Source: Pseudomonadota bacterium
GTDB taxonomy: Bacteria > Pseudomonadota > Alphaproteobacteria > Rickettsiales > SXRF01
Assembly: GCA_963205195.1 (NCBI GenBank)
Contig: CAUJHR010000020.1
Span: 93,589 to 157,588, forward strand
Direction of reading: 5' to 3'
Length of the DNA: 64,000 nucleotides
Shown here: piece after piece, positions 1-64,000 of the stretch
How the letters are laid out: every line of letters begins with the position of its first letter
How positions within the stretch are numbered: the first letter of the stretch is position 1
Translations under genes and position numbers: made by a program
Notes under the pieces: model-generated
Seen by the model: only the letters and a program-made list of their open reading frames with translations
What the model was told of the DNA's origin: nothing
Database searches by the model: none

Positions 1-670
1 CAGTCGGGAAATCCGGTGCTGGACAGACTTCAAGCAGTTCATCCATTGTGACTTCCGAATTATCAAGATACAACATGCAGGCATCAACAACTTCGCCTAG
101 ATTATGAGGCGGGATATTTGTAGCCATACCAACCGCGATACCCCCCGCACCATTTACCAGTATATTCGGGTAGCTGGCAGGAAGAACAACTGGCTCCTGC
201 TCAGAGCCGTCATAATTTTCCTGAAAGTCCACAGTTGCCTTATCAATGTCGGAAAGCAAGGCATGCGCCGCTTTGGAAAGGCGCGATTCGGTATAACGCA
301 TTGCGGCTGGAGCATCGCCATCCATAGAGCCGAAATTTCCCTGCCCATCGACCAGCATAATCCCCATAGAGAAGGGCTGCGCCATACGCACTAAAGCATC
401 ATAAATCGCGCTGTCGCCATGAGGATGGAATTTACCCATTACATCACCAACGATACGTGCGGATTTTTTATATGGTTTATTATATTCGCAACCCAGTTCT
501 AGCATCCCAAAAAGGATACGGCGATGAACCGGCTTCAACCCATCGCGTACATCGGGAATAGCACGCGAAACAATCACGCTCATTGCGTAATCGAGATAGG
601 ATTTTTTCATTTCCGCTTCAATGGAAACGTTAAAAAGTTCTGGGTTCTGTATAAGGTTATTTTCGTTCAT
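1..670 (-). CDS. gyrA: DNA gyrase subunit A, N-terminal part (cut by window edge)
   Basis: The 223 visible residues are the start of the type IIA topoisomerase breakage-reunion subunit, which with GyrB introduces negative supercoils. The N-terminal motif [20 protein letters not shown], the helix-turn-helix stretch [20 protein letters not shown] and the catalytic tyrosine in AAMRYTES are all present. The quinolone-resistance region keeps the sensitive-type Ser and Asp (HPHGDS...YD). GyrA is favoured over ParC from the overall match, but without the C-terminal domain this is not absolute. The start ATG at 670 gives MNENNLIQ. The gene lies downstream of the prepilin-like gene on the same strand, 103 bp away. 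Confidence 0.93.
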
Positions 671-722
671 AATTCCGCTTCCGCGCATAGGTTATCAATA
701 CACCCATTTTTTTAGCAGGTTG

Positions 723-780
723 ACGGCTAAAATCAAAGGAAATTAAGCTAAAACCAATTAAAAAAATTAACGGCTAAAAT
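723..780. repeat. Pair of 11-bp direct repeats (ACGGCTAAAAT)
   Basis: ACGGCTAAAAT occurs at 723-733 and again at 770-780, 47 bp apart. The second copy overlaps the stop codon of the prepilin-like gene. It may be a small duplication; no function is apparent. Confidence 0.4.
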
Positions 781-1565
781 GCGCTTGGAAAAAGCAATAT
801 ACATCTGGCATCATACACTGCAAAACCAGTAGTATCAAGATACACTGCGGTTTGGGGATCATCAGTTGAGGCGCACTCACCGCCATATTCAGAACTATTT
901 GCCCACGATATTATACTACCGGTTGCGGGCAGACCGTCATCAAATTTCAAATCTATGGCGCGGGCGTCACGGCCTGGAAAAAGATGCATAAGGGGAACAT
1001 TTACTGTAAGGTCTACCCATGGAGTGCCCAGCATCAGAGTATTGCCATATTTGGCTGGGAATAAAAGTCCCGTACCGATGAACGTCCCACCCCCTTCATA
1101 AGCCTGTAGATTCCATGCCCCAAATCCGCCGCCATTATAAGAATTCCATGAAGAAATCCCATTACCGTATTTTGAAGACGGAAAATTCACCCCCGACGCA
1201 TAGACAGAACCAGGAGGAGTTGTTGTATATGTCCCTGGTATAAATCCAGCCAGTGATAGATGCTGCCAGAAATAAATATATTCATTGTTTAAAACTGCGC
1301 TTGCGCCATCAATCTTACTGTTACCATTGCCATTACTTGCACCTGTCAGAAAACTGCTGGCATTAGCACAATCACCGGCAAGGCAGTTATATTTAAGTTT
1401 GAATGTATTGCTTGCGGTTTTGAATTGCTCAACCTGCGCCATGGTTGCGCGCATCTGGTATCCGCTTATTAAAGTTTGCCCCAGTAATATACCGGAAATA
1501 ACCAAGCCTATTACAACCAGAACTATTGATAGCTCTATCAGAGTAAAAGCATTTTTTTCCTGCAT
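774..1565 (-). CDS. Prepilin-like protein with type IV N-terminal methylation motif
   Basis: A 263-residue protein beginning MQEKNA followed by FTLIELSIVLVVIGLVISG, the hydrophobic helix of class III signal peptides, with Glu at +5 of the mature chain. The residue before the cleavage point is Ala rather than the usual Gly. Past the helix it shares the pattern YNCLAGDC and a distal block (ARAIDLKFDDGLPATG) with the two tandem prepilin-like genes at 38.6-40.3 kb, so all three form one family. It is probably processed by a prepilin peptidase into a pilin or pseudopilin; no assembly genes are in the window. ATG 1565 is chosen over an in-frame TTG at 1580 because it gives a normal short leader. 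It lies 105 bp downstream of pepF on the same strand. Confidence 0.82.
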   Translation of the reverse strand: MQEKNAFTLIELSIVLVVIGLVISGILLGQTLISGYQMRATMAQVEQFKTASNTFKLKYNCLAGDCANASSFLTGASNGNGNSKIDGASAVLNNEYIYFWQHLSLAGFIPGTYTTTPPGSVYASGVNFPSSKYGNGISSWNSYNGGGFGAWNLQAYEGGGTFIGTGLLFPAKYGNTLMLGTPWVDLTVNVPLMHLFPGRDARAIDLKFDDGLPATGSIISWANSSEYGGECASTDDPQTAVYLDTTGFAVYDARCILLFPSAF

Positions 1566-1592
1566 TTGCCTAATTGCCAAAATTTTATACGC

Positions 1593-1609
1593 TATAACAA
1601 GTTGTTATA
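1593..1609. promoter_or_regulatory. 17-bp perfect palindrome upstream of prepilin-like gene
   Basis: TATAACAA-G-TTGTTATA is a perfect inverted repeat with a single central base, 28 bp upstream of the ATG of the prepilin-like gene and inside its 5' intergenic region. Its size and symmetry suit a dimeric regulator. The identity of any regulator is unknown. Confidence 0.4.
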
Positions 1610-1669
1610 TCATAATAGCATTAAGCTTTACAAATGATATCTAAGGAATTCAGGAAAAGCAGGAAACTC

Positions 1670-3460
1670 CTATTGCTCCAGTTCATCGATCATTTTGCTG
1701 ATGACATTAAGTCCCTGCTGCCAGAAGGATGGCTTTGTGGCATCCAACCCAAATGGTGCGAGAAGCTCCTTATGGCGGAGTGTGCCGCCAGCTTGCAGCA
1801 TTTCCAGATATTTTTTGTCAAAATTCTTAACCTTTCCGCCCTCATAAACCCCATAAAGGGAATTCACAAGGCAATCGCCGAAAGCATAAGCATATACATA
1901 GAACGGGGTATGTATAAAATGCGGGATATATGTCCAGAAATACTGGTAATTTCCATGCAGCTTTATCGCGGGTCCAAGGCTATCTGACTGGACTTTCATC
2001 CATATATCATTGATCTGCTGGGTAGTCAGCTCACTCTTCTTGCGCGCATCATGCACTTGCCGCTCAAATTCACAGAATGCCACCTGACGGACTACTGTAT
2101 TGAGCATATCCTCAACTTTTGATGCTATAAGCAATTTACGGGCCTTCTTGTCTTTTTCACGCTTTACCATTTCACGGAAAGTAAGCTGCTCGCCAAACAC
2201 CGAAGCTGTTTCCGCAAGTGTCAGAGGCGTGTCGCACATAAGTGCGCCCTGCTTTGCTGAAAACAACTGGTGCACCCCATGCCCCAGCTCATGAGCCAAT
2301 GTCATTACATCACGCGATTTACCCTGATAATTAACAAGCAGGTAGGGATGAACTGAGGGAACTGTAGGATGCGCGAAAGCACCTGGCGATTTTCCTGGCA
2401 GGACCGGCGCATCAATCCATGGGTTTTCAAAAAACTTTTTTCCTTGCCTGGCAAGTTCTGGAGAAAAATTATTATAGGCTGTAAGCACCAATTCTTTGGC
2501 TTCATTCCAGCTATATTTGCGGTCAATATCGCTGGGAAGAGGGGCATTCCTGTCCCAGTAATCAAGTTGTTTCTTCCCAAACCAGCCTGCTTTCAATTTA
2601 TAGTAACGATGCGATAGATCAGGGTAGCTTTTATGTACTGAAGAAAGAAGGGCATCTACAACCCCATCTTCAATATAATTACTCAAGTTTCGTGAAGAGA
2701 TAGGGCGTTTAAAACCGCGCCATGAATCTTCAATTTCTTTATCCTTCGCTAGCGTATTAGTTATAAGCGTGAAAATTTTGGCATTAGCAGCAAAAACATC
2801 ACCGATTACCAAAGCGGCTTTTTTACGGGTTGCGGCATCTCTGCTGGATAATTTATCAAGTATCTGCGGCTCGGTCAGCTGCTCATTATCATAGGGAAAG
2901 CGCAGATCGGTCAGGGTTTCATCGAACAAGCGAGTCCACGCGCTACGTCCGGCGACGTTTTTTTCTAGCAAAAGCTTTTCAAGGTTATCTGCAAGCTGAT
3001 AAGGCTTAAAAGCACGCACATCCCTAAGCCACGGCGAATATTTTGCCAGTGCCTTATCTTTCAGTTTTGCTGCCATTTCTTTATCTGAAATGTTATTTAT
3101 CGCAAGAGTGAAAAATATTATCTTAGACGATAATACCGTAAGTTTTTCCTGCACGTTCTGGTAAAACTGGGCATTTTGCGGGAGGCTCATATTCTTTGCA
3201 AAAAGCAGAGAAGCAAATGAGCCAAGCTTTCCAAACAGTTCCTGTATTACCTCATACTCAGAAAGGGCTTTTGCCAACTGCGCCCCGCTGAGCTTTGCAA
3301 CTTTACCTTCATATGATTTGGCAAAAGCAGAACAAAGCTTTTCAAGTTTAACAAAATCCTTACTGACCTCAGGGGCATCAATCGAAGGGTAAAAATCACC
3401 TAAATCCCACTGGGGAAGTTGATTTTTATCGTCAACTTTAGTGATGTTTTTCTTGCTCAT
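1670..3460 (-). CDS. pepF: M3-family oligoendopeptidase F
   Basis: A cytoplasmic zinc metallopeptidase (596 aa, a normal length) that cleaves short peptides. The zinc site HELGH is at residues 390-394 and the third ligand Glu is near 417 in LTLAETASVFGE. The N-terminal helical M3 region precedes it. There is no signal peptide. It starts 8 bp after the stop of the upstream unrecognised gene on the same strand, which suggests co-transcription. No clear Shine-Dalgarno sequence is visible at the ATG, so translation may be coupled to the gene before it. Confidence 0.93.
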   Translation of the reverse strand: MSKKNITKVDDKNQLPQWDLGDFYPSIDAPEVSKDFVKLEKLCSAFAKSYEGKVAKLSGAQLAKALSEYEVIQELFGKLGSFASLLFAKNMSLPQNAQFYQNVQEKLTVLSSKIIFFTLAINNISDKEMAAKLKDKALAKYSPWLRDVRAFKPYQLADNLEKLLLEKNVAGRSAWTRLFDETLTDLRFPYDNEQLTEPQILDKLSSRDAATRKKAALVIGDVFAANAKIFTLITNTLAKDKEIEDSWRGFKRPISSRNLSNYIEDGVVDALLSSVHKSYPDLSHRYYKLKAGWFGKKQLDYWDRNAPLPSDIDRKYSWNEAKELVLTAYNNFSPELARQGKKFFENPWIDAPVLPGKSPGAFAHPTVPSVHPYLLVNYQGKSRDVMTLAHELGHGVHQLFSAKQGALMCDTPLTLAETASVFGEQLTFREMVKREKDKKARKLLIASKVEDMLNTVVRQVAFCEFERQVHDARKKSELTTQQINDIWMKVQSDSLGPAIKLHGNYQYFWTYIPHFIHTPFYVYAYAFGDCLVNSLYGVYEGGKVKNFDKKYLEMLQAGGTLRHKELLAPFGLDATKPSFWQQGLNVISKMIDELEQ

Positions 3461-3468
3461 AGGATTAA

Positions 3469-4917
3469 TTACGGCTTAGGCGCAGCTATGTCAGGCTGCA
3501 CAGAATCATCCGTTTTTGGCATTACATTATCCTGCGTGTTAGATGGATCTACAGATGGCAGCTTTTCTGCTGGGGCCGGGGCAACATTAGGGAAGCGCTC
3601 CCCACCTGAAGGGCTGCCCATTATGATACCAGACAGCAAGGATGCCATAAGCTCTTCAAAGCTGGTATTACCTATATATAACACACCATTCTTTTCACGT
3701 TTAATTGCGAAAGAGGCTTTTTCCTGGCCATCAACCGGTTGCCCTGTAATTTTTGCCAATGAATTTTCCACGGCTGCCCTTCCTTCAATGGCCACCAATT
3801 CACTTTCTAAAAATTTAGGGAGGTTCTCAATATCAACATTTATTTCACCAGATGGTAATGGATCACCTTTAATATTTGCAAAATTACCTTTGGCATGAAC
3901 CACAAAATCATTGCTGGATATTACAAAATTATTCAATACCACTTCACGATTCCTTAGAGCTCCTTTGCGTGCATTTTCATAACCAGGCATAGCCATTGCA
4001 TCTTTTGGAGCATCTTCTGAGGTCTTTGGCTCATCCAAGTCTTTGGCTTCAATAGCATCAGCCGTAGTATTAGTATCCACATTAAGGGCATATGGCTTAG
4101 TAGAATCCTGATCCTTATATAAAACTATATTATCAGAATCTAAATAGTATTTTCCTGAAATCCTGCCTTCCTCATCGCCAGGCTCTTCATTGTTCTGGCT
4201 TTTCAAAGTACCTATGGAAAGTTTCTTCTGCCCTCCCATAGCTATCGTAACGCCAGACAAATCATAAGTCAGTGAATCAGTATTACGATCAGGTATAATC
4301 ATAAAATTTATTACGGGATTATTCACAAAATCCAATGAGAGCTGTTCCTGACCCACTTGACTAGTATTATTTTCATTGCCGGAATTTTTCCCCATAACAG
4401 ACACATGCTTAGGCAATGTAAAATCATGGTGAAAAGCCTCAATAGCTGAGGATTGCGCCAGCATATAGCGATATAATACAGGCTCCGATCCAACTAATGA
4501 ATACAGCAAGTTACCATTTTGCAGGATATTAACAGGCTTCGAAATTTTTATTAGTAATTTCTGAAAATCATAAGGATCAGTACTTACGGTAGCCTCATCC
4601 ACAGACAGGGTGAACACAACAGGAGCCACTGAATCAGTTGGCGAAACTTCAATTGCAAGGTTATGGATAACAGCTTTTTTCTCATGCCCCCAACCTTCAA
4701 TATCAATACCACCATGAGTAAGCTTTATTTTCCGGCCATATTTGCTTCCGTTTTCAGAAAGCTGTGAAGATAAGTGTTGCAAGAAGTTTTCTACTTCCGG
4801 CTTTCCTAAAAGCGAGCCTGCGCCAAACCATACCAGCCATAAGGCAGCAACAAGTATTATGAAAAAGAATACCGTGATAGATACGGAGCATTTTTTACCT
4901 GAACACATTATGGCCAT
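3469..4917 (-). CDS. Unrecognised membrane-anchored protein with large extracytoplasmic domain
   Basis: I do not recognise this 482-residue protein with certainty. A short basic N-terminus (CSGKKCSVS) is followed by one hydrophobic segment at about residues 10-33, then a long polar, beta-rich-looking region and a Pro/Ala/Asp-rich tail ending DIAAPKP. This suggests an inner-membrane anchor with a periplasmic domain. The layout resembles DUF2125- or AsmA-like alphaproteobacterial proteins, but no motif settles it. The start is moved from a TTG at 4926 to ATG 4917 because GGAG at 4929-4932 is only one base from the TTG but ten bases from the ATG. It lies directly upstream of pepF. Confidence 0.7.
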   Translation of the reverse strand: MAIMCSGKKCSVSITVFFFIILVAALWLVWFGAGSLLGKPEVENFLQHLSSQLSENGSKYGRKIKLTHGGIDIEGWGHEKKAVIHNLAIEVSPTDSVAPVVFTLSVDEATVSTDPYDFQKLLIKISKPVNILQNGNLLYSLVGSEPVLYRYMLAQSSAIEAFHHDFTLPKHVSVMGKNSGNENNTSQVGQEQLSLDFVNNPVINFMIIPDRNTDSLTYDLSGVTIAMGGQKKLSIGTLKSQNNEEPGDEEGRISGKYYLDSDNIVLYKDQDSTKPYALNVDTNTTADAIEAKDLDEPKTSEDAPKDAMAMPGYENARKGALRNREVVLNNFVISSNDFVVHAKGNFANIKGDPLPSGEINVDIENLPKFLESELVAIEGRAAVENSLAKITGQPVDGQEKASFAIKREKNGVLYIGNTSFEELMASLLSGIIMGSPSGGERFPNVAPAPAEKLPSVDPSNTQDNVMPKTDDSVQPDIAAPKP

Positions 4918-5022
4918 AACCGACAAGCTCCTTTAAAGATTGATTTTATTAAAACAATAGGCAGACAGCATAGTGTTTTTTTATTTGATAAACAACAAAA
5001 TTAAACTCGCTTTATTAGCTGT

Positions 5023-5361
5023 TTATTTCTTGTCAACACTCAGATTACGTGTAGCAGCAGGAAGTTTAACCCGTATTCCATCCAACTCATCAGACACCAT
5101 AATCTGGCAACCAAGTCGCGATGTATGAGTAAGGCCGAACGCAAGGTCCAGCATATCTTCTTCATCCTCGCTTGCGGCTTTCAGTTTCCCATACCATTCC
5201 TGGTCTACGATCACATGACATGTGGAACAGGCAAGCGAGCCTTCGCACGCTCCTTCTAGCGGGACAGAATATTTATGCGCGGCTTCCAGAATAGAAATGC
5301 CGCTTGGCACTTCAACAGTCTGCTCATGGTTATCAACATATATAAATGTTATTTTAGGCAT
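5023..5361 (-). CDS. fdx: ISC-type [2Fe-2S] ferredoxin
   Basis: A 112-residue adrenodoxin-like ferredoxin that supplies electrons to iron-sulfur cluster assembly. The cluster ligands are Cys39, Cys45, Cys48 ([10 protein letters not shown]) and Cys85 (RLGCQI), the exact ISC/adrenodoxin spacing. It is the last gene of the isc operon, 15 bp after hscA, which supports the assembly role over a general redox ferredoxin. Confidence 0.95.
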
Positions 5362-5376
5362 TTTATTTTCCTTTGA

Positions 5377-7233
5377 TTACTTGATATCAATATCATCAAC
5401 TTTCACACCTTTTAGCGCAGAGCCTATGGCCCTGTCCATCCTTCTTTCGGCAAAAGGCTGGGCGATACGCCCCAGCTCCTGCAACTCGGCATCTATATAA
5501 TCGCGGTCATCACCCTCGATTGCATTTCGCAGTACTGCAACCTGACGCTCAATACGCCGCCATTCTCCCTCTAAAAGCAGGTCTGCGTCCTGTTTCAAGG
5601 CAGAATCCAGCTCCACGATGGAACGGTTTGCATCTACCCGCGCTTCCACCAGCATACGCTCCGTTATATCATTGCGGGCATTTTCCATGCTATCTTGCAG
5701 CATTTTTTCCATAATTTCCGGCTCAATCCCATAAGACGGCTTTACATTAATAACCTGTTTTTGGCCGGTAGTTTTCTCCTCTGCGGAAACTGTAAGCAAA
5801 CCATCCGCATCTACCGAGAACGTTACATTTACACGCGGAATACCTGCGGGAAGCTGAGGGATACCGGTAAGTTCGAAATTAGCAAGCGAACGGTTATGTT
5901 CAGACATCTCACGCTCACCTTGTACAACATGGATCTTAATCCCGCTTTGACCATCATGATAAGTAGTAAATTCCTGTGAAACTGAAACCGGGATGGGTGT
6001 GTTACGGTAAATAAGCTTTTCAGTAAGCCCTCCCATGGTTTCCAGACCAAGAGAAAGCGGGATGACATCAAGCAGAAGGTTATCAGAACCTTCGGTAAGC
6101 CCCTGCGCCTGAAGCGCCGCCCCAATTGCTACCACTTCATCAGGATTTACATCAGTAAGCGGTTCCTGCGCGAAAAACTTTTTTACTTCCTGAAAAACCA
6201 ATGGCACGCGGGTGGAACCACCGACCATAACAATGCCCTTAATGTCGGAAATAGTTAGTTTCGCGTCCTCCATAGCCTGCTCGCAAACTCTAATAGTTTT
6301 TTCGACATATGGATAAATGATCTCTTCAAACTGATCGCGTGAAAGTGTTAAAGATTTTTCCCTATAAGTAATTTGAGTTTTATCAGCTGCGGTAAGGGCA
6401 TGCTTTGCTTCACGGGCAACTGCTACCAATTCGCCAACCTGATCGCTGGCAAGCGCTAATTCTCCATTTCCGATCTCGGCGAGTAGCCAAGCGGCAATTG
6501 CCTGGTCGAAATCATCCCCGCCAAGCGAAGTATCGCCTCCGGTTGCCAGAACCTGGAATACGCCCTGCTGCAATTTAAGCAGGGAAATATCAAAAGTACC
6601 CCCGCCAAGATCATAAACCGCATATATCCCTTCAACCCCGGTATCCAGCTTATAAGCCAGCGCTGCAGCAGTTGGCTCATTTACCAGACGTAAAACTTCC
6701 AATCCTGCAAGCTTTGCCGCATCCTTAGTAGCAGCGCGCGCTGCATCGTCAAAATAAGCCGGAACGGTGATTACAGCTTTGGACACTTCTTTACCAATGG
6801 CTTTTTCAGCAATGGCTTTTAATGCCCTTAAAATATCAGCGGATATTTCAACCGGTGATAATTCACGCCCACCTGCATGCAGGCGTACCATTCCACCAGA
6901 TGATTCCACAATATCATAAGGAGAATTACCGAGTATTTTTTTTATGTCCCCTGCCCCGCGCCCCATTAAACGCTTTACAGAGGAAATTACATTTTTCTCA
7001 CCGCGGTCACCGCGGGCTTTGGCGCTGTAACCCACCTCGATATTGCCGCCTGGAGCGTAATACACAACTGACGGTACAAGAGCGTGACCGTGAATATTAT
7101 GGATAACTTCGGCGTTTCCATCGCCAGCAATTGCTACTACGCTATGGGTTGTGCCAAGGTCAATCCCAACTGCTGCCATATCGGAGTGGGGAAGCGGGGT
7201 TTGCCCAGGTTCGTATATCTGGAGCAGGTTCAT
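5377..7233 (-). CDS. hscA: Fe-S assembly Hsp70-type chaperone HscA
   Basis: This DnaK-family ATPase binds the LPPVK motif of IscU and drives cluster transfer. At 618 aa it matches the usual HscA length. The actin-type nucleotide-binding motifs are visible: [15 protein letters not shown] near the N-terminus, [14 protein letters not shown], and [14 protein letters not shown] substrate-binding domain follows, ending in a helical lid. The operon position between hscB and fdx separates it from general DnaK. Its first four bases overlap the hscB stop, so translation is likely coupled. Confidence 0.96.
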
Positions 7234-7727
7234 AGTTTTTTATATTTTTTTTCTTCAGAGATTTTTACAATATAGCCAAGGCGAATAGTTTCCTGTGCCA
7301 TTTTCTGCCATTCTTCATTAGCATAGAATTTTGCAATATCTAATAAAGATTTTTTCTGCAAGTCTTTAAGTTTATCAACCAGCCCATTGTGTATTTCTAT
7401 ATCCTGCACTTGTTCAAACTGTTCCTGCAACTCCATAATTTCCATAAGGAGAGCTGGGCTTGGCTTTATACTATCATTTTCCGTACCAACAATTATTCCC
7501 TGTAGTTTCAATATATGCTGCGCGCGTTTTAGAGGATTTTTCAGAGCTTCATAAGCCTGGTTTATATCCATGGAACGACTGAGAGCCACGCTGCGCTCCT
7601 GCGCTGGCCTACCTATGAACCTGTCGGGGTGAAAATCCCTCTGTGCTTTGAAATATCCAGATTCTAATGCGGATAAATCAATATTAAATGCCACGGGAAG
7701 GTCTAAAATTTCAAAATAAGAAAACAT
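7230..7727 (-). CDS. hscB: Fe-S assembly J-domain co-chaperone HscB
   Basis: A 165-residue J-type co-chaperone that delivers IscU to HscA and stimulates its ATPase. The HPD motif is in FHPDRF within the N-terminal J domain. A helical C-terminal domain for IscU binding follows. It overlaps iscA by one base and hscA by four, so the three genes are translationally coupled. Confidence 0.95.
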
Positions 7728-8062
7728 TATACATGGAAGCTTTCACCACAACCGCAACGGCCTTTTTCATTAGGATTACGGAACACAAAACCGCTTTTCA
7801 GCTTTTCTTCCACGAAATCCATTTCTGTGCCGAGCAGGAACATAACGGCCTTAGGGTCTATTATTACCTTCACTCCGTCTTTTTCCACCACATCATCGAA
7901 TTTACTGATCTCATCAGCATATTCTATGGTGTAGGAAAGACCAGAGCAGCCACGGGAGCGCACGCCGACCTTTATGCCAGCAGATGGCTTTCCGCGCTTA
8001 TCAAGCAACGCATGAATCCGGCCAAGCGCATTATCGGAAATGGTTATAAGCGGTGCGCCCAT
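7727..8062 (-). CDS. iscA: A-type iron-sulfur carrier IscA
   Basis: A 111-residue HesB/IscA-family protein that carries clusters to target apoproteins. The three conserved cysteines appear as RGCSGLSY and the C-terminal CGCGESF. It is placed between iscU and hscB as in most proteobacterial isc operons, five bases after iscU. Confidence 0.95.
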   Translation of the reverse strand: MGAPLITISDNALGRIHALLDKRGKPSAGIKVGVRSRGCSGLSYTIEYADEISKFDDVVEKDGVKVIIDPKAVMFLLGTEMDFVEEKLKSGFVFRNPNEKGRCGCGESFHV

Positions 8063-8067
8063 ATAGA

Positions 8068-8457
8068 TTAACTCGCTTTATGCTTGCTTTTATAATCTTC
8101 AATCGCAGCCTTTATCGCATCTTCAGCGAGAACCGAGCAATGGATCTTTACTGGCGGCAAAGAAAGATGCTCTGCAATCTGAGTATTCTTAATAGTGATA
8201 GCTTCATCAATGGTCTTGCCCTTTACCCATTCTGTTACCAGGGAGCTGGAAGCAATCGCCGAACCGCAACCAAAAGTTTTGAATTTCGCATCGGAAATAA
8301 GTCCGGTAGCGGCATCAACCTTTATCTGAAGTTTCATAACGTCACCGCAGGCAGGCGCACCTACCAATCCGGTTCCCACATCGTCATCTTCTTTTGCCAT
8401 AGAACCCACATTGCGGGGGTTTTCATAATGGTCGATTACTTTTTCTGAATATGCCAT
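8068..8457 (-). CDS. iscU: Iron-sulfur cluster scaffold protein IscU
   Basis: The 129-residue scaffold on which the [2Fe-2S] cluster is built from sulfur supplied by IscS. Ligands Cys37, Cys64, His106 and Cys107, plus Asp39, are all present. The HscA recognition motif LPPVK lies at 100-104. It follows iscS by 38 bp. Confidence 0.97.
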   Translation of the reverse strand: MAYSEKVIDHYENPRNVGSMAKEDDDVGTGLVGAPACGDVMKLQIKVDAATGLISDAKFKTFGCGSAIASSSLVTEWVKGKTIDEAITIKNTQIAEHLSLPPVKIHCSVLAEDAIKAAIEDYKSKHKAS

Positions 8458-8495
8458 TTTAACTCACTCCGTTCGTTAGTTTACAGCGGCCACTA

Positions 8496-9707
8496 TCAAT
8501 GCGCTGCCCACTCAATTTTTGATATATCAATTCCCTCTTGCACCATTTCCCATAGCGGACTCATCTCACGCAGTTTCCCTACGCTATTTTTAATAAGGTT
8601 GATCGCATAATCAACCTCTTCATCAGTTGTGAATCGGCCATAACCAAAGCGGATGGAAGTATGCGCCAGTTCCTCATTCACACCAAGCGCGCGAAGTACA
8701 TAAGACGGTTCAAGTGATGCTGAAGTGCAGGCTGAGCCGCTGGAAACGGCCAAATCTTTTATAGCCATTATCATTGATTCACCCTCTACATAGGCAAAGC
8801 TTATATTCATATTGCCCAGCCAGCGCTTATCACGATCACCATTTAAATATACATCTTTCATGCCGTCTAAAATTTCGCTGGCGAATTTATTAAAAATCCG
8901 GCGCACATGCTCGGCGTCTTTTCCCATTTCAGCTTTAGCAATTGCTGCCGCTTCGCCAAGCCCTACCACAAGTGGAGTTGGAAGTGTGCCGGAACGGAAT
9001 CCCCTCTCCTGCCCGCCGCCTGAAAAAAGTGACTCAAGGCGGATGCGCGGGCGACGGCGAACATAAAGCGCGCCAATACCTTTAGGGCCATAAATCTTGT
9101 GGCCGGAAATGCTCATCATATCGATATTCATCGCTTCAACATCAAGCGGGATCTTACCAAAAGCCTGCGCTGCGTCAGTATGGAAAAACACTCCTTTTTC
9201 GCGGCATATTTTACCAATCTCTGCAAGTGGCTGGATAACGCCGATCTCGTTATTAACTGCCATAACTGAAACAAGAACTGTGTTATCCTTTATCGCAGCT
9301 TTTAACTGCTCCAGATCAATAAGACCATTTGGCTTAACAGGAAGGTAGGTTACTTCAAAACCTTCCTGCTCAAGATGGCGGCAGGAATCAAGCACGCATT
9401 TATGCTCGGTTACCGGGGTAATTATATGGTTCTTTTTATCCTTATAAAAGCGGGCAACGCCCTTAATAGCGATATTGTTGGATTCAGTAGCGCCCGAGGT
9501 GAAAACTATTTCTTTTTCGTTTGCACCTATCAAACCTGCCACCTGCTCACGCGCAAGCTCACTTGCTGCTTCTGCTTCCCACCCATACGCATGACTGCGT
9601 GAATGCGGATTCCCAAATTTTTCGCTGAAATAAGGCAGCATTTTTTCGAGAACACGGGGATCCATCGGCGTGGTCGCCTGATAATCAAGGTAAATAGGAA
9701 ACTTCAT
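8496..9707 (-). CDS. iscS: Cysteine desulfurase IscS
   Basis: A PLP enzyme converting cysteine to alanine and passing persulfide sulfur to IscU and tRNA thiolation enzymes. At 403 aa it has the IscS length. The PLP lysine is Lys204 in [10 protein letters not shown] and the catalytic Cys327 sits in the mobile loop [13 protein letters not shown]. It is the first gene of the operon; no iscR precedes it. ATG 9707 follows a leader of about 95 nt if the proposed promoter is right. Confidence 0.97.
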
Positions 9708-9737
9708 TAATATAACCCGTCCAAATACTTATAAATC

Positions 9738-9759
9738 AAAAATCCACATGTGGATTTTT
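9738..9759. promoter_or_regulatory. 22-bp perfect palindrome in isc operon leader
   Basis: Two 11-bp arms, AAAAATCCACA and its exact complement, meet with no spacer and are centred about 41 bp upstream of iscS ATG. The lack of a loop and of a terminal T-run argues for a protein operator rather than a terminator, although a hairpin in the mRNA leader is also possible. Confidence 0.5.
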
Positions 9760-9808
9760 GCATTAATTTTGCGCGGAAATTACTCACAAAAGCCCAAACA
9801 ATCAAGCT

Positions 9809-9837
9809 AATATAATATACCCGATTAATTTAATCAA
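9809..9837 (-). promoter_or_regulatory. Putative sigma70-type promoter of isc operon
   Basis: On the minus strand TTGATT (9837-9832) is followed after exactly 17 bases by TATATT (9814-9809). Transcription would begin near 9802, placing the palindrome at 9738-9759 inside the leader. The call rests on match and spacing only. Confidence 0.4.
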
Positions 9838-9916
9838 CTATTATAATATTACATTCATAATAGCAATGGATAAAAATAAATGCTTATATAAAGTTTTTTT
9901 AAGGTAATTGGACTAA

Positions 9917-11074
<1,158 letters not shown>

Positions 11075-11079
11075 TTAAG

Positions 11080-12045
11080 TTATCTGCCTTGCGTAAACCC
11101 AAGCCCTAAATTAGGCACTAAAGGTGCAGTCGGAGAGCTATATTTTTTTTGTGTTTGGCCTGAGATTTCAGCAGATTTAGCTTGTTTTGCGAGGTCTTCC
11201 ATTATTTTTTGATCCAATATCTGCTTAACCTTGGTAGCGGATAATTCCCCATCAACAAGCTCTGATAATGACCTGCCTGATTCTTCGATTTTTTTATGCA
11301 ATATGCCGACCCATTCTTTAGGAGTGACATTACGCTCATCAAGATTCATTTCATTTAGGATATTATCAATTTTCATCCTACTGCTTGCGCTAAAATTTTT
11401 GCCATCCAGATATTCATAGATAGCTTTTGCTTCATTAAACCTTTCCAATTTGCCTGATTCCCTTGAAACAATTGCTTTAAGTTTCTTATCCATTTCTTCG
11501 GCACTTATTTTAATCTTGGGATTGGCATTAAGTTCAGATAAGTCCTTGCCTATATCCGCCAAATCTCCACGGATAGATTTTTCCATATGCTCCGGGCTTA
11601 TAAGTATAACTCCGTTACTTAAGTCGGAAAAATTCTGGCGTACCCTTTTCAATTGCTGAATGACAGTGTGCTTGGTCAGATCATCATCCATCTTTTTATC
11701 AAGTTTCTGCCCAACAGCAGACATATCTTCGCGAATACGGTTAGCCATAAATACAGGACTTACATGAATATCCCCAGCTTTTAATTTTTTTAGCTGATCT
11801 TTACTGTCGGCATACTGAAGCTTAATGGTTGCAGTTACTAATTCTAATTCCATTTCCCTTTCGCTTTTACCTTCACGTGAAAGAGCAGAAACATTCTGCT
11901 TAATATCTTTCAACATGCTCCTGATTTTATCAGACATGCCTTTTGCTGTGCTGAACCCAGAATGATCACCAGCTTGCAGGCGTGAAAACAGTTTTCTTGC
12001 CTCCTCAATTTCATCAATAATTACGGGGTTTGTCGAAGAATCCAT
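11080..12045 (-). CDS. Unrecognised helical protein with degenerate internal repeats
   Basis: I do not recognise this 321-residue soluble protein. It is highly charged, almost wholly helical in appearance, and has no signal peptide or membrane segment. A weak unit recurs: a Gly after a Leu-rich helix end, a short loop with Ser or Thr, then a Met-containing helix. Examples are KAGDIHVSPVFM (89-100), NGVILISPEHM (144-154), PKIKISAEEM (176-185), KNFSASSRM (216-224), RNVTPKEW (238-245) and DGELSATKV (265-273). The tail (from about 290) is Ser/Pro/Gly-rich. It is convergent with mreB, five bases from its stop. A scaffold or effector-like role is possible but unsupported. Confidence 0.6.
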   Translation of the reverse strand: MDSSTNPVIIDEIEEARKLFSRLQAGDHSGFSTAKGMSDKIRSMLKDIKQNVSALSREGKSEREMELELVTATIKLQYADSKDQLKKLKAGDIHVSPVFMANRIREDMSAVGQKLDKKMDDDLTKHTVIQQLKRVRQNFSDLSNGVILISPEHMEKSIRGDLADIGKDLSELNANPKIKISAEEMDKKLKAIVSRESGKLERFNEAKAIYEYLDGKNFSASSRMKIDNILNEMNLDERNVTPKEWVGILHKKIEESGRSLSELVDGELSATKVKQILDQKIMEDLAKQAKSAEISGQTQKKYSSPTAPLVPNLGLGFTQGR

Positions 12046-12142
12046 AAATCATATCTTTTTTTGTTAAATAGAGAGAAAGTAATAACTATAGCATTTAATA
12101 ATGCAGATTTAAGTTACAGTTAGATGACAAAAAAATAAAAAA

Positions 12143-12166
12143 GCTGTAGCGAAAATTCGCTACAGC
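12143..12166 (-). terminator. Rho-independent terminator after rpoZ
   Basis: GCTGTAGCGAA pairs perfectly with TTCGCTACAGC over a two-base loop. Read on the minus strand the hairpin is followed by TTTTTTATTTTTTT, a strong terminator 39 bp beyond the rpoZ stop. Confidence 0.85.
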
Positions 12167-12204
12167 CTGAAAATTTAGTAAAAATGCGTATTATTACTGC
12201 CTAA

Positions 12205-12597
12205 TTAATCGTCAGCTTCAATATTCTCTTCACCAAATGACATACCCTCTTCGCTTTCAATGCTAGCTTGAGGTATGTTTATATGAGAAGCAGCATCTTT
12301 AAAGGCTTCTTCTACATCAGCAGGTATTTCTTCGCCTTTGGTGAGTAGTTTCTGGTCAGCAATATCAGAGATCGGGCGCTTGAAGAAGCTCTGGACCAGA
12401 TCTTCATTTATTGTTTGCAAATCAATGGTTTCATCAGCTATTTCGCGCAAAGCAACTACAGAATCCTTGTCGTTATCACGTTCAACAGTGAGCGGATTGC
12501 CGGAAGTTATCTGCTTGGCACGTTGGGACGCAAGCAAAACCAGATCAAAACGGTTAGGCACCTGAATGATGCAATCTTCAACTGTTACGCGTGCCAT
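12205..12597 (-). CDS. rpoZ: RNA polymerase omega subunit
   Basis: The small subunit that stabilises beta' in RNA polymerase. The N-terminal [20 protein letters not shown] and the helix with LASQRAKQI are diagnostic. At 130 aa it is longer than the 91-aa E. coli protein, with an acidic C-terminal extension as in many alphaproteobacteria. It is followed by its own terminator and transcribed divergently from lipA. No spoT/rel gene is adjacent. Confidence 0.95.
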
Positions 12598-12712
12598 ATG
12601 CTTTGCTCCTTACAATTACTTTATTTTTTGAGAGAGTGGACTTTTATAAGGAAACCCGCTAAAAAGCAAGTAATAAGTTCTTAAGGAAAATTGCAGGTTA
12701 AAACAGGATTTT

Positions 12713-13648
12713 ATGGCTGAAATACACAATATGCTGGAAAAAAACGACAAAAAGCTTCCAAAGCCCGACTGGATAAGGGTTAAAGCCCCGGTTTCACGCG
12801 AATTCCAGTCAACCCGTGATGTGATACATAAATTAAAGCTTAATACGGTCTGCGAAGAAGCCGCCTGCCCGAATATAGGCGAATGCTGGAGCCAGAAACA
12901 TGCGACGGTCATGATAATGGGCGATACCTGCACCCGCGCCTGCGCCTTCTGTAACGTAAAAACTGGCGTTCCCGGAGCGTTAAATCCGCATGAGCCGGAA
13001 AATCTCGCGCAGGCTATCGCTGAACTCAAGCTTAAACATGTGGTGATAACTTCTGTTGACCGCGATGATCTGGAAGATGGTGGAGCCGAGCATTTTGCAC
13101 AGTGTATTTCCGCTATCCGCCGCCGTACCTCCGACACTACAATTGAAGTCCTCACCCCGGATTTCCTGCGTAAGGAACACGGCATTGAAATTGTCGCCAA
13201 AGCGCATCCTGATGTTTACAACCATAATATCGAAACCGTGCCGAGGCTTTATAAAACCATACGTCCCGGCGCACGTTATTTCAATTCACTGCATTTGTTA
13301 AAAAAAGTGAAGGAAATTGATCCTTCGATTTTTACTAAATCAGGAATCATGGTCGGTCTGGGCGAAACCAAAGATGAAGTGCTGCAGGTTATGGATGATC
13401 TGCGCTCGGCGGATGTGGATTTCATGACCATCGGGCAATATCTGCAGCCAACACCCGCGCATGCGCCGCTTGACCGCTATGTTACACCCGATGAATTTGA
13501 ATATTATGCAAGGCAGGCACGCGCCAAGGGTTTCTTGATGGTGGCAAGCTCACCGCTGACCCGCAGCTCATATCATGCCGGGGATGATTTCGCACAGATG
13601 AAAGCGGCACGGGATGCTATGCTAGGTAGAAATGCCCAGCCACGCTGA
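12713..13648 (+). CDS. lipA: Lipoyl synthase
   Basis: A radical-SAM enzyme inserting two sulfur atoms into octanoyl groups on lipoate-dependent complexes. Two [4Fe-4S] clusters are ligated by Cys47/Cys52/Cys58 (auxiliary) and Cys73/Cys77/Cys80 in CTRACAFC. The C-terminal RSSYHAG supplies the auxiliary-cluster serine. At 311 aa the length is normal. AGGA lies just before the ATG. The next gene starts within its last 17 bases. Confidence 0.97.
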
Positions 13649-14069
13649 ACAGCAATTCTCCCCCTATTCTCCCCAGCAGCTATTTGACATGGTAGCGGAT
13701 GTGGAAAAATACCCGCATTTCCTGCCGTGGTGCCGCGCAGCAAGAGTTATGGAGCGAAAAGATAATGAATTCCTCGGTGAACTTATCATTTCCTTCGCGC
13801 ATATTACCGAAAGCTATACCTCAAAAGTTACATTAAATCCGGAGGCAGGAATTATTGATGTGGCGATGGTGAAAGGGCCATTTGAATATTTGACAAATCA
13901 TTGGAAATTCACGGCTTCTGAAGGCGGAACGATTATAGATTTTGCGCTGGATTTCAAATTCCGCTCAAAAATTCTGGAGAAACTGATAGGCGGGCTTTTT
14001 GGCAAAGCTACCGCCAAAATGGTGGATGCTTTCAACAAGCGGGCAGCCGATCTATACGGGAAAGGTTGA
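13632..14069 (+). CDS. Coq10/RatA-family START-like protein
   Basis: A 145-residue protein of the family that includes yeast Coq10 (ubiquinone binding, needed for respiration) and E. coli RatA. The opening pattern with [19 protein letters not shown] and the C-terminal helix [16 protein letters not shown] are typical. In alphaproteobacteria these genes commonly follow lipA, and the Coq10-like role in quinone function is more likely than the ribosome-association toxin role; this is inference. It overlaps the lipA end by 17 bases. Confidence 0.85.
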
Positions 14070-14095
14070 CAAACAAAGCGGCCTCTGGCATTTGT

Positions 14096-14140
14096 GCTTG
14101 CCCGCCTTAGCTTGTAATCTACGGCGAGGCTTAATATTTT
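14096..14140 (+). terminator. Weak terminator-like hairpin after lipA-coq10 pair
   Basis: GCCCGCC pairs imperfectly (one bulge) with GGCGAGGC over a loop of about 16 bases, followed by TTAATATTTT. The weak stem keeps confidence low. Confidence 0.3.
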
Positions 14141-14172
14141 CTAAGCCTGTTTCACAGGTAAGAAAATCTAAA

Positions 14173-14262
14173 GGACAGGTGGCCGAGTGGTCTAAGGCGC
14201 ACGCCTGGAAAGTGTGTATAGGGGTGACTCTATCGCGGGTTCGAATCCCGCCCTGTCCGCCA
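14173..14262 (+). tRNA. tRNA-Ser (anticodon GGA)
   Basis: A 90-nt class II tRNA: acceptor arm GGACAGG/CCTGTCC, discriminator G and encoded CCA. The anticodon loop CTGGAAA sits on a CACGC/GTGTG stem, then comes a long variable arm and the T-loop GTTCGAATC. The long variable arm and GGA anticodon identify serine (codons TCC/TCT). Confidence 0.97.
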
Positions 14263-14363
14263 TTTAAGCATAAATGCGGCTATTTTAATTAGCCATTAGC
14301 AAATAATTCAATATACATGCTTTAAAATTTTAATTTTTTCTAAGCAACATTTTATATCAATTC

Positions 14364-14396
14364 TGCTAGGTCAGGACGCAGGTGACATACTACCTT
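14364..14396 (+). promoter_or_regulatory. Candidate structured leader / cation riboswitch ahead of nhaA
   Basis: A compact stretch in an otherwise AT-rich leader holds AGGT (14368-14371), then GGACGCAGGTGACAT, then ACCT (14392-14395), which can pair with the first AGGT. The internal AGGTGA (14380-14385) looks like a sequestered purine-rich site. nhaA genes are known to be preceded by the nhaA-I and nhaA-II lithium-responsive RNAs. I could not test the match to either covariance model. Confidence 0.35.
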
Positions 14397-14440
14397 ATTT
14401 GATATATTCTCCTATCTATATCCAACAAATGGAAAATAAT

Positions 14441-15610
14441 ATGCTACCACGTTCTATACGCGAATTTATAAAAACAGAATCTGCAAGCGGCATTGTGATG
14501 ATATCCTTTGCTATATTGGCAATTATATCCGCGAATTCTTCTCTTTCATCATGGTACCAGGATTTCATTTCATGGCCACTAACCCTTGGTTTTGGTGAAT
14601 ATGGCTCTACTGAACCACTGAAAGACTGGGTGAAGGATATATTGATGGTGTTTTTTTTCCTGATTGTGGGAATGGAACTAAAACGCGAAATACGAGAAGG
14701 TTTCCTATCCAAACGCGGACAAGTAATGCTGCCTCTACTTGCCGCAGCAGGCGGTATGGCAGCCCCGGCTGTAATATTCTTTATCCTCAACTATTCACAT
14801 CCTGAAAACATGTCTGGCTGGGCTGTTCCATCGGCAACTGATATAGCATTTGCTTTATGCGTGCTTATGCTGGCTGGTAAAAACATCCCGCCAGCCGCAA
14901 AAATTTTCCTTCTTGCAATTGCAATATTTGATGACCTTGGGGCAATATTGATAATCGCCATATTCTATAATACCTCACTTGCGCTTATACCTTTAATGCT
15001 TGCGTTGCTGGGGTTTGCAATGCTTGCATTGCTTAACCGGAGGAATGTAACATTAATATTCCCATATATGATTATTGGCATATATTTATGGTTCTGCCTT
15101 TATAGCTGTGGAATACACACCACAATAGCGGGGGTAGCGGTGGGTATGGCTATTCCCATGCGTAATAAAAAACCTCCGCACCGCTCACCTTTAAATGATT
15201 CTATTCACTTGCTCCATCCATGGGTGAGCTTCCTTGTGCTTCCTATCTTTGCTTTTACCAGCGCCGGTGTCAGCTTTTCGGGGATCTCCTTCCCAGACAT
15301 CATGCAACCGCTTCCGCTTGGGATTGCGCTTGGCTTATTCCTTGGCAAACAAATCGGGATTTTCGGCACCACATGGATATTGATAAAACTGCGCTTCGCA
15401 AGCAAGCCAGAAGATACAGGATGGATACACCTATACGGGGTTTCAGTTATTGCAGGCATAGGATTCACTATGAGCCTGTTCATAGGATTACTTGCCTTCC
15501 CTGATGAAAAAATGCAGGAAATGGCTAAAATCGGCGTTATTGGTGGATCACTTCTTTCCACTATATGGGGTTTTTTGGTCCTGAGGACTGCATCCCCCAT
15601 AAAAACTTAA
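14441..15610 (+). CDS. nhaA: Na+/H+ antiporter NhaA
   Basis: An inner-membrane antiporter exporting Na+ or Li+ in exchange for protons, with about 12 membrane helices. The ion-site aspartates are present: Asp134 in SATDIAFAL and Asp164/Asp165 in IFDDLGAI. The start is placed at ATG 14441 (MLPRSIREFIK), which gives 389 aa against 388 in E. coli and a family-like N-terminus. In-frame alternatives are ATG 14429 and TTG 14399, and the latter would run through the putative leader structure. Confidence 0.93.
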   Translation: MLPRSIREFIKTESASGIVMISFAILAIISANSSLSSWYQDFISWPLTLGFGEYGSTEPLKDWVKDILMVFFFLIVGMELKREIREGFLSKRGQVMLPLLAAAGGMAAPAVIFFILNYSHPENMSGWAVPSATDIAFALCVLMLAGKNIPPAAKIFLLAIAIFDDLGAILIIAIFYNTSLALIPLMLALLGFAMLALLNRRNVTLIFPYMIIGIYLWFCLYSCGIHTTIAGVAVGMAIPMRNKKPPHRSPLNDSIHLLHPWVSFLVLPIFAFTSAGVSFSGISFPDIMQPLPLGIALGLFLGKQIGIFGTTWILIKLRFASKPEDTGWIHLYGVSVIAGIGFTMSLFIGLLAFPDEKMQEMAKIGVIGGSLLSTIWGFLVLRTASPIKT

Positions 15611-15621
15611 TTTTAAATTAT

Positions 15622-18225
15622 TTAACGCCAATTAGCCGGTAAGAAAGAATGCTCGATCTTATATTCCGATGACATATTATCGTCAGTAATAAGCCACAAG
15701 CCTTTTTCTGAGAGCACTTTATCACGGATATCTTCCAGTTCAAATCTGGCTAGCTTTTCGCGCATTTGTGCATATTTTTCATTATCATTAGCAAATACAA
15801 CCTTGCCATTATCCCAATTGAAGCCCAACAAATTCCTGTTTTTTTCTTCATAGCTCATGGAAAATGGCTGGTCGCTCGCTGCGACCATGCTATGGAACTG
15901 GACAACATGCTTAAATACATGGGCAGCAGTATAAATATTATCGCGGGCTTCGGTAGTATTATAATAAACGATACCGCCATCATTTAAATGCCGTTTACAT
16001 AGCTCAAGGAATTCACGGGAGAGAAGATTGGAAGCATTATTGCGCCAGTAGTATGTTGTATTCATTACTATGGCATCAAAGCGCTCGTCAGGGTGGTTAG
16101 TAAGCCACCTGCGCCCATCATCAATATAATCAATCCATTTAGGGCTTTTCAATAAAGGGGAGATTTCCGGGTATTTCTCAATCATGCCTATATAACCAGG
16201 GTTTATTTCTATGCTTACCATTTTATCTAAAGGCTTATACATGGTAAATACCCTGGCCCATGAACCGCTGCTAAGGCCAATCTCTAATATACGCTTAGGG
16301 TTTGGGTGCAATGCTGCCAGCATATAGGCGCGTGAAATATCGTTACCATCTACTACCGGATCAATATTATATCTGCCATCATATGCTCCATTGCCATAAA
16401 TAATATCGCCCTTTTTTTTCGATTCTACCACAGTAATGATGCCATGGCGATTCTCGCTTATATGCTTAAATCCTCCGTTTTTTATATTGAGCCCCTGAAG
16501 ATTGAATATTATATTTTCGTAAATTACAGGCTGCAATAATAGAGCGCCAGCTATAGCAGCGGCGCATAACACATAATTCCTTAAAGAAACACGTGATAAC
16601 AATGCAATGGCAAAAACAATAATCACACAAACTATTAATATATTTAATCCAAGGTCGAATTCATTAAGCAAAACAAACCCAGTAATTAGTGACCCTGATG
16701 TAGCGCCTATGATATTAAAAAAATATACCCATGATACAGCAAGACCGGACTTATTGCTGCTAACATTGTTTATACCCATCTGGCAAAGCAAAGGGAATAT
16801 CCCTCCAGAAAATAAAGCAAGCAGCCCTATGGCTATGTAACCAACTCCAATCCCTGTAGTCTGGTCGAAAGAAGATATAAGTCCTACCAGGGGCACCGAG
16901 ATATAAGCTGTAACGACCATGAGTATCAAGGAACGGCTTACAAAAACACGTACATCCTTCCCTGCTTCACTCCAACTCTTGGCTTTTAATGAGCCATAAG
17001 CAATCCCAACCAAAAAAACCGCAAGCAAGGTTCCAAATACCTGAGGTAGGTTGGCGGTCATGAAACCTATAATACGAAACCATAATATCTCCAGGCTGAG
17101 CGAGGCATATCCAATTATAGATGATAATAAAAGTGCCATACCGTATGTAAGTCCGCCATTATTTTGGGAAGAGTTTACATTTGCATCTTTATGCTCGTTA
17201 GAAGAATAGTTTCCTTTATTCTGCTTGCAGAAAGACCATACCATATAAGCCGTAGCAATATTGCAAAGGGCTGCTACCGCCAGTGATGATTGCCTGCCCA
17301 ATGCTGTAAACAGCAGCATTACGGTAAGGAATGATGCAAATGCCGAGCCTAAAGTGTTATAGGCGTATAATTTTCCTACCACAGCCCCGAGATTAGGATG
17401 GCGACGGTGCAAATAAGACACCAGCAAAGGCAGTGTACTACCCATAAGTATAGTTGGTAAAGCCAGCAGTGCAAAAGTAACGCCAATAAGAGCCGGCAGT
17501 GAGTCGCGTGGTGTTATTGCGCCTATGGTTTCTATTAGAGGAATACTTAAAACACCAAAAATCGCTATGGCTATTTCCACACCTACAAAATATTCCAAAA
17601 GCCGATTTGGAAAATATTTCTGCACTTGCCCGCCAACCAGAGAGCCGATACCCAAGCCGAACATAAATATAGCAACAATAACCGTTACCGATTCAATGTT
17701 ACTTCCAAAAGTGGTAAATAAAACACGCTGCCATATAACCTGGTATATCAATGCGGCAAAGCCGGAAACAAAGAATAACTCAGGAATAACATCAAGGGAA
17801 TTAAACCAGCGTTCTTTCTGCGGCTTATCAGCCAGCAACCACAGCAGAAATACTTGCTCCAATGCAAATAATATAAAAATAAGCAGTATGAATGATAAAT
17901 ATGGTTTTATGCCAATTAGAACTAGTCCATAAGCAAGAAAGATAGCATAAGTAAACACATGGTATCTGCCAAACAGAGCGGCTGTGCTATCATTAAGCCC
18001 CAGGCGTTGTATTATTTTAATTGTCCTTTTATATAACTCAATGAATATGGTTGGCACCAGAACACAAAACCCTAACCACATTAGCGGAATTAAATTCTGC
18101 TGCTTCGCCATTTTTTCAGCAGAGAACTGTGACTGCCAGAAGCTCATAAGCATTATTCCGACAAATATTCCGAGGATAATTAACGATATAATATGGGAAA
18201 TTTTTAACTTTTCTTCAGTTTTCAT
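15622..18225 (-). CDS. Fused MFS-like membrane protein / SpeE-like methyltransferase-fold protein
   Basis: An 867-residue two-part protein. Residues ~10-560 hold many hydrophobic helices (including PELFFVSGFAALIYQVIWQR), typical of the family annotated as fused MFS/spermidine synthase. Residues ~590-860 form a soluble Rossmann domain with RILEIGLSSGSWARV and SIEINPGYIGMI as the nucleotide or SAM-like site. Where polyamine synthases carry the catalytic Asp in a DSSDP-like motif this protein reads DAIVMNTTYYW, so aminopropyl transfer to make spermidine is doubtful. It is the last of a three-gene operon, six bases after the channel gene. Substrate unknown. Confidence 0.75.
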   Translation of the reverse strand: MKTEEKLKISHIISLIILGIFVGIMLMSFWQSQFSAEKMAKQQNLIPLMWLGFCVLVPTIFIELYKRTIKIIQRLGLNDSTAALFGRYHVFTYAIFLAYGLVLIGIKPYLSFILLIFILFALEQVFLLWLLADKPQKERWFNSLDVIPELFFVSGFAALIYQVIWQRVLFTTFGSNIESVTVIVAIFMFGLGIGSLVGGQVQKYFPNRLLEYFVGVEIAIAIFGVLSIPLIETIGAITPRDSLPALIGVTFALLALPTILMGSTLPLLVSYLHRRHPNLGAVVGKLYAYNTLGSAFASFLTVMLLFTALGRQSSLAVAALCNIATAYMVWSFCKQNKGNYSSNEHKDANVNSSQNNGGLTYGMALLLSSIIGYASLSLEILWFRIIGFMTANLPQVFGTLLAVFLVGIAYGSLKAKSWSEAGKDVRVFVSRSLILMVVTAYISVPLVGLISSFDQTTGIGVGYIAIGLLALFSGGIFPLLCQMGINNVSSNKSGLAVSWVYFFNIIGATSGSLITGFVLLNEFDLGLNILIVCVIIVFAIALLSRVSLRNYVLCAAAIAGALLLQPVIYENIIFNLQGLNIKNGGFKHISENRHGIITVVESKKKGDIIYGNGAYDGRYNIDPVVDGNDISRAYMLAALHPNPKRILEIGLSSGSWARVFTMYKPLDKMVSIEINPGYIGMIEKYPEISPLLKSPKWIDYIDDGRRWLTNHPDERFDAIVMNTTYYWRNNASNLLSREFLELCKRHLNDGGIVYYNTTEARDNIYTAAHVFKHVVQFHSMVAASDQPFSMSYEEKNRNLLGFNWDNGKVVFANDNEKYAQMREKLARFELEDIRDKVLSEKGLWLITDDNMSSEYKIEHSFLPANWR

Positions 18226-18231
18226 TTTACA

Positions 18232-18714
18232 TTAATCTTTATATTCACGAGTTTTACGTTTTGGCTGCTGCCAGAATTTTTCCATAGTAAGGAAAGTAAA
18301 AGAAATCGTCCAGCCTATCATTACCAGACCGTTTAAAACCTCAGCCCCTACCAGCATGCGTATATTATGAGTAGGAACCAAATCTCCAAGCCCAAGGGAA
18401 GTATATGTTGCTGCTGAAAAATAAAGGCAATCAATAAAGCTTTCATAATTAAGGCCGTAAATCCTTGCAGCCCCTACTATGCGCCCAAGCTGGGTATAAT
18501 TCTCGATCAGGAAATAAGCTATGGCATAAACCCATATGCCAACTATATGGGCAAAGAAAATTGGTATACCTACCAGCATTACCCTTAGACGAGGAGTTAT
18601 GCTGAGCGATGGGAGCCTGTTCCATACTTTACTCAAAATTTCATAGGTGGATAGCCATGAAATTAAAATCAATAAAGAGCTTATAAATGAAACCAGGAGA
18701 AAATTTTCAAGCAT
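18232..18714 (-). CDS. Two-pore-helix ion channel protein (K+-channel-like) with altered filter
   Basis: A 160-residue inner-membrane protein with hydrophobic segments near the N-terminus, at about 45-70, and flanking a pore loop. The pore reads TYTSLGLGDLVP, aligning to the K+ channel signature TATTVGYGDLYP with Ser, Leu and Leu replacing Thr, Val and Tyr. It belongs to the Ion_trans_2 type but selectivity for K+ is uncertain. No ligand-binding domain is attached. It is encoded two bases after a hybrid histidine kinase, suggesting a joint operon. Confidence 0.75.
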   Translation of the reverse strand: MLENFLLVSFISSLLILISWLSTYEILSKVWNRLPSLSITPRLRVMLVGIPIFFAHIVGIWVYAIAYFLIENYTQLGRIVGAARIYGLNYESFIDCLYFSAATYTSLGLGDLVPTHNIRMLVGAEVLNGLVMIGWTISFTFLTMEKFWQQPKRKTREYKD

Positions 18715-18716
18715 AG

Positions 18717-20675
18717 CTATAATCCTGCAAAAATATTTTCTAAAGTTTCAATACTTATGGGCTTTACAAGATGGTGATTAAATCCTGCTTCTTTGGAACG
18801 CACCAGATGCTCTTTCTGCCCCCATCCGGTTTGAGCTATTATTACTGCATTTTCCAATTCTGGAAACAACCTTAGAATTTTACATATCTCATAACCATTC
18901 ATTCCTGGAAGCCCGATATCCAGCAATATAATATGCGGTAAATATGATTTCGCAATTTCTATGGCCTGATTCCCCTCATGTGCCAGCATTATTTCGTGCC
19001 CCAGCATCTCCAGCGCCCACCCCAGGGTTTTAGCCGAAGCTTTATTATCATCAACTATCAAAACCCGGTATGTATTTTTTGCGATTGGAATTTGCGGCTT
19101 ATTCTCCTGCTTTTCTTCCCTTGCCGCAATCTGTATCGGCAGGCGCACAGTAAACTCGCTCCCCTGCCCTTTACCAGCACTTGATGCCTTAACCGTTCCT
19201 TTATGCATTCCCACAAGATTCTTAACCAATGTAAGTCCTATGCCCAGCCCGCCTTGTGCACGCTCCATGGAGCTGTCGACCTGAGCGAACAGGTCAAAAA
19301 TCGTGGGCAGCATTTCGCGCGCGATACCAATGCCGTTATCACTTATTTTTATGGTAACGCCCATCTTATCTTCCGTAGCAACAACATTGATCTGTCCTCC
19401 AACATGAGTGTATTTCGCAGAGTTGTTTAATAAATTACTGAAAACCTGTGCCATACGGGTTCTATCCGCATTAAGCCATATAGGTTCTGTTGGGATATTT
19501 ACTGTTAATTTCTGCTTCCTTTCATCAATTAAAGGCTGCGCGCTTTCAATTGCCATATTGATTAATTCCAAAAGGGCTACTTTTGTTGGTCGCAATTCAA
19601 TTTTTCCCAATGTTACCCGCGAAACATCAAGAAGATCATTAAGCAAATGCGTCATCTGCGTGATCTGGCGATCAACAAGCATTGCTGCTTCTTCACGTAT
19701 TTTTTCGCTAACTGATGTTGATTTCATTATATGCATGGCATTGCTTATAGGTGCTAGCGGATTACGAAGCTCATGTGCAAGCATTGCCAGAAATTCATCC
19801 TTACGGCGGTTGGCTTCCTTATATTCAGTTATATCACGCGTGGAACCAGCCACAGCCTCCACTTTTCCATCGGCACCAATTACTGGCCGGAAAATATACT
19901 CATAAATAAGTGTTCCATCAGGGCTGGTGTATGGTGTTTCGTCTTTCAGAGGTTCTTTAGTACGTATTACTTCCTGGATCTTGTCTTGTAGTTTTTGGGC
20001 AAGATCGGGTGGATAATCAAGTTCAAAAAAATTCTTCCCTATGGTTTCTTCAAGGTTTTTATGCCATAAATCCAGCAGCGCCTTATTTACGAAAATAAAC
20101 CTGCCCTCAAGATTGAAAACATAATTAAAATCAGCAGTGTTGGACAGGGCTGTTTCATACATACGCTTCTGCTGGTCGGTTTTTTCCAGCAACACACCAA
20201 GTTTTTGCCCAATCGCATTGGCTTCCATATGGCTTTTCAGCATTTCTAATTCACGCTGGGCGGTTATATCCCTTATTATTCCAACAAGCACTGGCTCGCC
20301 GCTTTCATTGAGGAACAAGGTTTTTTTAGTCGAAATAATATGTTTTGCACCGTTTTGATCAGTAAGGTATTCCTCATTAACCACAGATTGGTTGGTTTGA
20401 AATACCATATTATCTTTTTCCCAAAACACATCAGCTTCTTCTTTAGGAAAGAAATCATAATCTGATTTTCCAAGGAATTTTTCCGGAGGCCCACCCATTA
20501 ATTCCCAAAATGCCCTGTTACCGTCTATCCAGCAATGGTTACGATCCTTCACAAAAATAGGATCTGCTATATTATTAAGCATATTTTTCAGGTAATTATA
20601 TCCGCTCTTATCCTGACTGCCTTGATTCTGGCTGCCACATAAGATACCTGCCGGATTATTTATTTTACCAGTCAT
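18717..20675 (-). CDS. Hybrid sensor histidine kinase (PAS-PAS-HisKA-HATPase-REC)
   Basis: A 652-residue soluble kinase with no membrane segment. PAS domain 1 is at ~26-145 (VGIIRDITAQRE end) and PAS 2 at ~170-290 (AGSTRDITEYKE). HisKA has phospho-acceptor His301 in EFLAMLAHELRNPLAPI. The ATPase domain has an N box (FSNLLNNSAKYT) and G boxes (SDNGIGI, GGLGIGLTL). A C-terminal receiver carries Asp586. It is closely similar in kinase and receiver to the protein at 30.1 kb (shared TGWGQ...HHL.KP). It heads an operon with the channel and MFS/SpeE genes; no DNA-binding output is encoded nearby. The PAS ligand is unknown. Confidence 0.92.
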   Translation of the reverse strand: MTGKINNPAGILCGSQNQGSQDKSGYNYLKNMLNNIADPIFVKDRNHCWIDGNRAFWELMGGPPEKFLGKSDYDFFPKEEADVFWEKDNMVFQTNQSVVNEEYLTDQNGAKHIISTKKTLFLNESGEPVLVGIIRDITAQRELEMLKSHMEANAIGQKLGVLLEKTDQQKRMYETALSNTADFNYVFNLEGRFIFVNKALLDLWHKNLEETIGKNFFELDYPPDLAQKLQDKIQEVIRTKEPLKDETPYTSPDGTLIYEYIFRPVIGADGKVEAVAGSTRDITEYKEANRRKDEFLAMLAHELRNPLAPISNAMHIMKSTSVSEKIREEAAMLVDRQITQMTHLLNDLLDVSRVTLGKIELRPTKVALLELINMAIESAQPLIDERKQKLTVNIPTEPIWLNADRTRMAQVFSNLLNNSAKYTHVGGQINVVATEDKMGVTIKISDNGIGIAREMLPTIFDLFAQVDSSMERAQGGLGIGLTLVKNLVGMHKGTVKASSAGKGQGSEFTVRLPIQIAAREEKQENKPQIPIAKNTYRVLIVDDNKASAKTLGWALEMLGHEIMLAHEGNQAIEIAKSYLPHIILLDIGLPGMNGYEICKILRLFPELENAVIIAQTGWGQKEHLVRSKEAGFNHHLVKPISIETLENIFAGL

Positions 20676-20850
20676 GGATAGCCCTGCTTAGCTATATATT
20701 AAGATGATTATTGCATCAATTCCAAGTCGGGCATCTTACAATAATTCATCCTTATGGGAAAGTTATATAATTCTTTACGCTTTCATATCGCATTATAATG
20801 CATTTTTTTTTAGGGTAGGCATATTAACATCCAACCATCAGGAGATTGAT

Positions 20851-21621
20851 ATGCTTGAGTTTTTTACAAAATTAGATGATAACGATGCTTTAGTATTGCT
20901 ACGTAAAGACCATGACAAAGTGAAGGGTCTTTTTGAAGAATTCGAAAAAGCAGAAAACTTGCGGCATAAAAAGAAAATTGTAGCAGATGCCATTAAAGAA
21001 TTAAAGATTCATGCAACAATCGAAGAAGAAATATTCTATCCAACATTACGCAGCAAAAAGGTGGATAAGGATTTACTAAATGAAGCCGATGAAGAGCACC
21101 ATGTAGCCAAGCTACTTATTGCTGAACTCGACCAGATGGATGGTTCAGAAGAGCATTGGGAAGCAAAATTTACAGTACTTTCAGAAAACATTAAACATCA
21201 TATCAAAGAGGAAGAAGGCGAAATCTTTCCCAAGGCAAGAAATATTGATGTAGATTTCGTTATTCTTGGTAAAAAATTACAGGCTCGCAAAGAACAATTA
21301 ATGAAAAATGGCGTACCTTCTTCGGCTGAAGAAAAAATGATGTCAAAACAGAAAAAAGGCAGCAATGATTCGCCAGCGCAAAATGCTAAAAAATTCAGTG
21401 TTTCTGGAAAGCCGGTTGCTAAACATTTGGTTAAAAAGCCGGCGGTAAAAGCAGGAGCTGCTAAATCTAAAGCCTCTACTGCTAAAAATGGTGCTGTAAA
21501 GAATACTATGTCTAAAAAAATTACGGTAAAAGGCAGTGCCGCTAAAAAATCCATGTCGAAAAGTATGGCAATGAAAAATGCCAAGGCTGGCCATAAAAAT
21601 ATGCGCCATGCCAGCCGCTAA
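20851..21621 (+). CDS. Hemerythrin-like protein with basic histone H1-like tail
   Basis: A 256-residue protein. Residues ~8-150 are an HHE four-helix domain with likely diiron ligands His21, His54, Glu58, His83/His84, His116/His117 and Glu121/Glu122, which can bind O2, NO or iron. From ~165 on the chain becomes a Lys/Ala/Ser-rich tail with repeated KK and AAK steps, resembling histone H1-type tails, so nucleic-acid binding is possible (inference). ATG 20851 is chosen over an upstream in-frame ATG at 20704 because of AGGAGA at 20840 and because the domain starts there. It is divergent from the hybrid kinase. Confidence 0.85.
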   Translation: MLEFFTKLDDNDALVLLRKDHDKVKGLFEEFEKAENLRHKKKIVADAIKELKIHATIEEEIFYPTLRSKKVDKDLLNEADEEHHVAKLLIAELDQMDGSEEHWEAKFTVLSENIKHHIKEEEGEIFPKARNIDVDFVILGKKLQARKEQLMKNGVPSSAEEKMMSKQKKGSNDSPAQNAKKFSVSGKPVAKHLVKKPAVKAGAAKSKASTAKNGAVKNTMSKKITVKGSAAKKSMSKSMAMKNAKAGHKNMRHASR

Positions 21622-21652
21622 TAATAATTAAACCTACAAATCGGGATAATGC

Positions 21653-22744
21653 GTGGAAAAAACTATTGAAGCACCTCTTCTAAACACTAAGGAAGAGGTG
21701 CTAATTCCGACAAATATAAGAACCATATTCCTTGGCGGAATTTTTATAATAGCGCTGCTTTTCGCTATACATGAAGCCAGTGAAATAGTTATTCCCATAG
21801 TTCTTGCCTTTGTCCTAAAACTAGTTTTGCAGCCAGTATTCCGTTTCCTTACAAAATATGGCCTGCCGCGCTCGCTAGCTGCCGCGATTATTGTAATGTC
21901 AATGGTATTTAGCGTTATTGGGCTGGTAACTATGTTGTCAACGCCTGCCGCATCATGGGCAGAAAAACTTCCAGAAAGTTATCCGCAACTGCAACAGCGC
22001 TTGAATTTTCTAAGCAAACCAGTGCAGAAAACCCAGAAGCTTTTGGTAGAGGCAGAAGCCATAACTAAAGGCGAAGGGCCAAGGGTTATGCCAGTTGCTG
22101 TACAGGGGACCCGGCTTACAGATAAAATATTTTCAGGCACACAGGCCCTTGCCAGCGGATTTTTCACAACATTTTTAGTATTGTTTTTCCTGCTAGCTGC
22201 AGGCGATACCTTTTTAAGAAAACTGGTGGAAGTGCTCCCTAAATTCAGTGATAAACGTCAGGCTGTAGATATATCCCAACAGATCGAGCAGGATATTTCT
22301 GTTTACCTTCTAACAATCAGCACAATGAATGCTTGTATGGGAATGCTTACCGCTATAATGATGAAAATCTTAGGTATTGAAGACCCACTATTATGGGGAG
22401 CGCTTGCATTTCTATTAAATTACATACCTATCATAGGCCCTCTTATAACTGCCTCTATTTTGTTGCTGGTAGGACTTCTGGTAATGGATGATATATGGCG
22501 CTCATTCCTCCCTGCCGCCATCTATTTTGTTTTCCATATACTTGAAGGTTCAGTAATAACGCCTATGCTGCTTGCAAAGCGCTTTACGCTTAATCCAGTA
22601 CTGGTTATATTATCCTTGGTATTTTGGTATTGGATGTGGGGAGTCCCTGGGGCAATTCTGGCAATGCCTATGCTTGCCATCACAAAAATAATCTGTGACC
22701 GCATACAGACGTTATCTGCATTTGGCCATTTCCTAGAAGGTTAA
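21653..22744 (+). CDS. AI-2E family transporter (PerM/YdiK type)
   Basis: A 363-residue inner-membrane protein with two N-terminal helices, a polar linker (~105-160), and a helical core containing the family motif DPLLWGALAFLLNYIPIIGPLI. Members export varied solutes; AI-2 export is documented for only a few, so no substrate is assigned. The start is GTG 21653; an ATG four bases earlier is in a frame that closes after six codons. Confidence 0.88.
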   Translation: MEKTIEAPLLNTKEEVLIPTNIRTIFLGGIFIIALLFAIHEASEIVIPIVLAFVLKLVLQPVFRFLTKYGLPRSLAAAIIVMSMVFSVIGLVTMLSTPAASWAEKLPESYPQLQQRLNFLSKPVQKTQKLLVEAEAITKGEGPRVMPVAVQGTRLTDKIFSGTQALASGFFTTFLVLFFLLAAGDTFLRKLVEVLPKFSDKRQAVDISQQIEQDISVYLLTISTMNACMGMLTAIMMKILGIEDPLLWGALAFLLNYIPIIGPLITASILLLVGLLVMDDIWRSFLPAAIYFVFHILEGSVITPMLLAKRFTLNPVLVILSLVFWYWMWGVPGAILAMPMLAITKIICDRIQTLSAFGHFLEG

Positions 22745-22754
22745 AACAAATACA

Positions 22755-23435
22755 ATGCTTAAATTGCCGGAATTTATTGCTCCTGAATCAACGGAGCATG
22801 CGCGCACCATACAAAATTTAATGCGGGCAAAAATAAAAACTGAAAATAGCTTTGGAACTATAAAAACTATAGCAGGGGTTGATGTCGGGTATGACATCGT
22901 GAATGACCTTGCCCATTGCGCTATTGTCATTTTGGACGCAGACTGCCTTAAGCAGATAGAGCAAACTCAAGTTTTTACCCCCGTTAAATTCCCTTATATA
23001 CCAGGACTTCTTTCCTTCCGCGAAATTCCAGCAATACTTGCTGCTCTTTCAACGCTCTCTACTACGCCTGACCTATTTATGGTGGATGGGCATGGAATAG
23101 CTCACCCAAGACGCATGGGAATAGCCGCGCATCTGGGAGTACTTCTTGATATGCCAAGCATTGGCGTTGCTAAATCATGTCTTACCGGAAAGTTCAATAT
23201 GCCGGGAAATCTAAAAGGTGATAAAAGCCCGCTTATGGCCGGGGAAGAACAAATAGGAACAGTTCTACGCAGCCGCGACAATGTAAACCCTCTGTTTATC
23301 TCCCCCGGCCACCGCGTAGCTATGGATACTGCGTGCGATATAGTATCCAGTTGCCTGACGCGTTACCGCCTGCCTGAACCTACACGCCTTGCAGATAAAC
23401 TCTCAAAATGCAAGCCAGAGCAGAATATTATTTAA
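22755..23435 (+). CDS. nfi: Endonuclease V
   Basis: Nicks DNA one nucleotide 3' of deaminated bases such as hypoxanthine. The catalytic set is present: Asp43 in AGVDVGY, Glu90 in SFRE, Asp111 in MVDGHGIAHPRRMG, and the PYIPGLLSFRE wedge region. At 226 aa it matches the family. Its TAA shares bases with the stop of the convergent gst gene. Confidence 0.95.
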   Translation: MLKLPEFIAPESTEHARTIQNLMRAKIKTENSFGTIKTIAGVDVGYDIVNDLAHCAIVILDADCLKQIEQTQVFTPVKFPYIPGLLSFREIPAILAALSTLSTTPDLFMVDGHGIAHPRRMGIAAHLGVLLDMPSIGVAKSCLTGKFNMPGNLKGDKSPLMAGEEQIGTVLRSRDNVNPLFISPGHRVAMDTACDIVSSCLTRYRLPEPTRLADKLSKCKPEQNII

Positions 23436-24052
23436 GCTGCCTTTGCATTAAGCAAGCCTTCAGCTTTCATCGCTTCCTGGACTTTAGGACGCTCACTTAT
23501 ACGCTTGTGGTATTCCGCCAATACAGGCCATGAAGCAAGGTCGATATTAGCTGCCTTATGCCAGCCCAGTATGGTAAATAAATAAGCATCGGCAACAGTG
23601 AACTGATCACCCATAAGGTATTTTTTACCTTGGAGTTTAGCAGATATATAATCATAGCATTTTTTGATTTTACCTACATTTATCTCCGCTGCTGTAGATT
23701 TTGCTTCGGGACCGAATAAAATCGAGTGCGATTTATGCAGCTCTGTTGCAATATAATTAAGCCATTCCTGAAGGCGTACACGTTCCATGGTTCCGTTTTT
23801 TGGAGCCAGGTTACTTTCTGGTTTCTGGTCCGCTAAATATTGGACAATAGCAACACCCTCGCTTAATTGCTCTCCATTATCAAGTATCAACAATGGTACT
23901 GCTCCTTTATCAGAAATCGCTGAAAAATCTTTCCCAGCTTCGGTCTTTTTTGTTTTCAGATCCACTTTTTCAGCATCGTATTTATATCCAGCTTCACAAA
24001 GCACTATATGTGGCGAAAGCGAGCATGCGCCTGGGTTGTAATATAGTTTCAT
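23432..24052 (-). CDS. Glutathione S-transferase, beta-class-like
   Basis: A 206-residue GST. The thioredoxin-like N-terminal domain opens MKLYYNPGACSLSPHIVL with Cys10, the usual catalytic residue of bacterial beta-class GSTs. GAVPLLILDNGEQLSEGVAI holds the cis-Pro and the glutathione-binding Glu/Ser equivalent. The helical C-terminal domain has the conserved FTVADAYLF. It is transcribed divergently from the SRPBCC gene and its stop overlaps nfi. Confidence 0.93.
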   Translation of the reverse strand: MKLYYNPGACSLSPHIVLCEAGYKYDAEKVDLKTKKTEAGKDFSAISDKGAVPLLILDNGEQLSEGVAIVQYLADQKPESNLAPKNGTMERVRLQEWLNYIATELHKSHSILFGPEAKSTAAEINVGKIKKCYDYISAKLQGKKYLMGDQFTVADAYLFTILGWHKAANIDLASWPVLAEYHKRISERPKVQEAMKAEGLLNAKAA

Positions 24053-24199
24053 AATATATCTCCATTAATGTTGATAATCCGAATTGACCAAGCGCAAATT
24101 ATACTACAAGCTATACGCATGGTTACCAATAAACACGTAAGAACCTTTGAGCTATAAAACAAGGCTAACCTGTAATATTTCTTAAAAAAGGGGAACACT

Positions 24200-24733
24200 A
24201 TGCTTACATATATTCTTTTATTATTGGTGCTTGCGGTTGCAGTTATCTTAGTGCTTGCTTCCAAAAAACCGGATGAATTCCGCGTAACCCGCAATATTAT
24301 TATTAATGCACCGGCATCTATAATATTCGAGCAGGTTAATGACCTTGAAAAAAGCCAGAAATGGTCACCATGGGTTGAAATGGAGCCAGATGCGGATTAT
24401 AAATTTGAAGGCCAAAAAACCGGGGTTGGCGCCACCCTGCACTGGGAAGGCAAAAAAACTGGTAAAGGCACTATGGTAATAACTGAAGTTAAACCTGATG
24501 AACTAGTACGGAACCGCCTTGAGTTTTATAAACCTATGCGCGCCACAAACACTGCTGAATTCAAGCTTGATATTCAGGGAGATAAAACCCAGGTTACATG
24601 GACACTTTATGGCCCAAATAATTTTATTGGCAAAGTAATGAGTTTATTCATGAATTGTGAAAAAATGGTTGGCGACCAGTTCGAAAAGGGACTATCAAAC
24701 CTCAAAGTAATTGTTGAAAGTAAAAAACTGTAA
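24200..24733 (+). CDS. SRPBCC-family lipid/ligand-binding protein with N-terminal membrane anchor
   Basis: A 177-residue protein with one hydrophobic N-terminal helix (~2-21), then a START-like fold of the polyketide cyclase/dehydrase type (NIIINAPASIIFEQVNDLEKSQKWSPW). The family binds hydrophobic ligands; none can be named here. AAAGGGGAAC precedes the ATG. yceI follows 16 bp downstream and is probably co-transcribed. Confidence 0.85.
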   Translation: MLTYILLLLVLAVAVILVLASKKPDEFRVTRNIIINAPASIIFEQVNDLEKSQKWSPWVEMEPDADYKFEGQKTGVGATLHWEGKKTGKGTMVITEVKPDELVRNRLEFYKPMRATNTAEFKLDIQGDKTQVTWTLYGPNNFIGKVMSLFMNCEKMVGDQFEKGLSNLKVIVESKKL

Positions 24734-24749
24734 TCGAAAGGACCATTTT

Positions 24750-25400
24750 ATGAAGAGCAGAGCATTGAATATACTTGCCTCTATATTAACCGCCGTTGCA
24801 GCTACATTTTTTGCACAGGCCGCGCAAGCTCAGGGTAAAGCCCTTCCTGCTGGAACTTATAAGCTAGACAAGTCACATGCCAGCCTGATTTTTAAGGTTC
24901 CGCATATGGGATTTTCCAATTACACAGCTAACTTTGATGATTTTGACGCAACATTGGAGATAGATCCAGCCAAGCCGGAAAATGCAAAGCTAGTTGCCAT
25001 TATAAACCCAAATTCGCTTGACTTGCCAAGCCCGCCTGATGGTTTCACCAAAGAAATACTTGGAGATAAATGGTTGAATTCAGCTAAATTCCCTACAATT
25101 ACCTTTACATCAAATAAAATAGAAACCACTGATAAGCGTACTGCCAAAGTGTATGGTGATTTGGAAATACTTGGTGTGAAAAAGCCAATTGTTCTAAGTG
25201 TGGCATTTAATGGTGGTTATTTAGGACAGGCAATGGACCCGCATGCGCGTATTGGGTTTTCTGCCGTAGGAGCTTTCAACCGCTCCGACTTTGGAATGAG
25301 CTATGGAATTCCTGCAGCTGGTTCAAATATGGGGGTTGGTGATATGGTAAATGTCGCAATTGAGGCAGAATTCAAAGGCCCTACCCTTAAAAGTGAATAA
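24750..25400 (+). CDS. YceI-family periplasmic lipocalin-like protein
   Basis: A 216-residue exported protein. A signal peptide (MKSRALNILASILTAVAATF...AQAAQAQ) is followed by a YceI beta-barrel with YKLDKSHASLIFKVPHMGFS at the start and GFSAVGAFNRSDFGMSY later. YceI proteins bind isoprenoid-like lipids. ATG 24750 is chosen over an in-frame 24711 because GAAAGGA precedes it and the signal peptide begins there. Confidence 0.92.
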   Translation: MKSRALNILASILTAVAATFFAQAAQAQGKALPAGTYKLDKSHASLIFKVPHMGFSNYTANFDDFDATLEIDPAKPENAKLVAIINPNSLDLPSPPDGFTKEILGDKWLNSAKFPTITFTSNKIETTDKRTAKVYGDLEILGVKKPIVLSVAFNGGYLGQAMDPHARIGFSAVGAFNRSDFGMSYGIPAAGSNMGVGDMVNVAIEAEFKGPTLKSE

Positions 25401-25432
25401 TCCTAAAAACCACTTAAAACAGAACCAATAAT

Positions 25433-26638
25433 ATGAATACAAGGGTAGAGAGCGACTCGAAGGAATTTATTGCACTTATGGCAATATTGATGTCGGTGGT
25501 TTCGATCTCCATCGATGCTATGCTCCCTGCCCTTGGTACTATTGGCCGGGAACTGCATACCGACCATCCCAACCAAGCACAATATATTATAAGCAGTATT
25601 TTTATTGGTATGGCACTTGGGCAGTTAGTATGCGGCCCTCTTTCTGATGCGCTTGGTAGAAAAAAAATACTATATGGCGGGTTAATACTTTATTTTGCAG
25701 GCAGCATAATTTGTTTGCTATCGGAAAATATTAATACAATGCTGGCTGGCCGTTTTATACAGGGATTAGGGGTTTCTGGCCCTTATATTTCCTGCATGTC
25801 TATTATACGCGATAAATTCAGCGGCCGCCCCATGGCTAAGGTCATGTCACTGGTCATGATGATATTTATTATGGCCCCTGTGGTTGCACCCGCACTTGGA
25901 CAAGGGATAATATTGCTATTATCATGGCAGTATATTTTTGTTCTTTATATAGTTTATGCCCTTGGGGTAATGCTTTGGATATATTTACGCCTTGAGGAAA
26001 CATTACCGGTTTCCCAGCGTATACCTTTTAGGATATCCACATTAATAAGCGGCACTAAAACTGTCATTTCGAACCGCCAGTGCATGACATACACTATATG
26101 TATGGGGTGTATGTTCGGAGCGTTAATAGGCGACCTTAATTCAGCGCAACAGATATTCCAGATACAATTTGGTGTTGGTGAAATGTTCGTAGTATATTTC
26201 GGTTTGCAGGCACTAGCATTTGGCGTTTCTTCCCATATTAATTCAAAACTTGTGGAAAAACTTGGGATGCGTCATATATGCGGACGCGCCCTTAGTATAA
26301 TGGCCATATCATCTATAGTATTCTTTGGCGTACATTTCTTTTTCCCAATACAATTCTGGATGTTTTTTATTTACGGCGTTGTAGTTCTGTTTTGTGTCGG
26401 ATTGCTGTTTGGCAATCTAAATGCCCTTGCAATGGAGCCTATGGGACATATAGCTGGTATAGCTTCTGCTATCATTGGAGCTATTTCTAACGCAATAGCG
26501 ATACCTCTTGGGACAATTATCGGACAAATGTATGATGGCACCCTTATGCCAATGGTCAGCGGCTTTTCCATATTAAGTTTCTCAGCATTGCTTATAATGC
26601 TGTTTGGCGACAGGAAATTAGAGGGGCACATTCCCTAA
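25433..26638 (+). CDS. Bcr/CflA-type MFS drug efflux transporter
   Basis: A 401-residue 12-helix major facilitator of the drug:H+ antiporter-1 family. Motif A is GPLSDALGRKKILYGG in the loop after helix 2, and the helix-1 region SISIDAMLPALGTIGREL matches Bcr/CflA members. The substrate is not predictable. It starts 32 bp after yceI and converges on motB. Confidence 0.88.
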   Translation: MNTRVESDSKEFIALMAILMSVVSISIDAMLPALGTIGRELHTDHPNQAQYIISSIFIGMALGQLVCGPLSDALGRKKILYGGLILYFAGSIICLLSENINTMLAGRFIQGLGVSGPYISCMSIIRDKFSGRPMAKVMSLVMMIFIMAPVVAPALGQGIILLLSWQYIFVLYIVYALGVMLWIYLRLEETLPVSQRIPFRISTLISGTKTVISNRQCMTYTICMGCMFGALIGDLNSAQQIFQIQFGVGEMFVVYFGLQALAFGVSSHINSKLVEKLGMRHICGRALSIMAISSIVFFGVHFFFPIQFWMFFIYGVVVLFCVGLLFGNLNALAMEPMGHIAGIASAIIGAISNAIAIPLGTIIGQMYDGTLMPMVSGFSILSFSALLIMLFGDRKLEGHIP

Positions 26639-26646
26639 ATAATATC

Positions 26647-27363
26647 CTATGAACCCGCTAACTTTGACTGGGCCATTTCTACCTTAATAAGTATCCTCTG
26701 GTTACGGACACGGTTTTTTAATATAGGTTTGCCAGACGAATCAATGTTAGGGACAATTGGGGCATTACCAGCATAGCTGGTTATATGCAAAATTTTAGGG
26801 TCTATTCCGCTATCAATTATAAGTGAAGCAACTCGCGCCGTCTGCATTGATGATAATTCCCAGTTATTGGCAAATTTACTGTTTTCCAGGGGTGTATCAT
26901 CGGTATAACCAGCTACTTCCAATACAGAATTATCCGGCATAGTATTTTTAATAGTGTTTATTATGGTTTTAAGGAGCGGTAATTGCTCCTCTTTAATATC
27001 AGCCTCACCTTTTTCAAAAATAAGAGGAACTGAAATATCCAGCCATAATCCCTTCTCAGTTTTATCAACGGCAATATCCTCATCCTCATTATTGCTTATT
27101 ATAAGCCCGGAAACCTGGCGATAAGACTCGTCATAAAGTGTATTTATGGATAGAAGCCCTGTATAGTCGGATTTATAATATGGGTGTTCCGGCTCGCCTT
27201 GGGAAGTTTCGTTAACTGTGTTTTTTTTCATAGTTACCGGAATTGCTATAACCACCACAATAAATAAAAGTGTTATCATATCAGCATAGCTTATAAGCCA
27301 GGCGTCAATATGATCCACCTGCCCTTTGCTATGTTTTTTCACTATGGTTTTAGGCCTCCTCAT
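26647..27363 (-). CDS. motB: Flagellar motor stator protein MotB-like
   Basis: A 238-residue protein. A short basic N-terminus leads to one membrane helix bearing the proton-carrying Asp in SYADMITLLFIVV. An OmpA/MotB-type peptidoglycan-binding domain (GYTDDTPLENSKFANNWELS) closes the chain. ATG 27363 lies one base past the motA stop, arguing for coupled translation. An ATG four codons upstream inside motA is an alternative. The long in-frame extension further upstream lies within motA and is discarded. No flagellar assembly cluster is nearby. Confidence 0.88.
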   Translation of the reverse strand: MRRPKTIVKKHSKGQVDHIDAWLISYADMITLLFIVVVIAIPVTMKKNTVNETSQGEPEHPYYKSDYTGLLSINTLYDESYRQVSGLIISNNEDEDIAVDKTEKGLWLDISVPLIFEKGEADIKEEQLPLLKTIINTIKNTMPDNSVLEVAGYTDDTPLENSKFANNWELSSMQTARVASLIIDSGIDPKILHITSYAGNAPIVPNIDSSGKPILKNRVRNQRILIKVEMAQSKLAGS

Positions 27364-27364
27364 A

Positions 27365-28201
27365 TTAAGCGGCATTCTCAGCAGCAACTGATTGGTAGCG
27401 CGAGGATAAATGCACCCGATCATCAAAGTTAATATGGCGTGATGGCTGGAGGAAGCTATTAAGTTTATCTTGCATATAAAATGGGCGCTGTTTTTCCGCA
27501 AGCAATGCAAAACCTTCACTCATCATGTTATTATGGAAAAACAGATCCTCTTCCTTTTTAAGAAGTTTATCAGCAGCGGGAAGGCAAACCAGACGTGCCA
27601 GCAGCAATCCATAAAGCGTGGATAACATGGCTACAGCTAAACCACTGCCAATATTAGCCATATCGGTTCCGATACTGTTGAGGATTATTATCATACCTAT
27701 TAATGTACCAACCATGCCAAATGCAGGCGCCGTTGCTGCCATATTACGAAGTACAGTTACGGGAGCACAGCGGCGTTCAAATTCTGCATCAACTACATTA
27801 TGCATCATTTCCCTAATCTTATCGGCAGGATAAGCGGTAAGTACTAGGTCCATACCATAACGCAGTAAAGGGTCAGGAATTTTTCCCAATGTTGCTTTTT
27901 CCAGCCCTAGAAAATCATCCGCCTGCAAAACATACGACCACTGGATAAGCTGGGAAATATCACGGCGCAGAGCATCACGGGTTATTTCTGGTTTTTCCAG
28001 CATATTGCTGACAGTAGAAAACGCTTCCAGTACGTCTTCCTTATGGGAACTCATAAAAGCATTTACAACGGTACCGCCAATTACAATGACCAGCCCTTCA
28101 ATACTCAAGAAATAATGGTAGTTCAATACACCAAAAGCTACCAGCCCGGCTACAATTGCCCCTAAAATTATAGTTGTTATCGCTAAAGTATATTTCGACA
28201 T
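27365..28201 (-). CDS. motA: Flagellar motor stator protein MotA-like
   Basis: A 278-residue inner-membrane protein of the MotA/PomA type, the ion-channel partner of MotB. It has two N-terminal helices, a cytoplasmic charged loop with RRCAPVTVLRNMA, and two C-terminal helices with APAFGMVGTLIGMII. AAGGAGGG precedes ATG 28201. Adjacent motB supports a stator role. Confidence 0.9.
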   Translation of the reverse strand: MSKYTLAITTIILGAIVAGLVAFGVLNYHYFLSIEGLVIVIGGTVVNAFMSSHKEDVLEAFSTVSNMLEKPEITRDALRRDISQLIQWSYVLQADDFLGLEKATLGKIPDPLLRYGMDLVLTAYPADKIREMMHNVVDAEFERRCAPVTVLRNMAATAPAFGMVGTLIGMIIILNSIGTDMANIGSGLAVAMLSTLYGLLLARLVCLPAADKLLKKEEDLFFHNNMMSEGFALLAEKQRPFYMQDKLNSFLQPSRHINFDDRVHLSSRYQSVAAENAA

Positions 28202-28273
28202 CCGCCCTCCTTAACAACTGCTATATGCCATGGAGATTACTACTTTTACAGGCGAAGTCTAATATTTATATTA

Positions 28274-28549
28274 TCATTTTTCAGCCGCACGGTTTACTAT
28301 TGAAGTAGTCGGCTGGCGCATCCTTCCATTTTCTTCAAACCCTACATCAGTGTGTTGATTAGCATTCTCCTTACCAGATGTATATCCGGGGATAGTATAA
28401 TCTGGCGGTCCTGAATCAAAACTACTGGTATCGCTTTTTCCATCTTTGCCATGGCCAGCAAGTTGTGGACTGAAACCTTTTGTCCCATCTGTTGTATCAC
28501 GATTAGGCATTTTCCAGCGCTCCTTTTTAGTTAATTCATATTGCTGCAT
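28274..28549 (-). CDS. Small hydrophilic protein of unknown function
   Basis: I do not recognise this 91-residue protein. It is Gly/Ser/Asp/Thr-rich with no hydrophobic core, so it is probably disordered. CAGGAAACAAT before the ATG gives a credible ribosome-binding site. It is the first of several small, low-complexity genes on this strand. Confidence 0.55.
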   Translation of the reverse strand: MQQYELTKKERWKMPNRDTTDGTKGFSPQLAGHGKDGKSDTSSFDSGPPDYTIPGYTSGKENANQHTDVGFEENGRMRQPTTSIVNRAAEK

Positions 28550-28566
28550 ATTGTTTCCTGATAAAT

Positions 28567-28592
28567 TATACGGGAGGCACGCCTCCCGTATA
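28567..28592. terminator. 12-bp inverted repeat between two small genes
   Basis: TATACGGGAGGC pairs perfectly with GCCTCCCGTATA over a two-base loop, 11 bp past the stop of the Asn/Tyr-rich gene. There is no T-run on the minus strand, so it may be a stabilising 3' hairpin or partial terminator rather than a full one. Confidence 0.5.
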
Positions 28593-28602
28593 AGATTAAA
28601 TT

Positions 28603-29166
28603 TTAGTAATTGCCCGAAGACCTACGGCGAAAAGAACGGTTATCATAATCTTCGTAGCTATTTTCATAATTATTGCCTTGGCTTCTGCCATAAGATTGCT
28701 CACGTGAACGTGGATTTTCCGAGTAATTACGATCAAATGTGCTACTTTGATAGCTATTGCTGTTGCCATAATTGCTATCGTAATCATCATTATCATAAGT
28801 GCTACTTTTTCCATAGTTAGATTGGCGATCATAATCACGGTTATCACAGCGGCGCCTACTATCATTATTCCTAAAATCACTGCCGTAATCGTTCATTTCA
28901 TAATCACGGTTGTCATCACCATAGGAATAATCATCTCCATATTTAGAATTCTTGTCATTTCCAGAACGATTGGAGAAAGACCTGTTGCTTTCTATACCTG
29001 AGCGACCATAACGCATATCACGGTCATAATCCTCGTTGCTTTGACGGTATTCATTCCGATCTCTGCTATAATTCCTATTATCATTTTCATAATTGGAGCG
29101 CTCACGATTATCATTTAAATAGTTGCTATCATTATAATTTTCTGAATAAAATCTTTGATTTCTCAT
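28603..29166 (-). CDS. Asn/Tyr/Arg/Asp/Ser-rich low-complexity protein
   Basis: A 187-residue protein built almost wholly from Asn, Ser, Tyr, Asp, Arg and Gly, with recurring short blocks such as NYEND, RDYD, SNYG and NYENSYEDYDNRS. It lacks a signal peptide and any hydrophobic core and should be intrinsically disordered. AAGGAGAATGTT before the ATG is a strong ribosome-binding site, which supports a real gene. Tyr plus Arg in an Asn/Ser background is the composition of condensate-forming proteins; this is inference. Confidence 0.65.
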   Translation of the reverse strand: MRNQRFYSENYNDSNYLNDNRERSNYENDNRNYSRDRNEYRQSNEDYDRDMRYGRSGIESNRSFSNRSGNDKNSKYGDDYSYGDDNRDYEMNDYGSDFRNNDSRRRCDNRDYDRQSNYGKSSTYDNDDYDSNYGNSNSYQSSTFDRNYSENPRSREQSYGRSQGNNYENSYEDYDNRSFRRRSSGNY

Positions 29167-29207
29167 AACATTCTCCTTTTATTAATAGATTTAAGATTAT
29201 AAAAACA

Positions 29208-29321
29208 TTACCTGCCTGCAGGTGCTAAGGTTGTTTTCCCATTAACGGATGTATCTTGCTTGCTTTCATACATTCGGTTATAGGCATCACGGGTTGCCAT
29301 CTGCACATCACTCCAGCTCAG
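29208..29321 (-). pseudogene. Detached C-terminal tail of the frameshifted exported protein
   Basis: In the frame offset by one base from the exported protein just upstream, a 37-codon open stretch (LSWSDVQMATRDAYNRMYE... to APAGR, then TAA) continues the domain. Removing base 29322 joins ...NARGKSS to LSWSDVQMATRDAY. The pattern of Trp and Arg/Tyr residues after YRYGVDMY looks like the natural end of the domain. Either the gene carries a frameshift or the sequence has an error here. Confidence 0.55.
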
Positions 29322-29739
29322 CGCTAGATTTACCACGAGCATTCATCCAGCCATTGCTTAAATCAGACTGGCTAAGCTCATCATATGATTTGCCTTGATT
29401 ACGGTTATACATATCAACCCCATAGCGGTAAGCTGGTTCATAATATGTGTAATCGCGTGAACTATTGTAATACGGGCGGGAAGGATAATTATTTTTCCAG
29501 TAAGCATTTTCTGTGTTCCAGCTATTTGATGGATTGTTTGCAACACTAGAGGAAGTACCGGTATTGACATTAGTTGTATTATTTATAGCGGCGCTATTTG
29601 CAGCGCTGCCAGTGTTGGCATTACCCCCTACTGTCCCAGATGCTGAAGATGAATTTGAAGTAACAGCAGCATAAGCTGGCGCTGCTGTAATCAGCGCAGC
29701 TAAAAGGGCCATTTTACTATACTCTTTAGAAAATTTCAT
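29308..29739 (-). CDS. Exported Ser/Asn-rich protein, C-terminus probably truncated by frameshift
   Basis: A 143-residue protein with a signal peptide (MKFSKEYSK then ALLAALITAAPAYA), a Ser/Asn/Gly/Thr-rich linker to ~80, and a domain with YEPAYRYGVDMYNRNQGKSY and SDLSNGWMNARGKSS. The last residues AELE and the TGA follow an apparent +1 shift; the shifted frame continues the domain to 29208. ATG 29739 is preferred to ATG 29745 because AAAGGA lies eight bases before it and only one base before the other. Domains of this YRYG...W...W type occur in bacterial stress- and envelope-associated proteins, but no function is assigned. Confidence 0.6.
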   Translation of the reverse strand: MKFSKEYSKMALLAALITAAPAYAAVTSNSSSASGTVGGNANTGSAANSAAINNTTNVNTGTSSSVANNPSNSWNTENAYWKNNYPSRPYYNSSRDYTYYEPAYRYGVDMYNRNQGKSYDELSQSDLSNGWMNARGKSSAELE

Positions 29740-29771
29740 GTTCATATCCTTTCTAAATATTTTATTATTTA

Positions 29772-29945
29772 TTAATATGTACTTGGCGGATCACTGGCCG
29801 GAAAACTGTCTTCAATCATTTTGTCGATCTGACGCTCGCTTAAACCCGCACGCAGGCTTTTATCCATATATACACATTGGCTAAAGGAAGTATGAGAACT
29901 CCTCCAGCCCTCCATAAAGGAATGGGACAAATTCAAAATAATCAT
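29772..29945 (-). CDS. Small protein with C-terminal EDSFPASDPPS motif
   Basis: A 57-codon ORF whose end reads DKMIEDSFPASDPPSTY. The (E/D)xSFPASDPPS ending is a recurring signature of short alphaproteobacterial proteins of unknown function, and strongly suggests a real product. The start is unclear: ATG 29945, 29915 or 29867 are all in frame and none has a good ribosome-binding site; the last would give 31 residues starting MDKSLRAGLSERQ. Confidence 0.6.
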   Translation of the reverse strand: MIILNLSHSFMEGWRSSHTSFSQCVYMDKSLRAGLSERQIDKMIEDSFPASDPPSTY

Positions 29946-29968
29946 AAAAATACTCTATTTTGTTAGTA

Positions 29969-30049
29969 TTATGCCAGATATGGGCTGGTTATACGTTTTT
30001 CCTGCGCGGCACAATTACGGGGATTAGTTTTCTTCTTGATATTAGACAT
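29969..30049 (-). CDS. Possible 26-residue microprotein
   Basis: ATG 30049 is preceded by CAGGAGATTCTTT, an excellent ribosome-binding site at normal spacing, and opens MSNIKKKTNPRNCAAQ, ending SPYLA. It is basic and very short. The strong site is the only evidence. Confidence 0.35.
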   Translation of the reverse strand: MSNIKKKTNPRNCAAQEKRITSPYLA

Positions 30050-30140
30050 AAAGAATCTCCTGAAAGCATGTGAACTATTAATCTAACGGTATGGAGATTA
30101 AGTTGCTGTATCAATCAGGAAGAAAGATATAAAAAAACTG

Positions 30141-31742
30141 TTATTGAATTTTCTTATTTGCGATCAATTTTGCAAATTCATCAAAATTAACAGGCTTGGT
30201 CAGATGATGGTCAAATCCCGCTTCACGTGCCAACTGACGGTCACGCTCCTGCCCCCAGCCTGTCTGGGCTATCATTAGCGTATCTTTAAATTTAATATCT
30301 TTACGAAGTTCCTTACAAATGTCATAGCCATTCATGCCTGGAAGCCCAATATCAAGTAATATAACATCAAAATTTGATTTCTTTGCGGTTTCCAGCGCTT
30401 CAATCCCATCATGAACCAAAATTGGCTGATGCCCTATTATCTCCAGCATCCACCCAGTGGTTTTAGCCGATGCAACATTATCATCCACAACTAATATTTT
30501 AAGATGCGTCTGGCTATTTTCAGGCGGCACTTCATTATTTACAATTTCTAGTTCGGGTGATTCTTTAGATATCGGCAGGCGGAAAGTAAAAGTGCTTCCT
30601 TTATCAAGACCTGCGCTTTGCGCCTCAATATTCCCGCCGTGCATTTCAACCAATTTTTTGACCAGCGCAAGTCCTATTCCAAGCCCCCCCTGCGATCTCT
30701 CAAGATTTCGGTCAACCTGTGTAAAAAGTTCAAATACTTTAGACAGCATATCTTCACGTATGCCAAGCCCGTTATCAGAAATGGTGATTAAGGCCTCTCC
30801 TTCACTACGAGAAACAGTAAGCCCTATCTTGCCACCTTCGTTCGTATATTTTGCGGCATTATTAAGTACATTACTTATTGCCTGTGCCAGACGTGTAAGG
30901 TCCCCGTCAAGCCATATATCCTCTTGCGGTATATCTAATATTAATTGATGTTTTCCATTTTCAATCAATGGCCTGCTGCTTTCAATCGCAGATTTTATTA
31001 TATCCTGTAAAACCACATGCTGCTTGCGTAAATCTATTTTACCCTGGCTTATACGCGATATATCAAGCAGGTCATCAATCAACCTCACCATATGGGTGAG
31101 CTGCCTGTCCATCATATCCCTTGTTTCCAGTGATACTTTTTCCTGTGGTGACATTTTAAGTATCTGCAAACCGTTACGAATCGGTGCAAGAGGATTACGC
31201 AATTCATGGGCAAGCATGGCAAGGAACTCATCCTTACGTAAATCGGCTTCTTTAAGTGCCTGGGCATAGTGCCTGCTTTCTTGAAGCAAACGGGAGTTTT
31301 CCTCTGCTGCTAGCTTAATCTCATCGCGCTGGCGCGCAACTTGTTGCCGTTGGCGGTAAAGGTCGAAAAAAATATCAGCTTTACTACGCAGAATATCGGG
31401 TTCAATAGGTTTTTGTAGAAAATCAACAGCGCCGGCTTCATAACCTCTAAAGCGCCGCTGCCGGTCTGCGTTTCCTGCAGTTAAAAATATAATTGGGACG
31501 TTTCTGGTACGCTCGGTTCCACGCATGAGTTCTGCCAGCTCGAAGCCATCCATTACCGGCATCTGCACATCCAAAAGCGCAAGGGCAACATCATAACGCA
31601 GTAGTAATTCCAATGCTTCCCGCCCGGAATGTGCCTTTAGAAGAACCAAACCGTCACGGCGCAGCAGAGCTTCGAGCGACATGAGGTTTTCCTCCAGGTC
31701 GTCAACAAGTAAAAAATATACCAGCTCATGCTCTGAATTCAT
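30141..31742 (-). CDS. REC-HisKA-HATPase-REC hybrid histidine kinase
   Basis: A 533-residue soluble kinase flanked by receivers. REC1 (~8-125) has Asp58. A short coiled linker precedes HisKA with His179 in AHELRNPLAP. The ATPase domain has SNVLNNAAKYT and GGLGIGLAL. REC2 (~415-530) has Asp464 and the TGWGQ...HHLTKP end shared with the kinase at 18.7 kb. It overlaps cheB by four bases as the last gene of the signalling operon. It probably receives phosphate from, or signals along with, the upstream CHASE3 kinase; this is inference. Confidence 0.92.
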   Translation of the reverse strand: MNSEHELVYFLLVDDLEENLMSLEALLRRDGLVLLKAHSGREALELLLRYDVALALLDVQMPVMDGFELAELMRGTERTRNVPIIFLTAGNADRQRRFRGYEAGAVDFLQKPIEPDILRSKADIFFDLYRQRQQVARQRDEIKLAAEENSRLLQESRHYAQALKEADLRKDEFLAMLAHELRNPLAPIRNGLQILKMSPQEKVSLETRDMMDRQLTHMVRLIDDLLDISRISQGKIDLRKQHVVLQDIIKSAIESSRPLIENGKHQLILDIPQEDIWLDGDLTRLAQAISNVLNNAAKYTNEGGKIGLTVSRSEGEALITISDNGLGIREDMLSKVFELFTQVDRNLERSQGGLGIGLALVKKLVEMHGGNIEAQSAGLDKGSTFTFRLPISKESPELEIVNNEVPPENSQTHLKILVVDDNVASAKTTGWMLEIIGHQPILVHDGIEALETAKKSNFDVILLDIGLPGMNGYDICKELRKDIKFKDTLMIAQTGWGQERDRQLAREAGFDHHLTKPVNFDEFAKLIANKKIQ

Positions 31743-32329
31743 GATAAGCCTATATTACTAATACATAGCGCAATTTGTTTAAGGCTCATAATTTCTGCAT
31801 CAGGGCATGCGGCAATAGCAGCTTCAGGCATTGGCCTGGCATAAGCATCTTTAGGATTTTGCACAATTACCCTTCCACCCTCATTTTTTATAGCCTTAAC
31901 CCCATTTGCGCCATCGCTGCTCGCACCAGACAAAATAATTCCCAATAAATATGCCCCATACACATCAGCGGCAGTTTCAAACAATACGTCTATTGCTGGA
32001 CGGGAAAACAAGATAGGTTCTTCGGTAGAGAGTGATAAGAACTTTCCCGGCTCTACCAATATATGGTAATCAGGCGGGGCAAAATAAATTGTTCCGGCTT
32101 TTATTGGCTCTTTATCCATAGCCTCATGCACATCCATACTGCATTTAGCTTGTAGCAATTCAGAAATAACACTTTTTTTGTCCGGTGGCAGGTGAACTAC
32201 CACCATTATAGGGATCGGGTAATCTGCAGGTAATCCACTAAGAACAGAAAAAAGGGCCTCAACCGCACCCGCAGAGCTACCTATTACAATTGCTTCTGGC
32301 TTTTTGTCTTCAGTTGTTTCGGTGTTCAC
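31739..32329 (-). CDS. cheB: CheB-type methylesterase domain without receiver
   Basis: A 196-residue protein holding only the catalytic domain of CheB, which removes methyl groups from glutamates of chemoreceptor-like proteins. The triad is Ser19 (GSSAGA), His46 (VVHLPP) and Asp139 (SGASSDGANG). The N-terminal receiver of classical CheB is missing. It overlaps cheR and the REC-kinase gene by four bases each. No methyl-accepting receptor is encoded in the window, so the target is likely a non-chemotaxis partner. Confidence 0.9.
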   Translation of the reverse strand: MNTETTEDKKPEAIVIGSSAGAVEALFSVLSGLPADYPIPIMVVVHLPPDKKSVISELLQAKCSMDVHEAMDKEPIKAGTIYFAPPDYHILVEPGKFLSLSTEEPILFSRPAIDVLFETAADVYGAYLLGIILSGASSDGANGVKAIKNEGGRVIVQNPKDAYARPMPEAAIAACPDAEIMSLKQIALCISNIGLS

Positions 32330-33180
32330 AGATCACCCCGCTTCTGGTATAGGCGTTCCTCACGGTCAAAGACTGTAAAAGCTTCGTAATGTTTTGAAAA
32401 TTGAAGGCTCTCTTTAGAACCTAAGCCAAGATATCCTTTACGTATAAGGGAATCCTTAAAAAGCCCAAGCGCCCTGTCTTGCAGATCGCGATCAAAATAA
32501 ATAAGCACATTTCGGCAGGATATTAACTGCACTTCTGCAAAAACCGTATCGCTTACCAGGCTATGATCGGAAAATACTGTTCGCGCCCGCAGGCTTTTAT
32601 CAAAATTTGCAGCGCCATATGCCGCTGTATAATACTCCGACAACGATGATTTGCCGCCAGAGGCACGGTGGTTTTCCGTAAAAAGCTTTATGCGCTCAAG
32701 CTCATAAAGCCCACCTTGCGCTTTTTTCAAAGCATCAGGATTTATGTCAGTTGCGTAGAACATGGTCCTGTCTTCCAACCCTTCCTCGCGGAACAATATG
32801 GAAAATGAATATAGCTCTTCACCTGTTGAGCAACCTGCAATCCATACTTTGAGCGACGGGTAAGTACGCAGGTGCGGAACTATTTTTTCGCGTATTGTCT
32901 TAAAATATAGCGGATCACGGAACATTTCACTTACTTGAACTGTCAGGTATGAAAGAAGCTTAGGAAGCATATCCGGTTCATGAAGCATACGGTCTTGCAA
33001 CTGTGAATATGTTTTACATGCAAAATAGTCACGTGCCTGCTTAAGCCTCCTCTTGACGGACGCCATAGAATAGCCGCGGAAATCATAATGATATTTACGG
33101 AACAATGCCTCCAAAAGCAGTTTTATCTCAATATCATCTGTTTTTGGTGTAGGGATAAGGTTTTTTATCTCGGCATCCAT
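32326..33180 (-). CDS. cheR: CheR-type protein-glutamate methyltransferase
   Basis: A 284-residue SAM-dependent methyltransferase with the helical N-terminal CheR domain (~15-80) and the Rossmann catalytic domain: IAGCSTGEELYSFSI binds SAM, FYATDINPDALKKA follows, and LISCRNVLIYF is the late family motif. It overlaps the end of the large kinase gene by 16 bases and cheB by four. Confidence 0.93.
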   Translation of the reverse strand: MDAEIKNLIPTPKTDDIEIKLLLEALFRKYHYDFRGYSMASVKRRLKQARDYFACKTYSQLQDRMLHEPDMLPKLLSYLTVQVSEMFRDPLYFKTIREKIVPHLRTYPSLKVWIAGCSTGEELYSFSILFREEGLEDRTMFYATDINPDALKKAQGGLYELERIKLFTENHRASGGKSSLSEYYTAAYGAANFDKSLRARTVFSDHSLVSDTVFAEVQLISCRNVLIYFDRDLQDRALGLFKDSLIRKGYLGLGSKESLQFSKHYEAFTVFDREERLYQKRGDL

Positions 33181-36100
33181 ACACGTACAAGGGATAGGAG
33201 TTTTTCTACATCCAGCGGCTTTGCCATATAATCATTAGCTCCTGCATCAAGACAGCGCTCCTGATCATCTTTCATAGCTTTGGCAGTAAGCATTATAATT
33301 GGAAGCTTCTTCCATTCAGGATGTTTGCGGATTTCCCGGGTAGCAGTAAGCCCATCCATCTCCGGCATCATAACATCCATTAGCACAAGGTCTATGGCAT
33401 TGGCTTCATCAACCATACAGGAATTTAATTTTTCAAGTGCTTCACGGCCATTACGCGCTATTTTTACAATAGCCCCCAACGGTTCGAATATGCTTGTAAT
33501 TGCGTAAACATTGCGGACATCATCCTCTACAACCAATATGCGCTTGCCCTCAAGCAAAGTATCGCGGTTTCTTGCCGTTTCAAGCATACGCTGCTGTTCA
33601 GGCGGCAATTCGGAAACCACCTGATGCAGGAATAAAGTAACTTCATCAAGCAGGCGCTCCGGTGATTTCGCCCCTTTTATTATAATTGATTTAGAATATC
33701 GGCGCAGACGCTGCTCTTCATCGGAAGAAATATCACGCCCCGTATAAACAATAACCGGCGGGAAAGAATATTCATCTTCCTTGCTTAAGGTTTCAAGCAA
33801 ATTATGCCCCGAAGCATCAGGCAGCGTTAAATCCAAAACCATGCAATCAAAGGTTTCTTCTTTCAGGCGCTCCAAGCACTCAGATGCAGTACCTACCCCC
33901 ACCGTAGTTACATCATGAGAACCAAGCAATTTACCAAGGCTTTCACGCTGGGTATCATCATCTTCAACTATTAGTACACGGCGCATTGTCTGTGCCAGAC
34001 GTTTTTCAAGCTGCTTTAAAGTGCTTATAAGCTCCTCGCGTTTTACCGGCTTTATCATATAGCCTATAGCACCAAGCGACATTGCAGTTTTTGTATAGTC
34101 GTTTGCCGATACTACATGAACAGGTATGTGGCGTGTCCTAGGATCGCGTTTAAGCCTATCAAGGACCGAAAGCCCAGAATAATCAGGAAGCCCTACATCT
34201 AAAACAATTGCACTTGGTAAATATTGCCGAGCTATAACCAGCGCATCTTCAGCGCTATGGGAAATAAGACATTGGAAATCTAATTCATGCGCCAGGTCAT
34301 AAAGGATTCGCGCAAATGATTCATCATCTTCGACAACCATTATGGTGCTTTTATTAGCCGATAGATGCTCACGATCATCATCAATATGTATTATTTTCTG
34401 GCGCTGCTCTGCAGGTAACGGGATATCTTCCATTTCGTATTTATCAAATTCAAAAGGATTGTTTTTATATTGCCGCACCAGTTTCTCATTATATATCTCT
34501 GGTATAGTTAAGGTAAAACTGCTGCCTTTGCCTTGTTCACTTACCAGATGCAATGACCCGCCAAGTAACCGCGTAAGTTCGCGTGATATAGACAAGCCAA
34601 GCCCAGTACCGCCATATTTACGGCTTATAGTACCATCAGCCTGCCTGAATGCATCAAATATAGCCTGCTGCTGCTCCTTTGCTATACCAATGCCGGTATC
34701 AGTTACTGTAAAAGAAATTAGCCCATTGCTCGCACAGCTTATGGTAAGCTCAACTTTTCCATGTTCAGTAAATTTAATAGCGTTGGAAATAAGGTTCCTA
34801 AGTATCTGCTCAAGCCGCAGGCGGTCAGTATCAATTGTATCTGGGCAACCTGCTGTGGTTTTAATATTGAAGCTTAGCCCCTTATGCTGTGCAAGAGGTT
34901 CGAAATTGCGGGATAGATCATTTACCAGCCGGTTAAACGGTACTGATTCGGCGCTTATTTCCATATGTCCGGCTTCTATCTTTGATAAATCAAGTATATC
35001 ATTAATCAAAGTCAGGAGATCATTGCCAGATGACTGGATTGTCTGTGCATACTTAACCTGTTCACTTGTTAAATTCCCCCCAGAATTATCTGCAAGCAAT
35101 TTAGCAAGGATTAAAGATGAATTAAGCGGCGTGCGAAGTTCATGTGACATATTCGCGAGAAAATCGGATTTATAACGGCTGGCCTGCTCCAATTCCTGAG
35201 CTTTAAGCTGTACAGCATTTTTAGCCTTTGCCAGGTCATCACGCTGTATTTCAAGCAGCTGGGTTTGCTCCTCAAGCTGTGTATTAGTCTGCTCAAGTTC
35301 TGCCTGCTGCAATTCAAGGTTAGCCTGCGAAGCTTTAAGCGCCCTGCTTTGCTCTTCCAGCTCTTCATTGGAAACACGCAGCTCTTCGCTTTGCGCTTGT
35401 AATTCTTCAGCCTGCCGTTGAGTTTCTTCCAAAAGATTCTGGAGGTGGGAACGATAATTGGCCGAGCGTACAGCAATAGCGATAGAATCGGCCATTTGCT
35501 CCAAAAGCTCCAAAGTACGCTTTTGTGGGGGGTGTATGAACCCAAACTCTATTACGGTATTAACAAAACCATCTATTGTAATTGGCGATATTAGCAAATG
35601 CCTTGGTGTGCCTTTACTCATAGCTGAACCGATAGTCAAATAATTTTCCGGCACATCATTAATTATAAAATTCTTTATTTCTTTTACTGCCTGCCCAAGA
35701 AGGCCGTCACTAGTATCGAATTTTTCAATGATTTTACTACCTGCAGGAATGCCGTAACTGGCAACGCGGTTATAATAATTCCCATTCTTTATAAAAATAG
35801 CGCCGGCCTGTGCACCAAAATATTCTGACAGGAATCCCAGTATATTTTCGCCAAGCTTCTCTATACGCTGCTCACCGGTCATAGCGATGCTGAGGCCAAC
35901 CTGCCCGGATTGCAGCCATTCCTGACGCTGCCTTGCAATTGCATTACGCCTTATTAAATATGCAACAATACCTGAAAGCAGTACCCCAAGAAGCCCAGAC
36001 AGGATACCGCTGGTAATAGCAGTTTTATAGGAACCCCCCATTTCTGAAAGGCGCCGCGAACGCAAATCCTGCTCTGCATCCTGCATAATATCAATCTGGG

Positions 36101-36608
36101 CGCGCACTGCATCCATCTCATTTTTACCATAATCGGTAGCTATTTGAGAAAAGGCAGCGCCTGCCCCTTTATTGCGGTATATGTTTATTACATTATGCAG
36201 CTCACTAAGCTTAGCTTTAATATGCTCACGCAGAATAGGTATACGCGCCTGCTGTTCAGGACTAGCCCTTGTCAGGCGTTCAATATCATTTAAGCGCTGC
36301 TCTATTAATGGTAATGCAGAATTATATGGCTCAAGATATTTATCATCACCAGTTATTATAAAGCCCCTTTGCCCGGTTTCAGTGTCCTTCATCAAAGACA
36401 TCAAATCACTAGTAGCCACTATTACATCGTGTGTATGAATGACAAGCTGCGAATCATCACTAAGCATACTGGTATTATAATAAGAAATCACACCGCTTAT
36501 GGCAAAGAAAGCAATAACTACCGTAAGCCCTAGCGAAATTGGGATATCAGTTTTTAACATACGGTTTTTGGAAATATCTGTTAATTCAGATGTGCCTTTT
36601 TTATTCAT
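33165..36608 (-). CDS. CHASE3-GAF hybrid histidine kinase with three receiver domains
   Basis: An 1147-residue membrane kinase. Membrane helices at ~22-43 and ~197-219 flank a periplasmic CHASE3 domain (DTETGQRGFIITGDD at ~75-89). A GAF domain (~240-380), a Glu/Gln-rich coiled coil (~385-475), HisKA with His489 in DFLANMSHELRTPLN, and an ATPase domain with ILRNLISNAIKFT and GGTGLGLSI follow. Three receivers carry Asp804, Asp926 and Asp1078. The second lacks the usual Lys-Pro and reads IIIKGAKSPE, so it may be non-switching. It is first in a four-gene overlapping operon with cheR, cheB and a REC-kinase-REC gene. The sensed signal is unknown. Confidence 0.93.
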   Translation of the reverse strand: MNKKGTSELTDISKNRMLKTDIPISLGLTVVIAFFAISGVISYYNTSMLSDDSQLVIHTHDVIVATSDLMSLMKDTETGQRGFIITGDDKYLEPYNSALPLIEQRLNDIERLTRASPEQQARIPILREHIKAKLSELHNVINIYRNKGAGAAFSQIATDYGKNEMDAVRAQIDIMQDAEQDLRSRRLSEMGGSYKTAITSGILSGLLGVLLSGIVAYLIRRNAIARQRQEWLQSGQVGLSIAMTGEQRIEKLGENILGFLSEYFGAQAGAIFIKNGNYYNRVASYGIPAGSKIIEKFDTSDGLLGQAVKEIKNFIINDVPENYLTIGSAMSKGTPRHLLISPITIDGFVNTVIEFGFIHPPQKRTLELLEQMADSIAIAVRSANYRSHLQNLLEETQRQAEELQAQSEELRVSNEELEEQSRALKASQANLELQQAELEQTNTQLEEQTQLLEIQRDDLAKAKNAVQLKAQELEQASRYKSDFLANMSHELRTPLNSSLILAKLLADNSGGNLTSEQVKYAQTIQSSGNDLLTLINDILDLSKIEAGHMEISAESVPFNRLVNDLSRNFEPLAQHKGLSFNIKTTAGCPDTIDTDRLRLEQILRNLISNAIKFTEHGKVELTISCASNGLISFTVTDTGIGIAKEQQQAIFDAFRQADGTISRKYGGTGLGLSISRELTRLLGGSLHLVSEQGKGSSFTLTIPEIYNEKLVRQYKNNPFEFDKYEMEDIPLPAEQRQKIIHIDDDREHLSANKSTIMVVEDDESFARILYDLAHELDFQCLISHSAEDALVIARQYLPSAIVLDVGLPDYSGLSVLDRLKRDPRTRHIPVHVVSANDYTKTAMSLGAIGYMIKPVKREELISTLKQLEKRLAQTMRRVLIVEDDDTQRESLGKLLGSHDVTTVGVGTASECLERLKEETFDCMVLDLTLPDASGHNLLETLSKEDEYSFPPVIVYTGRDISSDEEQRLRRYSKSIIIKGAKSPERLLDEVTLFLHQVVSELPPEQQRMLETARNRDTLLEGKRILVVEDDVRNVYAITSIFEPLGAIVKIARNGREALEKLNSCMVDEANAIDLVLMDVMMPEMDGLTATREIRKHPEWKKLPIIMLTAKAMKDDQERCLDAGANDYMAKPLDVEKLLSLVRVWMPR

Positions 36609-36746
36609 TTTTCTTATTAATAGATTGTAGTTAATACATACACAGAAGATGTAAGGAATAAGGCACTGCCATATAAATATTCTATAAGGATTAATGAAAA
36701 CAATAGTATTCTATGTTTTATAACAATTACGGAATTTGTATGAAAA

Positions 36747-36822
36747 TGGTGATCCGGGCGGGAATCGAACCCGCGACAACCTGATTAAAAGTCAGGTGCT
36801 CTACCGACTGAGCTACCGGATC
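36747..36822 (-). tRNA. tRNA-Lys (anticodon TTT)
   Basis: A 76-nt cloverleaf on the minus strand: acceptor GATCCGG/CCGGATC, D arm TAGCTCAGTCGGTAGAGCA, anticodon loop CTTTTAA on CCTGA/TCAGG, T-loop GTTCGATTC, and encoded CCA. Confidence 0.98.
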
Positions 36823-36930
36823 ATAAAAAACTCTTAAGGATGGGGACAATAAGGTTTCAGGATTGATTGTCAACTATTTAGGAGAGCAAAAAACCAATTT
36901 TTATGATTTTTACCAATTTAATGCCCCAAT

Positions 36931-37203
36931 TTACTGCTTCTTGAGCAATTCCTGAGCGGCTACGGCTGCCACCTGCTCGACGCTTGTGCCCTTTTCCTTG
37001 GCAATCCGCTCATATTCGGCCTTGCGCTTGGAATTTACGTCAGCCACCAGTGCATCAACCTCTGCAGAAGGCTGGGCAGCTTTAATATAACCGGTGACCT
37101 GCTCCACAACAGCCCCGTTCTTACGAGCAGATTGCAAATCTAGTGCAAAAGCGCTAGTTGCAGCGAAAACACATACTAAAGACACTAAAACTAATAATCT
37201 CAT
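36931..37203 (-). CDS. ydbL: YdbL-family periplasmic protein (DUF1318)
   Basis: A 90-residue exported protein: signal peptide (MRLLVLVSLVCVFAATSAFA) then LDLQSARKNGAVVEQVTGYI, the YdbL opening, and a helical remainder. In E. coli ydbH-ynbE-ydbL form an operon; YdbH and YnbE build a bridge between inner and outer membranes for phospholipid transport and YdbL modulates it. The same order is kept here, with ydbL 19 bp after ynbE. Confidence 0.85.
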   Translation of the reverse strand: MRLLVLVSLVCVFAATSAFALDLQSARKNGAVVEQVTGYIKAAQPSAEVDALVADVNSKRKAEYERIAKEKGTSVEQVAAVAAQELLKKQ

Positions 37204-37222
37204 ATATTTCTCCGTAAATTGC

Positions 37223-37399
37223 TTAGAAAATATCTTTATTCTTGGCGATAGCCTGTTTTACATCTTTCTGGATTTCCAGCTTTATATTGACGTTAAGGTT
37301 TATCTCAATCGGCTTATCAGGCGCTTCCACCTTGACTGTTGGCTGGCAGGCGGCAAGAAGCGGCATAACAGCTAGGAACCAACTTGTATTTTTCAGCAT
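37223..37399 (-). CDS. ynbE: YnbE-family small outer-membrane lipoprotein
   Basis: A 58-residue lipoprotein. The lipobox LLAAC places the lipidated Cys at residue 18. The mature part (QPTVKVEAPDKPIEINLNVN, then a Lys/Asp/Gln-rich end IAKNKDIF) matches YnbE-type proteins, with alternating residues fit for a beta strand that extends a YdbH-like bridge. It starts eight bases past the ydbH stop. Confidence 0.85.
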   Translation of the reverse strand: MLKNTSWFLAVMPLLAACQPTVKVEAPDKPIEINLNVNIKLEIQKDVKQAIAKNKDIF

Positions 37400-37406
37400 T
37401 TTTTAC

Positions 37407-38498
37407 CTATTTAGTTAAATAATTAGGATTATTTATTATATTCATACTGCGAGTCACTAAATCTATCACATCCCCGCTCAGATGCACGTTTAATTTTACC
37501 GCCCTGCCATTATATACATCAGGATTATTACCTTCCAGTGACAGGAGCATTGATAATTGTTTATCATTGGCGCTTTCAATACCCATGGCAAAAACCGCGT
37601 AATGGAAATCCTTAAGCACATCCCTAAGCAGGGCCACTTGCGGAGTATCGTTGGGAATAACATCTGGCGAGAGCATAATCTTACCCTTATCCTCTGCTTT
37701 TAAATCACCTTTTTTTACTATAAATGAACCATCGCGGTTGATTACAACAGGAAGCGTGCCAGATACCACGCCGGTGGCAGTTGCGCGATTGCCGGTTGCT
37801 GATGCAAGCAGGGAATTAAGAGAAACCTGCTTGACCTTAAGATTTATAGATACCGGGTTTTTTGAATATAGCGGAATGGAAATATTCTGCGCTGAAAGCA
37901 TGCCTTCATTCCATGGAATGGCTGCCTTTGTTATTTTGATATTGGCTGTTTTTTCATCGCCAACTAAATAATTAAATATAAAGCTGCCGCTGGTTTTTTT
38001 ATCAATACCTGCAATATCCCCAGCAAGCAAAAGATTGTTATTGGTAAATTCCACCTTACCATTGCCCGCAAGCGACGGCAATGCAACCGGTGTTCCGACT
38101 ATATTGATAGCTTTTACTTCCCATGTTTTGGCCACAAGGCTTGCATAAACGTCTTTAAGTATAACATCCACCTGTCCGGCTTTCAGGTTTATATCAGCAG
38201 CATGGATCTCGCGGAAATTTCCATGCCATAACTCCATTAAATTATAATTTATGGAGAGGACTGGAAGCTTAAGCCCGCCAAAGGTAATGGCTTTAAAGGT
38301 TATTTTATCTAATTCTACAGATTCAACCGTAAATTCAAGATTGCTTATTCCCCGTGCAGCAGCTTCTGATTTTAAACGCTGTTCAATGATTTTATTCCAT
38401 GGAAGCGCATAGGCAGCGATCATTAAAATAAAAACTAGGGAAACAACGCCAAAAAAGAAGCGTTTAAGCAATAATTCCTTTTGTGATAATATTTGCAT
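37407..38498 (-). CDS. ydbH: YdbH-family AsmA-like intermembrane lipid transport protein
   Basis: A 363-residue protein with one N-terminal membrane helix (~12-30) and a beta-rich periplasmic region. The C-terminal part (GVVSGTLPVVINRDGSFIVK, GDLKAEDKGKI) carries the YdbH domain pattern. It is much shorter than the ~880-residue E. coli YdbH, which implies a shorter bridge or a shorter periplasm to span. It is the first gene of the ydbH-ynbE-ydbL operon and is transcribed divergently from the prepilin-like pair, 77 bp away. Confidence 0.82.
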   Translation of the reverse strand: MQILSQKELLLKRFFFGVVSLVFILMIAAYALPWNKIIEQRLKSEAAARGISNLEFTVESVELDKITFKAITFGGLKLPVLSINYNLMELWHGNFREIHAADINLKAGQVDVILKDVYASLVAKTWEVKAINIVGTPVALPSLAGNGKVEFTNNNLLLAGDIAGIDKKTSGSFIFNYLVGDEKTANIKITKAAIPWNEGMLSAQNISIPLYSKNPVSINLKVKQVSLNSLLASATGNRATATGVVSGTLPVVINRDGSFIVKKGDLKAEDKGKIMLSPDVIPNDTPQVALLRDVLKDFHYAVFAMGIESANDKQLSMLLSLEGNNPDVYNGRAVKLNVHLSGDVIDLVTRSMNIINNPNYLTK

Positions 38499-38575
38499 GA
38501 CAAATTAATATTAATTTCTGATATTGTTAGTTTATATAGCAATGATATGAAAAATATATAAAGATACGATTCATA

Positions 38576-39421
38576 ATGAATTACCGCATTAAAAATAAAG
38601 TCGGCTTTACCCTGGTTGAACTTTCTATTGTCCTTGTGATTATCGGGCTGGTTATTGGCGGGGTTATGGTCGGCAGGGATCTTATAGAAACTTCTAAGAT
38701 ACGTGCACAGATTACCCAGATCTCCGATATTGAGACACAAATAAATACTTTTCGGGTAAAATATAATTGCCTGCCGGGTGATTGCATTAATGCGACTTCG
38801 GCAATTGGAGCAACTTATAATGGTAATACCATAAATGACGGAGATGGGGATGGGTTAATACGCAGCATTTATGCTTATGGAGCAGTGCAGACCGCAGGGG
38901 ATTGCATAAGGCCTGATATAACCGGCGAAGTATCACAGCTGCTTCTTCAGCTCACTGCCGCCGGCATTGGAAATTATAAAGCAAATGGCGCACTTAATGG
39001 AGCAAATGCAACTATTGGCACCCAATATGGCTATACTTCCTATGGTAACGGTACAGGATTTTTTGTAAGCTGCCTTAAAAGTATTGTAAGCCCTACCTAT
39101 ATACCAACTTTTTTAACTACCGGAAATGTTATAATAATTGGCGCAGGATCAGCCAGTGTAGGACGAATAGCTTATGCACTTGGGACATATGGGGTAAAGT
39201 TATCATCAGGGTATGGATATTATGGGGCTGGCCTAAAGCTGAATCCTATAGGAATCCCTGCCGATGTTGCCAGGCAGATAGATAATAAAATTGATGATGG
39301 AAAACCTAGCAATGGGATTTTTGGTATAATATCTGGAGAAACTTCATGTGCTGATAATGTGGCCTCTTACCCAACTCCCGATGTTTTTTGCCTTGCAACC
39401 GCCGGAAAAAGAATTCGTTAG
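38576..39421 (+). CDS. Prepilin-like protein, first of tandem pair
   Basis: A 281-residue protein: short leader MNYRIKNKVG, then [19 protein letters not shown], the class III signal with Gly before the cut and Glu5 after it. YNCLPGDC gives a likely disulfide. The end has PADVARQIDNKIDDGKPSNG and a Cys-bearing ETSCADNVASYPTPDVFC block. Its family is shared with the next gene and with 774-1565. The ID.K.DDG motif resembles calcium-binding loops of pseudopilins (inference). It is probably an extracytoplasmic fibre or secretion pseudopilin. Confidence 0.85.
   Translation: MNYRIKNKVGFTLVELSIVLVIIGLVIGGVMVGRDLIETSKIRAQITQISDIETQINTFRVKYNCLPGDCINATSAIGATYNGNTINDGDGDGLIRSIYAYGAVQTAGDCIRPDITGEVSQLLLQLTAAGIGNYKANGALNGANATIGTQYGYTSYGNGTGFFVSCLKSIVSPTYIPTFLTTGNVIIIGAGSASVGRIAYALGTYGVKLSSGYGYYGAGLKLNPIGIPADVARQIDNKIDDGKPSNGIFGIISGETSCADNVASYPTPDVFCLATAGKRIR
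38621..38669 (+). repeat. 49-bp identical direct repeat, copy 1
   Basis: This stretch encodes part of the prepilin N-terminal helix. It is identical over all 49 bases to 39466-39514 in the next gene, 845 bp away. Confidence 0.9.
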
Positions 39422-39423
39422 CC

Positions 39424-40266
39424 ATGAGACAATATATGAATAAAAATGGTTTTACACTTGTTGAGCTTTCTATTGTCCTTGTGATTATCGGGCTGGTTAT
39501 TGGCGGGGTTATGGACTGCAGGGATCTTATAGAAACTACGAAGATACGCGCACAGATTACCCAGATATCCGATATTGAAACACAGATAAATACTTTTCGG
39601 TTGAAATATAATTGCCTGCCGGGTGATTGCACAAATGCTACTACCGTGATCGGCGCAAGCTTTAACAGCTATACTATAAATGATGGCGATGGTGATAATA
39701 TAATACGCAGCACTTATGCCTATGGCGCAGTACAGGCAACAGGCGATTGCCTGCAACCTGATGCAACTGGTGAGGTTTCCCAGCTACTATTACAATTAAG
39801 AGCAGCCGGGTTTGGCAATTATCTGGCGAATGGCGTTCTAAATAGCGGCAATGCTATCATTGGGATAAATTACAGCTATGCTGCATATGGAAACAGGACA
39901 GGTTTTTTTATAAGCTGCCTGACAAGGACAACAAATGCTGCCTGGATTCCTTTATTTTTAAGAAGGGGCAATATAATTGTAATTGGTGCAGGGGCAGCTA
40001 CCGTAGGAAGAATAGGGTATGGGATAGGCACTTACGGAAAATATGCATGGGGCACATATGGCTACTATGGTGCAAGCACTTTTATAAACCCAATTGGTAT
40101 CCCGGCTGATGTGGTACGGCAAATTGACGAAAAGATAGATGACGGAATCCCAAATAGTGGGAAATTTGGTATTATATCAGGTGAGTCATTATGTGACGAT
40201 AGCGTTACTTCCTACCCAACCCCCAATATTGCCTGCCGTGTTACGGCAGGTAAGAAAATCAACTAA
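39424..40266 (+). CDS. Prepilin-like protein, second of tandem pair
   Basis: A 280-residue paralogue of the preceding gene, starting three codons after it. The leader MRQYMNKNG precedes [19 protein letters not shown]. It shares [28 protein letters not shown] and the Cys-bearing [20 protein letters not shown] end. It has Asp-Cys (MDCRDL) where the first copy has Val-Gly. ATG 39424 is used; ATG 39436 is an alternative, and an upstream in-frame start lies inside the first gene. Its stop overlaps the stop of tgt on the other strand. Confidence 0.85.
39466..39514 (+). repeat. 49-bp identical direct repeat, copy 2
   Basis: Identical to 38621-38669. Recombination between the copies would delete 845 bp and leave one fused prepilin gene in frame. 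Confidence 0.9.
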
Positions 40267-41384
40267 TCCGGACATTGCTCCTTGCGGTATTTCACTAAAA
40301 ATCCTTCCGCAAATTCATTTAATTTCTGCAGTTCAATCGCATCCCTAAGTCCCTGCATCAATTGCTGGTAGAAGGTCAGGTTATGCCATGTAAGCAGCGT
40401 TGCGCCGAGCATTTCCTCAGCCTTGAACAAATGATGGAGGTAAGAGCGGCTATAGCTTGTGCAGGCAGGGCATGGGCAGTTTTCCTGTAATGGGCGAGGA
40501 TCATCAGCAAATTTAGCATTACGCAGGTTTTTTTCGCCTTCATCTGTATAACCCCTAGCAAAACGGCCTGCGCGGGTTGGAATCACGCAATCGAACATAT
40601 CAATCCCGCGTTGAACAGCTCCTATAATGTCGTCCGGCTTTCCCACTCCCATAAGGTAGCGTGGACGATCTGCCGGCAGATGCGGCATGGTGAAATCCAG
40701 AACCGAGAACATCAGCTCCTGTCCCTCACCCACTGCAAGACCGCCAACCGCGTAACCATCAAAGCCAATTTGCTTAAGAGCGTTTGCCGACTCTTCGCGA
40801 AGTTTTGGGAAAACGCTTCCCTGTACAATCCCAAATAAGCCGTAACCCTCGCGTTTGATAAAAGCATCTTTGGAGCGCTGCGCCCAACGCATTGAAAGCT
40901 GCATTGATTTTTCTGCTTCTTCCTCGCTCACCGGGAACGGCGTACATTCATCAAACGCCATGGTTATATCACTGCCCAGCAAATGCTGTATTTCCATTGA
41001 GCGCTCTGGAGTCAGGTTATATTCGCTGCCATCCAGATGTGATTTGAATACCACCCCATGCTCGCTGATCTTACGAAGTTTAGAGAGCGACATCACCTGG
41101 AACCCTCCCGAATCAGTAAGTATCGGCTTATTCCAATTCATGAATTTATGCAGCCCGCCCATTTTGGCGATCAATTCAGCCGATGGGCGCAGCATTAAAT
41201 GATAGGTATTGGAAAGCAATATATCAGCGCCGGTCTGCGCTACTGCTTCTGGGGTCATTCCCTTAACAGTTGCGGCAGTTCCCACCGGCATAAATGCTGG
41301 TGTACGTATCTCGCCATGCGCTGTTTTAACAACGCCATTGCGCGCAAGTCCATCAGTATAGTTTATTTTAAAGGTAAGTGACAT
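40263..41384 (-). CDS. tgt: tRNA-guanine transglycosylase
   Basis: Exchanges the wobble guanine of GUN-anticodon tRNAs for preQ1 in queuosine synthesis. It is 373 aa with [10 protein letters not shown], the nucleophile region [12 protein letters not shown], and the zinc site [17 protein letters not shown] near the C-terminus. It lies two bases after queA, the next enzyme of the same pathway. Confidence 0.97.
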
Positions 41385-41386
41385 GG

Positions 41387-42430
41387 CTAAGCTTTACTAT
41401 TATTTTGCCCCAGAAGTAAACAGGCATCACCGTAAGAATAAAAACGGTAATTGTTTTTTATGGCGTGGGCGTAAGCTTCCTGCATTTTTTCCAACCCCAT
41501 CAGCGCACTGACCAGCATGAATAAAGTGGATTTTGGCAGGTGGAAATTGGTAAGCAATGCATCTACAATCTTGAACTTATAGCCTGGGGTGATGAATATG
41601 TCGGTTTCACCTGCAAATTCCTGCAATATTCCATATTCATCTGCCGCCGATTCAAGTGTACGCAAGCTGGTGGTGCCAACTGCGATAACCAGCCTGCCTG
41701 CTTTTTTTGCAGCGTTTATCAATTCTGCCGTTTCTTTGCTTATCTCGGCATATTCGCTGTGCATTTTATGCTCTGATGTATCATCAGTTTTCACCGGGAG
41801 GAATGTACCGCCGCCTACATGCAATGTGATATGTACTCGCTTAACTCCCTTGGCATCAATCGCCGCCAAAAGTTTTTCGGTGAAATGCAGCCCTGCGGTT
41901 GGCGCGGCTACCGAACCGGAATTTCTAGCATATATGGTCTGGTAATTAGAGTTATCACTATTGTCAGCCTTGCGGTTACGCTCAATATACGGCGGCAGCG
42001 GCATAGAACCATATTTCTCCAGTTTTTGCTGGAAAATATTTTCTGGATAATCAAATTCGAGAAGCACCTGCCCGTCATCATATTTCTGCTGCACCTGCGC
42101 GGAAAAATCAGAAGAAAATGCTACCATATCATGAGTGCGTAATTTTTTTGCCGGTTTAGCAAAACATTGCCACTCATTAGCAGAAATTTTCTTATGCAAT
42201 AATATTTCGATTCTGGCATTATTACGCATGCCCAATAATCGCGCCGGAATCACTTTGGTATCATTGAACACCAATACATCCCCTGCCCTCAGGAAATCAG
42301 TTAGCTCACCTATGTTTTTATCTTGCAGGGCATCGCCTACAACAAGCATACGCGAGCTGTCGCGTGGGTAAGCTGGCGCAGATGCAATATGGCTTTCGGG
42401 CAACGTGAAATCAAATAGGGAGGTTTTCAT
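41387..42430 (-). CDS. queA: S-adenosylmethionine:tRNA ribosyltransferase-isomerase
   Basis: Converts preQ1 in tRNA to epoxyqueuosine using the ribosyl part of SAM. At 347 aa it has the family opening ([12 protein letters not shown]), the motif [17 protein letters not shown] and the [10 protein letters not shown] block. It is co-transcribed with tgt and the acetyltransferase gene six bases upstream. Confidence 0.97.
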
Positions 42431-42436
42431 TTACGT

Positions 42437-43324
42437 TTAAAGACTTGCAGAATGACGACTCTGCTCTTCATGGCCTAAGTTTCTAAGGTTCGAGTGGTTT
42501 CTACCATTTCCTAGAACTCTGTCAGTCAATTTTTTGAATCTATCGGCCAGAGTTTCTACATCTTTTCTATTAGCCGTATCTTCAATACGAATGATCTTAA
42601 ATTCCCCATTTTCCTTTAATACATGACTATAAGCAGGAATATTTTGTTCAATACGGCCAACTCCTTTATGTATAACAGCAGCTGTGCCTATTATAATTCC
42701 GTCAGCTATTTCATTATTGTCAGCAATTTGAGCTGAGCTGCCAATTGCTACTTTATTTCCAACCGTAATATTATTTCCCTGCAATTTTACATGCGGATTC
42801 AATTTAACATTATTACCAATTTTTACATGCCCTAATACATCAACTCCGGTTGATATAGTGCAGTAATCACCTATTTCAGGGTGTCGGTGGGAAATATCTT
42901 TTGGATTTCCATATGCGCCCAAGGTCACATTATGGTACATTAAAGTATTTTTTCCAATCTTTGCTGTTTCACCAATTACACCGCCTGTTCCATGATCAAC
43001 AAAGAAATTATCACCTATTTTTGTACCCGGATGGATATCAATCCCAGTGCGCGAATGTGCTGATTCAGATAATTGCCGCGCCTGTATCCTTTTTAGAGAT
43101 TCGCCACTATTATAAAGCTTATGGGCTTCCTCATGCACAGCAATTGCAATAGCCCCAGGATAAGAAGCGAGTTCTTTCTTTACTTCATCTTTAGTTTTTC
43201 CATTGAGGGCCGGATCTTTAGCCATGGCCATTCCAATAAAATCAGGATGGCTGTCCAAGTAATTCTTAACTAGGCCATCAATTTTATTTTGCAGACCGAT
43301 AAAGTCGGCGGGTAATTCACTCAT
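42437..43324 (-). CDS. cysE: Serine O-acetyltransferase-like hexapeptide protein
   Basis: A left-handed beta-helix acyltransferase of 295 aa. ARQLSESAHSRTGIDIHPGTKIG opens the repeat domain, HGTGGVIGETAKIGKNTLMYHNVTLGAYG carries the family's catalytic His region, and hexapeptide repeats continue to ~245. It probably makes O-acetylserine for cysteine synthesis. A charged tail of about 45 residues at the C-terminus is not typical. ATG 43324 (MSELPADF) is preferred over 43360 because the extra residues look non-coding. It heads the queA-tgt operon. Confidence 0.82.
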   Translation of the reverse strand: MSELPADFIGLQNKIDGLVKNYLDSHPDFIGMAMAKDPALNGKTKDEVKKELASYPGAIAIAVHEEAHKLYNSGESLKRIQARQLSESAHSRTGIDIHPGTKIGDNFFVDHGTGGVIGETAKIGKNTLMYHNVTLGAYGNPKDISHRHPEIGDYCTISTGVDVLGHVKIGNNVKLNPHVKLQGNNITVGNKVAIGSSAQIADNNEIADGIIIGTAAVIHKGVGRIEQNIPAYSHVLKENGEFKIIRIEDTANRKDVETLADRFKKLTDRVLGNGRNHSNLRNLGHEEQSRHSASL

Positions 43325-43421
43325 GATTATGCATTCCCAATAATATAATATAGCAGCCATTATATTATACTATTAGTTATAGTCAAATAAACAATAATAC
43401 ATGAATTGCGTGTGAATTATA

Positions 43422-45005
43422 TTATGCAGCCAGATTTTCCCCTGCTAAGGCACGCCGGATCAGTTTTACAGTTTCCATACGGCCATATAGTTTCACAAAA
43501 GACCCCATACGCGGGCCTTGCGACTGCCCCAGCAATATCTCATAAAGCGCTGAAAACCATTGTTTTAACTCAGGAAATGGATTGGTTTTGCCTATCTCAT
43601 AAATCTGGGTCTGAATGTCCTCGGCTGTAGCATTATCCCCTATTGATTCCAAATAGTCAGCCAACTGACTAAGCGCGTTTGACTCTAATTCTGTTGGCAA
43701 CCTGAATTTACGGGTTGGTTTTACGAAGTCCTGATAGTAATTAACCGCGCCATTTACTAGCTTATCCAAAAACGGATGGGTCTGCGGTGTAAACTGCGGC
43801 ATGGTGTGGGTGATGAATCCCCACAGGACTTTTCCATCTTCTGCCCCGGCAACACTTGCAAGGTTAAGCAGAAGGTTAAAACTCGGAACTCCTTCCGGCG
43901 CTGGGGGATTAGAGTTATGTATGTGGAATACCGGGTTATTCAGCCGGGTGCCTCCCTCTTCTTTTGCGAATTTATCAAGATAGGTTTGATACTCATCAAC
44001 CGCCTTGGGAATCACATCAAAATACAATCTCTTTGCTTTGCGCGGGGACTGGAACATATAAAGGCTGAGGGACTCCTGCGGTGCGTAACGCAGCCATTCA
44101 TCAATAGTAAGCCCATTGCCTTTGGATTTCGAAATCTTCTGGCCTTTATCGTCCAGGAAAAGCTCATACATATATTGCTGAGGTGGATTTCCTCCAGCAA
44201 TTTTGCATATAGCGCTGTATAATTCTGCAGATGCCAGATGTTCTTTACCGTACATTTCATAATCAACGCCCAAAGCCGCCCAACGCATACCCATATCAGG
44301 CTTCCATTGCAGCTTACAATGCCCGCCAGTTACCGGCACTTCTTCCAAAGTTCCATCTTCTTCCTCATAAATTATAGTTCCCTTATCAGGGCGAGTTTCA
44401 GTAACTCTAGCAAGCAGTACTTTGCCGGAGCGCGGAGAAACGGGGAGGAATGGACTATAGGTTTGCTGGCGCTCATCGCCCAGAGTTGGCAGCATCACCT
44501 CCATAACTTTTTCGTACCTGCCAAGCAAAGTAAGCAATGTAGAATCGAATTCACCGGATTTGTAAGTTTCAGTAGAACTTTTGAATTCATACTCAAAGCC
44601 AAAATGGTCAAGAAATGTACGCAGACGCGCATTCATATGATGCCCAAAACTTTCATGCGTGCCAAATGGATCGGGAACCGAAGTCAGTGGTTTTCCCAGA
44701 TTGGCTTTTATCATCTCAGCATTAGGCAGGTTATCAGGAACCTTACGCAGCCCATCCATGTCATCGGAAAAACAAATAAGCTTAGTTGGAATATCGCTTA
44801 TCTGCTTAAAAGCATTGCGAACCATGGTTGTACGCGCAACTTCGCCAAACGTGCCTATATGCGGAAGGCCTGATGGCCCATAACCTGTTTCAAAAAGCAC
44901 ATATCCTTTTTCAGGAGGGGCATTTTTATAACGCTCAACAAGGGATAATGCTTCCTGGAAAGGCCACGCTGTTGATGCGGATGCCAGAGTTTTTATATCG
45001 GTCAT
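43422..45005 (-). CDS. lysS: Lysyl-tRNA synthetase, class I
   Basis: Charges tRNA-Lys. This is the archaeal-type class I enzyme (527 aa), unrelated to class II LysRS, and typical of alphaproteobacteria and spirochaetes. The HIGH motif is in PSGLPHIGTFGEVAR and the KMSKS motif is KISKSKGNG. It is monocistronic, divergent from the Kef-type antiporter. Confidence 0.97.
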   Translation of the reverse strand: MTDIKTLASASTAWPFQEALSLVERYKNAPPEKGYVLFETGYGPSGLPHIGTFGEVARTTMVRNAFKQISDIPTKLICFSDDMDGLRKVPDNLPNAEMIKANLGKPLTSVPDPFGTHESFGHHMNARLRTFLDHFGFEYEFKSSTETYKSGEFDSTLLTLLGRYEKVMEVMLPTLGDERQQTYSPFLPVSPRSGKVLLARVTETRPDKGTIIYEEEDGTLEEVPVTGGHCKLQWKPDMGMRWAALGVDYEMYGKEHLASAELYSAICKIAGGNPPQQYMYELFLDDKGQKISKSKGNGLTIDEWLRYAPQESLSLYMFQSPRKAKRLYFDVIPKAVDEYQTYLDKFAKEEGGTRLNNPVFHIHNSNPPAPEGVPSFNLLLNLASVAGAEDGKVLWGFITHTMPQFTPQTHPFLDKLVNGAVNYYQDFVKPTRKFRLPTELESNALSQLADYLESIGDNATAEDIQTQIYEIGKTNPFPELKQWFSALYEILLGQSQGPRMGSFVKLYGRMETVKLIRRALAGENLAA

Positions 45006-45158
45006 AAACTATGCTTTCTGCCAAAAGAAAATTATGTTATAAAATTATATTACTGTTTGGCACAACCATTAACTTAAAATCCGCATATTTCCAATAGATA
45101 AACCAATTAAATTACATACCTAATTGCTATTGCAAAAAATGGGTGTTAATAGGCTCAT

Positions 45159-46874
45159 ATGAACCATGCTATACCTCTTTTTGAAATCGTAATACTGCTA
45201 TTGTCAGCAGTATTTATTGTGTCGATTTTCAGAGTATTACGGCTAAGCCCTGCCCTTGGCCATCTTGCAGCCGGAACTATAATAGGACCTTTCGGGCTGG
45301 CACTAATCAGCGATATCAAGACAACATCAGGTATTGCAGAATTCGGGGTTATTTTCTTATTATTCCTGATCGGGCTGGAGTTATCCTTCAAACGCCTGCA
45401 AAGCATAAGAAAGCATGTATTTGGCTTTGGCAGCGCTCAATTGTTAATTACAGGTGGCTTATTCACCATTGTATTACTTGGGCTGGGAACAACTACGCAA
45501 GCATCAATAATTATTGGCTGCGGCCTTGCGCTTTCTTCAACTGCCATTGTATTGCAAGTTGTTGCTGAACAGGGAGAAAAATCATCGCAGGTAGGCAGGC
45601 TCGCGCTAGCCATACTTATTCTGCAGGATTTAGCGGTAATTCCTCTTCTCGTACTGGTATCAATGCTTGGCAATAACGAGCAAAGCCTACTGGATGCTAT
45701 AACAGATTCAGCATTTAAAGCGACACTCTGCCTGGGGGTTATATTCCTTGCTGGAAGATATTTATTGCGTCCTCTACTACGTTTTATAGCATCATTGGAA
45801 AATACCGAGTTGTTTTCTGCAACCACACTTCTTGTATTACTTGGAGTTGCATGGCTATCTTCTATGGCCGGGCTTTCCCCTGCACTAGGTGCATTTCTTG
45901 CAGGGCTGCTTATTGCTGAAACAGAATTCAAGCCGCAAGTGGAAGCCGATATCCTGCCTTATAAAAATTTATTACTGGGGCTGTTTTTCATGACAGTTGG
46001 CATGTCGCTTAATATAGACATGCTAAAAGCACATTTTATCGGCATTATAGGGCTTACTATTTCGCTTATGGCCTGTAAAACAATTATAATAATGGGCTTG
46101 TGCCGGATATTTAATTTCAGTTTAGGTACTGCGACGCATGTAGGGCTTTTGCTATCACAGGGCGGCGAATTTTCATTTATTTTATTCTCTCTGGCAGATG
46201 GAAATGGGATCATAGGTGATGACCTGGCGCAGATATTGTTAGTAGTTGTAACAATGAGCATGGCATTTACACCTCTTGTAGCAGAGCTTGGGAAAAAGAT
46301 TGCTATAATACTGGAAAAACGCGCTATATCAAAGCCAGAAGCAATGCTTGAGGAGATAGTAGACCTACGAAAGCATGTTATAATAAGCGGCTTTGGGCGC
46401 GTTGGGCATACGGTTGCAAAACTTCTGGAAAGTGAAAATATACCTTATGTAATTATTGATATTGACTCCTTCATGGTATCACGTGAGCGCAAAAACGGCC
46501 TGCCTATATATTACGGCGATACTGTACGCGTGCATGTACTAAAATCTCTAGCAATTGAAAGGGCAAAAGCTCTTATAATAACCCATAACGACATACGAGT
46601 TGGTATACAGACCATCACTGCGGTGCGCGACTTAAACCTCGACCTGCCGATAATCGCCCGTGCACGTAATATAGATCAGGTACAAAAGCTGGAAAAAGCC
46701 GGGGCAAATTTAGCGGTTGCTGAAATGTTCGAAGTAAGCCTGCAGCTTGGCGGCGCAGTTCTTAAGGAAATTGGCGTTGCCGACCATGAAATAAGCAGGA
46801 TAATAGACGTATTCCGCGCCGAGGATTATTCACTCACCCGCACGGCGGAGAATGAGTCTGCCGCTCTCGAATAA
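45159..46874 (+). CDS. Kef/CPA2-type cation:proton antiporter with RCK domain
   Basis: A 571-residue inner-membrane protein. Residues ~1-380 form the Na+/H+ exchanger fold with about 12 helices (FGVIFLLFLIGLELS, GLSPALGAFLAGLLIAETEF). A TrkA-N/RCK domain follows (HVIISGFGRVGHTVAKLLE, a Rossmann motif binding NAD(H)). It probably exports K+ in exchange for H+. There is no KefF/KefG partner nearby, so glutathione gating like KefB/KefC is not established; YbaL-like is an alternative. Confidence 0.88.
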   Translation: MNHAIPLFEIVILLLSAVFIVSIFRVLRLSPALGHLAAGTIIGPFGLALISDIKTTSGIAEFGVIFLLFLIGLELSFKRLQSIRKHVFGFGSAQLLITGGLFTIVLLGLGTTTQASIIIGCGLALSSTAIVLQVVAEQGEKSSQVGRLALAILILQDLAVIPLLVLVSMLGNNEQSLLDAITDSAFKATLCLGVIFLAGRYLLRPLLRFIASLENTELFSATTLLVLLGVAWLSSMAGLSPALGAFLAGLLIAETEFKPQVEADILPYKNLLLGLFFMTVGMSLNIDMLKAHFIGIIGLTISLMACKTIIIMGLCRIFNFSLGTATHVGLLLSQGGEFSFILFSLADGNGIIGDDLAQILLVVVTMSMAFTPLVAELGKKIAIILEKRAISKPEAMLEEIVDLRKHVIISGFGRVGHTVAKLLESENIPYVIIDIDSFMVSRERKNGLPIYYGDTVRVHVLKSLAIERAKALIITHNDIRVGIQTITAVRDLNLDLPIIARARNIDQVQKLEKAGANLAVAEMFEVSLQLGGAVLKEIGVADHEISRIIDVFRAEDYSLTRTAENESAALE

Positions 46875-47128
46875 ATTAATAATTGATATTATACAGCATC
46901 TTAATTAATTTAATAATATAACAGAATTTTGAATTACCTGTTTACATTAGTCCTACCTGATGTTATTAACAGCGCGTAATCATGGAATACTGGCAATCAG
47001 CCGCTTATGGTTTCATTTGGTACATACCAGCTTACCCAGAGATGGGATCTTGCGCGAGTATTTAGCAAATGAAGGGGTTTGCCTGTCCGTGATTCAGATT
47101 ATGCTATTATAAATTTGGACGTGATATT
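46875..47128 (+). other. Intergenic leader between antiporter and prs
   Basis: A 254-bp stretch. The 3' half is less AT-rich and holds a 50-codon ORF (46960-47112, starting MLLTARNHGIL) without a ribosome-binding site, probably chance. TTGCCT (from 47080) followed after 17 bases by TGCTAT, or a TATTAT three bases on, could be the prs promoter. Confidence 0.3.
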
Positions 47129-48064
47129 ATGAAATTACTTGCCTGCAACAGCAACATTCCTCTCGCCCAGTCAATGGCTGATTACCTTGGCGTTAAACTT
47201 ACTAATGCCAGCGTAAAGCGTTTTGCCGACCAGGAAGTTTTTGTAGAAATAAATGAGAATGTGCGCGGCGAAGATGTTTTTGTCATTCAATCCACATCAT
47301 ATCCCGCCAACGACCATATCATGGAATTGCTAGTATGCCTTGATGCGCTGAAACGCGCCTCCGCCCGCAGGGTTACTGCCGTTATCCCTTATTTTGGTTA
47401 TGCCAGACAGGACCGCAAGATGGGTTCACGCACCCCGATAACCGCTAAGCTGGTTGCAAATGTTATTACCGCATCGGGCGCCAACCGCGTACTTACAGTT
47501 GATCTTCATGCAGGGCAGATACAGGGGTTTTTTGATATACCGCTGGACCATCTATATGCCGCCCCGGTTATCATAACCGACATTAAAAAACATTATACAA
47601 AACCTGAAAATATCATGATCGTATCGCCAGACGTTGGTGGTGTGGTGCGTGCGCGCACTATTGCGAACCGTATTGGTGCCGACCTTGCTATCGTGGATAA
47701 GCGCCGTGAAAAGGCCGGACACTCAGAAGTTATGAATATAATAGGTGATGTCAGCGGACGCGACTGTATTTTGTTCGACGATATCGTTGATTCAGCAGGA
47801 ACACTATGCAACGCAGCGGCAGCACTTATGGAAGCCGGCGCTTCCTCGGTTGCAGCTTATGTAACCCATGGGGTGCTTTCAGGTAAGGCAATAGAGCGGG
47901 TTGAAAGCTCTGTGCTTACCTCTTTGGTTATAAGCGACACCATAATGACCACAGATGAGGTGAAGGCAGCAAAAAATATCCGCGTTTTATCGGTTGCGCC
48001 TCTACTTGGCGAAGCTATCAAGCGTATAAGCGAAGAAACGTCAGTATCTAGTTTATTTGACTAA
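47129..48064 (+). CDS. prs: Ribose-phosphate pyrophosphokinase
   Basis: Makes PRPP from ribose 5-phosphate and ATP for nucleotide, His and Trp synthesis. It is 311 aa, with the ATP/Mg site [19 protein letters not shown] and the PRPP loop [14 protein letters not shown]. It precedes rplY and pth, a common alphaproteobacterial order. Confidence 0.97.
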
Positions 48065-48106
48065 AAAATTACAAAACGAATATTATAACACTAAGGAGAA
48101 TATAAA

Positions 48107-48811
48107 ATGACCACAGCAACAAAAACTATTGCCGTTCTACCGGCTGCATCACGTGACCAAAGCGGCAAAGGGATTTCCCGCAGCCTGCGTCGTGAAGGTA
48201 AAATCCCAGGAGTTCTTTACAGCAAGGGCCAGGAAGCCACCCGCATCAGCCTGCCGCTTAAAGAAGTCGCAATGGAATATGCTAAAGGCCGCTTCAACAG
48301 CCGCCTTGTAGAGCTTAAATTTACTGATAAGACAATTAAAGCATTACCCAAAGACGTACAGTTCAACCCAGTTACTGACGCTATTGAACATGTAGACTTC
48401 ATTAAAGTTGATGCTGGCGCTACGCTACGTGTACAGGTTCCAGTAAAAGTTGTTGGGCAAGAGCGTTCGGTTGGCTTGAAACGCGGCGGTGTTTTCAATA
48501 TTGTTCGCCATGAAATCGAATTCATCTGTTCGCCAGAAGCAATTCCTACCCATATCGAAGTAAATATCCAAGCCGTTGATATCGGCCATAGCGTTCATAT
48601 TAATGATATTGAAATGCCTAAAGGTGTAACCCCGGCTATTAAGCGCAACTTTACCATCGTAACTATAGCAGGACGCGGCAAAGCTGAAGAAGAAAACCCA
48701 GCAGCTGCGGCAGCAGCAACTCCGGCGGCGGGCGCGGCCCCAGCAGCGGGTGCGGCAGCTCCTGCAGCGGGCGCAGCGGCAGCTAAAAAAGAAGCTCCTA
48801 AGAAGAAATAG
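48107..48811 (+). CDS. rplY: 50S ribosomal protein L25 (CTC type)
   Basis: A 5S rRNA-binding protein of the long, two-domain CTC form (234 aa). The opening has SRSLRREGKIPGVLYSKGQE, and EHVDFIKVDAGATLRVQVPV starts the second domain. The tail from ~190 is an Ala/Pro/Gly repeat ending in Lys, usual in alphaproteobacteria. AAGGAG precedes the ATG. A terminator-like hairpin follows. Confidence 0.96.
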   Translation: MTTATKTIAVLPAASRDQSGKGISRSLRREGKIPGVLYSKGQEATRISLPLKEVAMEYAKGRFNSRLVELKFTDKTIKALPKDVQFNPVTDAIEHVDFIKVDAGATLRVQVPVKVVGQERSVGLKRGGVFNIVRHEIEFICSPEAIPTHIEVNIQAVDIGHSVHINDIEMPKGVTPAIKRNFTIVTIAGRGKAEEENPAAAAAATPAAGAAPAAGAAAPAAGAAAAKKEAPKKK

Positions 48812-48822
48812 TTATAGTTTAT

Positions 48823-48866
48823 GGTCATGGGTTACGGGTAATTTAAATCCGTACCCATGGCCTTTT
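48823..48866 (+). terminator. Hairpin terminator after rplY, overlapping the longest pth reading frame
   Basis: GGTCATGGGTTACGG pairs with CCGTACCCATGGCC (one bulge, one G-T) across an 11-base AT-rich loop and is followed by TTTT. The distal arm covers an in-frame ATG at 48857, which supports the later pth start at 48884. The left arm reads as three 7-base steps of the kind seen beside rpoA and rpsK. Confidence 0.7.
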
Positions 48867-48883
48867 CTCATGACAAAACACTC

Positions 48884-49462
48884 ATGACCAATAATTTCCT
48901 TATAATAGGCCTTGGTAACCCAGGAACCGGATACGCAGGCAACCGCCACAATGTTGGCTTCATGGTAATTGACCAGATCATTTCTGATTATGGTTTTTCC
49001 AAGCCTTCATTAAAATTTGGCGGTGCTGTTGCTGAAGGTATGATCGATGGTGAGAAAACATATGCCTTTAAACCGCTTGGCTATATGAATATATCAGGTG
49101 CTCCTGCGAATGAGATCGCAAAATTTTATAAGATACCGCTTAAAAATATTATAGCCATACATGATGATCTTGATATTGCACCGGGAAAGCTTAAGGTAAA
49201 ACGCGGTGGTGGCAGCGGCGGACATAATGGGCTTAAAAGCCTTGATAGCCATATTGGTGTAGATTATTTACGGGTGCGGATAGGAATAGGCCATCCGGGT
49301 GACAAGGATATGGTATCTGATTATGTGCTTTCAAATTTCCGTAAGGAAGAAATAACTCAAATTGAAAGCATAATAAAGGAAACTTCCAAGCATGTAGGTT
49401 GCCTGCTTAAAAGCGATGAAGCAGGATTTATGAACAAAGTAAGCCTTTCGGTTGGCACTTAA
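48884..49462 (+). CDS. pth: Peptidyl-tRNA hydrolase
   Basis: Releases tRNA from stalled peptidyl-tRNA. It is 192 aa from ATG 48884 (MTNNFLIIGLGNPGTGYAGN), the family opening. The catalytic His is in NRHNVGFM and HDDLDIAPGKLK follows. An in-frame ATG at 48857 would lie in the preceding terminator stem. Confidence 0.96.
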   Translation: MTNNFLIIGLGNPGTGYAGNRHNVGFMVIDQIISDYGFSKPSLKFGGAVAEGMIDGEKTYAFKPLGYMNISGAPANEIAKFYKIPLKNIIAIHDDLDIAPGKLKVKRGGGSGGHNGLKSLDSHIGVDYLRVRIGIGHPGDKDMVSDYVLSNFRKEEITQIESIIKETSKHVGCLLKSDEAGFMNKVSLSVGT

Positions 49463-49482
49463 TATATTAATAGAGGGATAAA

Positions 49483-50583
49483 ATGGGTTTTAAATGTGGT
49501 ATTGTAGGGTTGCCTAATGTTGGCAAATCAACCCTTTTTAACGCACTTCTTTCAACTATTCAGGCAGAAGCTGCTAATTATCCTTTTTGTACCATTGAGC
49601 CTAATGTCGGGCGGGTAAATGTTCCAGACTCACGCCTGGATAAACTTGCAACAATTGCTGGTTCAGCACAGGTCATACCAACACAACTTGAATTTGTTGA
49701 TATTGCCGGGTTAGTGCGCGGTGCAAGCAAAGGTGAAGGGCTTGGCAACCAATTCCTCGCCCATATAAGGGAAGTTGATGCTATAATATATATGCTGCGA
49801 TGCTTTGAAGATGGAAATATTACCCATGTTGAAGGCGTGATCGACCCAATGCGTGATTCAGAAATTGTGGAAACTGAATTAGTGCTGGCTGACTTGGAAA
49901 GCCTGGAAAAACGCCTGCCAGCTTTGCAGAAAAAAGCAAAAACTGATAAGGAGGCGGCAGAGCAGGTAGCGCTTATTGAACGCATACTTCCTATTGTTTC
50001 CGAAGGACATCCAGCCCGTAATCTGGAGCTTAAGGATGAAGAAGAGAAAAGGCAGATGAAACTGTTGCAACTCCTCACCTCAAAGCCGGTTTTATATGTT
50101 TGCAATGTCGATGAAGAAAGCGCGGCAAACGGTAATGCCCTTTCAAATAAAGTCATGGAAATGGCTGCAAAGAAAAAAGCCCCCTGCGTTGTTGTGTCAG
50201 CGCGTATAGAGGCTGAAATATCTATGCTTTCCAGCGAAGAAGACAAAAAGGAATTTTTGTCGTCACTTAACCTTACGGAAACAGGTCTTTCCCGAATTAT
50301 CAGGGCAGGTTATGAGCTGCTTGACCTATCCACTTATTTTACCGTTGGCCCAAAGGAAGCCAGGGCCTGGACCATAACAAGCGGCACTAGCGCACCTGCC
50401 GCTGCCGGGGTTATCCATAGCGATTTTGAAAAAGGTTTTATACGCGCTGAAACTATTGCATACAGCGATTATATTACCCATAATGGGGAAGCTGGCGCAA
50501 AAGAAGCAGGAAAATTTCGTTTGGAAGGAAAAGAATATCGTGTAAAAGATGGAGATGTATTGCATTTCAGATTTAACAATTAA
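49483..50583 (+). CDS. ychF: Redox-regulated/ribosome-binding ATPase YchF
   Basis: An Obg-family P-loop protein (366 aa) that hydrolyses ATP and binds ribosomes. G1 is GLPNVGKSTLFNAL; the DIAGLVRGASKGEGLGNQFL switch region and the C-terminal TGS domain (IRAETIAYSDYI) are present. It sits 20 bp after pth, the usual neighbour. Confidence 0.97.
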   Translation: MGFKCGIVGLPNVGKSTLFNALLSTIQAEAANYPFCTIEPNVGRVNVPDSRLDKLATIAGSAQVIPTQLEFVDIAGLVRGASKGEGLGNQFLAHIREVDAIIYMLRCFEDGNITHVEGVIDPMRDSEIVETELVLADLESLEKRLPALQKKAKTDKEAAEQVALIERILPIVSEGHPARNLELKDEEEKRQMKLLQLLTSKPVLYVCNVDEESAANGNALSNKVMEMAAKKKAPCVVVSARIEAEISMLSSEEDKKEFLSSLNLTETGLSRIIRAGYELLDLSTYFTVGPKEARAWTITSGTSAPAAAGVIHSDFEKGFIRAETIAYSDYITHNGEAGAKEAGKFRLEGKEYRVKDGDVLHFRFNN

Positions 50584-50603
50584 ATATTAAGCGTAGGCTT
50601 TAT

Positions 50604-51500
50604 ATGTTCCCATTTTCCAGAAAAAAAAAGCAAAGACCAACCCCCTTATGGATGATCGTACTAGCAATTGCTTTCTTGGCATATTCTTTTCTGTCCAAGC
50701 ATGAAAGACCGGCTCAGCAAAATGCAACGACTGCGCCTGAAGCCAGCTCAGAGGGAACTCTGGAATCATTAAAATCCATTGCTGACCCAGAAAAAATTCT
50801 TAATCTGGATGGAATAAAAGGCAGGTTACTGCCAACAGTAAAAATGAAATTGCATGTTAAAGACCAAGAAAGTGGTAATGGAAAAATTGCGGTTTGCGGA
50901 CAGAAGGTCACAATTGAATACAGCGCTTTTACCGATGAAAAACAAATAGAAGCAGATCAAAAAAAGAGCTTCACAATTGGTGGCGGTGAAACCATCCCTG
51001 CCCTTGAAAAAGGTGTTATGGGAATGAAGATAAATGGCACACGCACTATTTACTCGCCAGGTGAGCTAGCATACGGGGCTGAAAAATTTACCCGCGATGA
51101 CGTACCGGCTCTTGCCAATATACGCTTTGAAATCAAATTACTTGATGCCAGCCCTGCTTTACCTGAGGTCGGCGCATACAGGGTAATTGGTGATGGAACT
51201 GGCATTAAAAATATTTACGAATGCGGCGATACTGCAAAACTTAATATGAGCATATGGGATTTAAGCGGGAAAAAAATCTATGATTCCAAGGATCATAATG
51301 GTCCAATTACTTTTGTGATAGGGAAATCACAGGTATTTTTAGGGCTAGAGCAAGGTGTCCTTGAAATGTCACCCGGAATGCGGCGAAATATCATTGTCCC
51401 GCCTGATTTCCAAAAAACACTACTTGGCAATAAGGCGTCTATAGATTTTTTGCTACCTACAAATCAAATCATATTAGTTGATATACAGTCAGTACAATAA
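50604..51500 (+). CDS. Membrane-anchored protein with two FKBP-type isomerase domains
   Basis: A 298-residue protein: basic N-terminus (FSRKKKQRPTP), one membrane helix (~15-32), an Ala/Ser/Pro linker, then two FKBP-like domains. Domain 1 (~95-185) has GGGETIPALEKGVMGMKINGTRTIYSP. Domain 2 (~195-298) has GKSQVFLGLEQGVLEMSPGMRRNIIVP. It probably catalyses prolyl isomerisation or acts as a chaperone in the periplasm. Domain 2 is more divergent and may be inactive. Confidence 0.85.
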   Translation: MFPFSRKKKQRPTPLWMIVLAIAFLAYSFLSKHERPAQQNATTAPEASSEGTLESLKSIADPEKILNLDGIKGRLLPTVKMKLHVKDQESGNGKIAVCGQKVTIEYSAFTDEKQIEADQKKSFTIGGGETIPALEKGVMGMKINGTRTIYSPGELAYGAEKFTRDDVPALANIRFEIKLLDASPALPEVGAYRVIGDGTGIKNIYECGDTAKLNMSIWDLSGKKIYDSKDHNGPITFVIGKSQVFLGLEQGVLEMSPGMRRNIIVPPDFQKTLLGNKASIDFLLPTNQIILVDIQSVQ

Positions 51501-51524
51501 GAATAACAACAGCCAAAATAATAG

Positions 51525-54727
<3,203 letters not shown>

Positions 54728-54814
54728 TTTTTAACCTTAAATATAAAATTATTTTATGCGGATGTTATTGATAATATAAGTATCCAGAAATTCAATGTAA
54801 AACTAATAAAAAAA

Positions 54815-54840
54815 TGCCGCCGCATTATTATGCGGCGACA
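54815..54840 (-). terminator. Rho-independent terminator after flgC-like gene
   Basis: TGCCGCCGCA pairs with TGCGGCGACA (one mismatch) over TTATTA. On the minus strand it is followed by TTTTTTTATT. It ends the transcript from the FlgC-like gene 27 bp upstream. Confidence 0.82.
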
Positions 54841-54866
54841 TTAAGCAGTGAAATAATTAATTGATT

Positions 54867-55262
54867 CTAGCTTAGCATATCCAGAAGGTTCTGCTGCATT
54901 CTATTATAGACTTGGATGGTTTTCAGGTTTGCCTTGAAATCATATGACGCAATCTGCATTTTCACCATTTCTTCGGCCGTATCAACATTGGGGCTTGCAA
55001 CGAAGCCATTGTCATCAGCCTGCGAACTGGTGGGATCGAGTGTTTGAACAGTCGGGTTATTTGCATCCTGAACTTCGGTGCGTACCCCGCCCGCTCCCAG
55101 CGAGATCTGCACTACGTCCTGCGGTATATACGGGGTATTGGTAGTAACCCCATTCACTTGCGTAGAAGTGCTGGACTGGTTGGCTATGTTAGACGCGCTT
55201 ACTTCTATGCGCCTGCTTGCGCCAGCTAAACCAGAAAGCGCGGAATCAATTGCGGTTGCCAT
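54867..55262 (-). CDS. FlgC-like flagellar basal-body rod protein
   Basis: A 131-residue protein of FlgC size. The N-terminal rod motif is ASRRIEVSASNIANQSST and the C-terminal FlgC-like end is FVASPNVDTAEEMVKMQIASYDFKANLKTI. It would form part of the proximal rod, but no other basal-body genes are here and the middle region is poorly conserved, so a divergent stand-alone member is possible. GGAG precedes the ATG. It has its own terminator and sits between pccA and pccB. Confidence 0.78.
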   Translation of the reverse strand: MATAIDSALSGLAGASRRIEVSASNIANQSSTSTQVNGVTTNTPYIPQDVVQISLGAGGVRTEVQDANNPTVQTLDPTSSQADDNGFVASPNVDTAEEMVKMQIASYDFKANLKTIQVYNRMQQNLLDMLS

Positions 55263-55376
55263 GGATTACTCCAAATAAATTCCCCAAATAATTAATTGGG
55301 AATAGATTTAATTATAAGCTGGGAATAGTTAACCAATTGATAATTTATGCCTGCTTTTGAAGCAAATGACCTGCAT

Positions 55377-55730
55377 CTAATTAGCCATTTTTGCACGTCT
55401 ATCCAATAACATAGCAAGATGACTGTTGGCTGGATCGGATCGTAAATAGTAAATATCTACGATTTGCCCCTCCTCTATCCCCTGCCATAAATCATTATAT
55501 TCAACATTTTCACGCCCAATATATTCACTGCCATTCACCCTGTAGCTATAGGAAACCAGGTATTCCTTACGTGTGGGCTGGTCATTACGGCGGGCCTGCT
55601 CCTCCTTTTTTATAACCACACCAGATATTTTATCAGCCTGTGCAATGAAATCACCAGACTGCTTACCCTGCATCCGCACCACTATTATAACAAGCAGCAC
55701 GAAAAATAAAATCAGGATAAGCTTACTCAT
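55377..55730 (-). CDS. DUF3592-like small membrane protein
   Basis: A 117-residue protein with one N-terminal membrane helix (~4-20) and a soluble part containing a YLVSYSYRVNGSEYIGRENV strand pattern and a VDIYYLRSDPANSHL end, typical of DUF3592. No function is known for the family. It starts three bases after the pccB stop and is probably co-transcribed. Confidence 0.75.
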   Translation of the reverse strand: MSKLILILFFVLLVIIVVRMQGKQSGDFIAQADKISGVVIKKEEQARRNDQPTRKEYLVSYSYRVNGSEYIGRENVEYNDLWQGIEEGQIVDIYYLRSDPANSHLAMLLDRRAKMAN

Positions 55731-55733
55731 AAA

Positions 55734-57341
55734 TTACAGCGGCAGGTTATCGTGCTTCTTCCAAGGATTCTGGATATCCTTGCTACGTAATATCGAAAGC
55801 GAACGGCAGATGCGCCAGCGTGTATTCTGCGGACGGATAACATCATCAATGAAACCACGCGATGCGGCAACAAAAGGTGATGCGAATTTAGCACGGTAAT
55901 CATCGATAAGTTTCTGCTCTTCTTCCTCGTTTGAGAATTTCCCGCGGAAGATAATTTCTACCGCGCCGCGAGGCCCCATAACTGCTATTTCTGCAGATGG
56001 CCAAGCATAATTCATATCGCCGCGCAGATGTTTGCTGCTCATAACGTCATATGCACCGCCATAAGCCTTGCGGGTGATAACAGTGATCTTGGGAACGGTA
56101 GCTTCCGCATAAGCAAATAACAGTTTAGCGCCATGCTTGATAACTCCGTTATGCTCCTGATGCGTTCCCGGCATGAATCCGGGAACATCGACAAAAGTAA
56201 CGATAGGTATAGAAAACGCATCGCAGAAGCGGATAAAACGTGCGGCTTTACGTGAAGCATCAATATCAAGGCAGCCAGCTAACTGTGTAGGTTGGTTAGC
56301 AACGAAACCTACGCTGTGCCCTTCCATACGCCCAAAACCAATAATTATGTTTTTTGCGTAATCAGGTTGTAATTCGAAGAAATCTCCCTCGTCTACTACC
56401 CGCTCCAAAAGCTCTTTCATATTATAAGCTTTGTTTGGATTTTCAGGCACAAGGGTATTTAATGACATTTCCACACGGTCTGCCGGGTCGGAAGTAGGAC
56501 GCGACGGAACCCCGGATTTATTAGAAAGGGGCAGGAAATTGAACATGCGGCGCACCTGAAGAAGCGCCTCAATATCATTATCATAAGCAAGATCAGCAAC
56601 CCCGGTTTTATGTGTGTGCGTGTCAGCACCACCAAGCTCTTCCTGTGTCACTACCTCATGAGTAACAGTTTTCACTACATCAGGGCCGGTTACGAACATG
56701 TAAGAGGAACCGCGCACCATTATAATGAAGTCAGTTAAAGCCGGTGAATAAACCGCACCACCAGCGCATGGCCCCATTATCACAGAAATTTGCGGTATAA
56801 CGCCAGATGCCAAAACATTGCGTTGGAATATTTCAGCAAAGCCGCCCAAAGAATCAACACCTTCCTGAATGCGGGCACCTCCTGAATCGAGGAGTCCGAT
56901 GACCGGAGCTCCCACCTTCATCGCCATATCAAGAATTTTACATATTTTCATAGCGTTGGTTTCTGAAAGCGAACCGCCCAGAACTGTAAAATCCTGACTG
57001 TAGATAAACACAATGCGCCCGTTTATAGTGCCATGCCCGGTTACACAACCATCACCCGGAACTTTATTGTCCTGCATGTTGAAATTGGTGCAGCGATGCT
57101 CGACGAACATGTCGAATTCTTCAAAAGAATCAGGATCGAGTAATACTTCAATACGTTCACGCGCCGAAAGCTTGCCTTTGGAATGCTGGGCATCAATACG
57201 TGCCTGCCCTCCGCCTTGCCGCGCCCTCTCCCTCTTTTGCTCCAGCTCTGCTATTATGGAGTTTGGCTGCAAAGTGGCTTTACCTGTAGCAGTAGTATCA
57301 TCCTGCGGGTTTGAGCGTTTCTTTCTGGCAAGAGTCATCAT
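55734..57341 (-). CDS. pccB: Propionyl-CoA carboxylase carboxyltransferase beta subunit
   Basis: The 535-residue carboxyltransferase subunit transferring CO2 from biotin to propionyl-CoA. The N-terminal acyl-CoA site ([34 protein letters not shown]) and the C-terminal biotin-side site ([38 protein letters not shown]) are intact. It works with pccA across the flgC-like gene. Confidence 0.96.
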
Positions 57342-57388
57342 AAAATTCCATATAGTTATTATATAAAAAGACTATTTAGATAAACCTT

Positions 57389-58021
57389 TTACACCTGTTT
57401 GAGCAAGTGTAAAAACTGTCCTGCGGCAACTATTTCCGCTTTCATTTTCAGGGCACGGCTTTCAGATTCACTATCCCTTCCCCATTGCTCGGCCTGCATT
57501 TCCTCTTCAAGGCGCGAAAGGGTAAATGCCTCTTCAGGTGATAAATTCCTTTCACAAACAGCAATAGCCAATACTAAAGAGGAATAACCTGATGCTAAAA
57601 TACAAAATGCGGCAAGCTGCCATTCATCAAGGGACTTCAAGTAGCGTTTTATCGCTGTATGCAATGCAGGCGACTGATCAATCGGCATAACTCCACTTGT
57701 GGTCTGCCAAGATACATCAAAACGTGAATCTGCCCATTTAAGTACTGCGCCCCATAATTCATCCTGTTTTTTAGCAAGTGCTTCCGAAGCAGATGCGCGG
57801 TAAGTAAGCGTATCACTATCCACATAAACCATAAGAACTTCTACTATGTCATCCTTATTAGCGGCTATTTTATCAATAGCTGTATATGCAAGCGCAGTTA
57901 GTGGCATATTAGAAGGGCTATATTTTTTTCCACTTTTCCACTCAAGTGCAATAGAATCTGCGAGTGATTTGCTTGGTAATACAAAATTGTTGTTTGCAGG
58001 TGTTTTATCAGGAAGCGTCAT
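57389..58021 (-). CDS. ATP12-family F1-ATPase assembly chaperone
   Basis: A 210-residue protein of the ATP12 family, which protects the alpha subunit during F1 assembly. The family pattern is present: LADSIALEWKSG, MPLTALAYTAID, DSDTLTYRA, and the C-terminal EEEMQAEQWGRDSESESRA. It occurs in alphaproteobacteria and mitochondria. It overlaps rluC by four bases. Confidence 0.9.
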   Translation of the reverse strand: MTLPDKTPANNNFVLPSKSLADSIALEWKSGKKYSPSNMPLTALAYTAIDKIAANKDDIVEVLMVYVDSDTLTYRASASEALAKKQDELWGAVLKWADSRFDVSWQTTSGVMPIDQSPALHTAIKRYLKSLDEWQLAAFCILASGYSSLVLAIAVCERNLSPEEAFTLSRLEEEMQAEQWGRDSESESRALKMKAEIVAAGQFLHLLKQV

Positions 58022-58971
58022 TTTTTCACCTCAATGCCAAGCGCCTTGAAACTTTCCTTCATATGCTGCGGAAGAGTTGCTGTAACATCAATTTTCTTAC
58101 CGCTGCCAAAAGCGGGGATAACAATACGGTGTGCATGCAGGTGTAGCCCGGATGCAATTCCAACATCCTGCTCCTGCCCGGTATCAGCGCCGTATTTTTC
58201 ATCGCCAACTATAGGGCAGTCAATTGCCTGCATATGGACACGCAACTGGTGGGTGCGCCCGGTAAGCGGCTTAAGTTCCATTAGCGCGAAGCGGCGCACC
58301 AGGGATTCTACCACTCGATATTCTGTTTTTGCATATTTGCCTTCTTCATCATCAACTGCCACACGCTCATATGAGTTTTCCCCATGAACAGCCTTAAGCA
58401 GGCGGTAATCAATTGTCCCCATAGCATGCGCCGGACATCCATGCACCAATGCTAGATAGGTCTTTTCTATATCTTTACCTGCGAACATTTTAGATAGATG
58501 CGCTGCGGTTTTAGAGTTACGGGCCAGCACTAAAACTCCGCTCGTATCTCGGTCAAGCCTATGCACAAGCCTGGGCCTGTCTTTCGCGTCAAAAGTAAGC
58601 CCGCCCAGCATATCATCAAGGCTTTTCTTTACCTTAGTACCACCCTGCACCGGAAGGCCAAAAGGTTTATTGATTATTATTATATTGGCATCTTTATAGA
58701 TTACTAAGCTTTGTACAAATTTAATATCATGTTCACTGGCAACAGGTTTTGTTTTTACAAATTCCATATCCTCGCCAAGATCAGGATAATTCAATATTTG
58801 CCCGGTAAAAATACGGTCTGATGACTTAGCTTTTTTTCCATCCAAGCGCACCGCCCCTTTTCGCAAATATTTCTCCAGCATTGAATGCTGGAGAGCAGGA
58901 TAATGCCTTTTGAACCAGCGATCAAGGCGGATATCATGATCATCATCGCCAATAGTTTGTGTAATACTCAT
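58018..58971 (-). CDS. rluC: RluA-family 23S rRNA pseudouridine synthase
   Basis: A 317-residue enzyme with an N-terminal S4 RNA-binding domain (DRWFKRHYPALQHSMLEKYL) and a catalytic domain whose Asp is in RLVHRLDRDTSGVLVLARN. It probably modifies 23S rRNA; RluC is the best guess within RluA/C/D. It is the second gene of crcB-rluC-atp12. Confidence 0.92.
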   Translation of the reverse strand: MSITQTIGDDDHDIRLDRWFKRHYPALQHSMLEKYLRKGAVRLDGKKAKSSDRIFTGQILNYPDLGEDMEFVKTKPVASEHDIKFVQSLVIYKDANIIIINKPFGLPVQGGTKVKKSLDDMLGGLTFDAKDRPRLVHRLDRDTSGVLVLARNSKTAAHLSKMFAGKDIEKTYLALVHGCPAHAMGTIDYRLLKAVHGENSYERVAVDDEEGKYAKTEYRVVESLVRRFALMELKPLTGRTHQLRVHMQAIDCPIVGDEKYGADTGQEQDVGIASGLHLHAHRIVIPAFGSGKKIDVTATLPQHMKESFKALGIEVKK

Positions 58972-58986
58972 ATAATTTAAATCGTA

Positions 58987-59376
58987 TTAATTAATTATCT
59001 TGCTAACTATAAACATCCCTAACACAAGGGCAAGTACCGAGCATATTACTGAGCTTAATATATAAATGGCGGCCTGGGTAATAGCCCCGCGTTCAAACAA
59101 ATAAAATATATCCAGGCTGAAGGTAGAAAAAGTGGTAAATCCGCCAAGAACACCTACAGCAAATAACAAATTCATATCGCGTCCGCGCTCAGGCAGCCAG
59201 TGCGCCATTGTTGCAATCCATGCACCCATTAGGAATGAGCCCAATATATTTACACAAAGGGTGCCGTAGGGAAAAGTCATATCACCAGGACGGGCAATAA
59301 GAACTGTGATAACATAACGCAGCATTGAGCCTATTGCCCCGCCCATCATTACATAAACCAGTGCCATTGCCTGCAT
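58987..59376 (-). CDS. crcB: Fluoride ion channel CrcB/Fluc
   Basis: A 129-residue four-helix membrane protein, acting as a dual-topology dimer to export fluoride. GGAIGSMLRYVI and the central GVLGGFTTFSTFSLD with its Phe and Thr ladder are the family motifs. GGAGGC precedes the ATG. No fluoride riboswitch is evident in the short leader after the rplQ terminator. Confidence 0.95.
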   Translation of the reverse strand: MQAMALVYVMMGGAIGSMLRYVITVLIARPGDMTFPYGTLCVNILGSFLMGAWIATMAHWLPERGRDMNLLFAVGVLGGFTTFSTFSLDIFYLFERGAITQAAIYILSSVICSVLALVLGMFIVSKIIN

Positions 59377-59393
59377 TTAAAGCCTCCAATAGT

Positions 59394-59430
59394 AAAAAGC
59401 AGCCTGAGATAAAACCTGAGGCTGCTTTTT
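59394..59430 (-). terminator. Rho-independent terminator after rplQ
   Basis: AAAAAGCAGCCT pairs with AGGCTGCTTTTT over about 13 bases. On the minus strand the stem ends in TTTTT, closing the ribosomal operon 22 bp beyond rplQ. Confidence 0.85.
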
Positions 59431-59451
59431 TATAACATTCTAATTCTATAA

Positions 59452-59865
59452 TTACGCGGCTGCCGCTTCTTCAACAACAAGGCCTGAATCCTTGCCCTTT
59501 GCACTCACATCACGATCAACGAATTCAATAATTGCCATAGGCGCGTTATCGCCATAACGGAAACCAGCTTTTAGGACGCGTAAGTAACCGCCTTGGCGAG
59601 TTTTATAACGCTCCGCAATTGCCGAGAATAATTTGTTGGTCAGATCACTGTCATTCAGCATGGAATTCACCTGGCGGCGCGCATGCAAATCGCCGCGCTT
59701 GGCAAGAGTTATCAGCTTTTCAACAACCGGGCGCAGGTCTTTTGCCTTTGGCAAGGTGGTGGAAATCTGCTCATGTTTTATAAGCGCAGAAGCAAGGTTA
59801 GCGAACATCGATTTACGATGGGCTGATTTACGACCTAACTTGCGACCTTTCATACCGTGGCGCAT
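59452..59865 (-). CDS. rplQ: 50S ribosomal protein L17
   Basis: A 137-residue ribosomal protein opening [20 protein letters not shown], the invariant L17 start, with the [16 protein letters not shown] core. AGGAG precedes the ATG. It is the last gene of the alpha operon. Confidence 0.97.
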
Positions 59866-59880
59866 TTTATTTACTCCTAT

Positions 59881-59942
59881 TTAGTTACTTAGTTACTTGT
59901 TACCAATTACTAGTTTTTCTGTCTACTAGCAACCAGTAACCA
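59881..59942. repeat. Degenerate 7-bp repeat array / quasi-palindrome after rpoA
   Basis: On the minus strand the rpoA stop runs into TTAATGG TTACTGG TTGCTAG, then after a spacer come further TTAC-based steps. The two sides can pair: GTTACT-t-GTT with AAC-c-AGTAAC. It occupies most of the rpoA-rplQ spacer. Confidence 0.55.
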
Positions 59943-60956
59943 TTAATATGGATCCTCGTATTTACGGGCCAGCTCTTCAATATTTTCTGGCGGCCACCCT
60001 GGTACTTCCATGCCAAAACGCAAGCCAATCTTAGCAAGCTTTTCCTTGATCTCATTCAGTGATTTACGGCCAAAATTAGGGGTTTTCAGCATTTCACCTT
60101 CAGTTTTCTGAACAAGGTCACCAACATATATGATATTGTCATTTTTCAGGCAATTTGTTGCACGCACAGAAAGTTCGTCAAGATCATAAACTTTCTTAAG
60201 CAGGTATTGGCTGAAAGGAAGCTCTGGTTTTGCATCTTCTTTTTTCTCAATTTTGGATTCTTCAAAATTGATGAATAGCTGCAATTGATCCTGAAGTATG
60301 CGGGCGGATAGTGCAACAGCATCTTCTGCAGTAACCGAACCGTCAGTTTCAATGGTCATTGAAAGTTTATCATAATCGGTTATCTGGCCAACGCGGGCAT
60401 TTTCAACTTTATATGAAACCTTAACGATAGGGCTAAATAAGGCATCTACAGGTATAAGCCCGATAGGTGCATCAGCACTGCGCTGAGCACGCACATAGCC
60501 CTTACCTGTTTCAACAGTCATTTCCATATTGAGCTTTGCGCCTTTATCCAAAGTACAGATAACATGATCTTTATTGATCACTTCCACATCACCAGAAACC
60601 TCAATAGCCCCAGCCTTAACTTCGCCAGGTCCGGTTGCGTTCAAGGTAATGCGTTTTTTATCAGCACTGCCTGATTTAAGGCGCAATTCTTTAATGTTTA
60701 AGATCACATCAGTTACATCTTCACGAACACCTGGAATAGAAGAAAATTCATGTAAGACGCCTTCTATTTTCAAGGTAGTAACTGCAGAACCCTGAAGCGA
60801 TGAAAGCAACACTCGACGCAGCACAACACCAAGCGTATGCCCAAACCCACGCTCCAGAGGCTCAGCAACAATAGTTGCCTGGCATGGGTTGTTCTTTGAG
60901 GTTACGATATCAAGCTTGGTAGGCTTAATCATATCTTGCCAGTTCTTTGCTAACAT
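59943..60956 (-). CDS. rpoA: RNA polymerase alpha subunit
   Basis: A 337-residue alpha subunit. The N-terminal assembly domain has [20 protein letters not shown]. The C-terminal domain (~255-337), with [19 protein letters not shown] and [12 protein letters not shown], contacts UP elements and activators. AGGAGA precedes the ATG. The gene lies between rpsK and rplQ, as expected. Confidence 0.98.
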
Positions 60957-60973
60957 TCTTTTCTCCTAGTGTT

Positions 60974-61042
60974 CTGCGGCCAGCGGCCAGCGGTCAGTTT
61001 AACTGTTTTTTGGTCACTGGCCACCGGCCATCAACCATTAAT
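60974..61042. repeat. GC-rich degenerate 7-bp repeat array / hairpin after rpsK
   Basis: On the minus strand it reads TTAATGG TTGATGG CCGGTGG CCAGTGA, a spacer, then TGACCGC TGGCCGC TGGCCGC. The two halves pair well (GGCCAGC-type steps against GCCGGTG-type steps). It stands out in GC from its surroundings and sits between rpsK and rpoA. Confidence 0.6.
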
Positions 61043-61044
61043 TA

Positions 61045-61443
61045 TTATACCCTGCGGCGTTTTGGCGGGCGGCAACCATTATGAGGAACCGGGGTTATAT
61101 CCTTTATTGATGTAACCGTAAAACCAACTGTCTGCAATGCACGAAGAGCAGACTCACGACCTGAACCCGGACCCTTTACTACAACCGCCAGCGTTTTCAT
61201 ACCATGCTCCTGCGCTTTACGGCCAGCATCTTCTGCTGTTACCTGCGCTGCATAAGGCGTTGATTTGCGCGAGCCTTTAAAACCATGATGTCCAGCCGAC
61301 GACCATGACACGGTGTTACCCTGCATATCGGTGATGGTAATTATGGTATTGTTGAACGATGCGTTTACATGTGCCACACCTGTGGTGATGTTTTTGCGTT
61401 CACGTTTTTTGAGCCTTGCGGCACCTGCTTCTTTAGCGGCCAT
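61045..61443 (-). CDS. rpsK: 30S ribosomal protein S11
   Basis: A 132-residue platform protein with [18 protein letters not shown], the [14 protein letters not shown] core and the C-terminal [18 protein letters not shown]. It lies 15 bp after rpsM. Confidence 0.98.
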
Positions 61444-61458
61444 GATTGTTCTACCTAA

Positions 61459-61836
61459 CTATTTTGTTGCAATTTTTTTGCCGGCTATCGGCTTTGATTT
61501 ACCTTTACGGGTACGGGCATTAGTATGCGTCCTCTGTCCACGAACCGGTAATTTCTTGCGGTGGCGAAGACCACGATAGCAGCCTAGATCAACCAGGCGC
61601 TTAATATTCATTGATATTTCACGGCGCAGATCACCTTCAACGGTATAATCGCGGTCTATTATTTCGCGAACTTTAATTACCTCTGATTCCGCCAATTGAT
61701 GAACACGCTTTTCAGGCGGCAAGCCTGCTTTTTCACAAATTTCAGCAGATTTAACATGGCCAATACCATGTATATAGGTAAGCGCAATATCAAGACGCTT
61801 GCCTGAAGGAATATTTACACCAGCGATACGAGCCAC
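61459..61836 (-). CDS. rpsM: 30S ribosomal protein S13
   Basis: A 125-residue head protein: [20 protein letters not shown] at the start and [20 protein letters not shown] near the end. GTG 61836 is taken as the start because it gives the family N-terminus and has GGGG five bases before it. The longer frame from 61893 adds a hydrophobic stretch foreign to S13. Confidence 0.96.
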
Positions 61837-61948
61837 AAAAACCCCAAAAAATAAATAGTTAAATGAATAAGTTACTAAAAAAAATACCAGCAATTTAATG
61901 TTAAGAAGAGGAAGGATAATAGGGAAATTATAACTTCCGTCAATAGTT

Positions 61949-62611
61949 TTATATAATTTTTTCCTTTGTTTTGATAATATCGTCTATTTGACGGGTAACC
62001 TCAGCAATTTCAGCCATTCCATCAACCGAAACCAGTACACCATGCCCTTTATAGTATGGCAAAAGCGGAGCGGTCTGTTTATGGTAGGTTTTTAAGCGCT
62101 CAGCTACAGTTTCTGCCTTATCATCAGCCCTTCTAGTGAATTTCTCACTACCACATTCATCACAAACACCTTCAGCTTTTGGCTGCTTGAAATTATCATG
62201 GTAGCCGGAACCACATTTTTCACAGGAATAACGCCCAGAGATACGTTGTGTTAGCTCTGCGTCGTCAACTTTTAATTCTATAACAAAATCTATTTCCATT
62301 GCCTGGTCTTTAAGCATCTTATCAAGAGCTTCTGCTTGCCCCAGCGTGCGCGGAAATCCATCCAGAATAAAGCCATTAGCGCAGTCAGGCTGCTTGATAC
62401 GGTTTCGTATAAGATCAACTACCAGATCATCAGGAACTAAACCACCGCTTGCCATAATATCTTTAGCTTTGTTTCCAAGCTCGCTACCAGATGCAACCGC
62501 TGCACGCAGCATATCTCCAGTCGAAAGCTTGGCAATTGAAAGCTTATTCTGCAGGTATTGCGCTTGCGTACCTTTACCAGCGCCAGGAGGTCCAAGCAAA
62601 ATCAGCTTCAT
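61949..62611 (-). CDS. adk: Adenylate kinase (zinc-LID type)
   Basis: Converts ATP + AMP to two ADP. It is 220 aa, with the P-loop [10 protein letters not shown] and the AMP-site GFPRTLGQA. The LID carries four cysteines (CEKCGSG and CDECGSE), indicating a structural zinc. It overlaps the secY stop by four bases. Confidence 0.97.
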
Positions 62612-63939
62612 TTAATCCTACCCTTCAAACGGGCCTTTTTAATCAGGCTTTCATATTGCTGGGCATACATATGCGACTGGACCTGTGTTACAAAATCAAT
62701 AATCACATTAACAACGATCAGAAGCCCGGTGCCACCAAGCTGGAATGGAACTGCGTATTTAGCCACGAATATCTCAGGCATAACACAAACCAGTGACATA
62801 TAGACAGCGCCGACAGCAGTCAGCCTGGTAAGTATGAAATCTAGATAATCTGCGGTTTGCTGCCCTGGGCGCACACCAGCTATAAAGCCACCGTTCTTCT
62901 TTAGATTTTCTGCGGTTTCCGTAGGATTAAACACTACTGAAGTATAGAAAAAACTGAAAAATATTATCAAGCCTACATAGGATGCTATATATAATGGCTG
63001 GCCATGGGCAAGATAAGTGCTAATCGATTGCAGTATCCCGCTTCCCTGAGCGTTGAAACTTGCAATTGTAAGAGGGAAAAGAAGCAATGAGCTGGCAAAA
63101 ATAGGCGGGATAACACCAGAAGTATTTAGTTTAAGCGGCATGTGATTACTTTCCTTATTACCCATCTGCCTTCTTGGGTATTGGATTATCACCCGGCGCT
63201 GGGCACGCTCAACAAAAACTATCAGTGCAATCAAAGCAAGAACCACTACAAGTATCACAAAAACAAGCGGGGTTGAAATAACCCCCGTGCGCCCCAATTC
63301 AAGGGTTTTGCTTACGGCACTTGGGAAGTTCGCAACTATTCCAGAGAAAATAATCAGGGAGATCCCATTACCAATTCCTCGAGCGGTTATCTGTTCACCA
63401 AGCCACATAAGGAACATTGTTCCACCAATCAACGTAACTGTTGTAGTAAAGCGGAAAAACATGCCTGGATCCATAACAGCGCTTGCACCACCGGGGCCAG
63501 TCATACCCTCAAGCCCAGCAGCTATACCATAGCCCTGCAAAGCTGCAAGCAATACAGTTCCGTAACGTGTATACTGGTTTATTTTCCTGCGCCCTGCTTC
63601 GCCTTCTTTTTTCAAGGAGGCGAGTGAAGGAACTGCAAAAGTGAGTATCTGCATTATTATGGAAGAAGAAATATAAGGCATAACAGCAAGCGCAAGGATA
63701 GACATGCGCGATAAGCCGCCGCCGGAGAACATATTGAATACACCAAGGACACCGCCCTGATGTTTGGCAAATATCTCTGCAAGTATACGAGGATCAATTC
63801 CAGGAACTGGTATATAAGTACCAATACGGTAAACTATCAAAGCCCCCAGGACGAAAAGCAATCTGCTTTTAAGTTCAGGGTTGCGGGTAAACATCCCTAT
63901 ATTCATATTGCTGGCCAAGCGTTCTGCTGCAGATGTCAT
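62608..63939 (-). CDS. secY: Preprotein translocase subunit SecY
   Basis: The ten-helix pore of the Sec translocon, 443 aa. The opening [27 protein letters not shown], the plug region [19 protein letters not shown] and the cytoplasmic loop [16 protein letters not shown] are characteristic. adk follows in the usual ribosomal-operon order. Confidence 0.98.
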
Positions 63940-64000
63940 AGCTTTATAAATTCCATTACTTATTATCTACTTGATATTCAGAAAGCACCTAATCAGCAAC

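Follow-up and report, generated by a model that had tools for sequence, protein, structure and literature searches.

A hemerythrin-type protein with a histone H1-like basic tail in a Rickettsiales genome: a candidate diiron protein acting at DNA

The present analysis concerns a protein of 256 residues, encoded at positions 20851-21621 (plus strand) of a stretch of DNA of 64,000 nucleotides (hereafter the window), in which an HHE/hemerythrin domain is followed by a fifth helix, a linker with a DSPA motif and a basic tail. We consider that there is about an even chance that this is a diiron hemerythrin acting at DNA, where it would be held by its histone H1-like tail. The elements of this reading that were established directly are the domain, its conserved His and Glu residues, the basic tail with its predicted disorder, and the likeness of this tail, in register, to an H1-like protein of the same genome.

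The gene and its hemerythrin-type domain

The ATG at 20851 is preceded by a Shine-Dalgarno-like AGGAG, read in the sequence at 20840-20844 (plus strand), and close homologues share this starting methionine; a longer start, from the ATG at 20704, was thus unsupported. Promoter scans were negative: with the alphaproteobacterial EcfG-type consensus (one spacing, at most one mismatch), no match was found before the hemerythrin gene and the window contained 6 matches versus 7.35 expected, and a sigma-70 scan of positions 20500-22000 gave 2 sites versus 4.4 in shuffled sequences.

Residues 15-129 (20893-21237, plus strand) match PF01814 at 57.6 bits, above the Pfam cut-off of 25.3, so that the hemerythrin domain is indeed where a preliminary description of this DNA had placed it, as is, judging from composition, the Lys/Ala/Ser-rich tail. 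It is the sole PF01814 match found in the 1.88 Mb genome. Since no other Pfam family matches the protein at E <= 1e-3, membership of the Dps or ferritin family was rejected, as was identity with the RIC/YtfE repair protein (TIGR03652, 16.5 bits versus a cut-off of 204.7). In an AlphaFold model computed from 28 sequences, 154 residues have a pLDDT of at least 90, and helices are predicted at residues 13-33, 37-68, 73-94, 103-130 and 136-153, the last confident one, followed by short ones at 159-169 and 175-183, the rest being unstructured. The fifth helix (residues 136-153; 21256-21309, plus strand) leads into a linker (residues 154-172; 21310-21366, plus strand), which includes the predicted helix 159-169 and is conserved in the subfamily, and then into the DSPA motif, located in the 28-sequence alignment at residues 173-176 (21367-21378, plus strand). 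The part preceding the linker is acidic (residues 1-152, net charge -8, pI 5.5).

Eleven positions (H21, H54, E58, E59, Y63, E82, H83, H116, H117, E121 and E122) are invariant in all 28 aligned sequences. Because this His/Glu set is kept throughout the alignment, a metal site is very likely; five of the invariant residues are histidines (21, 54, 83, 116 and 117) and are candidate metal ligands. The ligand set described for O2-binding hemerythrins comprises five His, one Glu and one Asp (PMC9388753). The best relative in the PDB, by sequence (profile E 1.3e-13) as well as by structure (Foldseek E 4.5e-5), is the hemerythrin-like protein 6q09 of Mycobacterium kansasii (Rv2633c class), to which VIA-align superimposes 148 residues, spanning residues 10-160, at Z 17.1 and rmsd 2.5, the next row being at Z 14.1. 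The M. kansasii protein is monomeric, has five helices and an oxo-bridged diiron site, and acts as an NO peroxidase (PMC8913304). The modelled protein likewise displays a four-helix bundle with an additional fifth helix, as is typical of that class, and conserved His/Glu positions are shared, whereas identity is limited to 25-26% and the 170-residue chain of 6q09 has no such basic tail. The adjacent Tyr-Tyr pair in helix 2 of 6q09 is aligned here with F62-Y63, the second Tyr alone being kept; the first one (Tyr54) is, we presume, an iron ligand in M. kansasii. The domain had been described at first as a sensor: nothing pointing to sensing was found, and the fold is closest to this five-helix NO peroxidase.

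The basic tail and its H1-like character

Residues 153-256 contain 24 Lys, 17 Ala and 15 Ser, with a net charge of +23 and a pI of 11. The last 80 residues (177-256; 21379-21618, plus strand) carry a net charge of +22, which makes them the most basic C-terminus among the 58 non-overlapping window ORFs of at least 120 residues (runner-up, +13), and 2926 other 80-residue segments have a mean net charge of -0.8 (sd 3.5) and a maximum of +13. From residue 171 onwards, ten-residue means of pLDDT range from 53 to 67, consistent with disorder. About 90 residues had been assigned to the tail in the preliminary description; its basic nature was confirmed, with the clearly H1-like part amounting to about 80 residues (177-256) placed after the conserved DSPA linker. 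Lys/Arg spacings of 5 and 10 residues were more frequent than in shuffled tails (0.01 and 0.00 of 1000, ten lags having been examined), and the tail has the features of lysine-repeat tails, being periodic, Lys/Ala-rich, H1-like and, by prediction, disordered. At the DNA level, Tandem Repeats Finder detected no array in the tail, and an origin by tandem repetition was rejected; two 34-nt stretches lying 81 bases apart are 71% alike. Descent of the tail from the gene for the H1-like protein of this genome was also set aside at this level, the score of 38 being weak and equalled by 11 of 500 codon shuffles.

The genome contains one stand-alone H1-like protein (103 residues, AAKKP repeats, ending in KKVTPIRL; G000:C11:154812-155117, represented in L126 and L137), which matches HC2 (PF07382) at 41.5-41.9 bits for a cut-off of 40. 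Similar proteins are found in members of the genus and of the family (L125, L128, L135). Residues 181-256 of the tail align in register with this resident protein at a score of 99; 1000 shuffled versions of the tail averaged 61.6, and not one reached that value. When the H1-like protein was searched against its own genome at E <= 10, it retrieved itself, the C-terminal tail of topoisomerase I (identified by Pfam) and the hemerythrin tail, and nothing else, the two non-self matches being weak (E 0.08 and E 0.18, respectively). Within the source genome, the H1-type likeness proposed at first thus appears well founded, and better so than could be known from the window. It does not extend to the family model, since residues 153-256 score 15.5 bits on HC2, under the cut-off of 40, nor to most relatives: among eight relatives' tails, compared with the H1-like protein of the window genome and not with their own, one (L066) was weakly above shuffles (26 of 1000 reached its score) and seven (L045, L047, L049, L050, L054, L059 and L070) did no better than shuffles (192-939 of 1000).

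Because its tail resembles that of the resident H1-like protein, the window protein may work while attached to the chromosome, or else to ribosomes. Similar appendages occur elsewhere in the order, where AAKKP-like stretches are found at the C-terminus of a trigger factor (L129:2205-3734, minus strand) and of a topoisomerase I (L134:799-3426, plus strand) and at the N-terminus of a sigma-70 factor (L133:2470-4500, plus strand), all three named by Pfam; HC2 gives 31.5 bits on the trigger factor tail and 24.7 on the start of the sigma factor, both below cut-off. Given these carriers, H1-like tails accompany DNA work and ribosome work alike. Actinobacterial TopA, HrdB, Ku and HupS have been reported to contain lysine repeats, and Ku and HupB require their lysine-repeat tails to bind DNA (PMC7398561, PMC5676037). 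The window protein is comparable to HupB, Ku, HrdB and actinobacterial TopA in that an H1-like C-tail or repeats of the PAKK/KAAK type are borne by a folded protein; it differs in that its folded part is hemerythrin-like, whereas theirs is DNA machinery.

Binding of nucleic acid by the tail, as proposed at first, is in our view probable, given its H1-like character and the HupB and Ku precedents. DNA is not the sole candidate, since a tail of this type is also found on a trigger factor of the order and the nearest named family binds ribosomes; it is, in our judgement, the likelier of the two targets. The main rival to the DNA reading is indeed ribosome binding: the protein could be a ribosome-directed dormancy factor resembling Pseudomonas PA2171, in which case its hemerythrin-like domain would bind the ribosome (or FtsZ) and slow translation under stress, with the tail strengthening rRNA binding. 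PA2171 is a ribosome-binding protein that inhibits translation in vitro, and its authors speculated that it has no DNA- or RNA-binding domain (PMC13041383). Its family model, NF053874 (PA2171 ribosome-binding persister protein), is the best NCBIfam match over the whole domain of the window protein (78.4 bits, residues 13-153), and all 28 aligned subfamily members match it at E <= 0.001. The 78.4 bits are nevertheless far under the cut-off of 190, the model is tail-less (157 positions), and five homologues devoid of a basic C-tail match it as well (58.7-93.1 bits); since these score alike and all remain far under the cut-off, the match reflects the fold and not the role. Furthermore, while the AAKKP tail on a trigger factor in the same order speaks for a ribosomal function, in its own genome the non-self matches of the H1-like protein are confined to the tails of the hemerythrin and of topoisomerase I. 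A dormancy factor of this kind thus seems possible, at clearly lower probability than action at DNA.

Distribution of the subfamily and its gene neighbourhood

A profile built from seven relatives retrieved at least 33 loci from the genome collection, mostly from metagenome-assembled genomes, the taxa among the listed loci including Alphaproteobacteria, Asticcacaulis, Acidobacteria groups, Planctomycetes, Elusimicrobia and Dehalococcoidia. In a tree of 74 domains, from which 27 locus rows (second copies, cut or partial sequences, some weak ones) and rows of less than 28% identity had been left out, 28 rows from five named phyla cluster at modest support (80/80, the bootstrap not being fully settled), and the DSPA motif or a variant of it is present in the linker of 24 of these 28 rows. 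As judged from alignment and tree, domain and linker define a subfamily spanning five phyla. With regard to the same fusion, for which a search had been advised in the preliminary description, a tail that is both long (40 residues or more) and basic (net charge of at least +8) is present in 12 of the 28 subfamily rows, and the tail is short or absent in many orthologues. Among cultured members, it is short in Asticcacaulis and Zavarzinella formosa (L052, L057, L058). In the neighbouring group of the tree, 27 of 28 homologues have no long basic tail, and several show a basic extension at the N-terminus instead. When the tail label was placed on the tree (28 rows: 13 bearing the long basic tail, including L034 from outside the group, and 15 that have the motif and no such tail), 7 changes were needed, 3 of them forced by well-supported branches, and 30 of 500 shuffles needed as few; on this tree, the long basic tail has changed several times within the subfamily.

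Downstream of the DSPA-type motif, the stretch varies from 6 to 98 residues, and its net charge is positive in 20 and zero in 3 of 23 distinct motif-bearing proteins, with negative values in none; when everything after residue 152 is counted, linker included, it is negative in 5 of the 23 (L046, L052, L055, L057 and L061). The charge is carried by Lys or by Arg, depending on the genome, and relatives' tails share composition with hardly any alignable sequence. In the Dehalococcoidia protein L066:4923-5720, the tail is strongly H1-like, with a net charge of +35 and no acidic residue, and the DSPA motif is absent. Other appendages were also observed. Basic low-complexity N-terminal extensions, with uncertain starts, replace the C-tail in L017, L022, L027, L031, L034 and L040, L034 having a basic C-terminal stretch besides. 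Two hemerythrin-domain proteins (L035:1084-2433, and L037 on the minus strand) bear long C-tails of repeated GGWYGDPEGHSEASRRGWE-like units, another type of appended repeat.

Such variability raises the question of whether the protein is an ordinary small hemerythrin with a fast-drifting, lineage-specific basic extension, the role of which would be weak and generic (solubility, charge or non-specific stickiness). The range of lengths, the seven label changes, the barely alignable tails and the lack of H1-like likeness beyond composition in seven of eight relatives are what such drift would produce. Drift accords poorly with a post-motif charge that is negative in no protein while Lys and Arg are swapped between genomes, and with the periodicity of the window tail and its match to the resident H1-like protein; we hold this explanation to be unlikely.

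Within the order, the subfamily gene was detected in 7 of 262 genomes (matches above 280 bits), while the genus has it in none of its 3 other genomes and the family in 2 of its 12 others, and 6 of the 9 copies in those seven order genomes have a long basic tail. Such a patchy distribution is what transfer or loss would leave. Among viral contigs, 47 pattern matches were obtained and tblastn gave no relative.

In the window, the hemerythrin gene is followed after 31 bases by a gene for an AI-2E family transporter (21653-22744, plus strand; PF01594, 169.5 bits), a possible operon partner, and 10 bases past the latter by a gene for endonuclease V, involved in the repair of deaminated bases (22755-23435, plus strand; PF04493, 251 bits). 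Of eight relatives searched, only G011 and G014 were found to have the transporter at an identity of at least 60%. Endonuclease V was found in 4 of 4 relatives possessing the subfamily hemerythrin and in none of 13 without it (17 relatives; in G014 as short fragments only). Across the order (262 genomes), the subfamily hemerythrin occurs in 7 genomes, endonuclease V (by Pfam) in 13 and both in 4 (P 1.2e-4), and when any hemerythrin hit is counted, the figures are 22, 13 and 7, respectively (P 1.4e-5), which is more co-occurrence than expected, both P values ignoring kinship, completeness and genome size. In G011 (C24; L120:13124-14714, minus strand), a broken endonuclease V gene adjoins the hemerythrin gene, with frame changes that may be an assembly fault, and the ORF between its pieces is glucosamine-isomerase-like. 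Endonuclease V acts in the repair of deaminated adenine, which arises under nitrosative stress, and this would fit with an NO-reactive neighbour.

On the other side of the gene lies a divergently oriented PAS histidine kinase with a receiver domain (18717-20675, minus strand; Pfam), and a cluster encoding a CHASE3-GAF kinase, CheR, CheB and a kinase is located at 30141-36608 (minus strand), its orthologue in G011 being 0.8 kb from the hemerythrin gene. The gene at 15622-18225 (minus strand) encodes 867 residues with a spermidine-synthase-like C-terminal domain and adjoins those of an ion channel and of the PAS histidine kinase. Both kinase loci would suit a diiron sensor whose ligand state alters the presentation of tail or linker and thereby regulates chromosome structure or transcription. 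Yet Pfam finds no output domain, no partner is conserved across the wider set of loci and kinases are common, so that this explanation seems quite improbable, the least favoured of those considered. Beyond the family, the neighbourhood is indeed mostly not conserved (33 loci and the window): leaving aside the hemerythrin gene and frames that overlap it, groups recurring in at least three loci are kinases or receivers (8 loci), a pyrophosphatase (L060, L063, L070), AI-2E transporters (window, L060, L072) and an unnamed group common to L052, L061 and L074, and YflT-type heat-induced stress proteins lie near the gene in 3 of the 33 loci (L044:1117-1719, L050:3537-4145, L051:1638-2150). The remaining shared neighbours are only pairwise, many of them between two Asticcacaulis loci, and single cases beside the gene include Ku (L063) and a PHP-domain, polymerase-type protein (L062).

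A possible role at the chromosome

Mechanistically, a five-helix diiron protein of the hemerythrin fold would react with NO, H2O2 or O2, or would hold iron, and its flexible H1-like lysine tail, joined through the conserved DSPA linker, would anchor it to nucleic acid, most probably to the chromosome. Reactive species could then be destroyed or buffered, or loose iron bound, beside DNA, in a manner similar to that of Dps or HupB without being either. Iron binding, DNA binding and a protective role of the window protein are what we infer from this arrangement. The PF01814 match with its invariant His/Glu positions, the match to the NO peroxidase 6q09, the post-motif charge that is negative in none of 23 proteins, the likeness to the H1-like protein, whose one other non-self match is the topoisomerase I tail, the HupB and Ku precedents and the proximity of and co-occurrence with endonuclease V speak for action at DNA. 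Against it stand a composition that cannot separate DNA from RNA, the similarly tailed trigger factor in the order, the relatives' tails without a match (seven of eight), the many members with little tail, the five motif-bearing proteins that are net negative after residue 152, the HC2 score below cut-off, a co-occurrence uncorrected for kinship or genome size and the mostly unconserved neighbourhoods.

Hemerythrins and lysine-repeat tails are each of a known kind; in the open-licence full-text literature searched, we found no report of a bacterial hemerythrin that carries a tail of the H1-like or lysine-repeat type. Among long hemerythrin architectures, the most numerous group (56.9%) has been described as having terminal regions with no clear Pfam homologues (PMC4919030), and lysine tails may therefore sit there unremarked. 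As for the subfamily as a whole, we propose only tentatively that DSPA-linker hemerythrins of five phyla work at the chromosome or the ribosome, each being an NO- or peroxide-consuming diiron unit that a lineage-specific basic tail (here of the resident H1 type) attaches to nucleic acid, and that they are functionally paired with endonuclease V.

Dps offers a precedent for iron chemistry and DNA binding combined in one protein, the lysine-rich N-terminus binding DNA in Escherichia coli (PMC10536872). The window protein would resemble it as a helical iron-binding protein attached to DNA by a lysine-rich terminus (N-terminal in E. coli Dps), whereas Dps is a twelve-subunit cage of the ferritin family and the structure nearest to the window protein, of family PF01814, is a monomer. 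If the proposed reading is true, a hemerythrin with an H1-like tail would constitute a second, unrelated solution to the Dps-type combination, and a role would be suggested for small hemerythrins that, as a group, lack one in the annotation used here, with tailed and tail-less relatives offering a ready-made natural experiment.
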